Below are positions 1-64,000 of a stretch of DNA of 64,000 nt, one piece after another; positions within the stretch are counted from its first letter, which is position 1, and each line of letters starts with the position of its first letter. The DNA lies in NCBI RefSeq assembly GCF_019551435.1, contig NZ_CP080544.1:1178001-1242000 (forward strand). The letters run 5' to 3'. The notes below the pieces were generated by a model that saw nothing but the letters and a program-made list of their open reading frames with translations, searched no databases and was not told the origin of the DNA. Source of the stretch: Lysobacter soyae. Lineage in GTDB: Bacteria > Pseudomonadota > Gammaproteobacteria > Xanthomonadales > Xanthomonadaceae. The position numbers and the translations under genes were made by a program.

Positions 1-227
1 CGTGAAGCAACGACCGTGCCGGCGACATCAATGCCGCCGTTCAGCGGGAAATTGCGCAGGATCTTTCCTTGTCCGGTGGCCGCCAACGCATCTTTGAAAT
101 TGATTGAGGACCAAGCCACCTTGATGTCAACTTCGCCAGGCGTCAGATCGTCCAATGTGACTGCCTCGATACCGCTGCGATAACCCTGGGCATCGTCCCT
201 GATCCGAAACGCATTGAATTTGCTCAT
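1..227 (-). CDS. acuI: acrylyl-CoA reductase / quinone oxidoreductase, YhdH-AcuI type (N-terminal part only)
   Basis: Only the first 75 codons are inside the window; the gene runs off the left edge. The visible N-terminus begins MSKFNAFRIRDD and contains the motifs WSSINFKDALA and GGIDVAGTV, which are characteristic of the zinc-free medium-chain dehydrogenase/reductases of the YhdH/AcuI group (NADPH-dependent reduction of acrylyl-CoA). The ATG lies 3 nt after the stop of the upstream LOG-family gene, so the two are almost certainly co-transcribed. Family assignment rests on the N-terminal GroES-like part only; the nucleotide-binding domain is not visible. Confidence 0.8.
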   Translation of the reverse strand, partial: MSKFNAFRIRDDAQGYRSGIEAVTLDDLTPGEVDIKVAWSSINFKDALAATGQGKILRNFPLNGGIDVAGTVVAS

Positions 228-230
228 AAC

Positions 231-839
231 TCAGGTGTCCTTCATGCCTTTAAGTTGGCTTCGCCGTTTTTCGTCGAGCCATTTGTCCGCGTTGGCGGGG
301 GTGTAGTGCGTCATCCACTCGAAGAGTGCGTCGATATCTTCGCCATGCCAGAGATCGGCGCGTTGGTCTTCATGCAAGAAGCGTTCCGTCACCATCGTAT
401 CGACCACAGACATCAGCGGCGACCAAAACCCTTCCACGCTTAAGAACGCGCAGGGCTTTTTGCCAAGACCCAATTGTCGCCAGGTCAACATCTCAAACAT
501 TTCGTCCAAGGTGCCGAATCCACCCGGTAGCGCGATAAAGGCATCGGCCATTTCGAACATGCGCATTTTTCGCGTATGCATGTTATCGACCACGATCAAC
601 TCGGTGAGGCCGCGATGCGCGACTTCCCATTCGACGAGCTGCTGCGGAATGACGCCGTAAACGTTGCCTCCGGCCGCGAGCGTGGCGTCGGCGACTTGTC
701 CCATCAATCCAACATTGCCACCGCCGTACACGAGGGCATGCCCGTCACGCGCAATGCGTTCGCCCAAAGCGCGAGCGGCTGCGGTGTAAGCCGGCCGTGC
801 GCCTGCGTTGGCGCCGCAATACACACAAATCTTCTTCAT
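231..839 (-). CDS. LOG-family protein (cytokinin riboside 5'-monophosphate phosphoribohydrolase-like)
   Basis: 202-residue Rossmann-fold protein. The diagnostic PGGFGTLDE motif (family pattern PGGxGTxxE) and the upstream GGGNVGLMG glycine motif are intact. Members hydrolyse nucleoside 5'-monophosphates, releasing the base from ribose 5-phosphate; the bacterial role is usually uncertain. An in-frame extension upstream of 839 exists, but the ATG at 839 begins MKKICVYCGA, the normal family start, so I chose it. It follows the Ca2+/H+ antiporter gene and precedes the acuI-like gene on the same strand with a 3-nt gap. TIGR00730-type proteins are usually about 180-200 residues, matching this one. 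Confidence 0.9.
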   Translation of the reverse strand: MKKICVYCGANAGARPAYTAAARALGERIARDGHALVYGGGNVGLMGQVADATLAAGGNVYGVIPQQLVEWEVAHRGLTELIVVDNMHTRKMRMFEMADAFIALPGGFGTLDEMFEMLTWRQLGLGKKPCAFLSVEGFWSPLMSVVDTMVTERFLHEDQRADLWHGEDIDALFEWMTHYTPANADKWLDEKRRSQLKGMKDT

Positions 840-873
840 TGCTTCCAATTCATCGGGAAAGGGCGGGGCGCGT

Positions 874-1977
874 TCACGGCACAAAACTCAGGAACAGGTA
901 GACGGCCAACAAAGTGATATGGACGGTACCGATCAATTTGTTGGTCTTGCCGGTGCGCAACGATATGGAGGTAATGAACAAGCTGATGAATAAAAGCACG
1001 GAGGACTTCTGGTCGAGGCCCAGTTCAAGCGGCCAACCCATCACCAAGGCGACGATGGCAACCGTGGGAATGGTCAATCCGATGCTGGCGATTGCAGAGC
1101 CCGCGGCGAGATTCAAACTTGTTTGCACACGATCGTTTAATGCCGCGCGCACAGCGGCGACGCCTTCCGGCAAAAGCACGATCATGGCGATGACGATCCC
1201 GACGACGGCGCGAGGCGCGCCGACCGCCTCAAGGCCGATTTCCAACGTCGGCGCCAATTTTTTTGCCGACAGCACAACCACCACCAAGCCGATGAACAGC
1301 AGTACCAAGCTCGCCCAAGTTTCTCCGTTGCTCGGTTTGTCGATGTCGCCAATGGACTCGTCCGCCGGCTTTCCGTCGATCAAAGGGAGGAAGTAATCGC
1401 GATAGTCTATGGTTTGGAAAACGGTAAAGGCGATGAACAAGACGAGGGTCACAATCGCGACGAAAATCAGTTGTGCGGTGGTGTAGGTCGGTCCGTGCGA
1501 GCTGCTGGTGAAGTTCGGAAGCACCAAGGTGAGCGAAACAATGGCCGTCAGTGTCACCAGGGCAGCGGTGATGCTATGAATTTGATATTTCTGTGTGCGA
1601 TGCCGGCGACTGCCTGCCAGCAAACTGAATCCAATGATGCCATTCAAGATGAGCATGACCGCCGCGAAGACGGTGTCCCGCGCCAAACCAAAAGTCCCAG
1701 GATGTTCACCCCCCGCAATCATCATCGACACGATCAAGGCCACTTCAATGGCCGTCACCGCCAATGCCAAGACGAGGGTGCCATAAGGTTCACCGACGCG
1801 ATGGGCAATCACTTCGGCATGGTGAACGGCCGAAACCACACTGATCGCCAGACCGATGACCAGCAAGATATCCACGATCGTAGACGGGGGCGCGGCAAAG
1901 CCGATGCCGAGACAGAACAAGCCGATGACCGGGGAGGTCGTGGCCCAAAGCGGATTGTGGATGCTCTTGAACTTCAT
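874..1977 (-). CDS. chaA: Ca2+/H+ (Na+/H+) antiporter, ChaA/CAX type
   Basis: 367-residue polytopic inner-membrane protein with about eleven hydrophobic segments. Two alpha-repeat signatures of the cation/Ca2+ exchanger family are present: GEPYGTLVLALAVTAIEVAL near residue 70 and a second repeat around LLPEGVAAVRAA and SAIASIGLTIPTVA. Their acidic residues bind the exchanged cation. It should export Ca2+ (and possibly Na+/K+) in exchange for protons. I chose the ATG at 1977, preceded by an AGAGGA ribosome-binding sequence; a TTG seven codons earlier overlaps that site and is unlikely. It lies downstream of the lpdA terminator and heads the antiporter-LOG-acuI group. Confidence 0.88.
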   Translation of the reverse strand: MKFKSIHNPLWATTSPVIGLFCLGIGFAAPPSTIVDILLVIGLAISVVSAVHHAEVIAHRVGEPYGTLVLALAVTAIEVALIVSMMIAGGEHPGTFGLARDTVFAAVMLILNGIIGFSLLAGSRRHRTQKYQIHSITAALVTLTAIVSLTLVLPNFTSSSHGPTYTTAQLIFVAIVTLVLFIAFTVFQTIDYRDYFLPLIDGKPADESIGDIDKPSNGETWASLVLLFIGLVVVVLSAKKLAPTLEIGLEAVGAPRAVVGIVIAMIVLLPEGVAAVRAALNDRVQTSLNLAAGSAIASIGLTIPTVAIVALVMGWPLELGLDQKSSVLLFISLFITSISLRTGKTNKLIGTVHITLLAVYLFLSFVP

Positions 1978-2020
1978 CGATATGGTGGTCCTCTTCAACT
2001 ATGGACTGATAACTGAAACA

Positions 2021-2048
2021 AAAACGGCGCACCGAAGCGCGCCGTTTT
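2021..2048 (-). terminator. rho-independent terminator after lpdA
   Basis: Perfect 10-bp inverted repeat (AAAACGGCGC at 2021-2030 with GCGCCGTTTT at 2039-2048) with an 8-nt loop. It has a T-run on the minus strand and lies 25 nt past the lpdA stop, closing the sucA-sucB-lpdA operon. The A-run on the other side makes it potentially bidirectional. Confidence 0.9.
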
Positions 2049-2073
2049 TCCAAGCGTTGATTCCGCGAGGAAA

Positions 2074-4784
<2,711 letters not shown>

Positions 4785-4815
4785 GTGCGGCGTCCTGAGG
4801 CTGTAAAAGGTTGAA

Positions 4816-7650
4816 TTATTCGACGCCGAAACCGGGGTTCGGCGCGTTGACGAGTGCGTCTGAGATCAGCTGTTGCTGTTCCACCACGTGGTCGTTTGAA
4901 TGACCGGTGGCGGGCGAGGGCGAGCGGCCACGACCTGCATAGGTGATCGACTGACCATTGGCCAGGCACGCGCGCAAGTGGTGTTGGATCTGGAACCACG
5001 CACCTTGGTTCTGCGGTTCTTCCTGACACCAGATCACATCTTGCGCGCCCTTGTACTTGGCCAGCTCCGCTTTGAGGAGTTCGCGCGGGAACGGATAGAG
5101 CTGTTCAATGCGGATCAATGCGACATCTTTCTGCTCACGCTTGGTGGCATCTTCAAGCAAGTCGTAATACACCTTGCCCGAGCACAGCACCACGCGCTTG
5201 ACCTTCGCGACGTCGGCGGCAGCATCCGGAATCAAATGTTGGAAGCTGCCATTGGCGAGTTCGTCCAGCGAGGACACCGCAAGCTTGTGACGAAGCAACG
5301 ACTTCGGCGTCATGACCACCAGCGGCTTGCGGGTGTCCATGCACAGTTGGCGACGGATCATGTGGAAGGCTTGTGCCGGCGTCGTCGGGACGCACACCAT
5401 CATGTTGTTCAATGCGCAGAGTTGCAGGAAGCGTTCCAAACGCGCCGAACTGTGTTCCGGGCCTTGGCCTTCGTAGCCGTGCGGCAAGAACAAGGACAAG
5501 CCGCTGAGGCGTCCCCACTTCGCTTCACCCGAGGCGATGAACTGATCGATGACGACTTGCGCGCCGTTGGCGAAATCGCCGAATTGCGCTTCCCAGATGT
5601 CCAAGGTGTCGGGGTCGGTCGTCGAATATCCGTACTCGAACGCCATGACCGCCTCTTCGGAGAGCAGCGAGTCGATGATGGTCGCGTCTTCGGGTTTTTC
5701 GACCAGTTCGCGCAGCGGCAAATAGTAGTTGTCGGTTTTTTGATCGTGCAGCACCGCATGGCGGTGGAAGAACGTGCCGCGACCGGAATCCTGACCGACC
5801 AAGCGCAAACGCTTTCCACTGGAAAGCAGCGTGGCGTAAGCGAGGTTCTCAGCGAAACCCCAGTCGCCGGGCAATTCACCGGCCGCCATCTTGCGGCGAT
5901 CGTCATAAATCTTTTGCACACGCGGATGCAGGGTTATTTCAGCCGGAATTGTATTGATCTTCGTCGCCAACGCATCCAATGTCGCACGCGGCACCTGCGT
6001 GTTGACGGTGTCGGACAACTTGCCCTTCAAGAGCGCGCCCCAATTGGGCGACATAGAGTCGGATGAAGCGGAGACGACTTCAGCAGTCACTTCACCGGCA
6101 TCCAATTTGTTGCGGTAAGCGTCAGACAGAGCCTTGACGTCGGCGTCGGTCAGCACACCTTCGGCAACCAAGGTTTTGCCGTATTTTTCGCGAACCGTCG
6201 GCATCGAACGGATCTTTTGGTACATCAACGGCTGTGTCGCCGCCGGTTCGTCCGCTTCGTTGTGGCCGTTGCGGCGATAGCAAACGAGATCGACCACGAC
6301 GTCTTTCTTGAAGCGCTGGCGGAATTCGAATGCGAGCTTCGTGATGAACAAGCAAGCTTCCGGATCGTCACCATTGACGTGGAAAACCGGCGCCTCGACC
6401 ATCTTGGCGACATCGGTCGAATACAGCGTCGAGCGCGCATCTTCCGTGGCCGAGGTGGTGAAGCCCACCTGGTTGTTGATCACGATATGCAAGGTGCCGC
6501 CGACCGCAAATCCGCGTGCCTGCGACATTTGCAGCAATTCCATACCGACGCCTTGTCCGGCAAAAGCGGCGTCGCCGTGCAGCAATATCGGCATGACCCA
6601 CTTGCGCTCGGTGTCGTTGCGGCGAAGCTGGCGCGAGCGGACGCTGCCGGCCACTACCGGGTTGACGATCTCCAAGTGCGACGGGTTGAAGGCCAGCGCG
6701 ACGTGAACCGGGCCGCCGGGGCTCGCAAGATTGGCAGAGAAGCCCATGTGGTACTTCACGTCGCCGGTATGGGCGCCGTCATGTTCCGGGTGCTCGAACT
6801 TGCCTTCGAATTCGTTGAACAGGGCGCGCGGCGGCTTGCCCAAGGTATTGACCAAGACATTCAAGCGGCCGCGGTGGGCCATGCCGATGACAATGTCTTT
6901 CATACCGTCGGCGCCGGCGCCACGGATGGTGCTGTCCAGCATCGGAATCAGCGTATCGCCGCCTTCGAGCGAAAAGCGCTTCTGGCCGACATATTTGGTG
7001 CCGAGATAGCGTTCCAAGCCCTCGGCCGCGGTCAAGCGCTCAAGAATGCGCTTCTTGTCTTCGGCCGACAGGTTGAAATTGCCACCGGCGGCTTCCAAGC
7101 GCTCGTAAATCCAACGACGTTGCTCGATATCGGTGATGTGCATCAGCTCGGCACCGATCGACCCCGTGTAGGTGGCCTTCAGCAGGGCGAACAGTTCGCC
7201 CAGTTTCATGTGCGAACGGCCACCGACGCCGCCGGTGCTGAACTCAACGTTGGCATCCGCTTCGCTCAAGCGGTGGAAGCCGAGCGTCAGATCAGGTGCG
7301 TCGGGCTTGACGAGGAGTTCGAGCGGATCGATGTTCGCGCCCATGTGGCCGCGCGAACGGAAGGCCGTGATCAAACGACCGACATTGCGCTCGCGCTCAT
7401 CGCCCGTGCTGGTCGCGCCAACGTTGCCGTTGGTGACGGCTTGTTTGGCGGCCTTGCTGACGCCTTCCGCAATGACGGAGTGGGGGACATCGCCGGCTTC
7501 ACGGCCCTTGCTGGCATCGAAGTAAGCCTTCCAATCGGCGTCGACACTGTCCGGATTGACGAGATATCGCTCGTACATCTCCTCAATGAAGCTGGCATTG
7601 CTGCCCAGTTGAGAGGATTGCGCAAACTGCTTGATCAGGCTGTCCGCCAT
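4816..7650 (-). CDS. sucA: 2-oxoglutarate dehydrogenase E1 component
   Basis: 944-residue thiamine-diphosphate enzyme that decarboxylates 2-oxoglutarate and succinylates the lipoyl group of SucB. Near residue 257 is [10 protein letters not shown], and near 359 GDAAFAGQG begins the Mg-TPP motif (GD…INN). The C-terminal transketolase-like half has the typical [12 protein letters not shown] segment. The start is the ATG at 7650 (MADSLIKQF), which matches family N-termini; a TTG 12 codons upstream lacks a ribosome-binding site. It is first in the sucA-sucB-lpdA operon, with a consensus -10 hexamer about 100 nt upstream. Confidence 0.97.
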
Positions 7651-7744
7651 GGAATGTTGTGCTCGAAGTTCAATTGATTGTGCCAAGCCCTTGATTCATT
7701 AGGCATAAGCGCCAAAGTTGAATGGGGCTCGGGTAGAACAGCCA

Positions 7745-7750
7745 ATTATA
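7745..7750 (-). promoter_or_regulatory. putative -10 element of the sucAB-lpdA promoter
   Basis: On the minus strand a perfect TATAAT sits here, implying transcription from near 7738 and a leader of about 88 nt before sucA. No good -35 hexamer lies at 16-18 bp (the best match, TTGATG, is about 21 bp away), so the promoter may need an activator. A single hexamer match is weak evidence. Confidence 0.4.
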
Positions 7751-7773
7751 GGCGCATGTGACGGACGGGTGCA

Positions 7774-8262
7774 TCAAATACCCAAAGGACGAAATTCCGA
7801 ACAACCACGCGCGCGATCCCAAATGCGATTGAATTGCAGCATTAACGACTGTGCACGCGCTGGTGCATCGAATGCATATTCGCCGTGCAGACCGGTGCCG
7901 ATGTCCCACTTCATGACGCCGTTGCGATCGCTGACCACGGCATCGAATTCCATTTGCGCTTCATCCGGATCCGGCTGCCGGAACTGCAAATGCGAAGGCA
8001 TCCTTTGAGCGAGCGCCATGAAATGGGTGTTACCCATCGTCAGCGCCGCCGGTTCACCGACAAGAATGCGGATATTGCACTGCGCACGATCTGTGAGGTA
8101 GGCGCGCGTCGCGGCAATGACGGCGGGATGCTCCCATATCGCGGGTTCCAGGTTTCGGGTGTGGACGGCGATATCCCGGCCCGCACGCGCCATCAATCCC
8201 ACCAGCGCGCCGGCTGCGATCTCCGCATTGTCGAACCGGTCAAACTGCGTCGAATGATTCAT
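7774..8262 (-). CDS. small uncharacterised protein, DUF7931-like
   Basis: 162 residues with no signal peptide or membrane segment. The pattern of basic and hydrophobic residues (IAVHTRNLEPAIWE, IRILVGEP, MALAQRMPSHLQFR, and a C-terminal LMLQFNRIWDRA) resembles what I recall of DUF7931, sometimes found fused to GNAT domains and possibly a degenerate phospholipase-D-like fold. Function is unknown. Its ATG overlaps the end of roxA by 23 nt, so the two are translationally coupled. It ends 123 nt before sucA. Confidence 0.7.
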   Translation of the reverse strand: MNHSTQFDRFDNAEIAAGALVGLMARAGRDIAVHTRNLEPAIWEHPAVIAATRAYLTDRAQCNIRILVGEPAALTMGNTHFMALAQRMPSHLQFRQPDPDEAQMEFDAVVSDRNGVMKWDIGTGLHGEYAFDAPARAQSLMLQFNRIWDRARGCSEFRPLGI

Positions 8263-9448
8263 GGTCGTCCTCGATCATGTAGTGGCCGGCATCGGCCAAG
8301 GTCTGAAGTGCCTGACGGCCGTTTGTGCCCAGCGCATCGATCAGCGCCGCGTCGATGAACTCTGCTGCGGCAATGGCTGACGCGTCTTTCACGCTGCAAT
8401 CAAATGCCATGCCATTGACGAAAAGTTGGGCCTGCTTGCCTTGACGGGTCCACGCCGCGCGCGAGTAGGGATGGCGGGTCCAAACATGCCCCTCGGCAAC
8501 AGACTGGACAATATCCGCCCCTGTCGCGCTGTCGGCATCGGGCGCCATGTTGGCGGCGACGCGGTAGGAAGAGATGACACGCCCGAACCACTCGGCAAAC
8601 TCGCTCCGATTTCCAATGCGCAGTTTGTGAATCGCTTCGACGGCACGATCCAGCGCCGCGTCGTCAATCTCGTACGGGTCCGCCGGCACAGAGACACCGG
8701 GGTCTTCGTAGCGGATCGTTTCCGGCGCATCAAACACCATGGCACCGGCCAATTCGTCCACCAATTCCGCGCTGGATGGCGCGCGCAAGCCGACTGAAAT
8801 CGTGACGCAGGCATCCACGCCGATTCCGTGGTGCGGCACCCCGGGTGGCACGTACAGCATGTCGCCCGGATTCAAGACCCAATCCTGATCCGGATTGAAA
8901 TGCTTCAGCAAGCGCAAAGGCACGTCATCCCGATAGGTCTGATCGGGTTTTGACTTCGTATCAATGAGCCATCGGCGTTGACCGACGCCTTGCAACAAGA
9001 ACACGTCATAGTTGTCTATGTGCGCGCCGACGGAACCGCCGGGCGCGGCAAACGACACCATGATGTCGTCCATTCGCCATCGCGGCAGAAACTCGAACGC
9101 GTACAACAGCGCGCGAACATCGGCATCCCATTTGTCCACGTCCTGAACAAGCAGCGTCCAATCTTTGCGGGGCAAGTTCGGGAACTCGTCTTCCAGAAAT
9201 GGACCATTCCGGACCTGCCAGGTGTCATTCGTAGGATTGCGGGAAACGATGCGGGACAAGGCACTGTCTTCGCATGCCAAGCCGGCCAGGTCTTCGGCGC
9301 TGATAGGTGATTCGAAGTCCGGGAACGCATTGCGGATCAGCAGCGGATGACGCTGCCAATAGACATCGAGAAACTGTTGCGCGGGCATTCCGAGAATCGG
9401 GAAATCGCGTGCATCGACTTCGACGGGAGGAGTTTTCTTGCCGGCCAT
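8240..9448 (-). CDS. roxA: ribosomal protein uL16 3-hydroxylase (JmjC/cupin oxygenase)
   Basis: 402-residue Fe(II)/2-oxoglutarate oxygenase of the RoxA/YcfD family, which hydroxylates an arginine of ribosomal protein L16. A JmjC cupin core spans about residues 90-220. The iron-binding triad is visible as HIDNYD (HxD) and the downstream histidine in PPGVPHHGIG. A winged-helix-like C-terminal region follows, as in YcfD. The ATG at 9448 (MAGKKTPP) is preferred over a TTG ten codons upstream. It overlaps the next gene by 23 nt. It consumes 2-oxoglutarate and lies just upstream of the 2-oxoglutarate dehydrogenase genes; I infer no functional link from that. Confidence 0.9.
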   Translation of the reverse strand: MAGKKTPPVEVDARDFPILGMPAQQFLDVYWQRHPLLIRNAFPDFESPISAEDLAGLACEDSALSRIVSRNPTNDTWQVRNGPFLEDEFPNLPRKDWTLLVQDVDKWDADVRALLYAFEFLPRWRMDDIMVSFAAPGGSVGAHIDNYDVFLLQGVGQRRWLIDTKSKPDQTYRDDVPLRLLKHFNPDQDWVLNPGDMLYVPPGVPHHGIGVDACVTISVGLRAPSSAELVDELAGAMVFDAPETIRYEDPGVSVPADPYEIDDAALDRAVEAIHKLRIGNRSEFAEWFGRVISSYRVAANMAPDADSATGADIVQSVAEGHVWTRHPYSRAAWTRQGKQAQLFVNGMAFDCSVKDASAIAAAEFIDAALIDALGTNGRQALQTLADAGHYMIEDDHESFDAV

Positions 9449-9550
9449 GCGAATTGCTCTAAACGTCTGGAATACCAATTCTAGGCGAGCGCCGCCCGCT
9501 GACGCATTCCGCTGCTAGGATGGAGTCAATTCAAGTCGACGGGTACGCGT

Positions 9551-10654
9551 ATGGCTGTGGTGGTGGGCGCATTGCGGGAACACTTGGCTGGCGAACGTCG
9601 TGTCGCGCTTACCCCCGAAACCTGCAAAAAGCTGGTGGCACAAGGTGCCGAAGTGTTGTTTGAATCCGGCTTTGGCATCGCGTCCGCCTTTACCGACGAC
9701 GCCTATGTGGAAGCCGGTGGCAGGCTTGCTTCTTCTGAAGATATTTTTCACCAAGCGGATGCCTTGGTGTGCGTGCAGCCGCCGCGGCCGGACGCATTGC
9801 GGTTGGCGAAAGAGGGCGCGATCTTGATCGGCATGTTGTACCCGGACGCCGACGAGGATAGGGCAACCGCCATACGTGAGCGCAAGCTGCTGGCATTTCC
9901 GCTGGAGAAACTTCCGCGCACCACGCGTGCGCAAAGCATGGATGTGCTGAGTTCGCAGGCGGGTATGGCGGGATACAAAGCCGTGCTGATTGCCGCACAA
10001 CTGGCGCCGAAATTTTTTCCGATGTTGACCACCGCAGCAGGGACGATCCGGCCTTGCAAGGTGTTGATCGTCGGTGCAGGCGTGGCCGGTTTGCAGGCAA
10101 TTGCCACGGCAAAGCGTTTGGGCGCACAAGTGGAAGGCTTTGATGTCCGGCCTGAGACCCGTGAGCAAATTGAATCGTTGGGCGGGAAATTCCTGGATTT
10201 GGGGGTGAGTGCTGCGGGTGAAGGCGGATACGCGCGCCAACTGAGCGATGACGAGCGCGCGTTGCAACAACAGAAACTCGGCGACCATCTTCGAAACGTG
10301 GACGTCATCGTTTGCACCGCGGCAGTTCCCGGGCGACCAGCGCCGAAAATCATCACCGAAACCATGGTGGCCGGTATGAAACCGGGCAGCGTGATTGTGG
10401 ACTTGGCTGCGGAAACAGGCGGCAACTGCAGTGTGACCCGACCCGGTGAAACGATCAGTCACAACGGTGTGACCATTTCGGGGCCGTTGAACCTCGCTTC
10501 GATGGGAGCGATTCATGCAAGTGAAATGTTTTCGCGAAACGTCTTCAATTTCCTGGCATTGATGCTCAAAGACGGCGCACTGCATTTGGATTGGAGTGAT
10601 GAATTGCTCGACAAAACCGTATGGCCCGCACGCGATCAGGGAGCCGCCGCATGA
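9551..10654 (+). CDS. pntAA: proton-translocating NAD(P)+ transhydrogenase subunit alpha, part 1
   Basis: 367-residue soluble NAD(H)-binding domain I of the transhydrogenase, related to alanine dehydrogenase. The start MAVVVGALREHLAGERRVALTPE is canonical, and the Rossmann motif VLIVGAGVAGLQAIATAKRLGA lies near residue 180. It hydride-transfers between NADH and NADP+ with the PntB domain. The alpha subunit is split in two genes here, as in many alphaproteobacteria and Xanthomonadaceae, rather than fused as in E. coli. Its TGA overlaps the ATG of pntAB by 4 nt. Confidence 0.95.
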   Translation: MAVVVGALREHLAGERRVALTPETCKKLVAQGAEVLFESGFGIASAFTDDAYVEAGGRLASSEDIFHQADALVCVQPPRPDALRLAKEGAILIGMLYPDADEDRATAIRERKLLAFPLEKLPRTTRAQSMDVLSSQAGMAGYKAVLIAAQLAPKFFPMLTTAAGTIRPCKVLIVGAGVAGLQAIATAKRLGAQVEGFDVRPETREQIESLGGKFLDLGVSAAGEGGYARQLSDDERALQQQKLGDHLRNVDVIVCTAAVPGRPAPKIITETMVAGMKPGSVIVDLAAETGGNCSVTRPGETISHNGVTISGPLNLASMGAIHASEMFSRNVFNFLALMLKDGALHLDWSDELLDKTVWPARDQGAAA

Positions 10655-10959
10655 TTGATGGAATGTCCGCCCTGTATATCTTCATGCTCGCCGCCATCGC
10701 GGGCCACGTCATCATTTCGCGCGTGCCGAGCATCCTGCACACCCCGTTGATGTCGGGGAGCAATTTCATTCACGGGATCGTACTGATCGGTGCCATGGTC
10801 ATGCTCGGACACGCAGACACCACGCTCGAGAAAGTGATCGGGTTCATCGCTGTGTTCTTGGGCGCTGGCAATGCCGCCGGCGGTTATGTGGTGACCGAGA
10901 GAATGCTCGAGATGTTCAAACCTTCCGGCAAGCAGTCCGCCAAAGCAGGTGAGCACTGA
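10651..10959 (+). CDS. pntAB: NAD(P)+ transhydrogenase subunit alpha, part 2 (membrane)
   Basis: 102-residue membrane piece of the alpha subunit with three or four hydrophobic helices (ALYIFMLAAIAGHVIIS, FIHGIVLIGAMVML, VIGFIAVFLGAGNAAGGYVV). It forms part of the proton channel together with PntB. The start ATG at 10651 overlaps the pntAA stop (ATGA), and the TGA at its end overlaps the pntB ATG by one base, so all three genes are translationally coupled. Confidence 0.95.
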   Translation: MIDGMSALYIFMLAAIAGHVIISRVPSILHTPLMSGSNFIHGIVLIGAMVMLGHADTTLEKVIGFIAVFLGAGNAAGGYVVTERMLEMFKPSGKQSAKAGEH

Positions 10960-12404
10960 TGGAAGGATTGACGGTGATCAAGTTCTGCTATTTCGTTGCC
11001 GCGGCCCTCTTCTTGTTGGGCTTGCAACGCATGAGTTCGCCGAAAACCGCACGCAGCGGCATCCAATGGGCGGGCGTGGGGATGCTCCTGGCAACCGTTG
11101 CGACATTCTTTTTGCCCAGACTGCACAACATTGCGCTGATTCTTATCGCAATCGTTGCAGGGGTGGCCTTGAATTGGCTCTGGGGAAAGAAGGTTGCCAT
11201 CACCGATATGCCGCAGATGGTCGCATTGTTCAATGGCATGGGCGGTGGTTCTGCCGCAGCGATCGGTGCCGCGGAACTGGTCGCCAAGAATGCGGAAGTC
11301 CGGCATGTGTTGGGGGTTGTGGAAACCGCAGGGCTCGGTCATGCCGTTGCAGGCATGCCGCAAGCGACGCTCGGTGTGATTGCGCTGGCGACTGTGGGCG
11401 CGTTGATTGGCGCGGTGTCACTCACGGGATCCATCATCGCTTGGGCCAAGTTGGATGGTCGGCTGGACAAGCGCTTCACTTTCCCGGGTCAACAAGTGGT
11501 CAATGTCTTGGTGGCCTTGGCGGCAGTCGGCTGCGGCGTCATGGCTGCAGTCACTTTGCAAATGCCTTGGATCATCGCGTTTTTTGCTCTGGCACTCGCG
11601 CTCGGCGTATTGATGACCTTGCCGATCGGCGGCGCGGATATGCCGGTTGTGATCTCGCTCTACAACGCATTCACCGGTCTTGCCGTGGCGCTCGAAGGCT
11701 TTGTGCTCGATAACGAGGCGCTGATCATAGCCGGCACCATGGTGGGTGCGGCAGGCATGATGTTGACGCGATTGATGGCAAAAGCGATGAATCGCTCGAT
11801 CTCAAGCGTTCTGTTCTCAAATTTCGGCGCTTCGTCCGGGGAGGCGACAGAAATTGCTGGCACACAAAAACCGATTGAAGCCGCTGATGTCGCGGCCCTG
11901 ATGGCTTATGCCGAACGCGTAGTGATCGTGCCCGGCTACGGCATGGCGGTGGCACAAGCACAGCACAAGATTTGGGAGCTGACGCGCCGCCTGCAGGATC
12001 GCGGGGTCAAGGTCAAATTCGCCATCCATCCGGTGGCGGGACGCATGCCCGGTCACATGAATGTTTTATTGGCCGAGGCGGGCGTGCCCTACGACCTGAT
12101 CGCTGACATGGATGACATCAACCCGGAATTTGCGACGACCGACGTGTCCTTGGTCATCGGCGCAAATGACGTCGTCAATCCCGTGGCCAAAACCGACCCT
12201 GCGTCTCCGATCTACGGCATGCCGATTTTGGACGTCGTGGATTCCAAGAACACGATCGTGATCAAACGCGGTAAAGGGACAGGCTTCGCAGGCATCGAGA
12301 ATGCGCTGTTCTACGCAGATAACACGCGCATGCTCTATGGCGATGGTGCGGAAATGGCCAGCGCGCTGGTCAGCGAATTGAAAGCCTTGGACGGCGGACA
12401 CTGA
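10959..12404 (+). CDS. pntB: NAD(P)+ transhydrogenase subunit beta
   Basis: 481 residues: an N-terminal block of eight or nine transmembrane helices (about 1-260) and a C-terminal NADP(H)-binding domain III. The latter is recognisable by IVPGYGMAVAQAQ, AIHPVAGRMPGHMNVLLAEA and the VIGANDVVNPVAKTDP segment that contacts NADP. With PntAA/PntAB it couples proton entry to NADPH formation in the inner membrane. It is the last gene of the pnt operon and meets the beta-lactamase gene tail to tail 21 nt on, with no obvious terminator between. Confidence 0.96.
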   Translation: MEGLTVIKFCYFVAAALFLLGLQRMSSPKTARSGIQWAGVGMLLATVATFFLPRLHNIALILIAIVAGVALNWLWGKKVAITDMPQMVALFNGMGGGSAAAIGAAELVAKNAEVRHVLGVVETAGLGHAVAGMPQATLGVIALATVGALIGAVSLTGSIIAWAKLDGRLDKRFTFPGQQVVNVLVALAAVGCGVMAAVTLQMPWIIAFFALALALGVLMTLPIGGADMPVVISLYNAFTGLAVALEGFVLDNEALIIAGTMVGAAGMMLTRLMAKAMNRSISSVLFSNFGASSGEATEIAGTQKPIEAADVAALMAYAERVVIVPGYGMAVAQAQHKIWELTRRLQDRGVKVKFAIHPVAGRMPGHMNVLLAEAGVPYDLIADMDDINPEFATTDVSLVIGANDVVNPVAKTDPASPIYGMPILDVVDSKNTIVIKRGKGTGFAGIENALFYADNTRMLYGDGAEMASALVSELKALDGGH

Positions 12405-12425
12405 CACCAAGGCCTGCTTGTGACA

Positions 12426-13322
12426 TCACGGCGCGGTATTGGCCGACTCTTGACTCAACCGAAGCTTCAACGCGGTCTTGGCGGATTCCGCCAATTTGCG
12501 ACAGGCCTGGGGTTGCACCAGTGCTTCTTTGCCTTCCAGTCGTTCAATGAGGTGACTGCTGGAGGGATGTGTGGTCATCAACACATCGCAAGGCGCTTTT
12601 TCCAGTCTGCTCAAGGTCTGTTGCATCGGGCGGGCGAGTGCACCTGCGTCGCTGTAGCGATACGTCTTATCGGAGATGGCGCTGACGCTATCCGAATAAA
12701 AGAAGTTCAGGCACACGCTGCCTTCGCATTCCCGCCATCGCCAGCCTGATCCGCCCGGTGTGTGCCCGGGCATCGGCACATTGATGATTGTTCGCTCCGC
12801 CGCGCGCAATCCGGCACCGGCCTTGATGGATTGAACATTCGCAATGGCCGGGAACGGATCCAAGACATCGAATTGCGGATCGCGACGGTCACTTTTGCCG
12901 CGCTTGAGTGATGCCGCGGCTTCTTGTCGGGTCAATACGACGGCGCCCGAATCCCGCTGCAACTGCGCAACACCCCCGACGTGGTCGAAATGTTCGTGCG
13001 ACACCAAGATGTATTTGATGTCCTTGAGGTCGACGCCCAGCGCGCGAAGATTCTTCTCGATTCGCTGCGCGCCCAATTTAGCGCCACCGTCAATCAACAC
13101 ATGTCCCTGCGGGCTCGCAATCAAGATCGAGGTGATTCCGCAAGTACCGACATACCAAACATCGCCGAAAAGATGGCGCGGAGGCATCGGGTCATCCCAA
13201 CCGGCATCTTCCGCGCACTGCAGCGGCTGATGCGGAGCGGGCAGGGTCGGCATGCGCGCGGGTGTCGCCGCGGCGGCCGAGCCGCATGCGGCAAACAAGG
13301 CAGACCACAGCGCTGCGCGCAT
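12426..13322 (-). CDS. subclass B3 metallo-beta-lactamase
   Basis: 298 residues with a Sec signal peptide (hydrophobic core ALWSALFAACG, cleavage near ATPA at about 21), so periplasmic. The full B3 zinc site is present: H109, H111, D113 and H114 in SHEHFDHVGG; H187 in MPGHTPGGSGW; H252 in TTHPSSSH. The run GWDDPMPPRHLFGDVWYVGT before the first strands is typical of B3 enzymes. Predicted role: hydrolysis of beta-lactams, probably including carbapenems. I chose the ATG at 13322 because it starts the signal peptide; the longer frame upstream lies in purB. It follows purB by 5 nt and seems to lack its own promoter. Confidence 0.88.
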   Translation of the reverse strand: MRAALWSALFAACGSAAAATPARMPTLPAPHQPLQCAEDAGWDDPMPPRHLFGDVWYVGTCGITSILIASPQGHVLIDGGAKLGAQRIEKNLRALGVDLKDIKYILVSHEHFDHVGGVAQLQRDSGAVVLTRQEAAASLKRGKSDRRDPQFDVLDPFPAIANVQSIKAGAGLRAAERTIINVPMPGHTPGGSGWRWRECEGSVCLNFFYSDSVSAISDKTYRYSDAGALARPMQQTLSRLEKAPCDVLMTTHPSSSHLIERLEGKEALVQPQACRKLAESAKTALKLRLSQESANTAP

Positions 13323-13327
13323 CGTCG

Positions 13328-14728
<1,401 letters not shown>

Positions 14729-14777
14729 CTAAACGGTGCAGGGCGTAGGCTTGGTGCGGACAGTTATGGAGCGCATC

Positions 14778-16172
14778 ATGGCCACCCGCAAGAATAGTGA
14801 TGTCGGTGTACGAATCATGTCGGACAGCATGGGGCGGATCGAAGTCCCGGCTGCGGCTCTGTGGGGTGCCCAAACCCAGCGGGCCGTCGAGAATTTCGAT
14901 CTGTCCGGTCAACCGATGCATGCGGACTTCATTCGCACACTCGGCTTGCTGAAAGCCGTTGCCGCCACAGCGAACGCGACCCTCAAGCAGCTTCCGGTTC
15001 GTACAGCGACCGCCATCAGGCGTGCCGGAATGGAAGTTGCCAGCGGCTATTTCGACGCGCATTTCCCGATCGACCGTTATCAGACGGGTTCCGGCACCTC
15101 TACCAATATGAACGCGAATGAGGTGATCGCAAGTCTGGCGACGCGAGCATCGGGCAAGCCGGTCCACCCGAATGATCAAGTCAATATGGGGCAAAGCTCG
15201 AACGACATCATCCCCACGGCGATGCGCGTTGCCAGCGCGCTGACGGCCAGCGACCGTTTGCTACCGGCACTCGCGCATTTGCGGAAGACCATCGCAAGAA
15301 AGGCGAGGGCCCACGCACGAACCGTCAAGACGGGCCGGACCCATCTCATGGATGCGATGCCCTTGACCGTGGCGCAGGAGTTGGGCGCGTGGGCATCGCA
15401 ACTGCAATCTGCCGAAGACCGCATCAAAGACACACTGAAACGCGTCAAACGTTTGCCCATCGGGGGCACCGCGATTGGCACCGGTATCAATGCGCATCCG
15501 CGTTTTGCGGCGACATTCGTCCGCACGTTGAACGCCACTGGCCCGGTGAAATTCACCGCCGCTGCCGACAAGTTCGAAGGCATCGCCGCACAGGATGATC
15601 TCGTCGAACTTTCCGGTCAGCTGAGCGCGGCCGCCGTCGCTCTGATGAAAATCTCAAACGATTTGCGCTGGATGAACTCCGGCCCCTTGGCGGGACTGGC
15701 AGAGATTGAACTGGAAGCGCTTCAGCCCGGAAGCTCGATCATGCCGGGCAAGGTCAATCCCGTGATTCCCGAAGCCGTTGCCATGGCGTGTGCGCAAATC
15801 ATGGGCTTGCATACCGCAAATACCGTCGCGGGACAGAGTGGCAACTTCCAACTCAATGTGATGTTGCCTTTGCTCGCCAACAACCTTTTGGACGCCATCG
15901 ACTTGTTATCCCGCGCCGCCTTTGCACTGGCGGACGACGCCATTGCGAATTTTGTCGTCAATCGCAAAAAGATCGATGAAGCCCTGGCCAGGAACCCGAT
16001 CTTGGTGACCGCGCTCAACCCGATCATCGGGTACGACCGCGCTGCGGCCATTGCGAAACGCGCCTATAAAGAAGGGCGACCAGTGTTAGAGGTCGCCCTT
16101 GAAGACAGCGGATTGGATCGATCCACGTTGACCCGGCTTTTGGAACCACTCCAACTCACCGGATCACGCTGA
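14778..16172 (+). CDS. fumC: class II fumarate hydratase
   Basis: 464-residue iron-independent fumarase converting fumarate to malate in the TCA cycle. The active-site segments TGSGTSTNMNANEV, GQSSNDIIPTAMR and GRTHLMDAMP and the superfamily signature GSSIMPGKVNP are all present. The ATG at 14778 is chosen because a GGAG lies 6 nt before it; an in-frame ATG at 14766 overlaps that region. It is divergent from purB and ends only 2 nt from the convergent lipoprotein gene, so no intergenic terminator can exist there. Confidence 0.95.
   Translation: MATRKNSDVGVRIMSDSMGRIEVPAAALWGAQTQRAVENFDLSGQPMHADFIRTLGLLKAVAATANATLKQLPVRTATAIRRAGMEVASGYFDAHFPIDRYQTGSGTSTNMNANEVIASLATRASGKPVHPNDQVNMGQSSNDIIPTAMRVASALTASDRLLPALAHLRKTIARKARAHARTVKTGRTHLMDAMPLTVAQELGAWASQLQSAEDRIKDTLKRVKRLPIGGTAIGTGINAHPRFAATFVRTLNATGPVKFTAAADKFEGIAAQDDLVELSGQLSAAAVALMKISNDLRWMNSGPLAGLAEIELEALQPGSSIMPGKVNPVIPEAVAMACAQIMGLHTANTVAGQSGNFQLNVMLPLLANNLLDAIDLLSRAAFALADDAIANFVVNRKKIDEALARNPILVTALNPIIGYDRAAAIAKRAYKEGRPVLEVALEDSGLDRSTLTRLLEPLQLTGSR
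16072..16100. other. perfect hairpin inside the 3' end of fumC
   Basis: A 10-bp perfect inverted repeat (AAGGGCGACC / GGTCGCCCTT) with a 9-nt loop lies in fumC codons near the convergent gene end. On the minus strand it is followed by a short pyrimidine-rich stretch (CTTCTTTAT). It could act as the terminator for the convergent ytr operon, which otherwise has no room for one. The role is inferred. Confidence 0.4.
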
Positions 16173-16174
16173 GG

Positions 16175-16870
16175 TCATTCCTTTTCTTTGTCTTTCATGC
16201 AGTCATCGATACTGCCCTGCGTGATGTTTGCGTAGGGTTTGAACTCGGGCATGATTGCCGCCAATGCTTGTTGTGTCTGCATCATCGGCCCCAGGTTGTT
16301 GCAAAGAACACGCGCTTGCGCTTCCAGTTCCTTACCTTTCGCTTCCATCTTGGCTTCGTAACGCTGGCGCGCTTCGTCACCGCCCACTATCAGACCGGGA
16401 ATACCGGTGAGGGCTTCGTTGGCGAGATCGGCGCCTTGGACGCCCATGTTCATACCCGCGTTGGCGATATCAATGATTTCTTCACGATACGCCAGCAGCA
16501 ACTTGCGTTGGTCCGGTGTCGGCGTGACAGTCTTGCCTGCAATCAGCAAGTCACCCGTCGGCGTGATTTCCGCTTGAGGCAGGCTGGAATCAGACTTTAT
16601 TTTGACACCATTGATATTGATGTTGTCGCCACCGTTGATGGAAATGTTCTCTTTGGCCAGTTTTTCGCGCGCCTCCGCCAAAGCCTTGGCCGTTTGTTGT
16701 CCGAGCTCACTTTGCGGAATGGCATGACCGTTTGCGTCCACTTGGACGGTGCCGGTCGACGCACCTGGCGGGTTCGGCGGGGCCGGCGGCTGCGGCGGGC
16801 TCGGGGGTTGGCAAGCGCTCACCAAGGTGAGCGCTGCAACGGTGGCGAGGCTGAGCAATGTTTTGTTCAT
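16175..16870 (-). CDS. DUF2884 (YggN-family) lipoprotein
   Basis: 231-residue lipoprotein precursor. A signal peptide ends in the lipobox LVSAC (Cys at about 20), and the residue after the Cys is Q, so outer-membrane sorting is expected. A proline-rich tether follows directly (QPPSPPQPPAPPNPPG), then a domain whose paired statements (AEITPTGDLLIAGKTVTPTPDQRKLL, then LLAYREEIIDIANAGM) resemble DUF2884/YggN. Function is unknown. The ATG at 16870 has AAGGAG upstream. It is the last gene of the YtrA-controlled operon, 22 nt after the permease. Confidence 0.8.
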   Translation of the reverse strand: MNKTLLSLATVAALTLVSACQPPSPPQPPAPPNPPGASTGTVQVDANGHAIPQSELGQQTAKALAEAREKLAKENISINGGDNININGVKIKSDSSLPQAEITPTGDLLIAGKTVTPTPDQRKLLLAYREEIIDIANAGMNMGVQGADLANEALTGIPGLIVGGDEARQRYEAKMEAKGKELEAQARVLCNNLGPMMQTQQALAAIMPEFKPYANITQGSIDDCMKDKEKE

Positions 16871-16892
16871 GGTCGTCTCCTTCTTTTCTCGA

Positions 16893-17933
16893 TCAGCCTT
16901 CATCGCGGAAGCGGCGAAGACGAATGGCCACAAAGATCATCGCGATACCTGCCACTGCGCCAATCCAAAGTGTGGGGCTCGCCAGGAGCTCGGTACCTGA
17001 GGTCTTCAAGACGATGTCGCGAAGGCCGTGCTCGGTGCCTTTGAGATGGCCGTTTCGTGCCATTTCCAAGACGTGGGTACCCGGGAAAGCACTGGTCAAA
17101 ATCCGTACCACGATGTTTTTCCAGTACCAGTCATCGGCAACGTTGAAAATACGCAACAAATCGAACCAAGAGATCAACACACCGGTGAACAACGGCACGC
17201 CGACCGCCCACAGGAAGGGAACGCGTTTGGACCATGCGGACACCATCAACAGCCAGCCTGCAGTCGGCAACGCCCACACTGCGTACAACGGAATCCACAG
17301 CAGCAGGCTGCCAAAAATCGTCAGGTAGTCGAGATTGGCCAAATACACGGTGACCGGGTTCACGCCATTGAAGGCCAGAAATCCGCAGAACATCAGCATT
17401 GAGGCAAGCATGACGATCAGTGCGGCAGCGCCGGCGATGATCGGTGCAACGATCAGCGCCGTCACCGCTTTGGAGATCACCGTTTCGGAATCGGAGACCG
17501 GCAAGGATTTCCAGAACAGAATGCTCTTGTCCTTGCGTTCTTCAAACATGGCATTGACCAAGTAGAAGAACACTACGAATCCGAAGACGACGATCGGCCA
17601 GGTCGCAGACATCATCGTGAGTCCGGTGAAGGCATCACGCAATTGGCCCAAATCTTCAGGATTCATCCTCGACAGTTCACGGGCCAAATCGACTTTGCCC
17701 ATCGGATGGGATTGGCCGTTGATGTTCACCATGCGGTCATTGCGCGACAAGATGCTTTGAAGCGCACCGCCTCCGATCAATTGGAAGAACAGAAAGATCG
17801 CGCCGGAAATCAGCGGTGCCCAGAAGAAGCCACCCTTGTGTTCCCAGAACTCCCGTTTGAGGAGCAGTTTCATCGTGTTCGTACCGTGGGATTGCGTGCG
17901 AACAACGCTCGGATTATTGATCATCGTGTTCAT
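16893..17933 (-). CDS. ABC transporter permease, ABC-2 type
   Basis: 346-residue inner-membrane protein with a cytosolic start, one helix near residue 35-55, a large external segment (about 60-115), then five or six helices. It has no binding-protein partner in the operon. Its start overlaps the ATPase stop as ATGA, so the two are translationally coupled and form one transporter. By analogy with ytr-type ABC systems it may export or sense envelope-active compounds, but the substrate cannot be read from sequence. The weak N-terminal extension MNTMINNP before the LLLKREFWEHKGG membrane-proximal motif leaves the exact start somewhat open. Confidence 0.85.
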   Translation of the reverse strand: MNTMINNPSVVRTQSHGTNTMKLLLKREFWEHKGGFFWAPLISGAIFLFFQLIGGGALQSILSRNDRMVNINGQSHPMGKVDLARELSRMNPEDLGQLRDAFTGLTMMSATWPIVVFGFVVFFYLVNAMFEERKDKSILFWKSLPVSDSETVISKAVTALIVAPIIAGAAALIVMLASMLMFCGFLAFNGVNPVTVYLANLDYLTIFGSLLLWIPLYAVWALPTAGWLLMVSAWSKRVPFLWAVGVPLFTGVLISWFDLLRIFNVADDWYWKNIVVRILTSAFPGTHVLEMARNGHLKGTEHGLRDIVLKTSGTELLASPTLWIGAVAGIAMIFVAIRLRRFRDEG

Positions 17934-18793
17934 GCGTAGGTTCCTTTCATGGTGGCGACGAACAGATCCGCCACGCCGGGAGTACGGGTTTCACCCAGTT
18001 GCTGCAGTTGGTCGGCAGGTACGTTGTCGAACAGCATCACCGTCTTGCCAAACGGCATGGCGCGCTCGCCGATCGGTTTCCAGCTTCGGCCGGCTTCGAC
18101 CTTTCCGGCATCCACCAGCACTTCGGTGAAGCGTTCCGCCAGATTTTCCATCGATGCATCCAAGACGATCTTGCCTTCCTGGATGAAGATCAAGTCGGTC
18201 AGAATGTGCTCGATCTCTTCAACTTGGTGCGTCGTGATGAGGATGGTTTTGTCCTCGTCGAAATAGTCTTCCAACAGTCGTTGGTAGAACTCACGACGAT
18301 AGAGAATGTCGAGGCCGAGCGTGGGCTCGTCGAGCACCAAAAGCTTGGCATCGATGGCCATGACCAGTGCCAGATGTAGCTGCACCACCATGCCCTTGGA
18401 CATCTCCTTGACCTTCATCTTCGGGGTCAATTTGGTGTTTTCGATGAAGCGGTTGAAGCGGGCACGATCGAATCGCGGGTGGACACCTTCGACGAACTCT
18501 GCCGCCTGACCAACTGTGATCCAGCGCGGCAGGACTGCAACGTCGGCGATGAAGCACACATCGTTCATCAGATCGTCGCGTTCGGTCATCGGATCGCGAC
18601 CCAACACCTTCAACTCACCCTCATAGGGCACGAGGCCGAGGATGGACTTCAACGCCGTGGTCTTGCCCGAACCGTTCGGACCGATCAAGCCGACGATTCG
18701 GCCCTTTTCGATCTTGAAATTCGCGTTATCGACCGCGTACGTCCCCTTTTTGTATGACTTCTTGAGCCCCTTGGCTTGAATGACCTGACTCAT
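17930..18793 (-). CDS. ABC transporter ATP-binding protein (YtrB-like)
   Basis: 287 residues. Walker A GPNGSGKTT, a signature motif degenerated to MSKGM in place of LSGGQ, Walker B LLVLDEPTLGLD and the switch histidine in ITTHQVEEIE are visible. The degenerate signature is common among GntR/YtrA-linked ABC ATPases. The ATG at 18793 overlaps the stop of the regulator gene by 4 nt, and the 3' end overlaps the permease start by 4 nt. It energises the adjacent permease. Confidence 0.9.
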   Translation of the reverse strand: MSQVIQAKGLKKSYKKGTYAVDNANFKIEKGRIVGLIGPNGSGKTTALKSILGLVPYEGELKVLGRDPMTERDDLMNDVCFIADVAVLPRWITVGQAAEFVEGVHPRFDRARFNRFIENTKLTPKMKVKEMSKGMVVQLHLALVMAIDAKLLVLDEPTLGLDILYRREFYQRLLEDYFDEDKTILITTHQVEEIEHILTDLIFIQEGKIVLDASMENLAERFTEVLVDAGKVEAGRSWKPIGERAMPFGKTVMLFDNVPADQLQQLGETRTPGVADLFVATMKGTYA

Positions 18794-19161
18794 GTTGCAC
18801 CCCATTTTGACTTCGGATCGAGTAATTCGCCCAGGTCCAGCCCGAGCAAGTGGATGCGCTCCAAGACCTGTGGCCATTCTTCTTTGAGGAAACGGTCACG
18901 CTCGTTGTTGCGCAGTTTGGTGTTGGCACCATCGGTCACATACATACCGATGCCGCGACGTTTTTCGACCATTCCGTCGTCGACGAGCTCTTGATAGGCG
19001 CGTGACACGGTGATCGGGTTAAGTTGATATTCCGCGGCCACTTGGCGAACGGAGGGCAAGGCATCGCCGGGCTTGAGTTGGCCTTCAAGCATCATCGTGA
19101 TGACCTTTTCTTTGAGTTGGCGGTAAATCGGGCTGCCATCGGCCCATTGAACGGGAGACAT
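18790..19161 (-). CDS. GntR family, YtrA-subfamily transcriptional regulator
   Basis: 123 residues: an N-terminal winged helix (PIYRQLKEKV, then LPSVRQVAAEYQLNPITVSRAYQEL and the wing KRRGIGMYV) and a very short helical C-terminus. That architecture defines the YtrA subfamily, whose members normally repress their own ABC operon and are released by an envelope-acting signal. The ATG at 19161 follows AGGGGG by 9 nt. It lies 5 nt after the small leader gene and overlaps the ATPase by 4 nt. The promoter upstream of the leader gene carries a matching palindromic operator, so autorepression is likely. Confidence 0.92.
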   Translation of the reverse strand: MSPVQWADGSPIYRQLKEKVITMMLEGQLKPGDALPSVRQVAAEYQLNPITVSRAYQELVDDGMVEKRRGIGMYVTDGANTKLRNNERDRFLKEEWPQVLERIHLLGLDLGELLDPKSKWGAT

Positions 19162-19166
19162 GTCGT

Positions 19167-19400
19167 TCAACCCCCTGCGGTGAATGAAAAGAACGGCATC
19201 GTGAGATGATGCCGGGCGAGCGTTTTTTTGCGTACGGCTTTTTGATCAACAACTGCGTCGCGAGCCACCGGGCCTGACGGCGACTTGCGTTTGCCTTCTG
19301 CCATGGCCGGCACGATGGCTGCAAAGATCAATGCGACAAACAGCAGCAAAAACGCCGGTTGCGTCATGACGCTGAGTGCCTTTTGAGTCCGGGTGTTCAT
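19167..19400 (-). CDS. small secreted or membrane peptide, first gene of the YtrA operon
   Basis: 77 residues, not recognised. A short basic N-terminus is followed by a hydrophobic run (about residues 16-32) and a plausible signal-peptidase site after AMA (34/35). Cleavage would leave about 43 residues, rich in K/R with a net charge near +6 and a hydrophobic tail (MPFFSF). Alternatively it stays as a single-pass membrane protein. An AGGA lies 7 nt before the ATG, and a strong promoter lies directly upstream, so translation is likely. It is cotranscribed with the regulator 5 nt downstream. Confidence 0.65.
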   Translation of the reverse strand: MNTRTQKALSVMTQPAFLLLFVALIFAAIVPAMAEGKRKSPSGPVARDAVVDQKAVRKKTLARHHLTMPFFSFTAGG

Positions 19401-19419
19401 GGAGCCATCCTGTTGGAGT

Positions 19420-19443
19420 GGTGTTGTATTGAACTATAACACC
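19420..19443. promoter_or_regulatory. YtrA operator, GGTG-N16-CACC palindrome
   Basis: Inverted repeat TGGTGTT-N12-AACACCA. Its core reads GGTG, 16 nt, CACC, which as I recall is exactly the motif reported for the YtrA regulator of Xanthomonas citri. It covers the -10 hexamer and presumptive start site of the operon promoter, as expected for a repressor. Extra CACC half-sites lie just upstream. Confidence 0.75.
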
Positions 19444-19460
19444 AACACTGAACATGTCAA
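19433..19460 (-). promoter_or_regulatory. sigma70 promoter of the YtrA operon
   Basis: Minus strand: consensus -35 TTGACA (19455-19460), 16-bp spacer, -10 TATAGT (19433-19438). Transcription should start near 19426, giving a leader of about 25 nt before the small peptide gene. This is the best-formed promoter I found in the window, and the operator overlaps it. Confidence 0.8.
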
Positions 19461-19498
19461 CACCGGAATGACCCAACTAAAGGCATGGTCCGTGAAAT

Positions 19499-20467
19499 TT
19501 ATCTAAGTGATTGAATCAATTGCAAAAAACGCGTCGCATCGACGTTTCCGCCGCTGATAATGACGCCTACGCGGGTGCCAGCGGGCAGTTGTAGCGCACC
19601 GGAGACTAGGGCGCCCAGGCCCAAGCAACCCGTCGGTTCGACCCAAATCTTCATGCGTTCGGCGTAGAGCTGCATGGCTTGGATCAAGGCCGGGTCATCG
19701 ACGGCGACCACGTCGGTCACCAAGCTGCGAATGATGTCGAAGGTGAGGGTACCCAGTGCTTGAGTTTGTGCACCATCGGCGATGGTCTTCGGCGTGTCGA
19801 TTTGCACGATTTCGCCTTTTTGAAAGCTTTGCTGGCCGTCATTACCGGCCAGAGGTTCGCAACCGATGACCCGGATATCCGGTTGAAGCGCTTTCGCCGC
19901 GATGGCGGTGCCTGCCAGCAAACCACCGCCGCCCAGCGGTGCGCAAATCACCTCGAGGTCAGGAACCTCTTGCATGAATTCAAGCGCAACAGTGCCTTGT
20001 CCGGCAATCACGTGCGGGTGATTGAAAGGCGGGATGATTGTCATACCGGAGTGTGCGGCGATCTCATCGCAAATGCTCTCCCGGTTCTCCTGATACCGGT
20101 CGTAAAAACGCACTTCCGCACCGTAGGCCTTCGTCGCCGCGATCTTAATAACAGGCGCGTCAGCGGGCATGACGATGGTTGCCGGCATTTGCAGCAGGCG
20201 TGCGCTGCATGCAATCGCTTGTGCGTGATTCCCGGAAGACGCGGTCACCACGCCATGTCGCTTTTGATCAGCATCAAATTGCGAAAGCGCGTTGTAGGCG
20301 CCACGCATCTTGAATGCACCGACCCGTTGGAAGTTCTCACATTTGAAATGCAGATCCAATCCGGTCAATGCATTCAATGCGGAGGAGGTGAGAACCGGTG
20401 TTTTGTTCACTGCGCACGCGATCCGATCTGCAGCTGTGACGATGTCTTCGAAAACGACTGCGTGCAT
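19499..20467 (-). CDS. PLP-dependent threonine/serine dehydratase family protein
   Basis: 322-residue fold-type II PLP enzyme. The Schiff-base lysine is K53 in VGAFKMRGAYNAL, the SSGNHAQA motif binds the substrate carboxylate, and the phosphate loop is GGGGLL near residue 180. There is no C-terminal ACT-type regulatory domain, so it is the short catabolic form (threonine/serine dehydratase, serine racemase or threo-3-hydroxyaspartate ammonia-lyase type) rather than full-length biosynthetic IlvA. Sequence alone does not separate these activities. It stands alone, in the same direction as the sugar dehydrogenase gene upstream. Confidence 0.88.
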   Translation of the reverse strand: MHAVVFEDIVTAADRIACAVNKTPVLTSSALNALTGLDLHFKCENFQRVGAFKMRGAYNALSQFDADQKRHGVVTASSGNHAQAIACSARLLQMPATIVMPADAPVIKIAATKAYGAEVRFYDRYQENRESICDEIAAHSGMTIIPPFNHPHVIAGQGTVALEFMQEVPDLEVICAPLGGGGLLAGTAIAAKALQPDIRVIGCEPLAGNDGQQSFQKGEIVQIDTPKTIADGAQTQALGTLTFDIIRSLVTDVVAVDDPALIQAMQLYAERMKIWVEPTGCLGLGALVSGALQLPAGTRVGVIISGGNVDATRFLQLIQSLR

Positions 20468-20517
20468 ATGCGGGACTTTTCGGAAAGGTGTGGCGGAATT
20501 CTATCGGCGAAAGGAGT

Positions 20518-21690
20518 TCACGGTGCCAAGCGCAGAAGTTTCGCGTTGCTACCGTCTTCCAATGCCCAGACTGACTCGTCCGGTGCTTGGACGACATCAC
20601 GTATCCGCTCACCCATGTCGATCCGCTCCACTTCGCGCGCATGGCCATTCTCAATCTTCACGCGTATGAGGGCCTCGGATGAAAGGCCGCTGATCAATGC
20701 ATCACCGGTCCATTGCGGTATGCGTTTGCCGGTGTAGAACATCAAACTGGAGGGCGAGATGACCGGCGTCCAGGTCATTAACGGTGCGCGGAATTCCGGG
20801 CGAGTCTTGTGGTCTGGAATCGACTTGCCGCTGTAATGATCCCCATCAGACACCTCCGGGTAACCGTAATTTTTTCCGCGTTCAATCACATTGAACTCAT
20901 CGCCACCGCGCGGTCCCATTTCATGTTCGTAGAGCTTTCCGTCCGCGGGGTTGAAGGCCAGCCCTAACAAGTTTCTATGGCCGAGCGACCAAATTTGAGT
21001 GGCGACGCCGCCTTGCGCGAAGAAGGGATTATCAGCAGGGGAGGTGCCGTCATCATTCAGGCGCAACACTTTGCCTAAGTTGGCTTTCATGTCTTGGGCG
21101 GGGAAGAATTTTTGCCGTTCACCCGAGGTGACGAACATCTTTCCATCCGTTGCGAACACAATGCGATGGCTGTAATGCCCCTCACCTTCGACTTTCGGGA
21201 CCTGTCGCCAGATGACTTCGCCATCGGATAACTGGCCGTTACCTTGGTCATCCAAAGCGAGCTTCGCGCGCATGATGGCGGCGCCTTGGGTGCCATTCCC
21301 GCCGGATTCCGCAAAACTCAAATAGACCATTCGGTTGTTGGCGTAGTCCGGATGAAGTGCGATGTCACCCAAGCCGCCTTGGCCGCCGTAGGCCACTGAA
21401 GGAGTGCCGGAAATGTTTCCGGTTTTTCCCGTAACGGGATCAAACAATCGCAGATTTCCTTTTTTCTCTGTGACCAACAAGCGCCCGTCGGGCAGGAATG
21501 TCATTGCCCACGGTTCGTTGAATCGTGCGAGCTCGGTTCGCTTCAGGTTCATGGCCTTCGGGGCGCCCGCGGCATCTCGCTTCGCATCGTTTTGCCCCGG
21601 ATTGCCGGCAGTGCCGTTTTGGCAGGCGGCAAACAGGATGGCGGCAGCGGCCAAGGGCAGGGCAGTGAGCTGATGTCGAGTCGTCTTCAT
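20518..21690 (-). CDS. PQQ-dependent aldose sugar dehydrogenase-like lipoprotein
   Basis: 390 residues. The signal peptide has a lipobox (LFAAC), predicting a periplasm-facing lipoprotein. The rest is the six-bladed beta-propeller of soluble glucose dehydrogenase/YliI type: NEPWAMTFLPDGRLLVTEKKGNL, a GGLGDIALHPDY blade, SHRIVFATDGKMFV, GHRNLLGLAFNPADGKLYEHEMGPRGGDEFN and NYGYPEVS. These enzymes oxidise aldose sugars with PQQ and Ca2+. The start at 21690 has GGAG 7 nt upstream. It is divergent from the CDF exporter. Cofactor synthesis genes are not in the window. Confidence 0.9.
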   Translation of the reverse strand: MKTTRHQLTALPLAAAAILFAACQNGTAGNPGQNDAKRDAAGAPKAMNLKRTELARFNEPWAMTFLPDGRLLVTEKKGNLRLFDPVTGKTGNISGTPSVAYGGQGGLGDIALHPDYANNRMVYLSFAESGGNGTQGAAIMRAKLALDDQGNGQLSDGEVIWRQVPKVEGEGHYSHRIVFATDGKMFVTSGERQKFFPAQDMKANLGKVLRLNDDGTSPADNPFFAQGGVATQIWSLGHRNLLGLAFNPADGKLYEHEMGPRGGDEFNVIERGKNYGYPEVSDGDHYSGKSIPDHKTRPEFRAPLMTWTPVISPSSLMFYTGKRIPQWTGDALISGLSSEALIRVKIENGHAREVERIDMGERIRDVVQAPDESVWALEDGSNAKLLRLAP

Positions 21691-21824
21691 AGCAATTCTC
21701 CGGTATCCGGCCATTGTGAAAGAGGCGGGGTTAAACGGCTGTCAGTACATCATGTGATTGTGTCCGCTTAATCCGCTGCCTAAGATGCCGCTTGAATCCA
21801 TGCTATGAAGGTAGGCCTGCGTCG

Positions 21825-22721
21825 ATGGGTGCCGGACATGATCACGGCGGTGGCGCCGTCAAATTCGAAAAACCCCTTTGGATCGCGCTGGCGCTGACCT
21901 CGTGTTTTCTGATCGTGGAAGTGGTGGGGGCATTTGTTTCCAACAGCCTCGCCTTGCTTTCGGATGCGGCGCATATGGGCACCGATGTCATTGCCTTGGC
22001 GATTTCCCTGTTCGCGGTGCGCTTGGGCAAACGTCCGGCTGACGCCAAACGAACCTACGGTTACGCGCGTATGGAAGCCATTGGTGCATTGATCAACGGT
22101 GGCTTGTTGTTTTCGGTCGCCGGATTCGTGCTTTGGGAAGCCCTCGGGCGCTTTCTCTCGCCGCCGCCTGTGGCATCGAACGCCATGTTGTTGGTCGCTG
22201 CGATCGGCCTGGTCATCAATCTGATTTCCATGCGATTGCTAAAGGCCGGTGCGGGGGAGAACCTCAATATGAAAGGGGCTTATCTGGAGGTCTGGAGCGA
22301 TATGCTCGGATCAGTCGGGGTGATTATCGGTGCCCTGGTAATCCGAATGACGGGGTGGACCGTGGTGGATCCGATCATTGCCGTGTTGATCGGCCTGTGG
22401 GTGCTCCCAAGGACATGGATTTTGTTGAAGCAATCCAGTCATATTTTGATGCAGGGCGTGCCTGATGGATTGGATTTGGATGCGGTGCGGGCGAGTTTGG
22501 CCGAGCATCCGGCGGTGTCGGAAGTGCACGATTTACATGCGTGGGCGCTGGGGTCCAAAGATGCGGTGCTGACCGTTCACGTTGTGGTGGGACCCGGCGT
22601 TACCGAACCTGACCGAATTCGATCAGAGCTTGCGGAACTTTTGCATGATCGGTTTGATGTAGAGCACGCCACGATCCAGGTCGAGTCTGCGCATTGCGGC
22701 GGACATGCCCTGCATGCCTGA
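21825..22721 (+). CDS. cation diffusion facilitator (Zn/Co/Cd exporter)
   Basis: 298-residue CDF transporter with six transmembrane helices and a C-terminal cytoplasmic domain (VHDLHAWALGS). A short His-rich N-terminus (GAGHDHGGG) precedes helix 1. The helix-2 metal ligands are visible in SDAAHMGTD (HxxxD). In helix 5 the usual HxxxD is ExxxD (LEVWSD). It exports divalent metal in exchange for protons. The ATG at 21825 is preferred; a TTG 11 codons upstream would add an unlikely extension. The C-terminus ends CGGHALHA, giving extra potential metal ligands. Confidence 0.9.
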   Translation: MGAGHDHGGGAVKFEKPLWIALALTSCFLIVEVVGAFVSNSLALLSDAAHMGTDVIALAISLFAVRLGKRPADAKRTYGYARMEAIGALINGGLLFSVAGFVLWEALGRFLSPPPVASNAMLLVAAIGLVINLISMRLLKAGAGENLNMKGAYLEVWSDMLGSVGVIIGALVIRMTGWTVVDPIIAVLIGLWVLPRTWILLKQSSHILMQGVPDGLDLDAVRASLAEHPAVSEVHDLHAWALGSKDAVLTVHVVVGPGVTEPDRIRSELAELLHDRFDVEHATIQVESAHCGGHALHA

Positions 22722-22730
22722 TTGGCATGC
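22712..22730 (+). other. short hairpin at the end of the CDF gene
   Basis: GCATGCC and GGCATGC form a 7-bp stem with a 5-nt loop overlapping the CDF stop codon. No T-run follows, so it is at best a weak terminator. Confidence 0.25.
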
Positions 22731-22808
22731 GCCGACAAACGGATTTCTAACGCGCCCCAGGTCGTTTTTACAGCATCATGGGCACTGACTCCCCATTGAT
22801 GTGAATTT

Positions 22809-23558
22809 ATGCTCGAGATGCTCTCTGATCCGCAAATCTGGATCGCGCTCCTGACCCTGACGGCCTTGGAGCTCGTGCTCGGCATAGACAACATCATTTT
22901 CATTTCAATTTTGTCAGGTCGTCTGCCGGTCGAACAACGCGACCGCGCCCGCAAGGTCGGCTTGGCACTCGCTGCGATTACGCGCATTGGCTTGTTGTTC
23001 GCCATCAGTTGGATCATCGGTTTGACCGATCCGCTGTTCAACGTCGCCGGTCATCCGATTTCCTGGCGCGACATCATCCTGATCGGTGGTGGTCTGTTCT
23101 TGATCGGAAAAGCCTCGCACGAGATCCATAACAAGGTGGAAGAGGCTGGCGCACCATTGGAACCGTTTTCGGCCTCGGCGACATTCGCCGGTGTGATCGC
23201 CCAAATCATGGTGCTGGACATCGTTTTCTCGCTCGATTCGATCATTACCGCCGTGGGCATGGTCGATGAGCGTTGGGTCATGGTGACCGCAATTCTGATC
23301 TCGATCGCCTTCATGGTGGCGTTTGCCAAGCCGCTGAGCGATTTCGTTGAGCGCCATCCGACGGTCAAGATTCTTGCATTGGCGTTCCTGATGATGATCG
23401 GTCTGGTGCTGATCGCGGACGGCTTCGGGATGCACATTCCCAAGGGCTACGTGTATTCGGCGATGGCGTTTTCGGTCTTCGTTGAGCTGATCAATCTGTG
23501 GTTGCGGCGTAAGGCGCGTTTGGCGGGTAAGACCGCAGGACCGGCGGATAAAGCGTAA
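22809..23558 (+). CDS. TerC-family integral membrane protein
   Basis: 249 residues, about seven transmembrane helices. The two family signatures with buried acidic residues are present: LELVLGIDNIIFIS near residue 20 and LDIVFSLDSIITAVGM near 135. TerC/YkoY-type proteins are linked to tellurite resistance and, in several bacteria, to manganese export or metal loading of secreted enzymes; the substrate here is unknown. It lies 87 nt after the CDF exporter on the same strand. I looked for a yybP-ykoY manganese riboswitch in that gap and did not find one. Confidence 0.9.
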   Translation: MLEMLSDPQIWIALLTLTALELVLGIDNIIFISILSGRLPVEQRDRARKVGLALAAITRIGLLFAISWIIGLTDPLFNVAGHPISWRDIILIGGGLFLIGKASHEIHNKVEEAGAPLEPFSASATFAGVIAQIMVLDIVFSLDSIITAVGMVDERWVMVTAILISIAFMVAFAKPLSDFVERHPTVKILALAFLMMIGLVLIADGFGMHIPKGYVYSAMAFSVFVELINLWLRRKARLAGKTAGPADKA

Positions 23559-23585
23559 GCGCTCCCAGCCATGCGTGGGCGTTTA

Positions 23586-23601
23586 CATAATATGCATTAT
23601 G
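23586..23601. repeat. AT-rich inverted repeat upstream of the PAP2 gene
   Basis: CATAAT-ATGC-ATTATG, a 6-bp arm with a 4-nt centre, 14 nt before the proposed PAP2 start. It overlaps a candidate -35 (TTTACA, 23582-23587) whose matching -10 (TACTAT, 23607-23612) is 19 bp away. Possibly an operator; no regulator is identified. Confidence 0.35.
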
Positions 23602-23614
23602 CGAACTACTATAG

Positions 23615-24340
23615 ATGAGTGACAACAACGAGCCCTACTTGGCAGCGCCGATGAAAACGCCGGAATCCGGGATAAAACCGACGAACCGTCTGCGCTTGTC
23701 CAACACCAATGCATTCCTTCGTCGCAACGCCCGTTGGTTTTTTTGGGCCGCTGTGGCCGGAACCTTGGCGAAGATTACAGAGGAAGTTCTCGAGTTCGAC
23801 CTCATCCCTGTGGATCGCAGCATTCTGCTGTTCCTGCATCAATGGATTCCGGCAAGTTGGTTGCCGCTCGTCAATGCCGCGACACTCACCGGGTCGTCGA
23901 AGTTCCTGATCCCGTTGGTTGCGGTTATCGCCGTTGCGCTGTGGCTTCGACGCCACAGATTTGAAGCCATACAAATTGCCCTGGCGATGGCGGTCGCAGG
24001 CGCGGTCATCTATATCGTTAAAACTTCAGTGAATCGCGTCAGGCCCCAACTTTGGGAGACAGAGACCTATTGGGGCTCCAGCTTTCCCAGCGGACATACG
24101 TTGGGCGTTGCTGCGGTCGCGACCGCGTGCTGGTTGGCGGTTTCGCGTTTGGCGCCGCGGCATCTGACCCTCGCCAGCCTTTCGTTAACGGCTTGGGTCT
24201 GCTTGGTGGCGCTGTCTCGATTGATCTTGGGCGTGCATTGGCCAACCGACGTCGCCGCGGCCGCATGTGCAGGCTTGCTGATTGCTGTGGCAATCAACGG
24301 CATCGGGCTGATGATCAAACGCAGGGCGCCATTGCGCTGA
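23615..24340 (+). CDS. PAP2-family phosphatase (membrane)
   Basis: 241 residues with about six transmembrane helices. The three acid-phosphatase motifs are present in order: KTSVNRVRP, PSGHT and SRLILGVHWPTD, with the catalytic histidines in the second and third. Such enzymes dephosphorylate phosphatidic acid, undecaprenyl pyrophosphate or related lipids on the periplasmic face. The start is uncertain: the ATG at 23615 lacks a Shine-Dalgarno sequence, and an ATG at 23651 (MKTPESG) is an alternative. The aldehyde dehydrogenase gene begins 36 nt after its stop. Confidence 0.88.
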   Translation: MSDNNEPYLAAPMKTPESGIKPTNRLRLSNTNAFLRRNARWFFWAAVAGTLAKITEEVLEFDLIPVDRSILLFLHQWIPASWLPLVNAATLTGSSKFLIPLVAVIAVALWLRRHRFEAIQIALAMAVAGAVIYIVKTSVNRVRPQLWETETYWGSSFPSGHTLGVAAVATACWLAVSRLAPRHLTLASLSLTAWVCLVALSRLILGVHWPTDVAAAACAGLLIAVAINGIGLMIKRRAPLR

Positions 24341-24376
24341 ACCAGAGATTCGGTACGCTAGGGCATGGAGACGAAA

Positions 24377-25765
24377 ATGCCCAATTCGCAGTTTGAAACA
24401 ACGCTTCAGACGCTCCGCAACAATTTCGACAGCGGCGTCACGCGTTCAATCGAATGGCGACGACGACGTCTGCAGCAATTGGATAGATTGTTACAGGAAA
24501 ACGCGGCAGCGCTAGAAGCCGCATTGAAATCCGACCTCGGCAAATGTGCGGTGGAAGCAAAGCTCACCGAAACCGCATTCTTACGTTCTGAAATCGCCCA
24601 TGCACTTCGGCATTTGAAGTGCTGGATGCGTCCACGCCGTCTCGGTATGCCGCTCTCGTTGCAGCCTGCCAGCGGAATTTTGCAGGCGGAACCTCTGGGT
24701 GTCGTGCTGATCATCGCACCTTGGAACTATCCGATCCAGTTGTTATTTTCACCGTTGGCAAGCGCCCTCGCCGCCGGCAATACCGCGATTTTGAAGCCGA
24801 GCGAAGTCGCGACGCATTGCAGCGCGCTGATTGCGGAACTGGTGCCGAAGTATTTCAAGCCCGACGAAGTGGCGGTGGTGGAAGGCGGGGTGGCCGAGAC
24901 CACTGCCCTGCTCGCCCTGCCCTACGATCACATTTTTTATACCGGTAACGGCCAGGTGGCGCGCGTCATTCTGCAAGCGGCCGCTGCGCATCTGACGCCG
25001 GTAACCTTGGAACTCGGCGGAAAATGTCCGGCGTGGGTGGATGAAAGTGCGGATCTTGCCGTCACGGCGCAGCGCTTGGTCTGGGCAAAATTTTTGAATG
25101 CCGGTCAAACCTGTGTTGCACCGGATCATGTGCTGGCATCACGCGGCACATTGGACAAACTCAAGCCGCTGTTGATCGCCGCCATTCGCGAGCAATTCGG
25201 CGAGGCACCGTCGGACAGCGCGGCATATGGTCGCATCATCAATGCAAAGCACTTCGATCGACTCGTGGGATTGTTGTCAGACGCCACGATCATCTCGGGC
25301 GGCAAGCACGACGCCCAACAGCGTTACATTGCGCCCACGCTGGTCGAAGGCATCGCGCAGTCGCACCCGCTGATGCAAGAGGAAATATTCGGCCCGATCT
25401 TGCCTTTGATAGAAGTCAAGGGATTGGACGCAGCCATCGCATCGATTCGTGCATATGGCAAACCGCTTGCTGTGTATGCATTTACGCGTGACGCAACCGT
25501 GCGAAAAACCTTGGCAGAACGCACAGCATCGGGTGCATTGGTATTCAACATGGCGGTCGGTCATCTCGGTGCAGCTGAAGTGCCGTTCGGCGGCGTCGGC
25601 GAAAGTGGCATGGGGGCCAGTCATGGCTGGGCGGGGTTCCAAACATTCAGTCATCTGCGCCCGGTGGTCGACAAATCATTTTGGCCGGACACCCTGAAGC
25701 TCATCATGCCGCCCTATGGACGAACGGTGGAACGCGTCATCAAATATCTGATCGCAAAGGAATGA
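24377..25765 (+). CDS. aldehyde dehydrogenase family protein (coniferyl-aldehyde dehydrogenase-like)
   Basis: 462-residue NAD(P)-dependent class 3-type aldehyde dehydrogenase. The cofactor segment IIAPWNYPIQLL, the general-base glutamate in TLELGGKCP and the catalytic cysteine in FLNAGQTCVAPDH are intact. The C-terminus shows a hydrophobic stretch as in membrane-associated fatty-aldehyde dehydrogenases. I chose the ATG at 24377, 6 nt after GGAG; an ATG four codons upstream (24365) is possible. It is followed, almost without a gap, by a short-chain dehydrogenase, so the pair may act in sequence on a lipid or aromatic aldehyde. Confidence 0.9.
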   Translation: MPNSQFETTLQTLRNNFDSGVTRSIEWRRRRLQQLDRLLQENAAALEAALKSDLGKCAVEAKLTETAFLRSEIAHALRHLKCWMRPRRLGMPLSLQPASGILQAEPLGVVLIIAPWNYPIQLLFSPLASALAAGNTAILKPSEVATHCSALIAELVPKYFKPDEVAVVEGGVAETTALLALPYDHIFYTGNGQVARVILQAAAAHLTPVTLELGGKCPAWVDESADLAVTAQRLVWAKFLNAGQTCVAPDHVLASRGTLDKLKPLLIAAIREQFGEAPSDSAAYGRIINAKHFDRLVGLLSDATIISGGKHDAQQRYIAPTLVEGIAQSHPLMQEEIFGPILPLIEVKGLDAAIASIRAYGKPLAVYAFTRDATVRKTLAERTASGALVFNMAVGHLGAAEVPFGGVGESGMGASHGWAGFQTFSHLRPVVDKSFWPDTLKLIMPPYGRTVERVIKYLIAKE

Positions 25766-25770
25766 AGGGA

Positions 25771-26610
25771 ATGGGATTCAGCGTGCGTGGGTGCGACGTG
25801 CTGGTCACGGGCGCGGCAATGGGGATGGGTCGTTTGTTTGCCCTGCGCGCCGCAAAAGAAGGGGCGCGAAGTGTCATTCTTTGGGACATCGATTCGGCGA
25901 AGCTTGCGATCGTGGCCGAAGAAATCCGTGCGTTGGCCGTCATCGCCAAACCGATGCAAGTGGACGTCTCGGATGCTGATGCTGTCGCGAACGCGGCACG
26001 CAGCGTGCTTGACGAATGTGGCGGGTTGGATTTTTTGATCAACAATGCCGGCGTGGTGCGCGGTAAACCGTTTTGGGAGCATGACGTCGACGCGGACATC
26101 AAGTTCACCATGAATATCAATGCAGTGGCCCCGATGGTGATCACCCGGCAGTTCATTCGGGCGATGATGGCGCAAGACGGCAAGTCGCGCCGCATTCTGA
26201 ACATCGCTTCGGCGGCGGCGACGGTATCCAATCCGCGAATGAGTGTGTATGCGTCTTCGAAATGGGCGGTGTTGGGTTGGAGCGATTCGTTGCGCCTTGA
26301 ATTGGAACAAGTGGGCGATTCGCTGCTCAAGGTCACAACGTTTTGTCCCACTTATGTCGGGACCGGTATGTTTGCGGGCGCCCGAGGGCCTTTGCTAACG
26401 CCGATCATCACGCCCGAGGCGGCCGTCGATGCGGCGTGGCGTGCCATGATTGCCGGAAAGCCCATCAAGTACATGCCGTGGACCACGACGCTTGGCACCG
26501 TTCTCAAAGGACTGCTGCCGGTGCGCGCTTGGGATTTTGTCGCGGGTCGCGTCTTCGGCGTCTATCGCTCCATGGATCATTTCACCGGTCGTGCCGATCC
26601 GCCGGACTGA
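25771..26610 (+). CDS. short-chain dehydrogenase/reductase
   Basis: 279-residue classical SDR: cofactor motif TGAAMGMG (about 13-20), NNAG near 91, and catalytic S147, Y160 and K164 (YASSK). An aspartate (LWDID) after the second strand suggests NAD(H) preference. The ATG at 25771 sits 9 nt after AAAGGA; an ATG at 25762 that overlaps the aldehyde dehydrogenase stop is the alternative. Cotranscription with the aldehyde dehydrogenase is almost certain. The substrate is unknown. Confidence 0.9.
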   Translation: MGFSVRGCDVLVTGAAMGMGRLFALRAAKEGARSVILWDIDSAKLAIVAEEIRALAVIAKPMQVDVSDADAVANAARSVLDECGGLDFLINNAGVVRGKPFWEHDVDADIKFTMNINAVAPMVITRQFIRAMMAQDGKSRRILNIASAAATVSNPRMSVYASSKWAVLGWSDSLRLELEQVGDSLLKVTTFCPTYVGTGMFAGARGPLLTPIITPEAAVDAAWRAMIAGKPIKYMPWTTTLGTVLKGLLPVRAWDFVAGRVFGVYRSMDHFTGRADPPD

Positions 26611-26653
26611 CTAATCGTCCAACGCGCTTGCGTACGTGCGGCCTAAGAATCGA

Positions 26654-28474
26654 TTACAAACGCAGCGCGCTAACGACCTTTCTTGCGACATCCTCCACGC
26701 CGGTGTCGACGGTATCGACGCAGAGCTCGGGTGATTCAGGCGCTTCATATGGCGAATCAATTCCGGTGAAGTTGGGGATCTCCCCTGCCCGCGCACGTGC
26801 GTACAGACCCTTCACGTCGCGCGATTCCGCCACTTCCAAGGGCGTGCTGACGTAGACCTCAAGGAATTCACCTGGCGCGAACAACTCACGCGCCATTTGT
26901 CGCTCTGAGCGAAACGGTGAGATAAAGCTCACAAGGACAATCAGTCCGGCATCCGTCATCAGTTTGGCCACTTCCGCGACCCGTCGGATGTTTTCAACCC
27001 GATCCACATCGGTGAAGCCCAAATCCCTGTTCAAACCGTGGCGGACATTGTCGCCGTCGAGAATGTACGCATGCTTCCCGAGGGCTAGCAATTGCTTCTC
27101 TACAGCGTTGGCGATGGTCGATTTGCCGGCGCCGGACAGGCCTGTAAACCAAACGCATTTGGGCGTCTGGCCGAGGCTGATGGCGCGTGCTCTTTTGTCC
27201 ACCTCGATCGCTTGCCAGTGCACGTTTGTGGCACGGCGCAACGCGAACTCGATGCGTCCTGCCGCGACGGTTTCGTTGGTTTGTCTGTCGATCAAAATGA
27301 ATCCGCCGAGCGCCTTCGACTGGTCGAAAGGCGCAAACGGAATGGGCGAGGCCAGCGAGATGTTGCAGGCACCGACCTGATTGATCTCGAGCTGCTTAGC
27401 CGCCAGTTGCGCTTGCGTGTCGACATCAATCAGGTGTTTGATGTCGGTCACGGTGGCCATGACCTCACGTGTGCCGCAGAGCAGTCGATAGCTGCGGCCT
27501 GGCAGCATGGGTTGGGTGGACATCCAAAGCAGATGTGTCGAGAACTGATCCGAGACTTCCAAGGGATTTGCAGCCGCACTGAGAACGTCGCCACGGCTGA
27601 TGTCAATTTCCTTGTCCAGCGTCAGCGTCAAGGCTTGGCCGAGAGTGCCTTCTGATATCGCCGTTCCGCCCGAATACACGGCAGTGATCGCCGCCCGCAA
27701 GTTCGATGGCTGGATGGTCACCGTGTCGCCGGGTCGAACACGGCCGCTGACCAAGGTGCCGCAGTATCCACGAAAGTCCTGCCCCCAACGATTGACGTAT
27801 TGCACCGGCAGATGGAACGCGTCAGCGATTCCGTCGATGCGCGAAGGTTCAAGCGATTCCAGCGCCGTCAACAAAGTCGGACCGCTATACCAAGGCATGC
27901 TCGTCGCAGTCTCAACGAGGTTTTCGCCTAGCAACGCGGAAACCGGAATGGCTTGAACAGAAGTGATTCCGGCGGCGCGTGCCATCTCGGCGTACTCAGT
28001 ACGAATGGCATCAAACACGGCCTCGTCATGACCGACCAAGTCCATTTTGTTGACCGCCAAGATGACGTCTCTTACACCAAACAAACCGCAAATCCATGTA
28101 TGCCGTCGGGTTTGTGTCAAAAGCCCCTTGCGCGCATCTACCAAGACAATGGCTGCCTCCGCATTGGAGGCGCCAGTCGCCATGTTGCGCGTATATTGCA
28201 CGTGCCCGGGGCAATCCGCCACGATGAAACTACGTACCGGCGTGTGGAAATAACGATAGGCAACATCAATGGTGATGCCCTGCTCGCGCTCCGCATCCAA
28301 GCCGTCGAGCAATGCTGCAAAGTCGACCGCACCTTGTGTATCGGTGGCCGCGCGCAACTGGTCGTCAAAGACTGCGCCGGTATCATTCAACAAACGACCG
28401 ATCAGTGTGCTCTTGCCGTCATCAACGCTGCCGCACGTAATGAAGCGCAACTGGGAGTGCTGCGAAGCACGCAT
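26654..28474 (-). CDS. cysNC: bifunctional sulfate adenylyltransferase subunit 1 / adenylylsulfate kinase
   Basis: 606-residue fusion. Residues about 1-430 are the CysN GTPase (P-loop GSVDDGKST at 15-23, DCPGH near 87, NKMD near 142), which drives APS synthesis by CysD. Residues about 440-606 are the APS kinase (P-loop GLSGAGKST at 445-453, and FISPFR with the phospho-acceptor serine at about 519). Both halves look functional, so the product is PAPS. It overlaps the cysD stop by one base. In Xanthomonas the homologous pair is known as raxQ/raxP, supplying PAPS for sulfation. Confidence 0.95.
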
Positions 28475-29409
28475 CAGAAATACCCCTCGCGCTTTTTCTT
28501 TTCCATGGACGCGCCGGGGTCGTGATCAATCACCCGACCCTGACGTTCCGAATCCCGGGACGCGCGCATCTCGGCAATGATGTCATCAAGGGTTTCGGCG
28601 GTTGATTCGATTGCGCCCGTCAGCGGATAGCAGCCGAGGGTTCGGAAACGAACGCAACGCTCTTCGACTTTCTCGTCAGGCCCGATCGGCATGCGGTCGT
28701 CGTCCACCATGATCCAGGCACCATTGCGGTTGACCACCGGTCGCATCTTTGCGAAATACAGCGAAGGAACTGGAATCCGCTCGCGTCGGATATATTCCCA
28801 CACATCCAATTCGGTCCAGTTCGACAAGGGGAAAACCCGCACGGACTCGCCTTCATTTAGATGAGTGTTGTACAAGGACCACAGTTCAGGACGTTGATGT
28901 TTGGGATCCCAGTGGTGGTGCGTGTTCCTGAAGCTGAAGACGCGCTCTTTGGCCCGTGATTTCTCTTCATCACGCCGGGCGCCGCCGATTGCCGCGTCCA
29001 CTTTGAAAAGATTCAACGCCTGTTTCAGCGCGTCGGTTTTCATGATTTGGGTGTGTTTCGCAGCACCGTGGGTAAAAGGTCCGACACCCTCCGCTACACC
29101 CTCGGGATTGGTATGCACATGGAGGGGGATGCCCGTCTCACGCACACGCATATCGCGGAATGCAATCATTTCGCGAAACTTCCAACCTGTATCCACGTGC
29201 AGGAGAGAAATCGGTGACATTGCCGGCGCGAAGGCCTTTTGCAACAGGTGCAGAAGCACGGAGCTGTCTTTGCCGATCGAATACAGCATGACCGGTCGAT
29301 GAAAGCAGGCCGCCACCTCGCGAAGAATGTGGATGCTCTCGGATTCCAGTTGATCCAACGTACCAGTCACCGCGTTCTGTTTGACCTCAGCCGCGACCGT
29401 AAACGTCAT
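28474..29409 (-). CDS. cysD: sulfate adenylyltransferase subunit 2
   Basis: 311-residue PP-loop ATP sulfurylase catalytic subunit; [16 protein letters not shown] carries the SxGKDS pyrophosphate loop. The C-terminus ([21 protein letters not shown]) is typical of CysD/RaxP. It forms APS from ATP and sulfate with the GTPase CysN. The ATG at 29409 gives the family-like start; the longer frame upstream lies inside manC. It overlaps manC by 23 nt and cysNC by one base, so all three are translationally coupled. No cysG/H/I/J genes are nearby. Confidence 0.95.
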
Positions 29410-30784
29410 CAAAGCGGACGATATCGTCCTCGCCAAGATAGCTGCCGGATTGCACTTCGATCAATTCCAAGGGAACGACACCCGGATTTTCCAGTCGATG
29501 TTTGACACCCAAGGGGATGTAGGTGCTTTGGTTCTCCGACAGCATGATGATTTCTTCGCCACGCGTCACACGTCCCGTGCCGCTGACAACGATCCAATGT
29601 TCGGCTCTATGGTGATGCATCTGCAGGCTGAGTTGCGCTCCGGGTTTTACCGTAATGCGTTTGACCTGGAAACGGCCACCGACATCAATCGAATCGTAAT
29701 TTCCCCAAGGGCGATAAACCTTGCGGTGCGCACTCGGCTCACTGCGACCTGCGGCCTTCAGCTTTCCGACGATCCCTTTGATGTCTTGGACTTTGTCCTT
29801 GTGCGCTACCAGAACCGCGTCGGCGGTATCCACCACCACCACGTCTTCAAGTCCCAATAGCGCGACCAACCGTTGATCACTCCAGGCCAATGTGTTGCGA
29901 CATTGCTCGGCAAGCACATCGCCATGGTGCGCATTGCCGTTGCTATCTTGTTCTGCAACTTCCCAAAGCGCCGACCAACTGCCGACGTCGTTCCAGCCGA
30001 CGTCGATAGGCAGCACGGCCGCGGAGTCTGTTTTTTCCATAACCGCGTAGTCGATAGAGTCGGAAGGGGAAGCTTCAAAAGCGGTGCGATCCAAACGCAC
30101 AAAATCCGTTTCCCGGCGCGCCTTCGCCAATGCTGCGCGACTCGCGTCGAGCATTGCGGGTTGATGGGTCGCCAATGCATCGAGATACGCGGACGCTTTG
30201 AACAAGAACATCCCGCTGTTCCAGAAATAACAACCGCTAGCGACGTATGCTTCTGCAGTTGCGGCGTCGGGTTTCTCAACAAATCGCTCGACGCGCTTGA
30301 CGCCCTCGCCGTCCGCCGATTGTATGTAGCCGTAGCCGGTTTCGGGCGCAGTCGGCACAATGCCGAAAGTTACCAATTGTCCTGTTTCCGCCGCAGTGCA
30401 TGCCTCTAGCAATGCAGCTTGAAATGCCTCTAAATCAGCGATCACGTGATCAGAAGGCAAGACCAGCAAGAGCGGGTCACCCCCGTTGGAAATGGCCTCG
30501 AGTGCCGCGACGGCGATGGCGGGTGCCGTGTTGCGTCCTACCGGTTCCAACAAGATCACTGGGTTCGGGCATCCTGCTTCACGCAATTGCTCCGCCACCA
30601 TGAATCGGTGCTCCTCTCCAGCAACCACGATTGGAGATGCACTGGCCACAGACTTTACTCGGTTCCAAGTAGCCTGCAACATCGTGTCCCCGCCCATCAG
30701 GCTTAGGAACTGTTTCGGAAACCCTTCCCGCGACAGGGGCCACAAGCGGGTGCCGGAGCCACCGGAAAGAATTACGGGAATCAT
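29387..30784 (-). CDS. manC: mannose-1-phosphate guanylyltransferase / mannose-6-phosphate isomerase
   Basis: 465-residue type II bifunctional enzyme (XanB/AlgA/CpsB type). The nucleotidyltransferase signature is [12 protein letters not shown] (about 8-19) with PKQF after it and FVEKPD near 170. The C-terminal cupin ([26 protein letters not shown]) is the isomerase half. It produces GDP-mannose for exopolysaccharide, LPS or glycan synthesis. It is first in manC-cysD-cysNC; rarA upstream ends 63 nt before it and a TATACT -10 lies in that gap. No other polysaccharide genes are present in the window. Confidence 0.95.
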
Positions 30785-30814
30785 AGAGATATTTCCTAGT
30801 AGGTACCTAGACTC

Positions 30815-30820
30815 AGTATA
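30815..30820 (-). promoter_or_regulatory. putative -10 element of manC-cysD-cysNC
   Basis: TATACT on the minus strand, 31 nt before the manC start, in the rarA-manC gap; the palindrome AGGTACCT follows at 30801-30808. No convincing -35 is found at normal spacing, so an activator may be required. Confidence 0.35.
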
Positions 30821-30847
30821 ACTCGGTACAAAGCGGTGCCGGACGAC

Positions 30848-32185
30848 TCATCCCTTGTCGTGCAACGCTTTCGCGCGCGCGTTGCGCAACGCATCCAGCT
30901 TTTCCTTGAGCCTGATTTCTAAACCCCTGTCGACAGGGTTGTAATACACACGTTCACCCATGGCGTCCGGAAATCCGGATTGCGACAAGGCGACGCCGCC
31001 GTCCACATCATGGTCGTATTGATAGCCCTTGGCATAGCCGAGCGACTTCATCAGCTTCGTCGGTGCGTTGCGCAAATGCATGGGAACGTCCATGGTTCCG
31101 AACGACGTCGCGTCCGACACCGCAGCTTTGTATGCCGTATATGCGGCGTTGGACTTCGCGGTGCTGGCAAGGTAAATCACAACTTGCGCCAAAGCCAGCT
31201 CGCCCTCAGGTGAGCCGAGCCGGTCATAGGCGTCCCATGCATCTGTCGCCATTTGCAGGGCTCGCGGGTCGGCGAGTCCGATGTCTTCCACCGCCATGCG
31301 GGTAAGCCTGCGCGCAAGATAAATCGGATCGCAGCCTCCATCCAACATGCGCGCGAACCAGTACAGGGCGCCATCCGGATTCGAACTTCGGACGTTCTTG
31401 TGCAGCGCGGAGATTTGATCGTGGAACTGCTCGCCGCGTTTATCGAACCGGCGCGTCCGGTCTGCCAGCACTTGTTGTAGTGTGCCTTCGGTAATTCGAT
31501 TGGCATCTTCCGAAGCGATGGATGCCGCAATTTCCAGCAACGTGAGCGCTCGCCGGACATCGCCATCCGCCGCCAACGCGATCTCGGCCAAACGTTCGTC
31601 CGCGACCTCGATGCCCGCATTTCCCAAACCGTTTGCTTGGTCATCCAAAGCCTGACGCAGCGCGCTGACAATATCGTCGACCGCCAAGGCTTCCATCACA
31701 TGGACGCGGCACCTGGACAAGAGTGCGGAGTTCAATTCGAACGACGGGTTCTCCGTAGTCGCCCCGACGAAGGTGATGCTGCCTCGCTCGATAAACGGCA
31801 AGAAGGCATCTTGTTGAATTTTGTTAAATCGATGGACTTCGTCGACGAACAGCACGGTGCGACGACCGCCTTGGAAACGCGCCTCCGCTTCCTGCAAGAC
31901 TTTGCGCACTTCCGGCAATCCTGCCATGACCGCGGAGATGGAAATGAATTCGGCGTCCGCATATTGGGCGAGAAGCAATGCCAAGGTGGTTTTTCCGCAA
32001 CCCGGCGGTCCCCACAACACCATCGAGTGAATCCGGCCGGCTTCGATAGCGCGTCGGAGCGCGGTGCCTTCGGCCAGTAGGCGTTGTTGCCCGACCATGT
32101 CGGACAAGGCGCGCGGTCGCATGCGTTCTGCGAGCGGACGCGCCTCGTCCAAGAGAGAAGGAAAAAGCGAATCGGGCTGCGTCAT
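30848..32185 (-). CDS. rarA: replication-associated recombination protein RarA (MgsA)
   Basis: 445-residue AAA+ ATPase of the clamp-loader clade acting at stalled replication forks. The Walker A is GPPGCGKTT, the Walker B VLFVDEVHRFNK, and sensor 1 FVGATTENPSFELN. The C-terminal tetramerisation domain includes the LARRLTRMAVEDIGLADPRAL segment. It follows lolA by 30 nt, in the ftsK-lolA-rarA order typical of gammaproteobacteria (serS, the usual next gene in E. coli, is absent). Confidence 0.96.
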   Translation of the reverse strand: MTQPDSLFPSLLDEARPLAERMRPRALSDMVGQQRLLAEGTALRRAIEAGRIHSMVLWGPPGCGKTTLALLLAQYADAEFISISAVMAGLPEVRKVLQEAEARFQGGRRTVLFVDEVHRFNKIQQDAFLPFIERGSITFVGATTENPSFELNSALLSRCRVHVMEALAVDDIVSALRQALDDQANGLGNAGIEVADERLAEIALAADGDVRRALTLLEIAASIASEDANRITEGTLQQVLADRTRRFDKRGEQFHDQISALHKNVRSSNPDGALYWFARMLDGGCDPIYLARRLTRMAVEDIGLADPRALQMATDAWDAYDRLGSPEGELALAQVVIYLASTAKSNAAYTAYKAAVSDATSFGTMDVPMHLRNAPTKLMKSLGYAKGYQYDHDVDGGVALSQSGFPDAMGERVYYNPVDRGLEIRLKEKLDALRNARAKALHDKG

Positions 32186-32215
32186 GCACTCACTATACCG
32201 GCGTGCTGATGCCGA

Positions 32216-32842
32216 TCAGTTGCCGACGACGTCGGTGCCTTTGGGAACCACGAACTTGAAGTTGCCAGCCGGCAATCCGACATTTCGTTCCCACTTGGCA
32301 AAAACCATTTTGGTGGTCTGTCCCAAGGAATCTTTGAGGTCGATTTGATACAGCGCGTTGTCTTTGAAGCCCAAACGGGCACTCTCGACACCGGCATCGG
32401 CCTTGTTCTTCGGCGTCAGATTCAACCACTCGACACCGTTGGTCACGCCGCCTTCTCTGGCGATGAACAACGCGTCAAGTTTCGCCGGGTCAGTCAGCAC
32501 CGTCAGCGGGCTGTTTTGTTCTTCGGTGCCTTGTTCACGTTTGGTCACTTGCTTGAGATCCGGCTCATGGATCCAAACCGTCTTGCCGTCGGCGACGATA
32601 AGTTGTTGGTACGGCTTGACGTATTCCCAGCGAAACAGATTCGGCCTCGACATGGAGACGCGTCCGGAACTGCTGGTTTTGAGACGCCCTTTCGCGTCGT
32701 AGACCTGTTGCGCGAAACCACCCCGCAGGGACTTCAATCCTTGCGTGAATTTGTTGAGTTGGTCACGCCCGCTCGCATTGGCGAGCATCGGGGTCAGCAT
32801 CAGGCCCAGGGCGCCCGCGAGCAATGTCTTGGAAATCTTCAT
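32216..32842 (-). CDS. lolA: outer-membrane lipoprotein carrier protein LolA
   Basis: 208-residue periplasmic chaperone that takes lipoproteins from LolCDE to LolB. The signal peptide (LLAGALGLMLTPMLANA) is cleaved near residue 23. The body has the typical RGGFAQQVYDAKGRLKTSSSGRVSMSRPNLFRWEYVKP pattern, seen here around residues 40-80, and the FAKWERNVGLPAGNFKFVVPKGTDVV tail. The ATG at 32842 follows GGAG by 7 nt. It lies between ftsK (100-nt gap) and rarA. Confidence 0.95.
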   Translation of the reverse strand: MKISKTLLAGALGLMLTPMLANASGRDQLNKFTQGLKSLRGGFAQQVYDAKGRLKTSSSGRVSMSRPNLFRWEYVKPYQQLIVADGKTVWIHEPDLKQVTKREQGTEEQNSPLTVLTDPAKLDALFIAREGGVTNGVEWLNLTPKNKADAGVESARLGFKDNALYQIDLKDSLGQTTKMVFAKWERNVGLPAGNFKFVVPKGTDVVGN

Positions 32843-32942
32843 TCCAGTACTCCGTTGAGTCATGCCTCGAGTCTCGCCCATGCAAGCTGAATGCGGTTTC
32901 AAATGCCCGTTTGCGGTTTAGCGGCGGTTGTTGAGGCCTGAC

Positions 32943-35306
32943 TCAATCCCGCGGTGGCGGCGGCGCCAATACAGTGCGATCCCCATTGTGCTCGGGTGGT
33001 GTCACGACGCCGGCTGCTTCCATGGCTTCGACCAAACGGGCCGCGCGGTTGTAGCCGATTTTCAAGCGGCGCTGCACGCCGGAAATCGAGGCGCGGCGTG
33101 TTTCGGTGACGATCCGAACCGCTTCGTCGTAGAGAGGATCGCTTTCATCGCCGCCAGACGTCGCTGCCTCGGGCAATCCACTCATGCCGACGCTGCTGCC
33201 GTCATACATGGTCTGGACTTCTTCCAGCACACCTTCGATGTAGTCCGGCTGCCCACCGCCCGCCTTCAAATGCTCGACCACCCGGTGCACTTCTTCATCG
33301 CTCACGAATGCGCCGTGGATGCGCTCAGGCAAGGAAGTGCCCGGCGGCATGTACAACATGTCGCCATGGCCGAGCAAAGTCTCTGCACCGGACTGATCGA
33401 GAATCGTGCGCGAATCGATTTTGCTCGACACTTGGAATGCAATGCGCGTCGGAATATTGGCCTTGATCAAACCGGTGATTACGTCCACAGAGGGCCGTTG
33501 TGTCGCCAGGATCAAATGGATGCCGGCTGCCCGCGCCTTTTGAGCAAGGCGCGCGATGAGCTCTTCGACCTTTTTGCCGACGATCATCATCATGTCGGCG
33601 AATTCGTCGATGAAAACAACGATGTACGGAAGCGGTTCCAAAGCAGACGGCACTTCGTCCGGCATCCCCGAGGGCTTGAACAAGGGGTCCATGATCGGCT
33701 GGCCGGCATCGGCCGCATCTTTCACTTTCTTGTTGAACCCCGCCAAGTTGCGCACGCCTACGGCGCTCATCAACTTGTAGCGACGCTCCATTTCCCCGAC
33801 GCACCAACGCAGCCCGTTGGCGGCTTCCTTCATGTCGGTCACGACCGGCGCCAACAAATGCGGAATGCCTTGATAGACAGACAGTTCCAACATCTTCGGG
33901 TCGATCATCAGCATGCGCACGTCTTTCGCACTTGCTTTGAACAACAACGAAAGGACCATCGCATTGACTGCGACGGATTTACCTGAGCCGGTAGTACCGG
34001 CGACCAACAAGTGCGGCATTCGTGCCAAGTCGGCAACTGTCGGATGACCGGCGATGTCTTTGCCCAAGGCCAATGTCAGCGGGCTGGCCGACTTGTCGTA
34101 TTCCTTAGAGCGCAACAGCTCGCTGAGGTAGATCATCTCCCGGCGAACATTCGGGATTTCCAAGCCAATGACCGATTTGCCGGGAATGACGTCAACCACA
34201 CGCACAGATTTGACCGACAGGCCGCGCGCGATGTCTTTGTCCAAGGATGAAATCTGACTGACCTTGACGCCCGGCGCCGGTTCGATTTCAAAGCGCGTAA
34301 TCACCGGGCCCGGGTACGCGCCGACCACTTGTGCGTCGATCCGGAAGTCTTTGAGTTTGTATTCGATCTGGCGCGACAGCGTCTCCAACGTGTCCTCGTC
34401 GTAACCTTTGGGTTGCGGCTTCGGATCGTCCAGCAAGGCCAACGGCGGCACTGCGCCGGGATCGCCTCCCGTAAACAATGGAATTTGTTGATCGCGCTTG
34501 GCGCGCTCGCTCTTTTCCACCACGGGTGCGGCCGGCGGCTCGATCTTCACTTTTTCGCGCTTGGCGCGAAGCTCGGTATCTTGCTTGCGCGCTTCTTCAC
34601 GGACTTCACGCATTTGGCGGGCTTCTTGCCATTGCACCGCTTGCTTCTGCTTTTCGCGGAACACACCGGGAATCTTCATGATCCAGCCGCCGATCCAATC
34701 CATGACTTTGAACCAGGAAAGCCCGGTTGCCATGGTCATGGACACCATCAGCAATGTCAGCAGGAACAGCATGCTGCCCACGGTGCCGAACCCCTTGGTG
34801 AGCGACCGACCGACCAGCTCGCCCAAGATCCCACCCGCTTGCGCGGAGAAATTTTCGACGCTGCCGATACGCACATGCAGAATGCCGACCGCCGCGATGA
34901 TGAACGCGAAAATGCCGATCAGGCGGAATGCGGCGCCGATGTCCGGTTCGCCGTCGCCATCACTGTCGGTCTTGAACAGAACCAGCCAGCACACCGCGCC
35001 CAAGACGATCGGTATCAGCCAGGCGACGTAGCCAAAGAGAAAAATGAGAATCGAGGACAGGTAGGCGCCGACACGCCCACCTGCGTTATGCAGTTCGCCC
35101 GTCACCCCCAAGCTGCCGCCGGTGGACCAACCCGGGTCGGCTGAGGAATAGGTGAAAAGGCTGGCGAACAAATACAGCAAGACAGGGGCGATGGCGATCA
35201 TCGAAAGATCGCGCATCATTTTCTGCCGTTTGGGATTCGGCGGCGCGGCGACGCGTTCCGGTGCGGGGGAAGGACGCTTGCGTCGCGTCGGGTTGCGCGT
35301 TGCCAC
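32943..35306 (-). CDS. ftsK: DNA translocase FtsK
   Basis: 787 residues. Four N-terminal transmembrane helices (about 35-195) anchor it at the septum, followed by a short charged linker (about 215-300) much shorter than in E. coli. The RecA-like motor has Walker A GTTGSGKS (437-445), and the C-terminal gamma winged helix ([25 protein letters not shown]) reads KOPS sites and activates XerCD. The likely start is GTG at 35306 with GAGG 11 nt upstream; an internal ATG at residue 30 is less likely because the basic N-terminus is usual in the family. Confidence 0.94.
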
Positions 35307-35351
35307 TTCCTGTATTACCTCAAGTCAGTCCTGCAAGTCATTGAGTTTCAA

Positions 35352-36419
35352 TCAAACTTTCATATCTTGCAAGGCGGGATGCACCAGTTTGCCGCCTTCG
35401 ACGTTGATTCCCTTGACCAATGCCTCGTTGTCGCGCCAGTTACCGGCCGCAAGCTTGTTGACCCACGGCAGGATGGCCGCGCAAATCGCTTGAGAGCTGG
35501 TCTGCGGGACTGCGCCCGGCATATTGGTCACGCAGAAATGGGTCACGCCCTCTTCCACATAGGTCGGCTCTTTCCAGGTCGTGGGACGCGAGGTTTCGAA
35601 ACAGCCGCCTTGGTCGATAGCGATATCGACGACGACGCTGCCGTCTTCCATGTCCTTCAACATCTCGCGGGTCATGACGTGCGGTGCCTTCGCACCGGTC
35701 ACCAAGACAGCGCCAATGACCAGATCCGCCTTGGCGACGGCTTGCGCCACGACGTCGTGATACGGATAGAGTGCGGTCACGTTGTTGCCGAGGCGCATCA
35801 TTTCTTCCATGCGATCGGTGCGCATTTCAAAGACGGTCACATTCGCGCCGCCTGCAGCGGCCAGCGCGGCGGCTGCACCGCCCGCCTTGCCAGCGCCGAA
35901 CACGACGACGTTGCCGCGCTCAGTCGACGCCATACCGCCGAGCAATTTGCCCTTCCCGCCCATCGGCTGGTGCAACAAATGCGTACCCACTTGCACGCCG
36001 ATCTTGCCGGCAATGACGGACATCGGTGCCAGCAGCGGCAGGTCACCGTTGGGGAGTTCGACGGTCTCGAAAGCGACGGCGGTCAAACCGATGTCCAGCA
36101 GCTGACGGGTCAATGCCGGCTCGGCAGCCAAATGCAGGTAGCAGAACAGCAGGTGGTCTTTGCGCAAATGCTGCAAGTCGCCTGCGATCGGCTCTTTAAC
36201 TTTGACGATCATCTCGCCCTTTTCATACAGGTCAGCGGCGTCGGCGGCGATCTTGACGCCCAGCTTTTCGTAGTCGGCATCTTTGAAGCCCGATTTGACC
36301 CCGGCATCTTTCTCCACCCATACCTCGTGGCCGCGCTTGACGAGATCGCCGGCTGCAGCAGGTACGAGGGCCACGCGGCCTTCCAGGGTCTTGGTTTCTT
36401 TGGGGACGCCAATGCGCAT
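35352..36419 (-). CDS. ald: alanine dehydrogenase
   Basis: 355-residue NAD-dependent enzyme interconverting L-alanine and pyruvate plus ammonia. MRIGVPKETKTLEGRVALVPA is the canonical start, and the dinucleotide motif VVVFGAGKAGGAAAALAAAGGA lies near residue 170. The active-site run containing DIAIDQGGCFETSRPTT is intact. The ATG at 36419 is chosen over an in-frame extension upstream that lacks homology. It is divergent from trxB across a 130-bp region where an Lrp-type control site would be expected; I could not identify one with confidence. Confidence 0.95.
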   Translation of the reverse strand: MRIGVPKETKTLEGRVALVPAAAGDLVKRGHEVWVEKDAGVKSGFKDADYEKLGVKIAADAADLYEKGEMIVKVKEPIAGDLQHLRKDHLLFCYLHLAAEPALTRQLLDIGLTAVAFETVELPNGDLPLLAPMSVIAGKIGVQVGTHLLHQPMGGKGKLLGGMASTERGNVVVFGAGKAGGAAAALAAAGGANVTVFEMRTDRMEEMMRLGNNVTALYPYHDVVAQAVAKADLVIGAVLVTGAKAPHVMTREMLKDMEDGSVVVDIAIDQGGCFETSRPTTWKEPTYVEEGVTHFCVTNMPGAVPQTSSQAICAAILPWVNKLAAGNWRDNEALVKGINVEGGKLVHPALQDMKV

Positions 36420-36465
36420 GAGGAACTCCGTTAAGGAATCTGATCGATTCCATTGAAAGGTTTGA

Positions 36466-37503
<1,038 letters not shown>

Positions 37504-37556
37504 AACCCAGTGGCGGCACCACGCCGCCCTGATCATCTCCGTGCGACGATGTGCGC

Positions 37557-38852
37557 ATGACCGCACCCGCTGCAGGCGCAACGCGCGCGACCGCGTTGCG
37601 CCGGATGAAAACCATCGCTTTGGCGTTGCTGCTGCTGTCAGCGGCGTTGCTTGTGCTCTCCCACGCCATGGGGCGTCAAGGCATTTGGGGCTGGGTCGGA
37701 GCGTTCGCTGAGGCCTCGATGGTCGGCGCGCTCGCCGACTGGTTTGCCGTCGTCGCGCTGTTCCGGCACCCGCTCGGCTTGCCGATTCCCCATACGGCGA
37801 TCATTCCGGCGAATCGGGCACGCATCGCCAGCGCCTTGGCGGATTTTGTCGGTCATCATTTCCTCGCGCCGAAACAAATCGTCGCCAAAGTCGAATCCTG
37901 GAATCCCGCTGTCAAATTAGGCGAGTTTTTGTCCGAGCGCCGGCAATTAGACGCCTTGTCGAAACAATTGCAGTCTTGGGCGCACGCCGCGCTGGGCGCG
38001 TTGGATGCGCCGGCGCTCGAACAAGAACTGCTGGCGATCACACGCGAGCAGTTGTCGAAATGGGATGCTTCGACGACAGCGGCACATTTGATGCGCAGCC
38101 TGACCGAAGGCAACCATCACCAACGGGTGTTGAACGCGGGACTGGTGCAAGTCGGGCGTTGGATCGATCAACCGGAGGTGCGGCAATACATCGGGCGGCA
38201 GTTGTCGGCCATGGCGCGCCGCGAATTCCCGAAATTGACTTGGTGGGTAGACAAAGTCCATTCCACCGATGAGATCGCCGACGCTTTGAGCGAAAAACTG
38301 GCAAACGCAATCATCGACGAACTCCAAGCGGTATTGAATGAGCCGACCCACCCACTGCGCGCGCGTTACGCGGCCGAGGCGACACGGTTGATGGAAGGGC
38401 TTGAGACCGACCCAGATCTGCAAGCCAAGGTGGCAGCCTTCAAGCAACAGTTACTGGATAGTGATTCGGTCAACACCTACGTCAGGCACCTCTGGCAACG
38501 GATGCGGGATTGGTTGAAGCAGGACTTGGCCTCAGAGCACTCGGTGGGAATGCGCCATTTCCGTGATTACGCCGCGCGAATCGGCGAAAAACTCAAGACG
38601 GATACGCGTTGGCAGAACCTTGCCAATGCACAATTGTTGATTGCAGCCGAACACATTGCCGGCGTGCTGCGGAATGTCGCCCCTGGTTACATCCATCAAA
38701 CGGTCCTCTCTTGGGACACGCGTTTCTTGGTGGATGAAATCGAACAGAGTGTGGGCGTTGATCTGCAATATATTCGTTTCAACGGCACCCTGATCGGTGG
38801 ATTGGTCGGCCTGCTGCTATACGGCGTGTTTCAACTTCCCCTTTTCCGCTGA
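37557..38852 (+). CDS. DUF445 family membrane protein (YjiN-like)
   Basis: 431 residues. Two hydrophobic N-terminal helices (about 18-55) are followed by the family motif GALADWFAVVALFRHPLGLPIPHTAIIPANRARIASALADFV region at about 58-100. A long helical cytoplasmic or periplasmic region comes next, and a C-terminal membrane helix (IGGLVGLLLYGVFQLPLF) ends it. DUF445 function is not established. The gene starts 53 nt after trxB and ends 9 nt before the GST gene, so it is probably part of a trxB-to-aat transcription unit. Confidence 0.88.
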   Translation: MTAPAAGATRATALRRMKTIALALLLLSAALLVLSHAMGRQGIWGWVGAFAEASMVGALADWFAVVALFRHPLGLPIPHTAIIPANRARIASALADFVGHHFLAPKQIVAKVESWNPAVKLGEFLSERRQLDALSKQLQSWAHAALGALDAPALEQELLAITREQLSKWDASTTAAHLMRSLTEGNHHQRVLNAGLVQVGRWIDQPEVRQYIGRQLSAMARREFPKLTWWVDKVHSTDEIADALSEKLANAIIDELQAVLNEPTHPLRARYAAEATRLMEGLETDPDLQAKVAAFKQQLLDSDSVNTYVRHLWQRMRDWLKQDLASEHSVGMRHFRDYAARIGEKLKTDTRWQNLANAQLLIAAEHIAGVLRNVAPGYIHQTVLSWDTRFLVDEIEQSVGVDLQYIRFNGTLIGGLVGLLLYGVFQLPLFR

Positions 38853-38861
38853 GGCATTCAG

Positions 38862-39527
38862 ATGCGCACTTTGTATATCGCCAACAAGAACTATTCCTCG
38901 TGGTCCCTACGCCCATGGATTTTGTTGCGGGTGTTGGGCATTCCGTTCGAGGAGCGTTTGGTGCCGTTCGGAAAGGATTACGGATTCTCGCCCTCCCATC
39001 GTGTGCCCTGCTTGGTGGAGGACGGCATCACTGTGTGGGACTCGTTGGCCATTGTCGAATTCATCGCCGAACATCACGCCGAGGTTTGGCCGGCGGATCG
39101 CGGCGCACGGGCATGGGCACGAAGCGCTTGTGCGGAGATGCATTCTGGATTTGCCCATCTGCGCGAGATTTGCGGCATGAATTGCGGCGTCCGCATGGCT
39201 CTGAACGAAATCCCGCCCGCGCTTCGTGCCGACATCGATCGCATTGAGTCGCTCTGGGCAGACGGTATAGCGCGCTTTGGCGGACCTTGGTTGGCGGGCG
39301 AGCATTTCACCGCGGTCGACGCGTTTTTTGCACCGGTGGTCTTTCGAATCCAAACGTACGGACTGGAAGTGAATCGCGGCACACGTGCCTACGTCGACCG
39401 CATGCTGCACTTGCATGAAATGCGCGAGTGGTATGAGGCAGGCCTTGCTGAAACCTGGCGCCACGACGGTCACGAAGTCGATCTCGCGAAGTACGGTCGC
39501 ATCGTCGAGGATTTGCGCGCGGTGTAA
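38862..39527 (+). CDS. glutathione S-transferase family protein
   Basis: 221 residues. The N-terminal thioredoxin-like domain contains YIANKNYSSWSLRPWILLRV, with the serine cluster usual for beta/zeta-type GSTs, and the conserved cis-proline segment RVPCLVEDG; an all-alpha C-terminal domain follows. Members conjugate or reduce with glutathione; the substrate is unknown. It starts 9 nt after the DUF445 gene and ends 7 nt before the FemAB-like gene. Confidence 0.9.
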   Translation: MRTLYIANKNYSSWSLRPWILLRVLGIPFEERLVPFGKDYGFSPSHRVPCLVEDGITVWDSLAIVEFIAEHHAEVWPADRGARAWARSACAEMHSGFAHLREICGMNCGVRMALNEIPPALRADIDRIESLWADGIARFGGPWLAGEHFTAVDAFFAPVVFRIQTYGLEVNRGTRAYVDRMLHLHEMREWYEAGLAETWRHDGHEVDLAKYGRIVEDLRAV

Positions 39528-39534
39528 CCGAACG

Positions 39535-40671
39535 ATGGAGTCCGGGTCGCTATCTGTTTCCTTACACGAAAGCGCGGCATTCACCGATGCGGCGGTTTGG
39601 GACGCGCTGTGTCCGGACGACAACCCGTTTGTCAGCTACGCTTTTCTCTCGACGTTAGAACGAACCGGCTGCATCCGCGCAGACTACGGCTGGCAGCCGG
39701 CGCACCTGGCGTTGAAAGAGAACGATGTGCTCGTCGGTGTGGCGCCCTGCTACGTGAAGCACAATTCGCATGGCGAGTTCGTGTTTGATCATGCGTGGGC
39801 TCATGCCTATGCACAACACGGCGTCGACTATTTCCCGAAGCTCTTGTGCGCTTCGCCCTACTCGCCGGTGACGGGGCCGCGCCTGCTGGCAAAAACCCCA
39901 ATGCATCAAGGTGCATTGGCGAGGGCCTTGTCGTCGATGGCTGCGCGGCTGAACCTGTCTTCGGCGCATGTCAACTTTCACTCGGCTGAAGAATCTCCGA
40001 TATTTGGAGCGGATTGGTTCCAACGAGAGGATGTGCAATACATTTGGCGAAATCGCTCGGGCTGGCAAACATTTGATGATTACTTGGCCGCGATGGACAG
40101 CAAGCATCGGAAAAACATCCGTCAGGAACGACGCAAACTGCACGACGCGGGCATTCGATTTAGTTGGATCCAAGGCGGCGATGCCACTGAGGTGGACTGC
40201 CGTTGCATGTTTGATCTCTACCTCGGCACATTCGCCATGTATGGCAACCACCCTGCCCTGACGCTTGAATTCTTTCACGAGATCGTTCGGGCGCTTCCTA
40301 CGCAAACGGCGTTCTGCTTCGCATCGGACACGCGGCGCGACGTCATCGCGGGCGCGTTTTATTTTGAATCTTCAAGCACGCTGTTCGGCCGCTACTGGGG
40401 AAGCACGCAGGACCTGCCAGGACTTCATTTCGAAACCTGCTACTACCAAGGCCTCGAACATTGTCTGCGCACCGGCCGCGACACATTCGAGCCGGGTGCC
40501 GGCGGCGTGCACAAGATCTCGCGAGGCTTCCTGCCCGAAGTGACACGGTCCCATCATTGGATCAGGGATGAAGCCTTCCGCGCCGCGATTCGCGACTGGT
40601 GTGCGCAAGAGCGTGCCGGCACGCCGGCCTATATGGCCTCTTTGATGCAGCGATCACCTTTCAGGGCTTGA
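39535..40671 (+). CDS. FemAB-like GNAT-fold protein (DUF482, peptidoglycan biosynthesis/recognition family)
   Basis: 378 residues, soluble. It matches PF04339-type proteins: the basic SKHRKNIRQERRKL helix in the middle, and the C-terminal block FEPGAGGVHKISRGFLPEVT, close to the family consensus GEHKIARGFxP. The family has a GNAT/Fem-type fold and is annotated for peptidoglycan biosynthesis or recognition, with no firmly established reaction. The ATG at 39535 lies 7 nt after the GST stop; the longer frame upstream lies within GST. Aat, itself a Fem/GNAT-fold aminoacyl-tRNA transferase, follows 37 nt downstream. Confidence 0.85.
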   Translation: MESGSLSVSLHESAAFTDAAVWDALCPDDNPFVSYAFLSTLERTGCIRADYGWQPAHLALKENDVLVGVAPCYVKHNSHGEFVFDHAWAHAYAQHGVDYFPKLLCASPYSPVTGPRLLAKTPMHQGALARALSSMAARLNLSSAHVNFHSAEESPIFGADWFQREDVQYIWRNRSGWQTFDDYLAAMDSKHRKNIRQERRKLHDAGIRFSWIQGGDATEVDCRCMFDLYLGTFAMYGNHPALTLEFFHEIVRALPTQTAFCFASDTRRDVIAGAFYFESSSTLFGRYWGSTQDLPGLHFETCYYQGLEHCLRTGRDTFEPGAGGVHKISRGFLPEVTRSHHWIRDEAFRAAIRDWCAQERAGTPAYMASLMQRSPFRA

Positions 40672-40708
40672 GTTTCCACGATTCCGGCTTTTCCGGCCAA
40701 AATATCGT

Positions 40709-41446
40709 ATGTCTGACACGCTTCCGATCCTGGATAAACACTCGCCGGATTTCCCGGATGTGTCGCGCGCGCTGCGCGACCCGGACGGACTGCTTTGTGT
40801 TGGCGGGGACTTGTCGCCGGCACGCGTTTTGGATGCCTACAAACGCGGCATCTTCCCTTGGTTTTCACACGACGACCCCATTCTTTGGTGGTCGCCAGAC
40901 CCGAGGACGGTGTTTCGCACTGACGGCGTCCATCTTTCCACAAAGTTTCGGCGCAAGCTTCGCAAGTCCGACTGGATCGTCAAGTTCGATCAGGATTTCG
41001 AAGCCGTCATCGAGACCTGTGCAACGATTCCGCGCCCGGGACAACGCGGCACTTGGATCGTGCCCGAAATGGTGCGTGCCTATACCTCGCTACATCGCCT
41101 CGGATTTGCCCACTCGGTGGAAGTTTTCTCCGGAACGGAGCGCGTCGGCGGTTTGTACGGGCTTGCCATCGGCCAGATGTTTTTCGGCGAGAGCATGTTC
41201 AGTCGCGTCGAAGGCGGCTCTAAAGTCGCATTGGCAGGCTTGGCCACGGCGCTCAACAGCGCCGGCTGGCCCTTGATCGATTGTCAGGTCGAGAATCCCC
41301 ACTTGCTTCGCTTGGGCGCGAAACGCATGTCCCGGGAGCACTATGTGGCCGATCTGGAGGTGTTGTGTCGCCGTCCGGGCATTTTGGGAAGCTGGGCCAA
41401 CCAAATGCCTACCATTCAGGCGAGTTCGTTGGTCGACATACCTTGA
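40709..41446 (+). CDS. aat: leucyl/phenylalanyl-tRNA-protein transferase
   Basis: 245 residues. Family motifs are clear: GLLCVGGDLSPARVLDAYKRGIFPWF near residue 28, ILWWSPDPRTV, HSVEVFSG, GGLYGLAIGQMFFGESMFS and DCQVENPHLLRLGA. It transfers Leu or Phe from tRNA to the N-terminal Arg or Lys of proteins, creating an N-degron read by ClpS and degraded by ClpAP. clpA and clpS are just beyond infA, reproducing the usual aat-infA-clpA-clpS neighbourhood in mirrored form. Confidence 0.96.
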   Translation: MSDTLPILDKHSPDFPDVSRALRDPDGLLCVGGDLSPARVLDAYKRGIFPWFSHDDPILWWSPDPRTVFRTDGVHLSTKFRRKLRKSDWIVKFDQDFEAVIETCATIPRPGQRGTWIVPEMVRAYTSLHRLGFAHSVEVFSGTERVGGLYGLAIGQMFFGESMFSRVEGGSKVALAGLATALNSAGWPLIDCQVENPHLLRLGAKRMSREHYVADLEVLCRRPGILGSWANQMPTIQASSLVDIP

Positions 41447-41457
41447 AGCCGGAATCG

Positions 41458-41466
41458 TGCGATAAT
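41458..41466 (+). promoter_or_regulatory. putative extended -10 promoter of infA
   Basis: TGC-GATAAT forms an extended -10 (TGn plus a TATAAT-like hexamer), 41 nt before the infA start and just past aat. No clear -35 at 17 bp, which an extended -10 can tolerate. Confidence 0.4.
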
Positions 41467-41507
41467 TCCGCACTTTCCAATGCCCTCGGGCAAGAGTTAT
41501 TGTTTTT

Positions 41508-41726
41508 ATGGCGAAAGACGACGTCATCGAATTTGACGGAACCATTTCCGAAACGCTCCCGAACACCATGTTCCGCGTGAAGCTCGAAAATGGACACGAA
41601 ATCATTGCGCACATTTCCGGGCGCATGCGCAAGAATTACATCCGGATCCTGACGGGTGACAAGGTCAAGGTCGAAATGACCCCCTACGACCTGACTAAAG
41701 GTCGCATCACCTATCGCATGAAATAA
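41508..41726 (+). CDS. infA: translation initiation factor IF-1
   Basis: 72-residue OB-fold protein. The sequence [19 protein letters not shown], the FRVKLENGH strand and the [18 protein letters not shown] block are near-identical to family consensus. It binds the ribosomal A site with IF-2 and IF-3. It lies between aat and the convergent clpA gene, bounded downstream by a bidirectional terminator. Confidence 0.98.
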
Positions 41727-41752
41727 TCACGCTACTGCGTTGATTGATAGAG

Positions 41753-41779
41753 AAAAGGCGACCCATGAGGTCGCCTTTT
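41753..41779. terminator. bidirectional terminator between infA and clpA
   Basis: Perfect 11-bp stem AAAAGGCGACC / GGTCGCCTTTT with a 5-nt loop. A-run and T-run flank it on both sides, so it can end infA (plus strand) and clpA (minus strand). Confidence 0.92.
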
Positions 41780-41796
41780 CCGGTTGAGACTTCAGC

Positions 41797-44091
<2,295 letters not shown>

Positions 44092-44134
44092 ATTTTGCCC
44101 CTAGAAGCGAATACCGGATGTTATGGGGATGACG

Positions 44135-44449
<315 letters not shown>

Positions 44450-44530
44450 GCCCCAATTATAGAAAAAAGCAGGGAGACAAGCCCTGCCAAGCGTGGAACA
44501 ATAATCCCTCCAAGTTCCACAAGGCAGTGC

Positions 44531-44995
44531 ATGACATATCGCGAAGGTCGTTTCTGGCAACCCGACGTCACCGTCGCGACCATCGTCGAACGCGATGGGC
44601 AGTACTTGATGGTGGAAGAAATGGCATCCGGGCGCTGTGTCATCAATCAACCTGCGGGGCATTTGGAGCCCGACGAAAGCTTGTGTGACGCGGCATTGCG
44701 CGAGACCCGCGAAGAGACCGGCTGGGATGTTCGCCTAACCGGTTTCGTGGGCGCCTATCAATGGAAGGCCACTGAAACCGGACGCCATTATTTGCGCTTC
44801 GCCTTTTTGGCGGAACCCGTTGCGCTGGTCGAATCACGCACACTCGATAAAGGGATTGTGCGTGCGACATGGATGAGCCCGGAGCAACTTCAGGCTGAAA
44901 TGCCGCGGCACCGTAGCCCGTTGGTTCAGAAGGTCATCGATGATGCGAGGGCCGGTCGCGTCCTGCCGCTCGACATGCTGGTGTTTGTGCCATGA
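44531..44995 (+). CDS. nudix hydrolase (NudJ-like)
   Basis: 154 residues. The nudix box is intact: [23 protein letters not shown] (pattern Gx5Ex7REUxEExGU), with N-terminal [20 protein letters not shown] and C-terminal [16 protein letters not shown] segments similar to NudJ/YmfB, a thiamine-pyrophosphate/nucleotide phosphatase. The start ATG at 44531 follows the divergent clpS. The 3' end overlaps the mnmA ATG by 4 nt, an arrangement also seen in E. coli nudJ-mnmA. Confidence 0.92.
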
Positions 44996-46101
44996 GCGGA
45001 TCCGACGTCATTGTCGGCGTCTCAGGCGGTGTGGACTCCTCGGTTGCCGCGCTGCTCTTGCAGCGACAAGGCGTTTCGGTCGCCGGACTGTTCATGCAGA
45101 ACTGGGCCGATGACGGCAGCGGATTGTGTCGCGCGGAAGACGACCGAAAAGACGCGGTCGCTGTCTGCGGTCGATTGGGCATTCCCATTCACTTCCGGGA
45201 TTTCTCCAACGAGTACATGGAAGGCGTGTTCAAGCACTTCCTGTCGGAATATGCCGCCGGCCGAACCCCTAACCCGGATGTGCTGTGCAACCGCGAAGTG
45301 AAGTTCAAACATTTTCTGGACGCGGCGTTGGCCTTGGGGGCCTCTCGCATTGCCACCGGCCACTATGCCCGGGTGGTCCGCAACAACGGCCGGGCGCGGC
45401 TCGCGCGTGCCACGGATGCCAGCAAGGACCAATCCTATTTTTTGCATCAGTTGGGTGAGGCGCAATTGGATGCAACGCTCTTCCCATTGGGCGAGATCGA
45501 AAAAACTGAAGTCCGCGAGCTTGCCCGCGAAGCGGGATTGCCGACCGCCGCCAAAAAAGACTCCACGGGTATTTGCTTTATTGGTGAGCGCGATTTCCGT
45601 GACTTTCTATCCACCTATTTGCCCATGCAAGACGGGGAGATCAAAGATCCGTCCGGTGTCACGCTTGGCACACATCACGGTGTGTACTTCCATACCTTGG
45701 GACAACGCGGTGGCCTCCAGCTTGGCGGCGTCCGCGGTCGCGATCAGGCGCCTTGGTATGTCGTCGGCAAGGACGTGGCACGCAACATCCTCGTGGTGGA
45801 TCAAGGCCACGATTCGAAGTGGATGATGAGCAACGTCGTTGATACGGAAACCATGCATTGGATTGCCGGTGCGGCGCCAGCAACGACGTTCGAGTGCTTG
45901 GCGCAAACACGCTACCGCCAAGCCCCCCAAGCCTGCCGCGTTCAAGTGAACGACGATGGCACCGTGTGTGCGCGCTTCTTCGAACCGCAACGCGCCGTAA
46001 CGCCGGGACAATCGTTGGTTCTGTACGACAACGATATTTGTCTTGGGGGTGCCGTCATCGCGCGGATCGATGCGCCCGTTCCGGATGCGTTGGCAGTGTG
46101 A
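44992..46101 (+). CDS. mnmA: tRNA-specific 2-thiouridylase
   Basis: 369 residues. It uses persulfide sulfur to thiolate U34 of tRNA-Lys, -Glu and -Gln. The PP-loop is SGGVDSS (about 11-17), the two catalytic cysteines are in [12 protein letters not shown] and [12 protein letters not shown], and a C-terminal beta-barrel follows. Its start overlaps the nudix stop (ATGA), and hflD follows 49 nt downstream. Confidence 0.97.
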
Positions 46102-46150
46102 CGGGTATCCTTGAGCGCAGTTTTTCAATTCAATTGGAGCGTTTCGCGGC

Positions 46151-46753
46151 ATGAGCATGGATTCACGCGTTCTGGCATTGGGTGGCTTGGCACAGGCGGT
46201 GCAGATCGTGCGCAAAATCGCCGACACGGGTCACTCCGATCACGCTGCCATGCGGACCTTGATGGGCAGCGTTTTTGCCATCGACGCGGCGAATGTCGAG
46301 TCCGTTTACGGCAATCGGCATGAGATACGACCCGGTTTGACCCGATTGCGTCAGCAACTCAGTGAAGGCAATACCGATCCGAATTTCACTCGCTTGGCCA
46401 TGGCAGTGATGGCGCTTGAGCGGACGTTTTCACGCAACCACGCCGTGATGGAAGATGTCCGTGAGGCCATCTTGGCGGTACCGCGACCGGCCAACGCCGA
46501 GGGATATGCGTCGCCCGAAGTGATCAAGGCTTTCGCCAGCATCTACGCCACCCATATCAGCCCGCTCAAGCCGCGCGTGATGGTGCAAGGCAATCCGCAC
46601 TACTTGGCGCAAGACCACGTCGTCGATGAAATCCGCGCGATCCTGCTCGCGGCCTTGCGCTCTGCCGTTCTGTGGCGGCAGTTGGGTGGGTCGACGCTGG
46701 ATTTCCTGTTCAAACGCCCGGCAATGGCCGCGGCTATTGCGGAAAAGCTCTGA
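46151..46753 (+). CDS. hflD: high-frequency lysogenization protein HflD homolog
   Basis: 200-residue, largely helical protein of the HflD/YcfC family, recognised by the start RVLALGGLAQAVQIVRKIADTG, the HEIRPGLTRLRQQL region and its place after mnmA. In E. coli it is a membrane-associated factor affecting lambda CII; its native role is unclear. In E. coli purB follows; here acnB lies beyond, in the opposite direction, with a terminator between. Confidence 0.92.
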   Translation: MSMDSRVLALGGLAQAVQIVRKIADTGHSDHAAMRTLMGSVFAIDAANVESVYGNRHEIRPGLTRLRQQLSEGNTDPNFTRLAMAVMALERTFSRNHAVMEDVREAILAVPRPANAEGYASPEVIKAFASIYATHISPLKPRVMVQGNPHYLAQDHVVDEIRAILLAALRSAVLWRQLGGSTLDFLFKRPAMAAAIAEKL

Positions 46754-46770
46754 TCCTACCCGCACGATGT

Positions 46771-46803
46771 AAAAAAAAGCCCGCCTTAAAGGCGGGCTTT
46801 TTT
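46771..46803. terminator. bidirectional terminator between hflD and acnB
   Basis: Stem AAAAAAGCCCGCC / GGCGGGCTTTTTT (46773-46785 with 46791-46803), a 5-nt loop and A and T runs on the two sides. It serves hflD on the plus strand and acnB on the minus strand. Confidence 0.95.
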
Positions 46804-46806
46804 GCA

Positions 46807-49401
46807 TCAGGCGGCTTTGACGCCGTCTGCGATAGCGCGGTATTCGGGCATCTGATCGAAGTTCATGTAACGGTAGATGGTGTCACCGCTTTCATTCACG
46901 ACGCCGATGTCCGCCAGGTATTCGGCGCGGGTGGGAATGCGACCCAGGCGTGAACAAATGGCGGCGAGTTCCGCAGAACCCAGATAGACATTGCTGTTCT
47001 TGCCCAGTCGGTTCGGGAAGTTGCGGGTGCTGGTGGACATCACTGTGGCACCTTCGCGCACCTGTGCTTGGTTGCCCATGCACAAGGAGCAGCCGGGCAT
47101 TTCCATGCGGGCACCGGCGGCACCGAAGGTACCGTAGTGGCCTTCATCGGTGAGCTGCTGGGCGTCCATTTTGGTCGGCGGCGCAACCCACAAACGAGTC
47201 GGGATATCACGCTTGCCTTCCAACAACTTCGCGGCGGCACGGAAATGGCCGATGTTGGTCATGCACGAACCGATGAACACTTCATCGATATTTGCGCCCG
47301 CCACATCGGACAGTGTTTTTGCATCATCCGGATCGTTCGGGCAGCAGACGATCGGCTCGACGATCTCATCCAAGTTGATCTCGATGGTCGCGGCGTATTC
47401 GGCATCACGGTCGGCTTCAAGCAATTGCGGGTTGTCGACCCACTGCTGCATTTTGTCGATGCGACGTTGCAAGGAACGTGCGTCCGAATAGCCTTCAGCG
47501 ATCATCCACTTCAGCAGCGTGATGTTGCTGTTGAGGTATTCAATGATCGGTGCTTGATCCAACTTCACGGTACACGCAGCAGCGGAACGTTCCGCGGATG
47601 CGTCAGCCAATTCAAACGCTTGCTCGATCTTCAAGGTCGGCAGACCTTCGATTTCCAGAATGCGGCCGGAGAAGATGTTTTTCTTGCCTTGCTTTTCCAC
47701 CGTCAACAGACCTTGCTTGATGGCGTAGAGCGGAATGGCATGCACGAGGTCACGCAGCGTGACGCCCGGTTGCATTTTGCCCGTGAAGCGGACCAACACA
47801 GACTCGGGCATATCCAAAGGCATCACACCCGTCGCCGCCGCGAAGGCAACCAAGCCCGAACCGGCGGGGAACGAAATGCCCACCGGGAAACGGGTATGCG
47901 AGTCACCGCCGGTGCCGACGGTGTCCGGCAGCAACATGCGGTTCAACCAGCTATGGATGATGCCGTCGCCCGGGCGCAACGAAATGCCGCCGCGCGTGCT
48001 GATGAAGTCCGGCAGCGTGTGGTGCGTTTTGACATCGACGGGCTTCGGATAAGCCGCTGTATGGCAGAACGACTGCATGACGAGATCGGCCGAGAAGCCG
48101 AGGCAGGCCAAATCTTTCAATTCATCACGGGTCATCGGACCGGTGGTGTCTTGCGAACCGACCGACGTCATACGCGGTTCGCAATAGGTACCCGGGCGAA
48201 CACCCGTGCCTTCCGGCAGACCGCAGGCGCGACCGACCATCTTCTGCGCCAACGTGAAGCCCTTGCCCGAATCGGCTTGTGCTTGCGGCAGGCGGAAGAG
48301 CGTTGAAGCCGGCAAACCCAAGGCTTCCCGTGCTTTGGCGGTGAGGCCGCGACCGATAATCAACGGAATGCGTCCGCCGGCCCGCACTTCGTCGAACAGG
48401 ACGTCGCTCTTGACCTGGAATTCGGCAATGACATTGCCGTCCTTCAAAGCCTTGCCTTCGTACGGTCGAAGTTCGATCACATCACCGAGGTTCATGTTCG
48501 ACACGTCGAGTTCGATCGGCAAGGCGCCGGCGTCTTCCATCGTGTTGTAGAAAATCGGTGCGATCTTCGAGCCCAGGCACACGCCGCCGAACCGCTTGTT
48601 CGGAATGAAAGGAATGTCTTCGCCCGTCCACCACAGCACCGAGTTGGTCGCGGACTTGCGTGAGGAACCCGTACCGACCACGTCACCGACGTAGGCGACC
48701 AAATGACCTTTTTCCTTCAGTTCCTGGATCAACGCAATCGGGCCGCGTTTGCCGTCTTCTTCGGGTACAAAAGGCGCGTTTTCGCGCTTGTTTTTGAGCA
48801 TGGCAAGGGCATGCAACGGGATGTCGGGGCGCGTGGTGGCATCGGGCGCAGGCGACAAATCGTCGGTGTTGGTTTCACCCGGCACCTTGAAAACCGTGAC
48901 CGTCATCGATTCAGGCACTTCCGGCTTGCTGGTGAACCATTCCGCATCCGCCCAGCTTTGCATCACGGCTTTGGCATGGGCGTTGCCCGCCTCGGCTTTG
49001 ACTTGCACGTCATGGAACGCGTCAAACATCAGCAAGGTGTGCTTGAGCGCATTCGCGGCGGTTTCGCCGACTTCGGCATCATCGAGGAGTTCGATGAGCG
49101 GATGGATGTTGTATCCGCCGAGCATCGTGCCCAACAGTTCGGTAGCGCGGGTACGGGAAATCAACGGCGTGCTTTCGCTGCCGTGCGCGATCGCCGCCAA
49201 GTAGGATGCTTTCACTTTCGCCGCGTCGTCAACACCTGCAGGCACACGATGGGTAATGAGTTCGACCAGCGCCTCACCCTCGCCCGCCGGCGAATTTTTG
49301 ATGAGCTCGACCAATTCCGCGGTCTGTTGGGCTGTCAAAGGCAGCGGCGGGATACCGAGCGCTGCGCGTTCGGCGACGTGTTGACGATAGGAGCTGAGCA
49401 T
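46807..49401 (-). CDS. acnB: bifunctional aconitate hydratase 2 / 2-methylisocitrate dehydratase
   Basis: 864-residue AcnB. A HEAT-like N-terminal domain ([22 protein letters not shown]) and the swivel domain precede the catalytic domains, the order unique to AcnB. The 4Fe-4S ligands are in [12 protein letters not shown] and [11 protein letters not shown]. It interconverts citrate and isocitrate, and may act in the methylcitrate cycle. It is divergent from acnA across 186 nt, so both aconitases could share control sites. Confidence 0.97.
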
Positions 49402-49587
49402 AGACTTTCCCTGCGTAATTGCCCCGCGAAAAGCGCGGCTGGCCAGCCGCCGATTGTAGCTGAATACGCACTTTCAAGCAAGTCGCGCGACCTCATAAAT
49501 CCCTTGAAAAACAAGGTCAAACGCGCTTCTCACACTTCCTGTATGGGCGCGGGTTCATACTCGGCTTTTGACTTGGGAGCCCTTTGG

Positions 49588-52344
49588 ATGGACAGCTTCA
49601 AGACGCAAACCCACCTGGAAGTGAACGGCAAGAAATACGCCTATCACAGCTTGCCGAAACTCGGCGAACGGTTTGACATCGCCCGGCTCCCCTATGCGAT
49701 GAAGATCCTTCTCGAGAATCTGCTGCGACATGAGGATGGTGGCGTCACTGTCGGCCCCGAACACATCGAGGCGGTGGCCAAGTGGGTGCCGTCCAAAGAG
49801 CCCGACACGGAAATCGCTTTCATGCCCGCCCGTGTTGTCCTGCAAGACTTCACCGGCGTCCCCTGTGTGGTGGATCTTGCCGCGATGCGCGATGCCGTGA
49901 CCAAACTCGGCGGCCGGCCCGAACAAATCAATCCGCAAATTCCCTCCGAATTGGTGATTGACCACTCGGTGCAGGTGGACGTTTACGGTCGCGCCGATGC
50001 CTTGGATTTGAACGCCAAGATCGAGTTCGACCGCAACAAAGAGCGATACAGCTTCCTGCGCTGGGGCCAAAAAGCGTTTACCGACTTCAAGGTGGTTCCC
50101 CCGGCGACGGGAATCGTCCACCAAGTCAATCTGGAACATCTGGCACGTGTGGTGATGGCCCGCGACATCGATAGTGAGTTGCACGCATTCCCGGACACGG
50201 TGTACGGCACTGACAGTCACACCACCATGATCAACGGGATCGGCGTGTTGGGCTGGGGTGTCGGCGGCATCGAGGCGGAAGCGGCCATGTTGGGGCAGCC
50301 GTCATCCATGCTGATTCCACAAGTCGTGGGCTTCAAGTTGACGGGCAAGTTGCCGGAAGGCGCCACCGCCCCCGACCTCGTCCTAACCGTCACGCAAATG
50401 CTGCGCGCACATGGTGTCGTCGGCAAGTTTGTCGAGTTTTTCGGCGATGGCCTGCAGCATCTTCCGCTTGCGGATCGCGCGACCATTGCCAACATGGCAC
50501 CGGAATACGGCGCCACTTGCGGCATCTTCCCCATTGATGCGGAAGCACTGAGCTACTTGCGTCTTTCCGGACGCGACGAAGCGCACATCGCTTTGGTCGA
50601 GGCTTACGCGAAAGCACAAGGCATGTGGCACAACGCGGACTCGCCGCAAGCGGAATACAGCAGTACCTTGATGCTCGACATGGCAACGGTGCTCCCCTCA
50701 CTGGCCGGCCCGAAGCGCCCGCAAGACCGTGTTCTGCTTAGCGACCTGAAAACCAACTACAACGAATGCGTGGGCCCGCTGACCGAGCATCGCAAAGTCA
50801 CCAACTCGGCCATCAAGCGAATGGACGCCGAGGGTGGCGATCAACCGCAGGCAGAGCGACTCGCGGCGAAACCCATTTCCCGAATCCAACTCACGGATGG
50901 CGAACACGAATTGAAAGACGGTTCGGTGGTGATCGCGGCCATCACCTCATGCACCAATACGTCGAACCCTGCCGTGATGTTGGGTGCTGGCCTGCTCGCG
51001 CGAAATGCGGCTGCCAAAGGGCTGAAGGCGGCGCCTTGGGTGAAGACTTCACTTGGCCCGGGTTCGCTGGTTGTGACCGATTACTTGCGCAAGGCAGGTG
51101 TACTGGACGATCTGGAAAAACTCGGTTTCTTTGTGGTCGGCTATGGCTGCACGACCTGCATCGGCAACTCGGGGCCGCTGCCCCAGGCCGTCAGCGCGGG
51201 TATCGCCGAGAATGATTTGGTGGTGGCGTCGGTGTTGTCGGGCAACCGCAACTTCGAAGGGCGCGTGCACCCCGAGGTGAAGATGAACTACCTGGCCTCG
51301 CCGCCACTGGTGGTTGCGTTTGCCATTGCCGGAACTGTCGATATCGACTTGAGCACCGAGCCGCTTGGCCACGGAAGCGATGGAAAGCCGGTGTATCTGC
51401 GCGACATCTGGCCGAGCAACAAGGAAATCGGCGATGTCATCGCGGCAACCATCGGTCCTGAAATGTTCAAGCAGAACTACGCCGATGTCTTCAAAGGGGA
51501 TAGCCGTTGGAATGAAGTCGCGTCGCCGGCAGGCGGAATTTTCGCTTGGGACGACAGTTCAACCTACATCAAGAATCCGCCCTACTTCGACGGCATGACC
51601 ATGGAAGTCGGCACCATTGATGATTTGGCCGGCGCACGCGTCATGGGCATTTTTGGTGATTCAATCACCACCGACCACATTTCACCCGCGGGCAATATCA
51701 AGAAAGATTCACCTGCCGGGCAATTCCTGATCGCGCGCGGTGTGCAACCTGCGGACTTCAACAGCTACGGCTCACGCCGCGGCAACGACGACGTGATGGT
51801 CCGCGGCACATTTGCCAACATCCGTATCAAGAATTTGATGATGGGCGGCGAAGAAGGCGGAAACACCCTGTATTTCGGCGCAAATCAAGCCGTCGGTGAA
51901 AAGCTGCCGATCTACGATGCGGCAATGAAGTACAAGGCTGACAACGTGCCTTTGGTGGTTTTTGCCGGAAAGGAATACGGCACAGGCTCTTCGCGTGACT
52001 GGGCCGCCAAAGGGACCAACTTGCTCGGCATCAAAGCAGTGATCGCCGAATCGTTCGAACGCATCCATCGCTCGAATTTGGTTGGCATGGGTGTATTGCC
52101 CTTGCAATTCAAAGCGGGTGAAAACGCACAGAGCCTGGGGCTCGATGGCAGTGAGACGATCGACATCTCGGGCTTGAAGAACGGCGAATCGAATACGGCC
52201 ACCGTTACCGCCACGCGAGCCGATGGCAGCCGGAAGTCTTTCGACGTCTCGGTGTTGCTGCTGACGCCGAAGGAAGTCGAGTACTTCAAGAACGGCGGGT
52301 TGCTTCAATACGTTTTGCGTCAACTCGCATCGAAATCCGTCTGA
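49588..52344 (+). CDS. acnA: aconitate hydratase A (rpfA-type)
   Basis: 918-residue IRP-type aconitase. The 4Fe-4S cluster ligands are in SCTNTSNPAVML and GYGCTTCIGNSGPL, with FGDSITTDHISPAGNI and KEYGTGSSRDWAAKGT at the active site. The correct start is the ATG at 49588 (MDSFKTQTHL), with GGGAG 8 nt upstream; an open frame extending several hundred codons further upstream is antisense to acnB and not part of the gene. In Xanthomonas this aconitase is RpfA, at one end of the rpf cluster. A terminator follows. Confidence 0.97.
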   Translation: MDSFKTQTHLEVNGKKYAYHSLPKLGERFDIARLPYAMKILLENLLRHEDGGVTVGPEHIEAVAKWVPSKEPDTEIAFMPARVVLQDFTGVPCVVDLAAMRDAVTKLGGRPEQINPQIPSELVIDHSVQVDVYGRADALDLNAKIEFDRNKERYSFLRWGQKAFTDFKVVPPATGIVHQVNLEHLARVVMARDIDSELHAFPDTVYGTDSHTTMINGIGVLGWGVGGIEAEAAMLGQPSSMLIPQVVGFKLTGKLPEGATAPDLVLTVTQMLRAHGVVGKFVEFFGDGLQHLPLADRATIANMAPEYGATCGIFPIDAEALSYLRLSGRDEAHIALVEAYAKAQGMWHNADSPQAEYSSTLMLDMATVLPSLAGPKRPQDRVLLSDLKTNYNECVGPLTEHRKVTNSAIKRMDAEGGDQPQAERLAAKPISRIQLTDGEHELKDGSVVIAAITSCTNTSNPAVMLGAGLLARNAAAKGLKAAPWVKTSLGPGSLVVTDYLRKAGVLDDLEKLGFFVVGYGCTTCIGNSGPLPQAVSAGIAENDLVVASVLSGNRNFEGRVHPEVKMNYLASPPLVVAFAIAGTVDIDLSTEPLGHGSDGKPVYLRDIWPSNKEIGDVIAATIGPEMFKQNYADVFKGDSRWNEVASPAGGIFAWDDSSTYIKNPPYFDGMTMEVGTIDDLAGARVMGIFGDSITTDHISPAGNIKKDSPAGQFLIARGVQPADFNSYGSRRGNDDVMVRGTFANIRIKNLMMGGEEGGNTLYFGANQAVGEKLPIYDAAMKYKADNVPLVVFAGKEYGTGSSRDWAAKGTNLLGIKAVIAESFERIHRSNLVGMGVLPLQFKAGENAQSLGLDGSETIDISGLKNGESNTATVTATRADGSRKSFDVSVLLLTPKEVEYFKNGGLLQYVLRQLASKSV

Positions 52345-52364
52345 TTGCATCGAAGAATCAAGTC

Positions 52365-52394
52365 GAAAACGGCGCATCCGGGTGCGCCGTTTTC
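52365..52394 (+). terminator. terminator after acnA
   Basis: 12-bp perfect stem GAAAACGGCGCA / TGCGCCGTTTTC with a 6-nt loop, 20 nt after the acnA stop. The T-run is short (TTTTC). The stem is nearly the same as that of the lpdA terminator. The rpfB-type gene 99 nt on therefore probably has its own promoter, which I could not identify. Confidence 0.85.
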
Positions 52395-52493
52395 ATATGC
52401 GGCAACGCACCATCGGCATCGCTTGCCGGAACCGCGCGAGCGTGGTCAAATCAATGAATCGTTGTTGAACGCACACTCTACGCAGGTGAATTG

Positions 52494-54158
52494 ATGAGCA
52501 TTGATCGTCCTTGGTTGCAGAACTATCCGGCGGACGTTCCGCACACGATCGATCCGGATAAGTACAGCTCGATCAATGAGATGGTCAACGCCGCCATTGC
52601 CAAGCACGGCGACAAGGAATGCTTCGAGTGCATGGGCAAAAGCCTCACCTACGCGGAGTTCGATCGCGAAGCGGACAAATTTGCTGCGTTCCTGCAAAAG
52701 ACCCTGGGATTGAAGAAAGGGGATCGGGTGGCGGTCATGATGCCGAACTGTCTCCAACAACCGATTGCCACTTTCGGGATCCTGCGTGCGGGTTTGACCG
52801 TGGTCAATGTCAATCCGCTGTACACGGCGCGCGAGCTCGAACATCAGATGAAGGATTCCGGCGCGGCCGCCATTGTCGTTGTCGACAATTTCGGTGCCGT
52901 CGTTTCCGAGGTGTTGGCAAACACTGCCATCAAGCACGTCATCACCACGGGCTTGGGCGATTTGCTCGGTTTCAAGGGTTTGATCGTCAATTTCGTGGTG
53001 AAGCACGTTAAGAAGATGGTGCCTGCCTTCCGCATTCCGGAGGCCATCCGCTTCAAAGATGCATTGGCAAAAGGTGCGGGGCAGTCGGTCGATCCGGTGC
53101 CGGTCGTCAACACGGACTTGGCCTTTCTTCAATACACCGGTGGCACCACCGGCGTCGCCAAGGGGGCAATGCTGACGCATCGCAACTTGATTTCCAACAT
53201 GCTGCAGGCGGGCGCCTGGGTCGCGCCGTATGCCGAAGTGGGCAAGGAAATCATCATCACGGCATTGCCGCTGTATCACATCTTCGCGTTGACCGCGAAC
53301 GGACTGGTGTTCTTCGAACTCGGTTCGAAGAACGTCTTGATCACCAATCCGCGAGACATGCCGGGCTTCGTCAAGGAATTGAAGAAGCACAAGTTCACCG
53401 CCCTCACAGGTGTGAACACGCTGTTCAACGGACTGCTCAATGCCAAGGATTTCGACACCGTCGACTTCTCGCACCTGCATTTGACCTTGGGCGGCGGTAT
53501 GGCCGTGCAACGCAGTGTGGCCGAACGTTGGAAACAGCTCACCGGCTGCACGCTGGCCGAGGCTTATGGACTGACCGAAACCTCGCCCGCCGTCTGCATC
53601 AATCCCTTGGACCTCAAGGAGTACAGCGGCTCGATTGGTCTGCCGGTACCTTCAACCGACATCTGCATCAAGGATGACGACGGCAACGTGCTGCCCAACG
53701 ACGGCGTGGCCGTTGGCGAGCTGTGCGTCAAAGGGCCCCAAGTCATGGCCGGTTACTGGCAGCGCCAAGACGAGACCGACAAAGTCATGGACGCGGATGG
53801 CTGGCTGCACACGGGCGATATCGCCCGTATCGAATCCAGTGGCTATGCGTACATCGTCGACCGCAAGAAGGACATGATCCTGGTGTCTGGCTTCAATGTG
53901 TATCCGAACGAGATCGAAGACGTTCTGGCGGCGATGCCCGGTATTGCCGAAGTCGCGGCCGTTGGCGCGCCGGATGAACGCTCAGGCGAAACCGTCAAGG
54001 TGGTCATCGTCAAAAAGGATCCGTCGCTGACCGCGGAGGACGTCAAAGCCTTCGCGAAAGACAAGCTGACCGGCTACAAGCGTCCGCACATTGTCGAGTT
54101 CCGCGACGAACTGCCGAAGACCAACGTGGGCAAGATTCTGCGCCGGGAGCTGCGCTGA
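52494..54158 (+). CDS. rpfB: long-chain fatty acid-CoA ligase (FadD/RpfB type)
   Basis: 554-residue ANL-superfamily acyl-CoA synthetase. The P-loop [18 protein letters not shown] lies near residue 215, with [19 protein letters not shown] and [21 protein letters not shown], and the catalytic lysine in [12 protein letters not shown]. It activates fatty acids; in Xanthomonas RpfB also removes the DSF quorum signal. The symbol rests on its position directly after acnA (rpfA). The ATG at 52494 follows AGGTGA. It ends 32 nt from the convergent lysS stop, where rpfF would be expected. Confidence 0.88.
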
Positions 54159-54190
54159 TCAATGCCTGACGCGCCCGATGGCACTGTGGT

Positions 54191-55699
54191 TCAGTGCTCC
54201 GGGCGCATATACGGGAACAGCAACACGTCCCGGATCGACGCGCGATCGGTCAACAACATCACCAGTCGGTCGATACCGATACCGAGACCGCCAGTCGGCG
54301 GCAAGCCGACTTCCAATGCGCGGATATAGTCCGCATCGAAATGCATCGCCTCATCGTCACCCGCGTCTTTGGCTTCGACCTGTGACTTGAATCGCGCGGC
54401 CTGGTCTTCCGGGTCATTGAGTTCGGAAAAGCCGTTGGCGATTTCTTTGCCGCCGATGAACAACTCGAACCGATCGGTGATGCCCGCTTCGGTATCGGAT
54501 TCGCGAGCGAGCGGTGACACTTCCACCGGATAATGGGTGATGAAGGTCGGTTGGATCAATCCGCCTTCCACGGTCTTCTCAAAAATTTCCAGCAGCAGCT
54601 TGCCCCAGCCATGGCCCGGTTTCACGCCAACTTTGAGGCGGGCGCAGTGCGCCGCCAATGCGTCGCGGTCGCGGCAATCCTCAACGCTGATTTCGGGATT
54701 CAATTCACGAACCGCTTCTTCCAATTTCCAACGGCGGAAAGGTTTGCCAAGATCAATCTCGCGGCCTTCCCAAGTCATGTTGGCGGTGCCCATGGCGTCG
54801 TTCGCGGCATGACGAATCAGGGCTTCGGTCAGATCCATCACCTCTTCGTAGCCCACATAGGCTTCGTAGAGTTCGAGCATGGTGAATTCGGGATTGTGTC
54901 GGGTGCTGACACCTTCGTTGCGGAAGTTCCGATTGATTTCGTACACCCGGTCGAAGCCACCCACCACCAAGCGCTTCAAATAAAGCTCGGGTGCCACGCG
55001 CAGGAACAAATCGAGATCCAGTGCGTTGTGGTGCGTGGTAAACGGCTTCGCCGTCGCGCCGCCGGCAATGTAATGCATCATCGGCGTTTCGACTTCCAGA
55101 AAACGACGCTCATCGAGCCAGCGACGCATCGACGCAATGATGCGCGAACGCGCGACGAACACATCACGCGATTCCGGAGTGACAATCAGATCCACATAGC
55201 GTTGACGATAGCGCTGCTCGACATCCGCCAGGCCATGCCACTTGTCGGGCAACGGACGAAGGGATTTGGTCAAGAGGCGCAGCGATTCGATCTTCACCGA
55301 CAGCTCACCGGTCTTGGTACGCATCAACGTCCCCTGCCCTGCAATGATGTCGCCGACATCCCAGGTCTTGAACGCGTCGTACGTATCGCCCAGGGTCGAG
55401 GACTGCAAGAACAATTGAATGCGCCCCGTGACGTCTTGAATCTGGGCGAATGCCGCTTTGCCCATGACACGCTTGGCCATCATGCGTCCGGCGATGGCGA
55501 CTTTGCGGCCCGTGGCTTCCAGCGCTTCACCCGTCCACTTTTCAGCGTCCGCATATTCGGACTGCAGATCACCGGCGTGTTCTTGACGACGGAAATCGTT
55601 CGGATAGGCAATGCCCTGACCGCGCAAGAGATTCAACTTGCCGCGACGCTCTGCGATCAGTGCGTTTTCGTCGAGGTGCTGTTCGGGTGTTTCGTTCAT
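54191..55699 (-). CDS. lysS: lysine-tRNA ligase (class II)
   Basis: 502 residues. An N-terminal OB-fold anticodon-binding domain (about 55-150) is followed by the class II core with motif 2 ([23 protein letters not shown]) and motif 3 ([16 protein letters not shown]). It charges tRNA-Lys. The start at 55699 is the ATG of MNETPEQHL. It lies 42 nt downstream of prfB, the usual prfB-lysS pair. Confidence 0.97.
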
Positions 55700-55741
55700 G
55701 TTTGGCTTTCCAACGCGATGTTTCGGGGCTCGACGATCCAA

Positions 55742-56870
55742 TCAGACCATATCCGAGCGTTTGGCGCCGGCATCCAGACCCGACTTCAAGCTCGCTTCGA
55801 CGAATTCGTCCAAATCGCCGTCCAACACCTTTTGCGTATCCGTTCTTTCAACGCCGGTACGCAGGTCTTTGATGCGTGATTGATCGAGCACGTAGTTGCG
55901 GATTTGGCTACCCCAGCCCACATCGGACTTGGTGGCTTCCAACGCATCGCGCTCGGCATTGCGCTTCTGCATTTCCAGTTCGTACAACTTCGCGGCCAGC
56001 ATCTTCATTGCGCGATCGCGGTTGGCGTGCTGACTGCGCTCGGTTTGACATGCGACCACGGTGTTGGTCGGAATGTGCGTGATCCGCACTGCTGACTCGG
56101 TTTTGTTCACGTGCTGACCACCGGCACCGGAAGAGCGGTAAACGTCGGTGCGCAAATCGGCCGGATTGATGTCAATCTCGAAGGAATCGTCCACTTCCGG
56201 CGAGACGAACACGCTGGTGAAGCTGGTATGTCGACGGTTGTCAGAATCGAACGGCGATTTCCGCACCAGGCGGTGGACACCGATTTCAGTTTTCAACCAA
56301 CCGTAGGCAAAGTCACCTTCAACACGGAACGTGGCCGACTTGATGCCCGCGACGTCGCCGCCGCTGACTTCCAACAACTCAGTTTTCCAACCGCGCGACT
56401 CGGCCCAACGCAAGTACATGCGCAACAGGATTTCCGCCCAATCCTGCGCTTCGGTACCGCCGGCCCCCGCTTGGATATCGACGAAGGCGTTGGTGGAATC
56501 CATCTTGCCGGAAAACATCCGTTGGAACTCGAGCTGTTCAACGCCTTTCTCAAAGCGATTGACGTCGTCCACGACAGCCAAGGCGGTGTCTTCGTCGGCT
56601 TCCATTTCGGCCAAGTCGAGCAGTTCGCCCGCGCCGCCCAACCCTTCTTTCAGGTCGCGAAGGCCGTTGACGGTTTTGTCGAGTTGGGAACGCTCGCGTC
56701 CGAGCGCTTGCGCGCGCTCCGCGTCATTCCAAACGTCGGGGTTCTCCAGTTCGCGTTCTACTTCTTCCAGGCGTTCACGCTTGGCATCGTAGTCAAAGAA
56801 ACCCCCGGAGCGCATCAAGGCGATCAATGAGATCGCCGATGCGGGCTCGGATGGGATTGAGTTCGATCAT
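55742..56870 (-). CDS. prfB: peptide chain release factor 2 (programmed +1 frameshift)
   Basis: RF2 of about 375 residues, made from two frames. The ATG at 56870 opens a 25-codon leader ([17 protein letters not shown]…) that meets a TGA at 56793-56795. A +1 slip on CTT then continues in the frame ending at 55742. The SPF anticodon-like motif ([11 protein letters not shown]) and the catalytic GGQ motif ([17 protein letters not shown]) are both in the second part. It terminates translation at UGA and UAA, and its own synthesis is autoregulated through the in-frame UGA. A single-frame call would miss the first 25 codons. Confidence 0.96.
56791..56808 (-). promoter_or_regulatory. prfB programmed frameshift site
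   Basis: Minus strand: CCGGGGG (Shine-Dalgarno-like), TTT, then CTT-TGA-C, the same slippery CTT, in-frame TGA and following C as in E. coli prfB, with the same spacing. When RF2 is scarce the ribosome slips +1 at CTT and reads GAC next. Confidence 0.96.
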
Positions 56871-56904
56871 GGTGTCGGATCAGGGTAAATGACCCGCGAT
56901 TCTA

Positions 56905-58287
56905 TCATTTTCGCGTCTCGGACTGGCTGCCAAACAGGCCCTTCCAGCCGCTGGAAGGCTTGGAAACCGCGTACCAATCAACCTTGCGCGTGAGGGTCAT
57001 GATGGCCGCGAGCAGAACGAACAAGAGCGCCGAGCCCATGATCAAGGCGTTGTCTTCGGAGATCAGGACGCCATACAAGACACCGTACAGGGCGGCCAAG
57101 AGCGCACTGAAGCCGAAGGCGGCTTTCCAACTGCCTAGGACGCCGGCCAAATACCAGGAAATCAAGCCGACACAGGCGATCGCCGCGACGAGATACGACA
57201 ATCCGAAAGTCACGTGCTCACCGAAAGACAGCAACAGCAGGAAGAAGATCGCCATCGCAAGTCCCACCAACAAATATTGGATGGGGTGAATTGGCGCACG
57301 TTTCATGAATTCGAACAGGAAGAAGCCTGCGAACGTGACCGCCAAAAACAACAGGCCGTACTTCACAGCGCGTGCCGTGCTCGCATAGGCGTCCACCGGG
57401 TCGATGAAGACCACGCTGATGCGTCCCGGAACGTCGGTCTCAATATTGGACGAATCCGGAAGGTCGGGACGCTGCGACACGGACTTGCCAAGAATGAAGG
57501 GATCCTGTGCGTTTACCGACAATGCGCTGACACGCCAATGTGCGGCGAATCCTTTGGCGACCCTGTCCTGTTCGGGCGAGGCGCCGACAAACTTCGGGGC
57601 GTTCCAATCGGAGGGCAGATCAATCCGGTTATCGTCGCCCAAGGGCAACACGGAGAAGCTTTGCGTGCCGCGAAGGGCAATCGTCAGCGCCGCATCAAAC
57701 GTCAAGTGATCGCCCGGCTTCGGTGCCGCCATCGTGATGTGAATACCGTTGCCCGAACGGAAGCCCGCTCCCGGACGCACCACGGTGGACACACCGTTGA
57801 TGGTGAGGGACGGCACGCCTTGAAGCCCTTGTGGATCGCTGAGCTCGTAGCTCAACCACGGTTTCGAGAAAGTGCGCTGAACGCTGGCATCATCGGCCGC
57901 AAGTTGTGTGTTGAATTGCGCGGTGGCGTGACCCTTCCACTCATAAACGCGAACTTTGTGCATTCCGCGCGCACGCTCTCCGGTCGGTAGCGATCCGGAG
58001 ACGGTCAGACGTGTGGGAAAAATGTATTGGCGCTTGTCGGTCCGAATCTGCTTGAGAACGGACTTGCCGTTTTGATCTGTCTCTGTGACCACGCGAGTTT
58101 CCACATAAGGCAGAACCAACACGGGACCGGCAAAGGTCTGCGCATTGCCGACATTGGCAGCGATGTCCTGGATCGCCTGCGCACGATAATCCTGACGATC
58201 ACGCACCACATCGCCGATCAACGCCAGCGCAATCACGATCACTATCGTGACAAAGAAAATCATCACCGCTTTCAAAAACAGCTGCAT
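56905..58287 (-). CDS. creD: inner membrane protein CreD
   Basis: 460 residues. One N-terminal membrane helix (about 3-27), a large periplasmic beta-rich domain, and a C-terminal block of five or six helices. Segments such as QDIAANVGNAQTFAGPVLVLPY, VDAYASTARAVKYGLLFLAVTF and APIHPIQYLLVGLAMAIFFLLLLSFGEH are diagnostic for CreD. It is the main target of the CreBC system and is linked to beta-lactam or envelope-stress phenotypes in several species. The start at 58287 (MQLFLKAV) follows GGAG by 7 nt. Confidence 0.93.
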   Translation of the reverse strand: MQLFLKAVMIFFVTIVIVIALALIGDVVRDRQDYRAQAIQDIAANVGNAQTFAGPVLVLPYVETRVVTETDQNGKSVLKQIRTDKRQYIFPTRLTVSGSLPTGERARGMHKVRVYEWKGHATAQFNTQLAADDASVQRTFSKPWLSYELSDPQGLQGVPSLTINGVSTVVRPGAGFRSGNGIHITMAAPKPGDHLTFDAALTIALRGTQSFSVLPLGDDNRIDLPSDWNAPKFVGASPEQDRVAKGFAAHWRVSALSVNAQDPFILGKSVSQRPDLPDSSNIETDVPGRISVVFIDPVDAYASTARAVKYGLLFLAVTFAGFFLFEFMKRAPIHPIQYLLVGLAMAIFFLLLLSFGEHVTFGLSYLVAAIACVGLISWYLAGVLGSWKAAFGFSALLAALYGVLYGVLISEDNALIMGSALLFVLLAAIMTLTRKVDWYAVSKPSSGWKGLFGSQSETRK

Positions 58288-58375
58288 CGCACCACTCCAT
58301 CCCGGGACTGACGCCACCATCGCGCAAGGACGTGCGCCGGGCATGTCGGCTATGTGTGGTGAATGTGAAGTGTCA
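58288..58375 (-). promoter_or_regulatory. creC-creD gap with a degenerate cre-tag-like repeat
   Basis: CreB/BlrA proteins bind TTCAC-N6-TTCAC. On the minus strand this gap holds GACAC-N6-TTCAC, in which the second half is exact and the first matches at 3 of 5 bases; an extra TTCAC lies in the spacer, and the repeat touches the creC stop. Suggestive only. Confidence 0.3.
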
Positions 58376-59791
58376 GCAGCTCAGGGTGAGCGTGGCACGT
58401 GCGCCGTTTGAGGTGTTCACCAAATCGGCGTGCCCGCCGTGAAGCGACGCAATCGCCGCAACGAATGAAAGCCCGATCCCGCTACTCCGACTGCCGCCGG
58501 CCTGACGGGGCAAAGAGTAAAAGCGTTCGAACACGCGCGGCAACGCATAGTCGGGAATCCCCTGGCCTTCATCGTCAATGCAGACCCGAACCGATTCGCC
58601 TTCTGCAAACACCGCGCAGCGAACGATTCCGCCCGCCGGCGAGAACTCGATGGCGTTATCAAGGAGATTGACCAGCGCCTGCCTAAGCAAGAAGGCATCG
58701 CCCGTCACCGATAAAGGATCCCCAGGCACGACATCCACACGCACGTTGCTTGCCAGAGCTTTGGCTTCCAAACTCCCGATGGCGTCGAGAAGAATGGCGC
58801 GCAGATCCACCATTTGGGGGTTTTCCAACTGACGACGATGCTCGACCGAAGCCAGCGCGAGCAATTGGTCGACCATTTCGGCCATTCGGGCACTCTGGGT
58901 TTGCACGTGCCCGACGAACTTCCTGCGCTCCGCCGTACTCAGCTCCCCTTCGAGGATTTCCGCCGCGGCCTTCATCGATGCCAGCGGGCTTTTCAGCTCA
59001 TGGGTCAAGGTATGCACGTACTCTTCGACATATTGCTTGCCTTCCAGTCGCTCCCGCATGACCTCGAGCGCGTGCCCCAGCTCGCCGAACTCGGCGGCCG
59101 CACGTGGCGCGGGCACATTCTCACCGGCCGTCACCGCCTGTGCGTAAGCACGCAAGACGCCCAGCTGGCGCGACAACCACCAAGCCATCGCCACGCCGAT
59201 GAGCAGCGCCGTACCGAGCAACACCAATCCCCAAGTCAATATCACGTTGCGGCTGGCCGTAATGAAGGGCTGAAGCACACGATTGGGCTTCCCCACACTC
59301 AACACGCCGATCAGCCGGCCGTCGTGCGTGATCGGGGCAGCAACCCACATCACGGTTGACGCAGGGTCGTCCGCCTGTTCGCGTGTGGAGCGTGCCCCGT
59401 ACTTGCCCTGAAGGGTTCTTGCGACATCGTTCCAGCGCGAATTGTCACGCCCCATGTCCTTGCCTTGCGAATCAAACAGCACGATGCCTTTGGCATCCGT
59501 CACTATGACCCGGTATGCAACGCCTTGCTTTTCGTACCCCCAGATATCGGCACCGACGCGACGATCGGACAGCGCGCGAAGGTGCGTTGCGAATCCCCCT
59601 TGGGCAATACGGCCCGCATACAGATCATCGGACGCGAGCTCGGCCAGGGTATTTGCTGTGTCGGCCAGCGTGTCTTCCGCTGTTTGGCGGACTGCGGGCT
59701 TCACCTGCTCCAAAAACACCTGTCCGAGCATGAAAGCCGCAAGCGCCAAAATGACGAAATAGCCGAGCAGGACGCGCCAGGCGATTTTCAC
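58373..59791 (-). CDS. creC: two-component sensor histidine kinase CreC
   Basis: 472 residues. N-terminal helix (about 5-25), a periplasmic sensor domain (to about 185), a second helix, a HAMP-like region, the H-box VHTLTHELKSPLASMKAAAE with the phosphorylated histidine, and the HATPase lobe (NLLDNAIEFSP, DDEGQGIP, SSGIGLSFVAAI). The likely start is a GTG at 59791 overlapping the creB stop (GTGA), giving VKIAWRVLLGYF, which matches CreC N-termini. It forms a pair with CreB. Confidence 0.92.
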   Translation of the reverse strand: MKIAWRVLLGYFVILALAAFMLGQVFLEQVKPAVRQTAEDTLADTANTLAELASDDLYAGRIAQGGFATHLRALSDRRVGADIWGYEKQGVAYRVIVTDAKGIVLFDSQGKDMGRDNSRWNDVARTLQGKYGARSTREQADDPASTVMWVAAPITHDGRLIGVLSVGKPNRVLQPFITASRNVILTWGLVLLGTALLIGVAMAWWLSRQLGVLRAYAQAVTAGENVPAPRAAAEFGELGHALEVMRERLEGKQYVEEYVHTLTHELKSPLASMKAAAEILEGELSTAERRKFVGHVQTQSARMAEMVDQLLALASVEHRRQLENPQMVDLRAILLDAIGSLEAKALASNVRVDVVPGDPLSVTGDAFLLRQALVNLLDNAIEFSPAGGIVRCAVFAEGESVRVCIDDEGQGIPDYALPRVFERFYSLPRQAGGSRSSGIGLSFVAAIASLHGGHADLVNTSNGARATLTLSC

Positions 59792-60474
59792 TGGTGAATA
59801 TCCAAGGAGTATCCCAATCCGCGGTGGGTACGGATCGGGACCCGTTCCGGCGCGATGGCAGCCAATTTGGCGCGCAATGTTTTGATGTGGGTGTCCACCG
59901 TGCGATCGCTGCTCTCCAACGCCTCGGACCAAACGCGATCCATCAGCGCAGAACGCGTCAGCACCGCGCCAGGTCGCGCGAGCAAGGCCGCGAGCAACCC
60001 GTATTCGTAACGTGTCAGATCGAGAAGCTTCCCGTGGTAATGGATCCGCAATCCCGCAGCATCATGGTCGAAATGCCCGCTGCCGGCGACGGGCAATGAT
60101 TGCGGCGCAGACTGCGCAACACGACGCAGAATGACTTTCGCACGGGTCGCCACTTCGCGCGGAGAAAACGGCTTGCAGATGTAATCATCGGCACCGATTT
60201 CCAAACCGACAATGCGATCGAGCTCTTCCCCCCGTGCGGTCAAAAAAATGACCGGCACTTGGCTCTGCTTGCGCAGCTCTCTACACACGCTGAATCCGTC
60301 CATATCGGGTAAGCCGATATCCAAGATCACGAGGTCAATGGCCTCGCGTTCTATCGCGACCAGCGCTTCGCGACCGAGGCCGGTATGCAAGGATTGGAAA
60401 CCTTCCGCGCGAAGCGCAAAGGCGACCGAATCGGCGATTGCGGTTTCATCTTCAACGAGCAGGATGGTCGGCAT
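59788..60474 (-). CDS. creB: two-component response regulator CreB
   Basis: 228-residue OmpR-family regulator. The receiver domain has acidic ED at 8-9, the phospho-acceptor D52 in LVILDIGLPDMDG, T79 and K101 (YICKPFSPRE). The C-terminal winged helix contains LTRYEYGLLAALLARPGAVLTRSALMDRVW and the DRTVDTHIKTLRAKL recognition region. It overlaps creC and is preceded, 60 nt away, by the VIT-domain gene. Confidence 0.94.
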   Translation of the reverse strand: MPTILLVEDETAIADSVAFALRAEGFQSLHTGLGREALVAIEREAIDLVILDIGLPDMDGFSVCRELRKQSQVPVIFLTARGEELDRIVGLEIGADDYICKPFSPREVATRAKVILRRVAQSAPQSLPVAGSGHFDHDAAGLRIHYHGKLLDLTRYEYGLLAALLARPGAVLTRSALMDRVWSEALESSDRTVDTHIKTLRAKLAAIAPERVPIRTHRGLGYSLDIHQ

Positions 60475-60534
60475 GTGGGCATCCTATGCGTTGCGGGTTG
60501 TACCGCCGATGAAACCGCGTTCGTGTGCTGGGAC

Positions 60535-63417
60535 TCATTCGACGACGAACTCTCCCACGGCGATCGTTTCTTTCTTGTCTTTCAGCCGTAGCGTGACACG
60601 TTGGTCTTTTTGCGCCGATGTGCCATATCCGGTCGAAAACACCAACATTAACGTGGTTTCGCCCGCCAACACCTGATGGCGATCACCGAAGTAATTGGCC
60701 TCGATTTTGTAGCGGCCTTTTTTCGGTACGCGCAAAACAAACTCCTCAGGTCCGTAGCCGCCGGTGAAATCTCGCGAAATCCGCCCACCCTGGTAGGACG
60801 CTGTGTGACCGTAGTAGACACGCTCGCCGTTCGGATCAGTCACCCACAGATCCATGTCGCTGTTGTCGGCATCCCAGCTCAACACCGTCCGCAAACCGAC
60901 GGGATAGTGCTTGATCAAGCGTTGGTCGAAGTCGGTGATCCGGACTTTATCGGCGTGCTTGTTGATGAGCGCATTCAATTCGACCAACGAAATCAAATCG
61001 ATATCGGAAAAACGCGAATCCCACTGCCCGCTTGCCACCGCGTAAAAGGCGTCGGCTGCCGCTTGATAGTGGCCGGTAGCCTGCAAGGCCAATGCCAGAT
61101 CGCGATGGCTTTGCGGCTCGTCGGGCGCCAACTCCAATACACGCTTGAGCAAGGGCAACGCCTCATCCCATGCGCCGAGTTCCTCCAAGCGATAGGCCAA
61201 AAGCCTCAGCAAGTGTCGATCTTCGATCTGAAGTTCGGCCAGATTGCTCAATACCCGTTGTGCCAGGAGCGGCTCGCCACGCTCGCGCATCACCTCCGCA
61301 GCATCCATATAAAACGCCGGGCTTGAGCGCATCGCCTTCCGCGCGTCCAAATACGTTGCATACAATTCGGAAGCCGGTGCCGCACGCAATCGTTTGGCTT
61401 CCGGTGCATCGGATTTCCATGCTTGGATACGGATGGTCGCCGTCGGCTGCGACGCCACTATGCCCGCGGCATCGCGCGCTGCAGCGGCCGCCGGACGCGC
61501 GCGTGACTGCGCCATCATTGCGCGCTCACCGTCGGCTTCCGAAGCCCTTTCCATCGCGACTCGCGACGGCTCCGGGGGCGACGGCGGTGCCGACATCACC
61601 ATCGGTGCCATGGCATCAACGGCGACCACGCTGCGATCGGGTGCAATATCCGGCGCATCTTTGGGAAATTTCTTTGCCCACCATTGCCCGCGCTCGTCAT
61701 AGCGTTCGGCCAAGTCATCCAGTTTGGCCTTCGTTTTGATACGGGCATCCAATGCTTTTTCAGCCTTCAACGCCGTCCACTGCGCCAACAGGGTCGCAGG
61801 TGGCGGTATGTCGAAATTGGCATAGTCAGCCACTGAATCCAACACAATAAGCGAGCTTTCCGAATTCGGAATGCCGAAACGCTTACCAAGTTCTTGCAAC
61901 TCGGTGCGATGCATGGCCCGATTTGCCTCGAGTCCCGCCATCTTCAGGCGTGCCCACGTGTAGGCGGCCATGCGCCCCTCTTTCGCCTCGCCTGCCAAGG
62001 GCACAGCGGTGGTGAAAGCACCGCGCGCGTCGTGCCAATGAACTGTGGCAATGGCATCGTTTGACTCGCGCTGCACTGCGAAACGAATACGACCGTCCGC
62101 GTCCGCAAACGGCGATTCCAGCACCGCGTCCGTGCCACCCGGCACCATCACGCGGTCAACCACCGCCGGCGTGCTGAACATGTCGTCTACTCGTGGCAGC
62201 GATGCCGTGCCATCTAGCATGAACAGCTGTCCGCGATGACGCGCTGTCCATGCGCGCAATGCCGGCGCATCAGCAGCCCCGTTCGCCCACGCATCGAGAC
62301 GTGCAGGCAACGTCGGCACGGCATCCACACCAAGATTGAACAAGCCGTCCCCGACGTACAGATAACGGTCCGCGCCGACAACCGGTCGAATCGCAGAGGC
62401 ACGTGTGGCCCCGTCATAGGGCAATGCCCGAATGGCCGCTTGGAGCGCCGCACTATCGCCGTCGCGTATTTCAAACACCCTTGGTGCATCTACGCGATTG
62501 CGCAAGACTTGCAGGCTGACGCGCACATTGCCCGCCTTGGCAAGCAATCGCTCGAGGGCGGCCAATTCCAGATCATGGTCACGCCCCAAACCGGAAAGCG
62601 ATGCATCCCAAATCAGCGCGAGATGGCGAAACCGGCTTGCGGCGGGTGTGGCATCGGCCAACGGCAAGTCCACCAAGGCAAAATCCCCTTGCGGTGCACG
62701 TTGGACCAAGACCGATGGCGACTCACCGGCCTGCCATTCAAGACGAAGCTGACCGGAACGATCCAGATCACGCGCATCCAGAACCGTCCAAGTCCGCTGA
62801 TCTTTGGCTGACCACGCCATTCGGCGGCCCACGTTTGCCATGTGTGCACGTTCTGCACCTTCAACACTCAGCGGAATACGTTGCACGCTGCGCGCGAAAT
62901 CCAGCATCAAAGGCAACGAATAGCGGTTGTCTTCCCGCTTGAGCGACTGCGCGACCCATAGGCGCACGCGACGCGTGCCATTGGCGGGAATGGGATACAC
63001 ACGCAAGTTGTAATGATTCCCGGCGGTTTGCTCAAGCAATGCCGGGTCAACGTTCCGCCGTTCGATCGATTCGAAAACGGCGCGCCCCTTGGCTTTCGGC
63101 ACCGGCACGGCTTCGCGCATCTCGCCATTGATATCCAGCGCGAATCCCACCACCTGTTGGCCGTCGGCCAAAGGAAAATCCAACTGACCCTCCAACACGC
63201 GGGCATTCGGATTCTGAAAAACCAGGTCGTAACGTATCCACGCTTCATTGCCCGCGGTGGTCACGGTGACTTCCGCGGAAGACAGCGCTACCGGCGCCGC
63301 GGCGTTGACGTGCATGATGGGACGGATTTGCAAATCGTTTTGGGCAAAACCCGCCTGCATGAAGACGCCCATGGCGACCGTCAACATGAGGCGTACGGCA
63401 ATTCGGTGCTTTCGCAT
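60535..63417 (-). CDS. VIT/VWA-domain protein with C-terminal TPR and DUF2135 (YfaP-like) domains
   Basis: 960 residues with a Sec signal peptide (cleavage near GFAQ, residue 26). Order: VIT domain (about 35-150; GNEAWIRYDLVFQNP), VWA-like domain (about 260-420) with the MIDAS DASLS in LIWDASLSG, a proline/alanine-rich linker near 600-660, TPR-like repeats (about 720-815; LLKRVLELAPDEPQSHRDLALAL), and a C-terminal DUF2135 (about 850-925; LSWDADNSDMDLWVTDPNGERVYY). Probably a periplasmic or surface adhesion/scaffold protein; function is unknown. GGGGAG lies 7 nt before the ATG. Confidence 0.88.
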   Translation of the reverse strand: MRKHRIAVRLMLTVAMGVFMQAGFAQNDLQIRPIMHVNAAAPVALSSAEVTVTTAGNEAWIRYDLVFQNPNARVLEGQLDFPLADGQQVVGFALDINGEMREAVPVPKAKGRAVFESIERRNVDPALLEQTAGNHYNLRVYPIPANGTRRVRLWVAQSLKREDNRYSLPLMLDFARSVQRIPLSVEGAERAHMANVGRRMAWSAKDQRTWTVLDARDLDRSGQLRLEWQAGESPSVLVQRAPQGDFALVDLPLADATPAASRFRHLALIWDASLSGLGRDHDLELAALERLLAKAGNVRVSLQVLRNRVDAPRVFEIRDGDSAALQAAIRALPYDGATRASAIRPVVGADRYLYVGDGLFNLGVDAVPTLPARLDAWANGAADAPALRAWTARHRGQLFMLDGTASLPRVDDMFSTPAVVDRVMVPGGTDAVLESPFADADGRIRFAVQRESNDAIATVHWHDARGAFTTAVPLAGEAKEGRMAAYTWARLKMAGLEANRAMHRTELQELGKRFGIPNSESSLIVLDSVADYANFDIPPPATLLAQWTALKAEKALDARIKTKAKLDDLAERYDERGQWWAKKFPKDAPDIAPDRSVVAVDAMAPMVMSAPPSPPEPSRVAMERASEADGERAMMAQSRARPAAAAARDAAGIVASQPTATIRIQAWKSDAPEAKRLRAAPASELYATYLDARKAMRSSPAFYMDAAEVMRERGEPLLAQRVLSNLAELQIEDRHLLRLLAYRLEELGAWDEALPLLKRVLELAPDEPQSHRDLALALQATGHYQAAADAFYAVASGQWDSRFSDIDLISLVELNALINKHADKVRITDFDQRLIKHYPVGLRTVLSWDADNSDMDLWVTDPNGERVYYGHTASYQGGRISRDFTGGYGPEEFVLRVPKKGRYKIEANYFGDRHQVLAGETTLMLVFSTGYGTSAQKDQRVTLRLKDKKETIAVGEFVVE

Positions 63418-63504
63418 GATCAGACTCCCCTAAGGTTTCTATCGTACAACGCACGTCGGGGACAAACGGGGTTGAACAATCGGCTGCCGCCGCATCGCCT
63501 GGAC

Positions 63505-64000
63505 TTAGATCTGTTCGAGGTGCCGCACCAGTAGCTGAACCTCGGTGCCACCCCGCCAGTCATCGACGGCCAGTTGGTAGACGAGCCGGACATTGCCGAC
63601 GGCCTCCCGCCGTGGCGCATTGAACTGGATGGCGTTGAACATTTTGCCGTCCTTTTGCACGGTCAACTTGAGGTGCTTGTCCTTAAGCGCACGGCAAGAC
63701 ACCACGTCGAACGCGTCGTCGAACAACGGCTCCGGATAAGCCTGACCCCAGACACCGCCGTCACGAAGCGAGACTGCCGTCTGCAAACCCATGTCCTCAA
63801 CACTTAGCGGGCCGTCCGATTCGACGACGGCCTGAAGCATCGCGGGGGTCAACCATTCCGCACCCACAGATTGCATCGCGTCGCGGAACGCGTCCAAATT
63901 CGCAGCAGGAAGTGTGAGGCCTGCCGCCATGGCATGGCCGCCGAAACGCGTGATCAAACCTGTGTGCCGCGCGTCTACCAGTGCGAGTGCGTCACGCATG
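63505..64000 (-). CDS. recJ: single-stranded-DNA-specific exonuclease RecJ (C-terminal part only)
   Basis: Only the last 165 codons are visible; the gene continues beyond the right edge. The DHHA1 motif RFGGHAMAAGLTL and the C-terminal OB-fold (GGVWGQAYPEPLFDDAFDVV, LKDKHLKLTVQKDG, FNAIQFNAP) identify RecJ, a 5'-3' exonuclease in recombination and mismatch repair. It is close to prfB and lysS, as in Xanthomonas rpf clusters. Confidence 0.93.
   Translation of the reverse strand, partial: MRDALALVDARHTGLITRFGGHAMAAGLTLPAANLDAFRDAMQSVGAEWLTPAMLQAVVESDGPLSVEDMGLQTAVSLRDGGVWGQAYPEPLFDDAFDVVSCRALKDKHLKLTVQKDGKMFNAIQFNAPRREAVGNVRLVYQLAVDDWRGGTEVQLLVRHLEQI

Follow-up and report, generated by a model that had tools for sequence, protein, structure and literature searches.

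ABC-2 exporters can work with small membrane-anchored partners: NosL and CcmD are such partners of NosDFY and CcmAB, respectively. By position, the nearest known counterpart of the locus described here is the Bacillus subtilis ytrA operon (ytrGABCDEF), which according to the excerpted text of PMC12772383 has YtrG, a small transmembrane (TM) protein of unknown function that stands first in the operon name. HpaR1 of Xanthomonas campestris, a YtrA-subfamily GntR regulator from the same bacterial family as our organism, is described in the relevant part of PMC4730234 as autorepressing, with a mapped gumB site that has 1 bp between its repeats, unlike the ytrA operator found here. PmtR of staphylococci is likewise a YtrA-subfamily repressor associated with ABC genes, and is released by the peptides that its transporter exports, the small amphipathic PSM peptides being both inducer and cargo (PMC5080381, in the portion that covers this system). 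The gene that we describe below resembles ytrG in that it comes first in a YtrA operon and encodes a small protein with a TM-like segment. This likeness is one of position, and the operon in Bacillus includes additional transporter genes.

The window, a stretch of 64,000 nucleotides of Lysobacter soyae DNA, contains a 77-aa open reading frame on the minus strand, with its ATG at 19400-19398 and its TGA at 19169-19167; the first-pass annotation of this frame had given no strand. It is the first ORF downstream of a sigma70-like promoter and its presumed operator, and heads an operon that continues with ytrA, an ABC ATPase, an ABC-2 permease and a DUF2884 gene (Table 1), in agreement with its earlier description as the first gene of the YtrA operon. 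A Shine-Dalgarno-like AGGA lies 7 nt upstream of the ATG (CAACAGGATGGCTCCATG at 19415-19398), and the ribosome-binding site once called good is indeed in place. Only 5 nt separate the stop codon from the ATG of the YtrA-type GntR gene, whose own Shine-Dalgarno sequence GCAGGGGG falls within the 3'-terminal codons of the small ORF. Since the small gene stops at the ytrA start, the two genes are likely translationally coupled.

Table 1. Features of the ytrA locus, in window coordinates.
Feature	Coordinates	Strand	Basis or detail
-35 element TTGACA	19455..19460	-	TTGACATGTTCAGTG at 19460-19446
22-bp palindromic operator (presumed) GTGTTATAGTTCAATACAACAC, containing the -10 TATAGT	19421..19442	-	Locus alignment
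Small gene, predicted membrane/export-targeted 77-aa protein with C-terminal MPFFSF motif	19167..19400	-	ORF reading, locus comparison, selection, AF2
C-terminal segment: basic box, MPFFSF motif and tail (last 24 codons)	19170..19241	-	Conserved: profile search, locus alignment, selection
ytrA-like GntR repressor, 123 aa	18790..19161	-	Pfam GntR 1.1e-15
ABC transporter ATPase, 287 aa	17930..18793	-	Pfam ABC_tran 1.9e-21; start overlaps ytrA stop
ABC-2 type permease, 346 aa	16893..17933	-	AF2 mean pLDDT 88.7; fold comparison
DUF2884 protein (final gene)	16175..16873	-	Pfam PF11101 4.8e-14

Across the 127 loci that carry the small gene, the TTGAC letters of the -35 element are conserved at 79-98% per column, and 108 loci match the operator at 19 of 19 scored positions. 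The palindrome occurs once in the genome when up to 3 mismatches are allowed. By analogy with B. subtilis YtrA and with PmtR, it is presumed to be the YtrA-binding site. The operator sequence GTGTTATAGTTNNNTACAACAC (window 19421-19442) is near-identical upstream of ytrA in Lysobacterales, in Oxalobacteraceae and in several other gammaproteobacterial families (L139, L147, L148, L183-L194), a striking constancy over such a distance for a regulator site.

Searched at full length against 60 genomes (its own and 59 relatives), the 77-aa protein has one clear relative, in genome G011 (70%). The peptide had been called unrecognised, and it still is by this route: it has no Pfam family at E<=1 and no NCBIfam (best E 0.14), PHROG or PDB relative, and Rfam has no match in 18600-19600. 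A PMC full-text search returned no paper for the strings MPYFSF and PYFSFA. The family described below is seemingly not in print, as far as PMC full text goes, and none of the curated families searched covers the protein. The full-length search taken alone suggests an orphan ORF, a view that was ruled out once the corresponding slot was inspected in other genomes. The ytrA gene was found in 59 of the 60 genomes, and loci were taken from 50 of those 59; further loci came from the best 80 of 567 named candidates and from a family search (28 loci; ytrA in 288 of 297 genomes). This gave 158 ytrA loci in total, or 134 distinct ones after 24 near-identical loci were dropped. In 127 of these 134, a small ORF with a TM-like segment by hydrophobicity (at least 1.5 over 15 residues) has its stop codon at -16 to +4 relative to the ytrA start, and all 127 ORFs start within 50 nt of the operator. 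When the operator-to-ytrA intervals were Markov-shuffled, an ORF of this kind appeared in 21 of 2540 cases and the C-terminal motif in none.

At an E-value limit of 0.05, a profile built from the last 24 residues of 45 sequences found matches in 130 of the 149 family genomes; the 19 genomes without a match include G003 and G016, both with known variant tails. At E<1e-3 there were 117 matches, and all 83 of those with a listed ytrA coordinate precede ytrA by at most 60 nt, on its strand. Judged from sequence comparison, the small ORF is a gene for a small, predicted membrane-targeted protein that is conserved in a large group of bacteria from soil, water and plants.

The family members share one order of parts: a basic N-terminus (mostly +2 or +3), a hydrophobic helix, an acidic linker of variable length (median charge -3), a basic box in the 14 residues before the motif (median +4, and at least +2 in 107 of 117 loci), a nearly invariant MP[YF]FSF motif and, last, a short tail. 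Overall length varies from 58 to 171 residues. The tail after the motif has 4-11 residues, with motif-to-stop distances grouped mainly in two classes, 4-5 and 8-10 aa. P[YF][YF]x[FLY] is present within the last 30 residues of 109 of the 127 members, and most of the others carry variants such as FFSLLPRSLLP or HFTLIPRSLMP. In Lysobacter-type members of about 130-160 aa (L021, L124, L127, L163 and others), the extra linker is rich in Ala, Arg and Glu and probably helical.

The 77-aa protein itself carries +2 in its first 14 residues, followed by a hydrophobic stretch ending in AMA and a 43-residue remainder, with MPFFSF at residues 68-73 (codons 19199-19182). Its first 34 residues are signal- or TM-like, in agreement with the signal-peptide-like N-terminus proposed in the first-pass annotation, and the AF2 model shows a single helix at residues 4-32, with low confidence elsewhere. 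The net charge of +6 that the first-pass annotation gave to residues 35-77 holds for this protein but is not conserved across relatives; in 37 of 127 members the net charge after residue 34 is zero or negative, so that "cationic peptide" does not define the family. A cationic antimicrobial-like peptide was rejected on the same ground. The terminal hydrophobic patch mentioned in that annotation is present, and it is the most conserved part of the protein. A lipoprotein was also rejected: a lipobox-like Cys occurs in 8 of 127 members and is absent from the 77-aa protein, and close relatives have Trp there.

Purifying selection acts along the whole small protein and is strongest on the tail. pN was lower than pS in 29 of 29 independent pairs (pooled ratio 0.42), and by region the ratio was 0.37 in the N-terminus, 0.37 in the hydrophobic part, 0.52 in the linker and 0.22 in the last 24 residues; dN/dS between the 77-aa protein and its G011 relative is likewise 0.22. 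The motif Pro is present in 108 of 108 sequences and is encoded by CCC in 51, CCG in 29 and CCT in 28, while the motif Ser uses four TCN codons and the motif Tyr uses TAT and TAC equally (38 each). Invariant residues in varied codons, together with pN<pS, indicate selection on the protein and not only on the DNA. Compared with ytrA and ATPase codons, the motif codons are biased toward rare A/T-ending ones (CCT 26% vs 2.6%, TCA 24% vs 3.6%, GCA 44% vs 9.4%). The excess of rare codons (CCT, TCA, TCT, GCA and TAT) is seen at 19182-19199 of the window and in the 108 aligned loci, in GC-rich genomes, and the C-terminal motif has the lowest synonymous divergence of the small gene (pS 0.18).

Conservation of the frame in relatives had been named beforehand as the test that could overturn the gene, and the frame passed it, both in the filled slot of 127 of 134 distinct loci and in the purifying selection. 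The small ORF is almost certainly a real gene. A chance or non-translated ORF would agree with the single clear relative by full-length search and with the lack of a Pfam, NCBIfam, PHROG or PDB family, but it is contradicted by the conservation, the selection, the exclusive link to ytrA and the null control, and we consider it hardly credible.

We also compared the operon partners with described systems. Against NCBIfam, the second-best model for the ytrA product is PmtR (2.3e-16, 60 of 200 bits), the best model for the ATPase is PmtA (2.6e-44, 151.6 of 350 bits) and the sole model for the permease is PmtB, a weak match (0.073, 12.9 of 100 bits); all three proteins miss the curated cut-offs. 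The AF2 model of the permease best matches ABC-2 permeases, with Z 12.2 for NosY (227 residues, rmsd 4.5), 10.8 for PmtD (238 residues, rmsd 5.3) and 8.6 for CcmB (209 residues, rmsd 4.8), to be read in the light that helical membrane proteins easily reach middling Z. These matches came from a second aligner, as Foldseek gave no match to the model at E<=0.001; their titles mention the NosDFYL and CcmABCD complexes. All 95 ytrA loci with enough flanking sequence have the ABC pair. A DUF2884 gene follows the permease in 34 of these 95, sometimes in two copies (L201, L204). The genome of our organism also has a second YtrA-type GntR gene (G000:C1:83478-83888, L211) with an ABC ATPase of its own (32% identity) and no small ORF upstream.

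Some ytrA loci are without the small gene. In 5 of 5 Oxalobacteraceae loci, the same operator lies 27-71 nt upstream of ytrA with no small ORF between them, and the ATPase (68-70%) and permease (35-41%) are retained, indicating that the transporter can exist without the small protein. Two other loci were counted as lacking it, one with an apparently broken ORF (L078) and one whose hydrophobic ORF, of 73 aa, stops further upstream (L070). The small gene seems broken in two contigs from MAGs, L078, which has no frame, and L095, in which the frame is shifted ahead of the motif; sequencing error is possible in both. Comparison of permeases from loci with and without the small gene gave 7 differing columns, one of them periplasmic (W271), and no significant signal, the two groups also differing by phylogeny. 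Of 274 gammaproteobacterial genomes surveyed, 15 contained a ytrA match (E<=1e-30); three of these belong to the family, leaving 12 loci outside it. In about half of these 12, the operator lies directly upstream of ytrA, and in about half an unlike hydrophobic ORF lies between. Such unlike slot ORFs (48-181 aa) were seen in L183, L184, L187, L188, L190 and L194, the last of which presumably resembles part of a PspC domain.

Tentatively, and at a little less than an even chance, the 77-aa protein may face the periplasm from the inner membrane and serve a YtrA-controlled ABC-2 envelope-stress transporter as an accessory or gating subunit. YtrA would repress from the palindrome and, upon its release, the small protein would be made first. 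To judge from hydrophobicity and charge, the basic N-terminus and hydrophobic helix would take it along the Sec/YidC route, after which it would stay anchored in the inner membrane or be cleaved, with the remainder in the periplasm. The acidic linker would serve as a tether of free length, and the basic box and aromatic MP[YF]FSF tail would form the working end, docking on the periplasmic side of the same-operon permease or on the adjacent lipid headgroup region. This role is suggested by the permease fold, which is near those of NosY and CcmB, whose complexes NosDFY and CcmAB have partners of this kind. Unlike CcmD and NosL, the 77-aa protein has no Pfam match and no known haem or copper link. 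Purifying selection in the N-terminus, helix and linker as well as the tail is more in keeping with a working protein than with a leader alone. The Oxalobacteraceae loci, which keep operator, ytrA and ABC pair but lack the small gene, count against this role.

The main rival to an accessory role is a translation-arrest leader, which we consider unlikely overall. A membrane-targeted nascent chain would stall at its MPYFSF tail and the ribosome would mask or expose the ytrA ribosome-binding site, such that the state of the envelope, or of membrane insertion, sets the level of the repressor. As given in the excerpted text of PMC10987492, a screen for arrest peptides looked for a position upstream of sec or yidC, an N-terminal signal or TM segment, a conserved C-terminus and a spacer of more than 30 aa, and the family shows three of these four features. 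The spacer, from the targeting signal to the motif end (the spacing to the motif start plus 6), exceeds 30 aa in 115 of 117 members, the exceptions being L022 and L051. With SecM, VemP, MifM and ApdA/ApdP, as that text presents them, the family shares the signal or TM segment, the variable linker, the conserved C-terminus and the uORF position (PMC10987492). The strong bias of the motif codons to rare ones and the placement of the ytrA Shine-Dalgarno sequence also fit arrest. Unlike in those systems, however, the motif is different, with nothing like RAPP/RAGP, and the downstream genes encode a GntR repressor, ABC ATPase and ABC-2 permease instead of sec or yidC products. The linker and N-terminus are constrained at the protein level too, and the two motif-to-stop classes would place a stalled ribosome differently on the ytrA Shine-Dalgarno sequence. 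RNA structure at the window's ytrA start does not differ from that of shuffles (z -0.06). Moreover, the A/T-ending codons run on into ytrA codons 2-12 (GC3 0.72 vs 0.88 expected), as expected of an unstructured start site; because the bias is seen there too, an open ytrA start is the simplest reason for the motif codons. More doubtful still is that the small protein acts as a nascent-chain sensor that inserts into the membrane, its MPYFSF tail pausing the ribosome over the ytrA start unless its N-terminus is inserted. If so, the state of the envelope would set repressor synthesis and thereby the ABC stress transporter, and a regulator of the arrest type would then exist outside the Sec/YidC genes and be retained throughout an entire bacterial order.

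The remaining alternatives concern the mature protein. It might be a stand-alone envelope-stress effector that is co-regulated with the ABC transporter without contacting it and whose tail has anionic lipid, lipid II or LPS as its ligand, a reading slightly less probable than the arrest leader. The basic box adjoining the aromatic motif would suit such binding, and unlike hydrophobic ORFs occupy the slot in about half of the 12 non-family loci, as if the slot held exchangeable envelope cargo; against this, the exclusive link of the family to the ytrA operon and the near-invariance of the motif point to a fixed protein partner. Less likely again is an exported peptide that serves the system as substrate and/or inducer, in the way that PSM peptides serve PmtR-PmtABCD, for which the release of PmtR by cargo peptides offers a precedent (PMC5080381, in the part concerned). 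The regulator and ATPase score high on the named PmtR and PmtA models, PmtD is among the folds closest to the permease, and the tail is basic and aromatic. The scores are nevertheless far below the curated Pmt cut-offs, and neither overall charge nor length is conserved. PSMs are not known to have a targeting N-terminus or to be encoded within the pmt operon, in which they differ from the small protein. An export substrate needing the ABC pair is made less likely by the small protein's own Sec-type or TM N-terminus, which would need no ABC exporter, and by the persistence of the pair without the small gene in all five Oxalobacteraceae loci.

With little more than its last dozen or so residues well conserved, this family is hidden from homology search and was recovered by position; its signature is clear, its operon partner does not vary, and some loci naturally lack it. 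The motif residues are targets for mutation. The family would thus be a concrete handle on the role of the small protein in YtrA operons (YtrG in Bacillus) and on what YtrA-controlled ABC systems sense.
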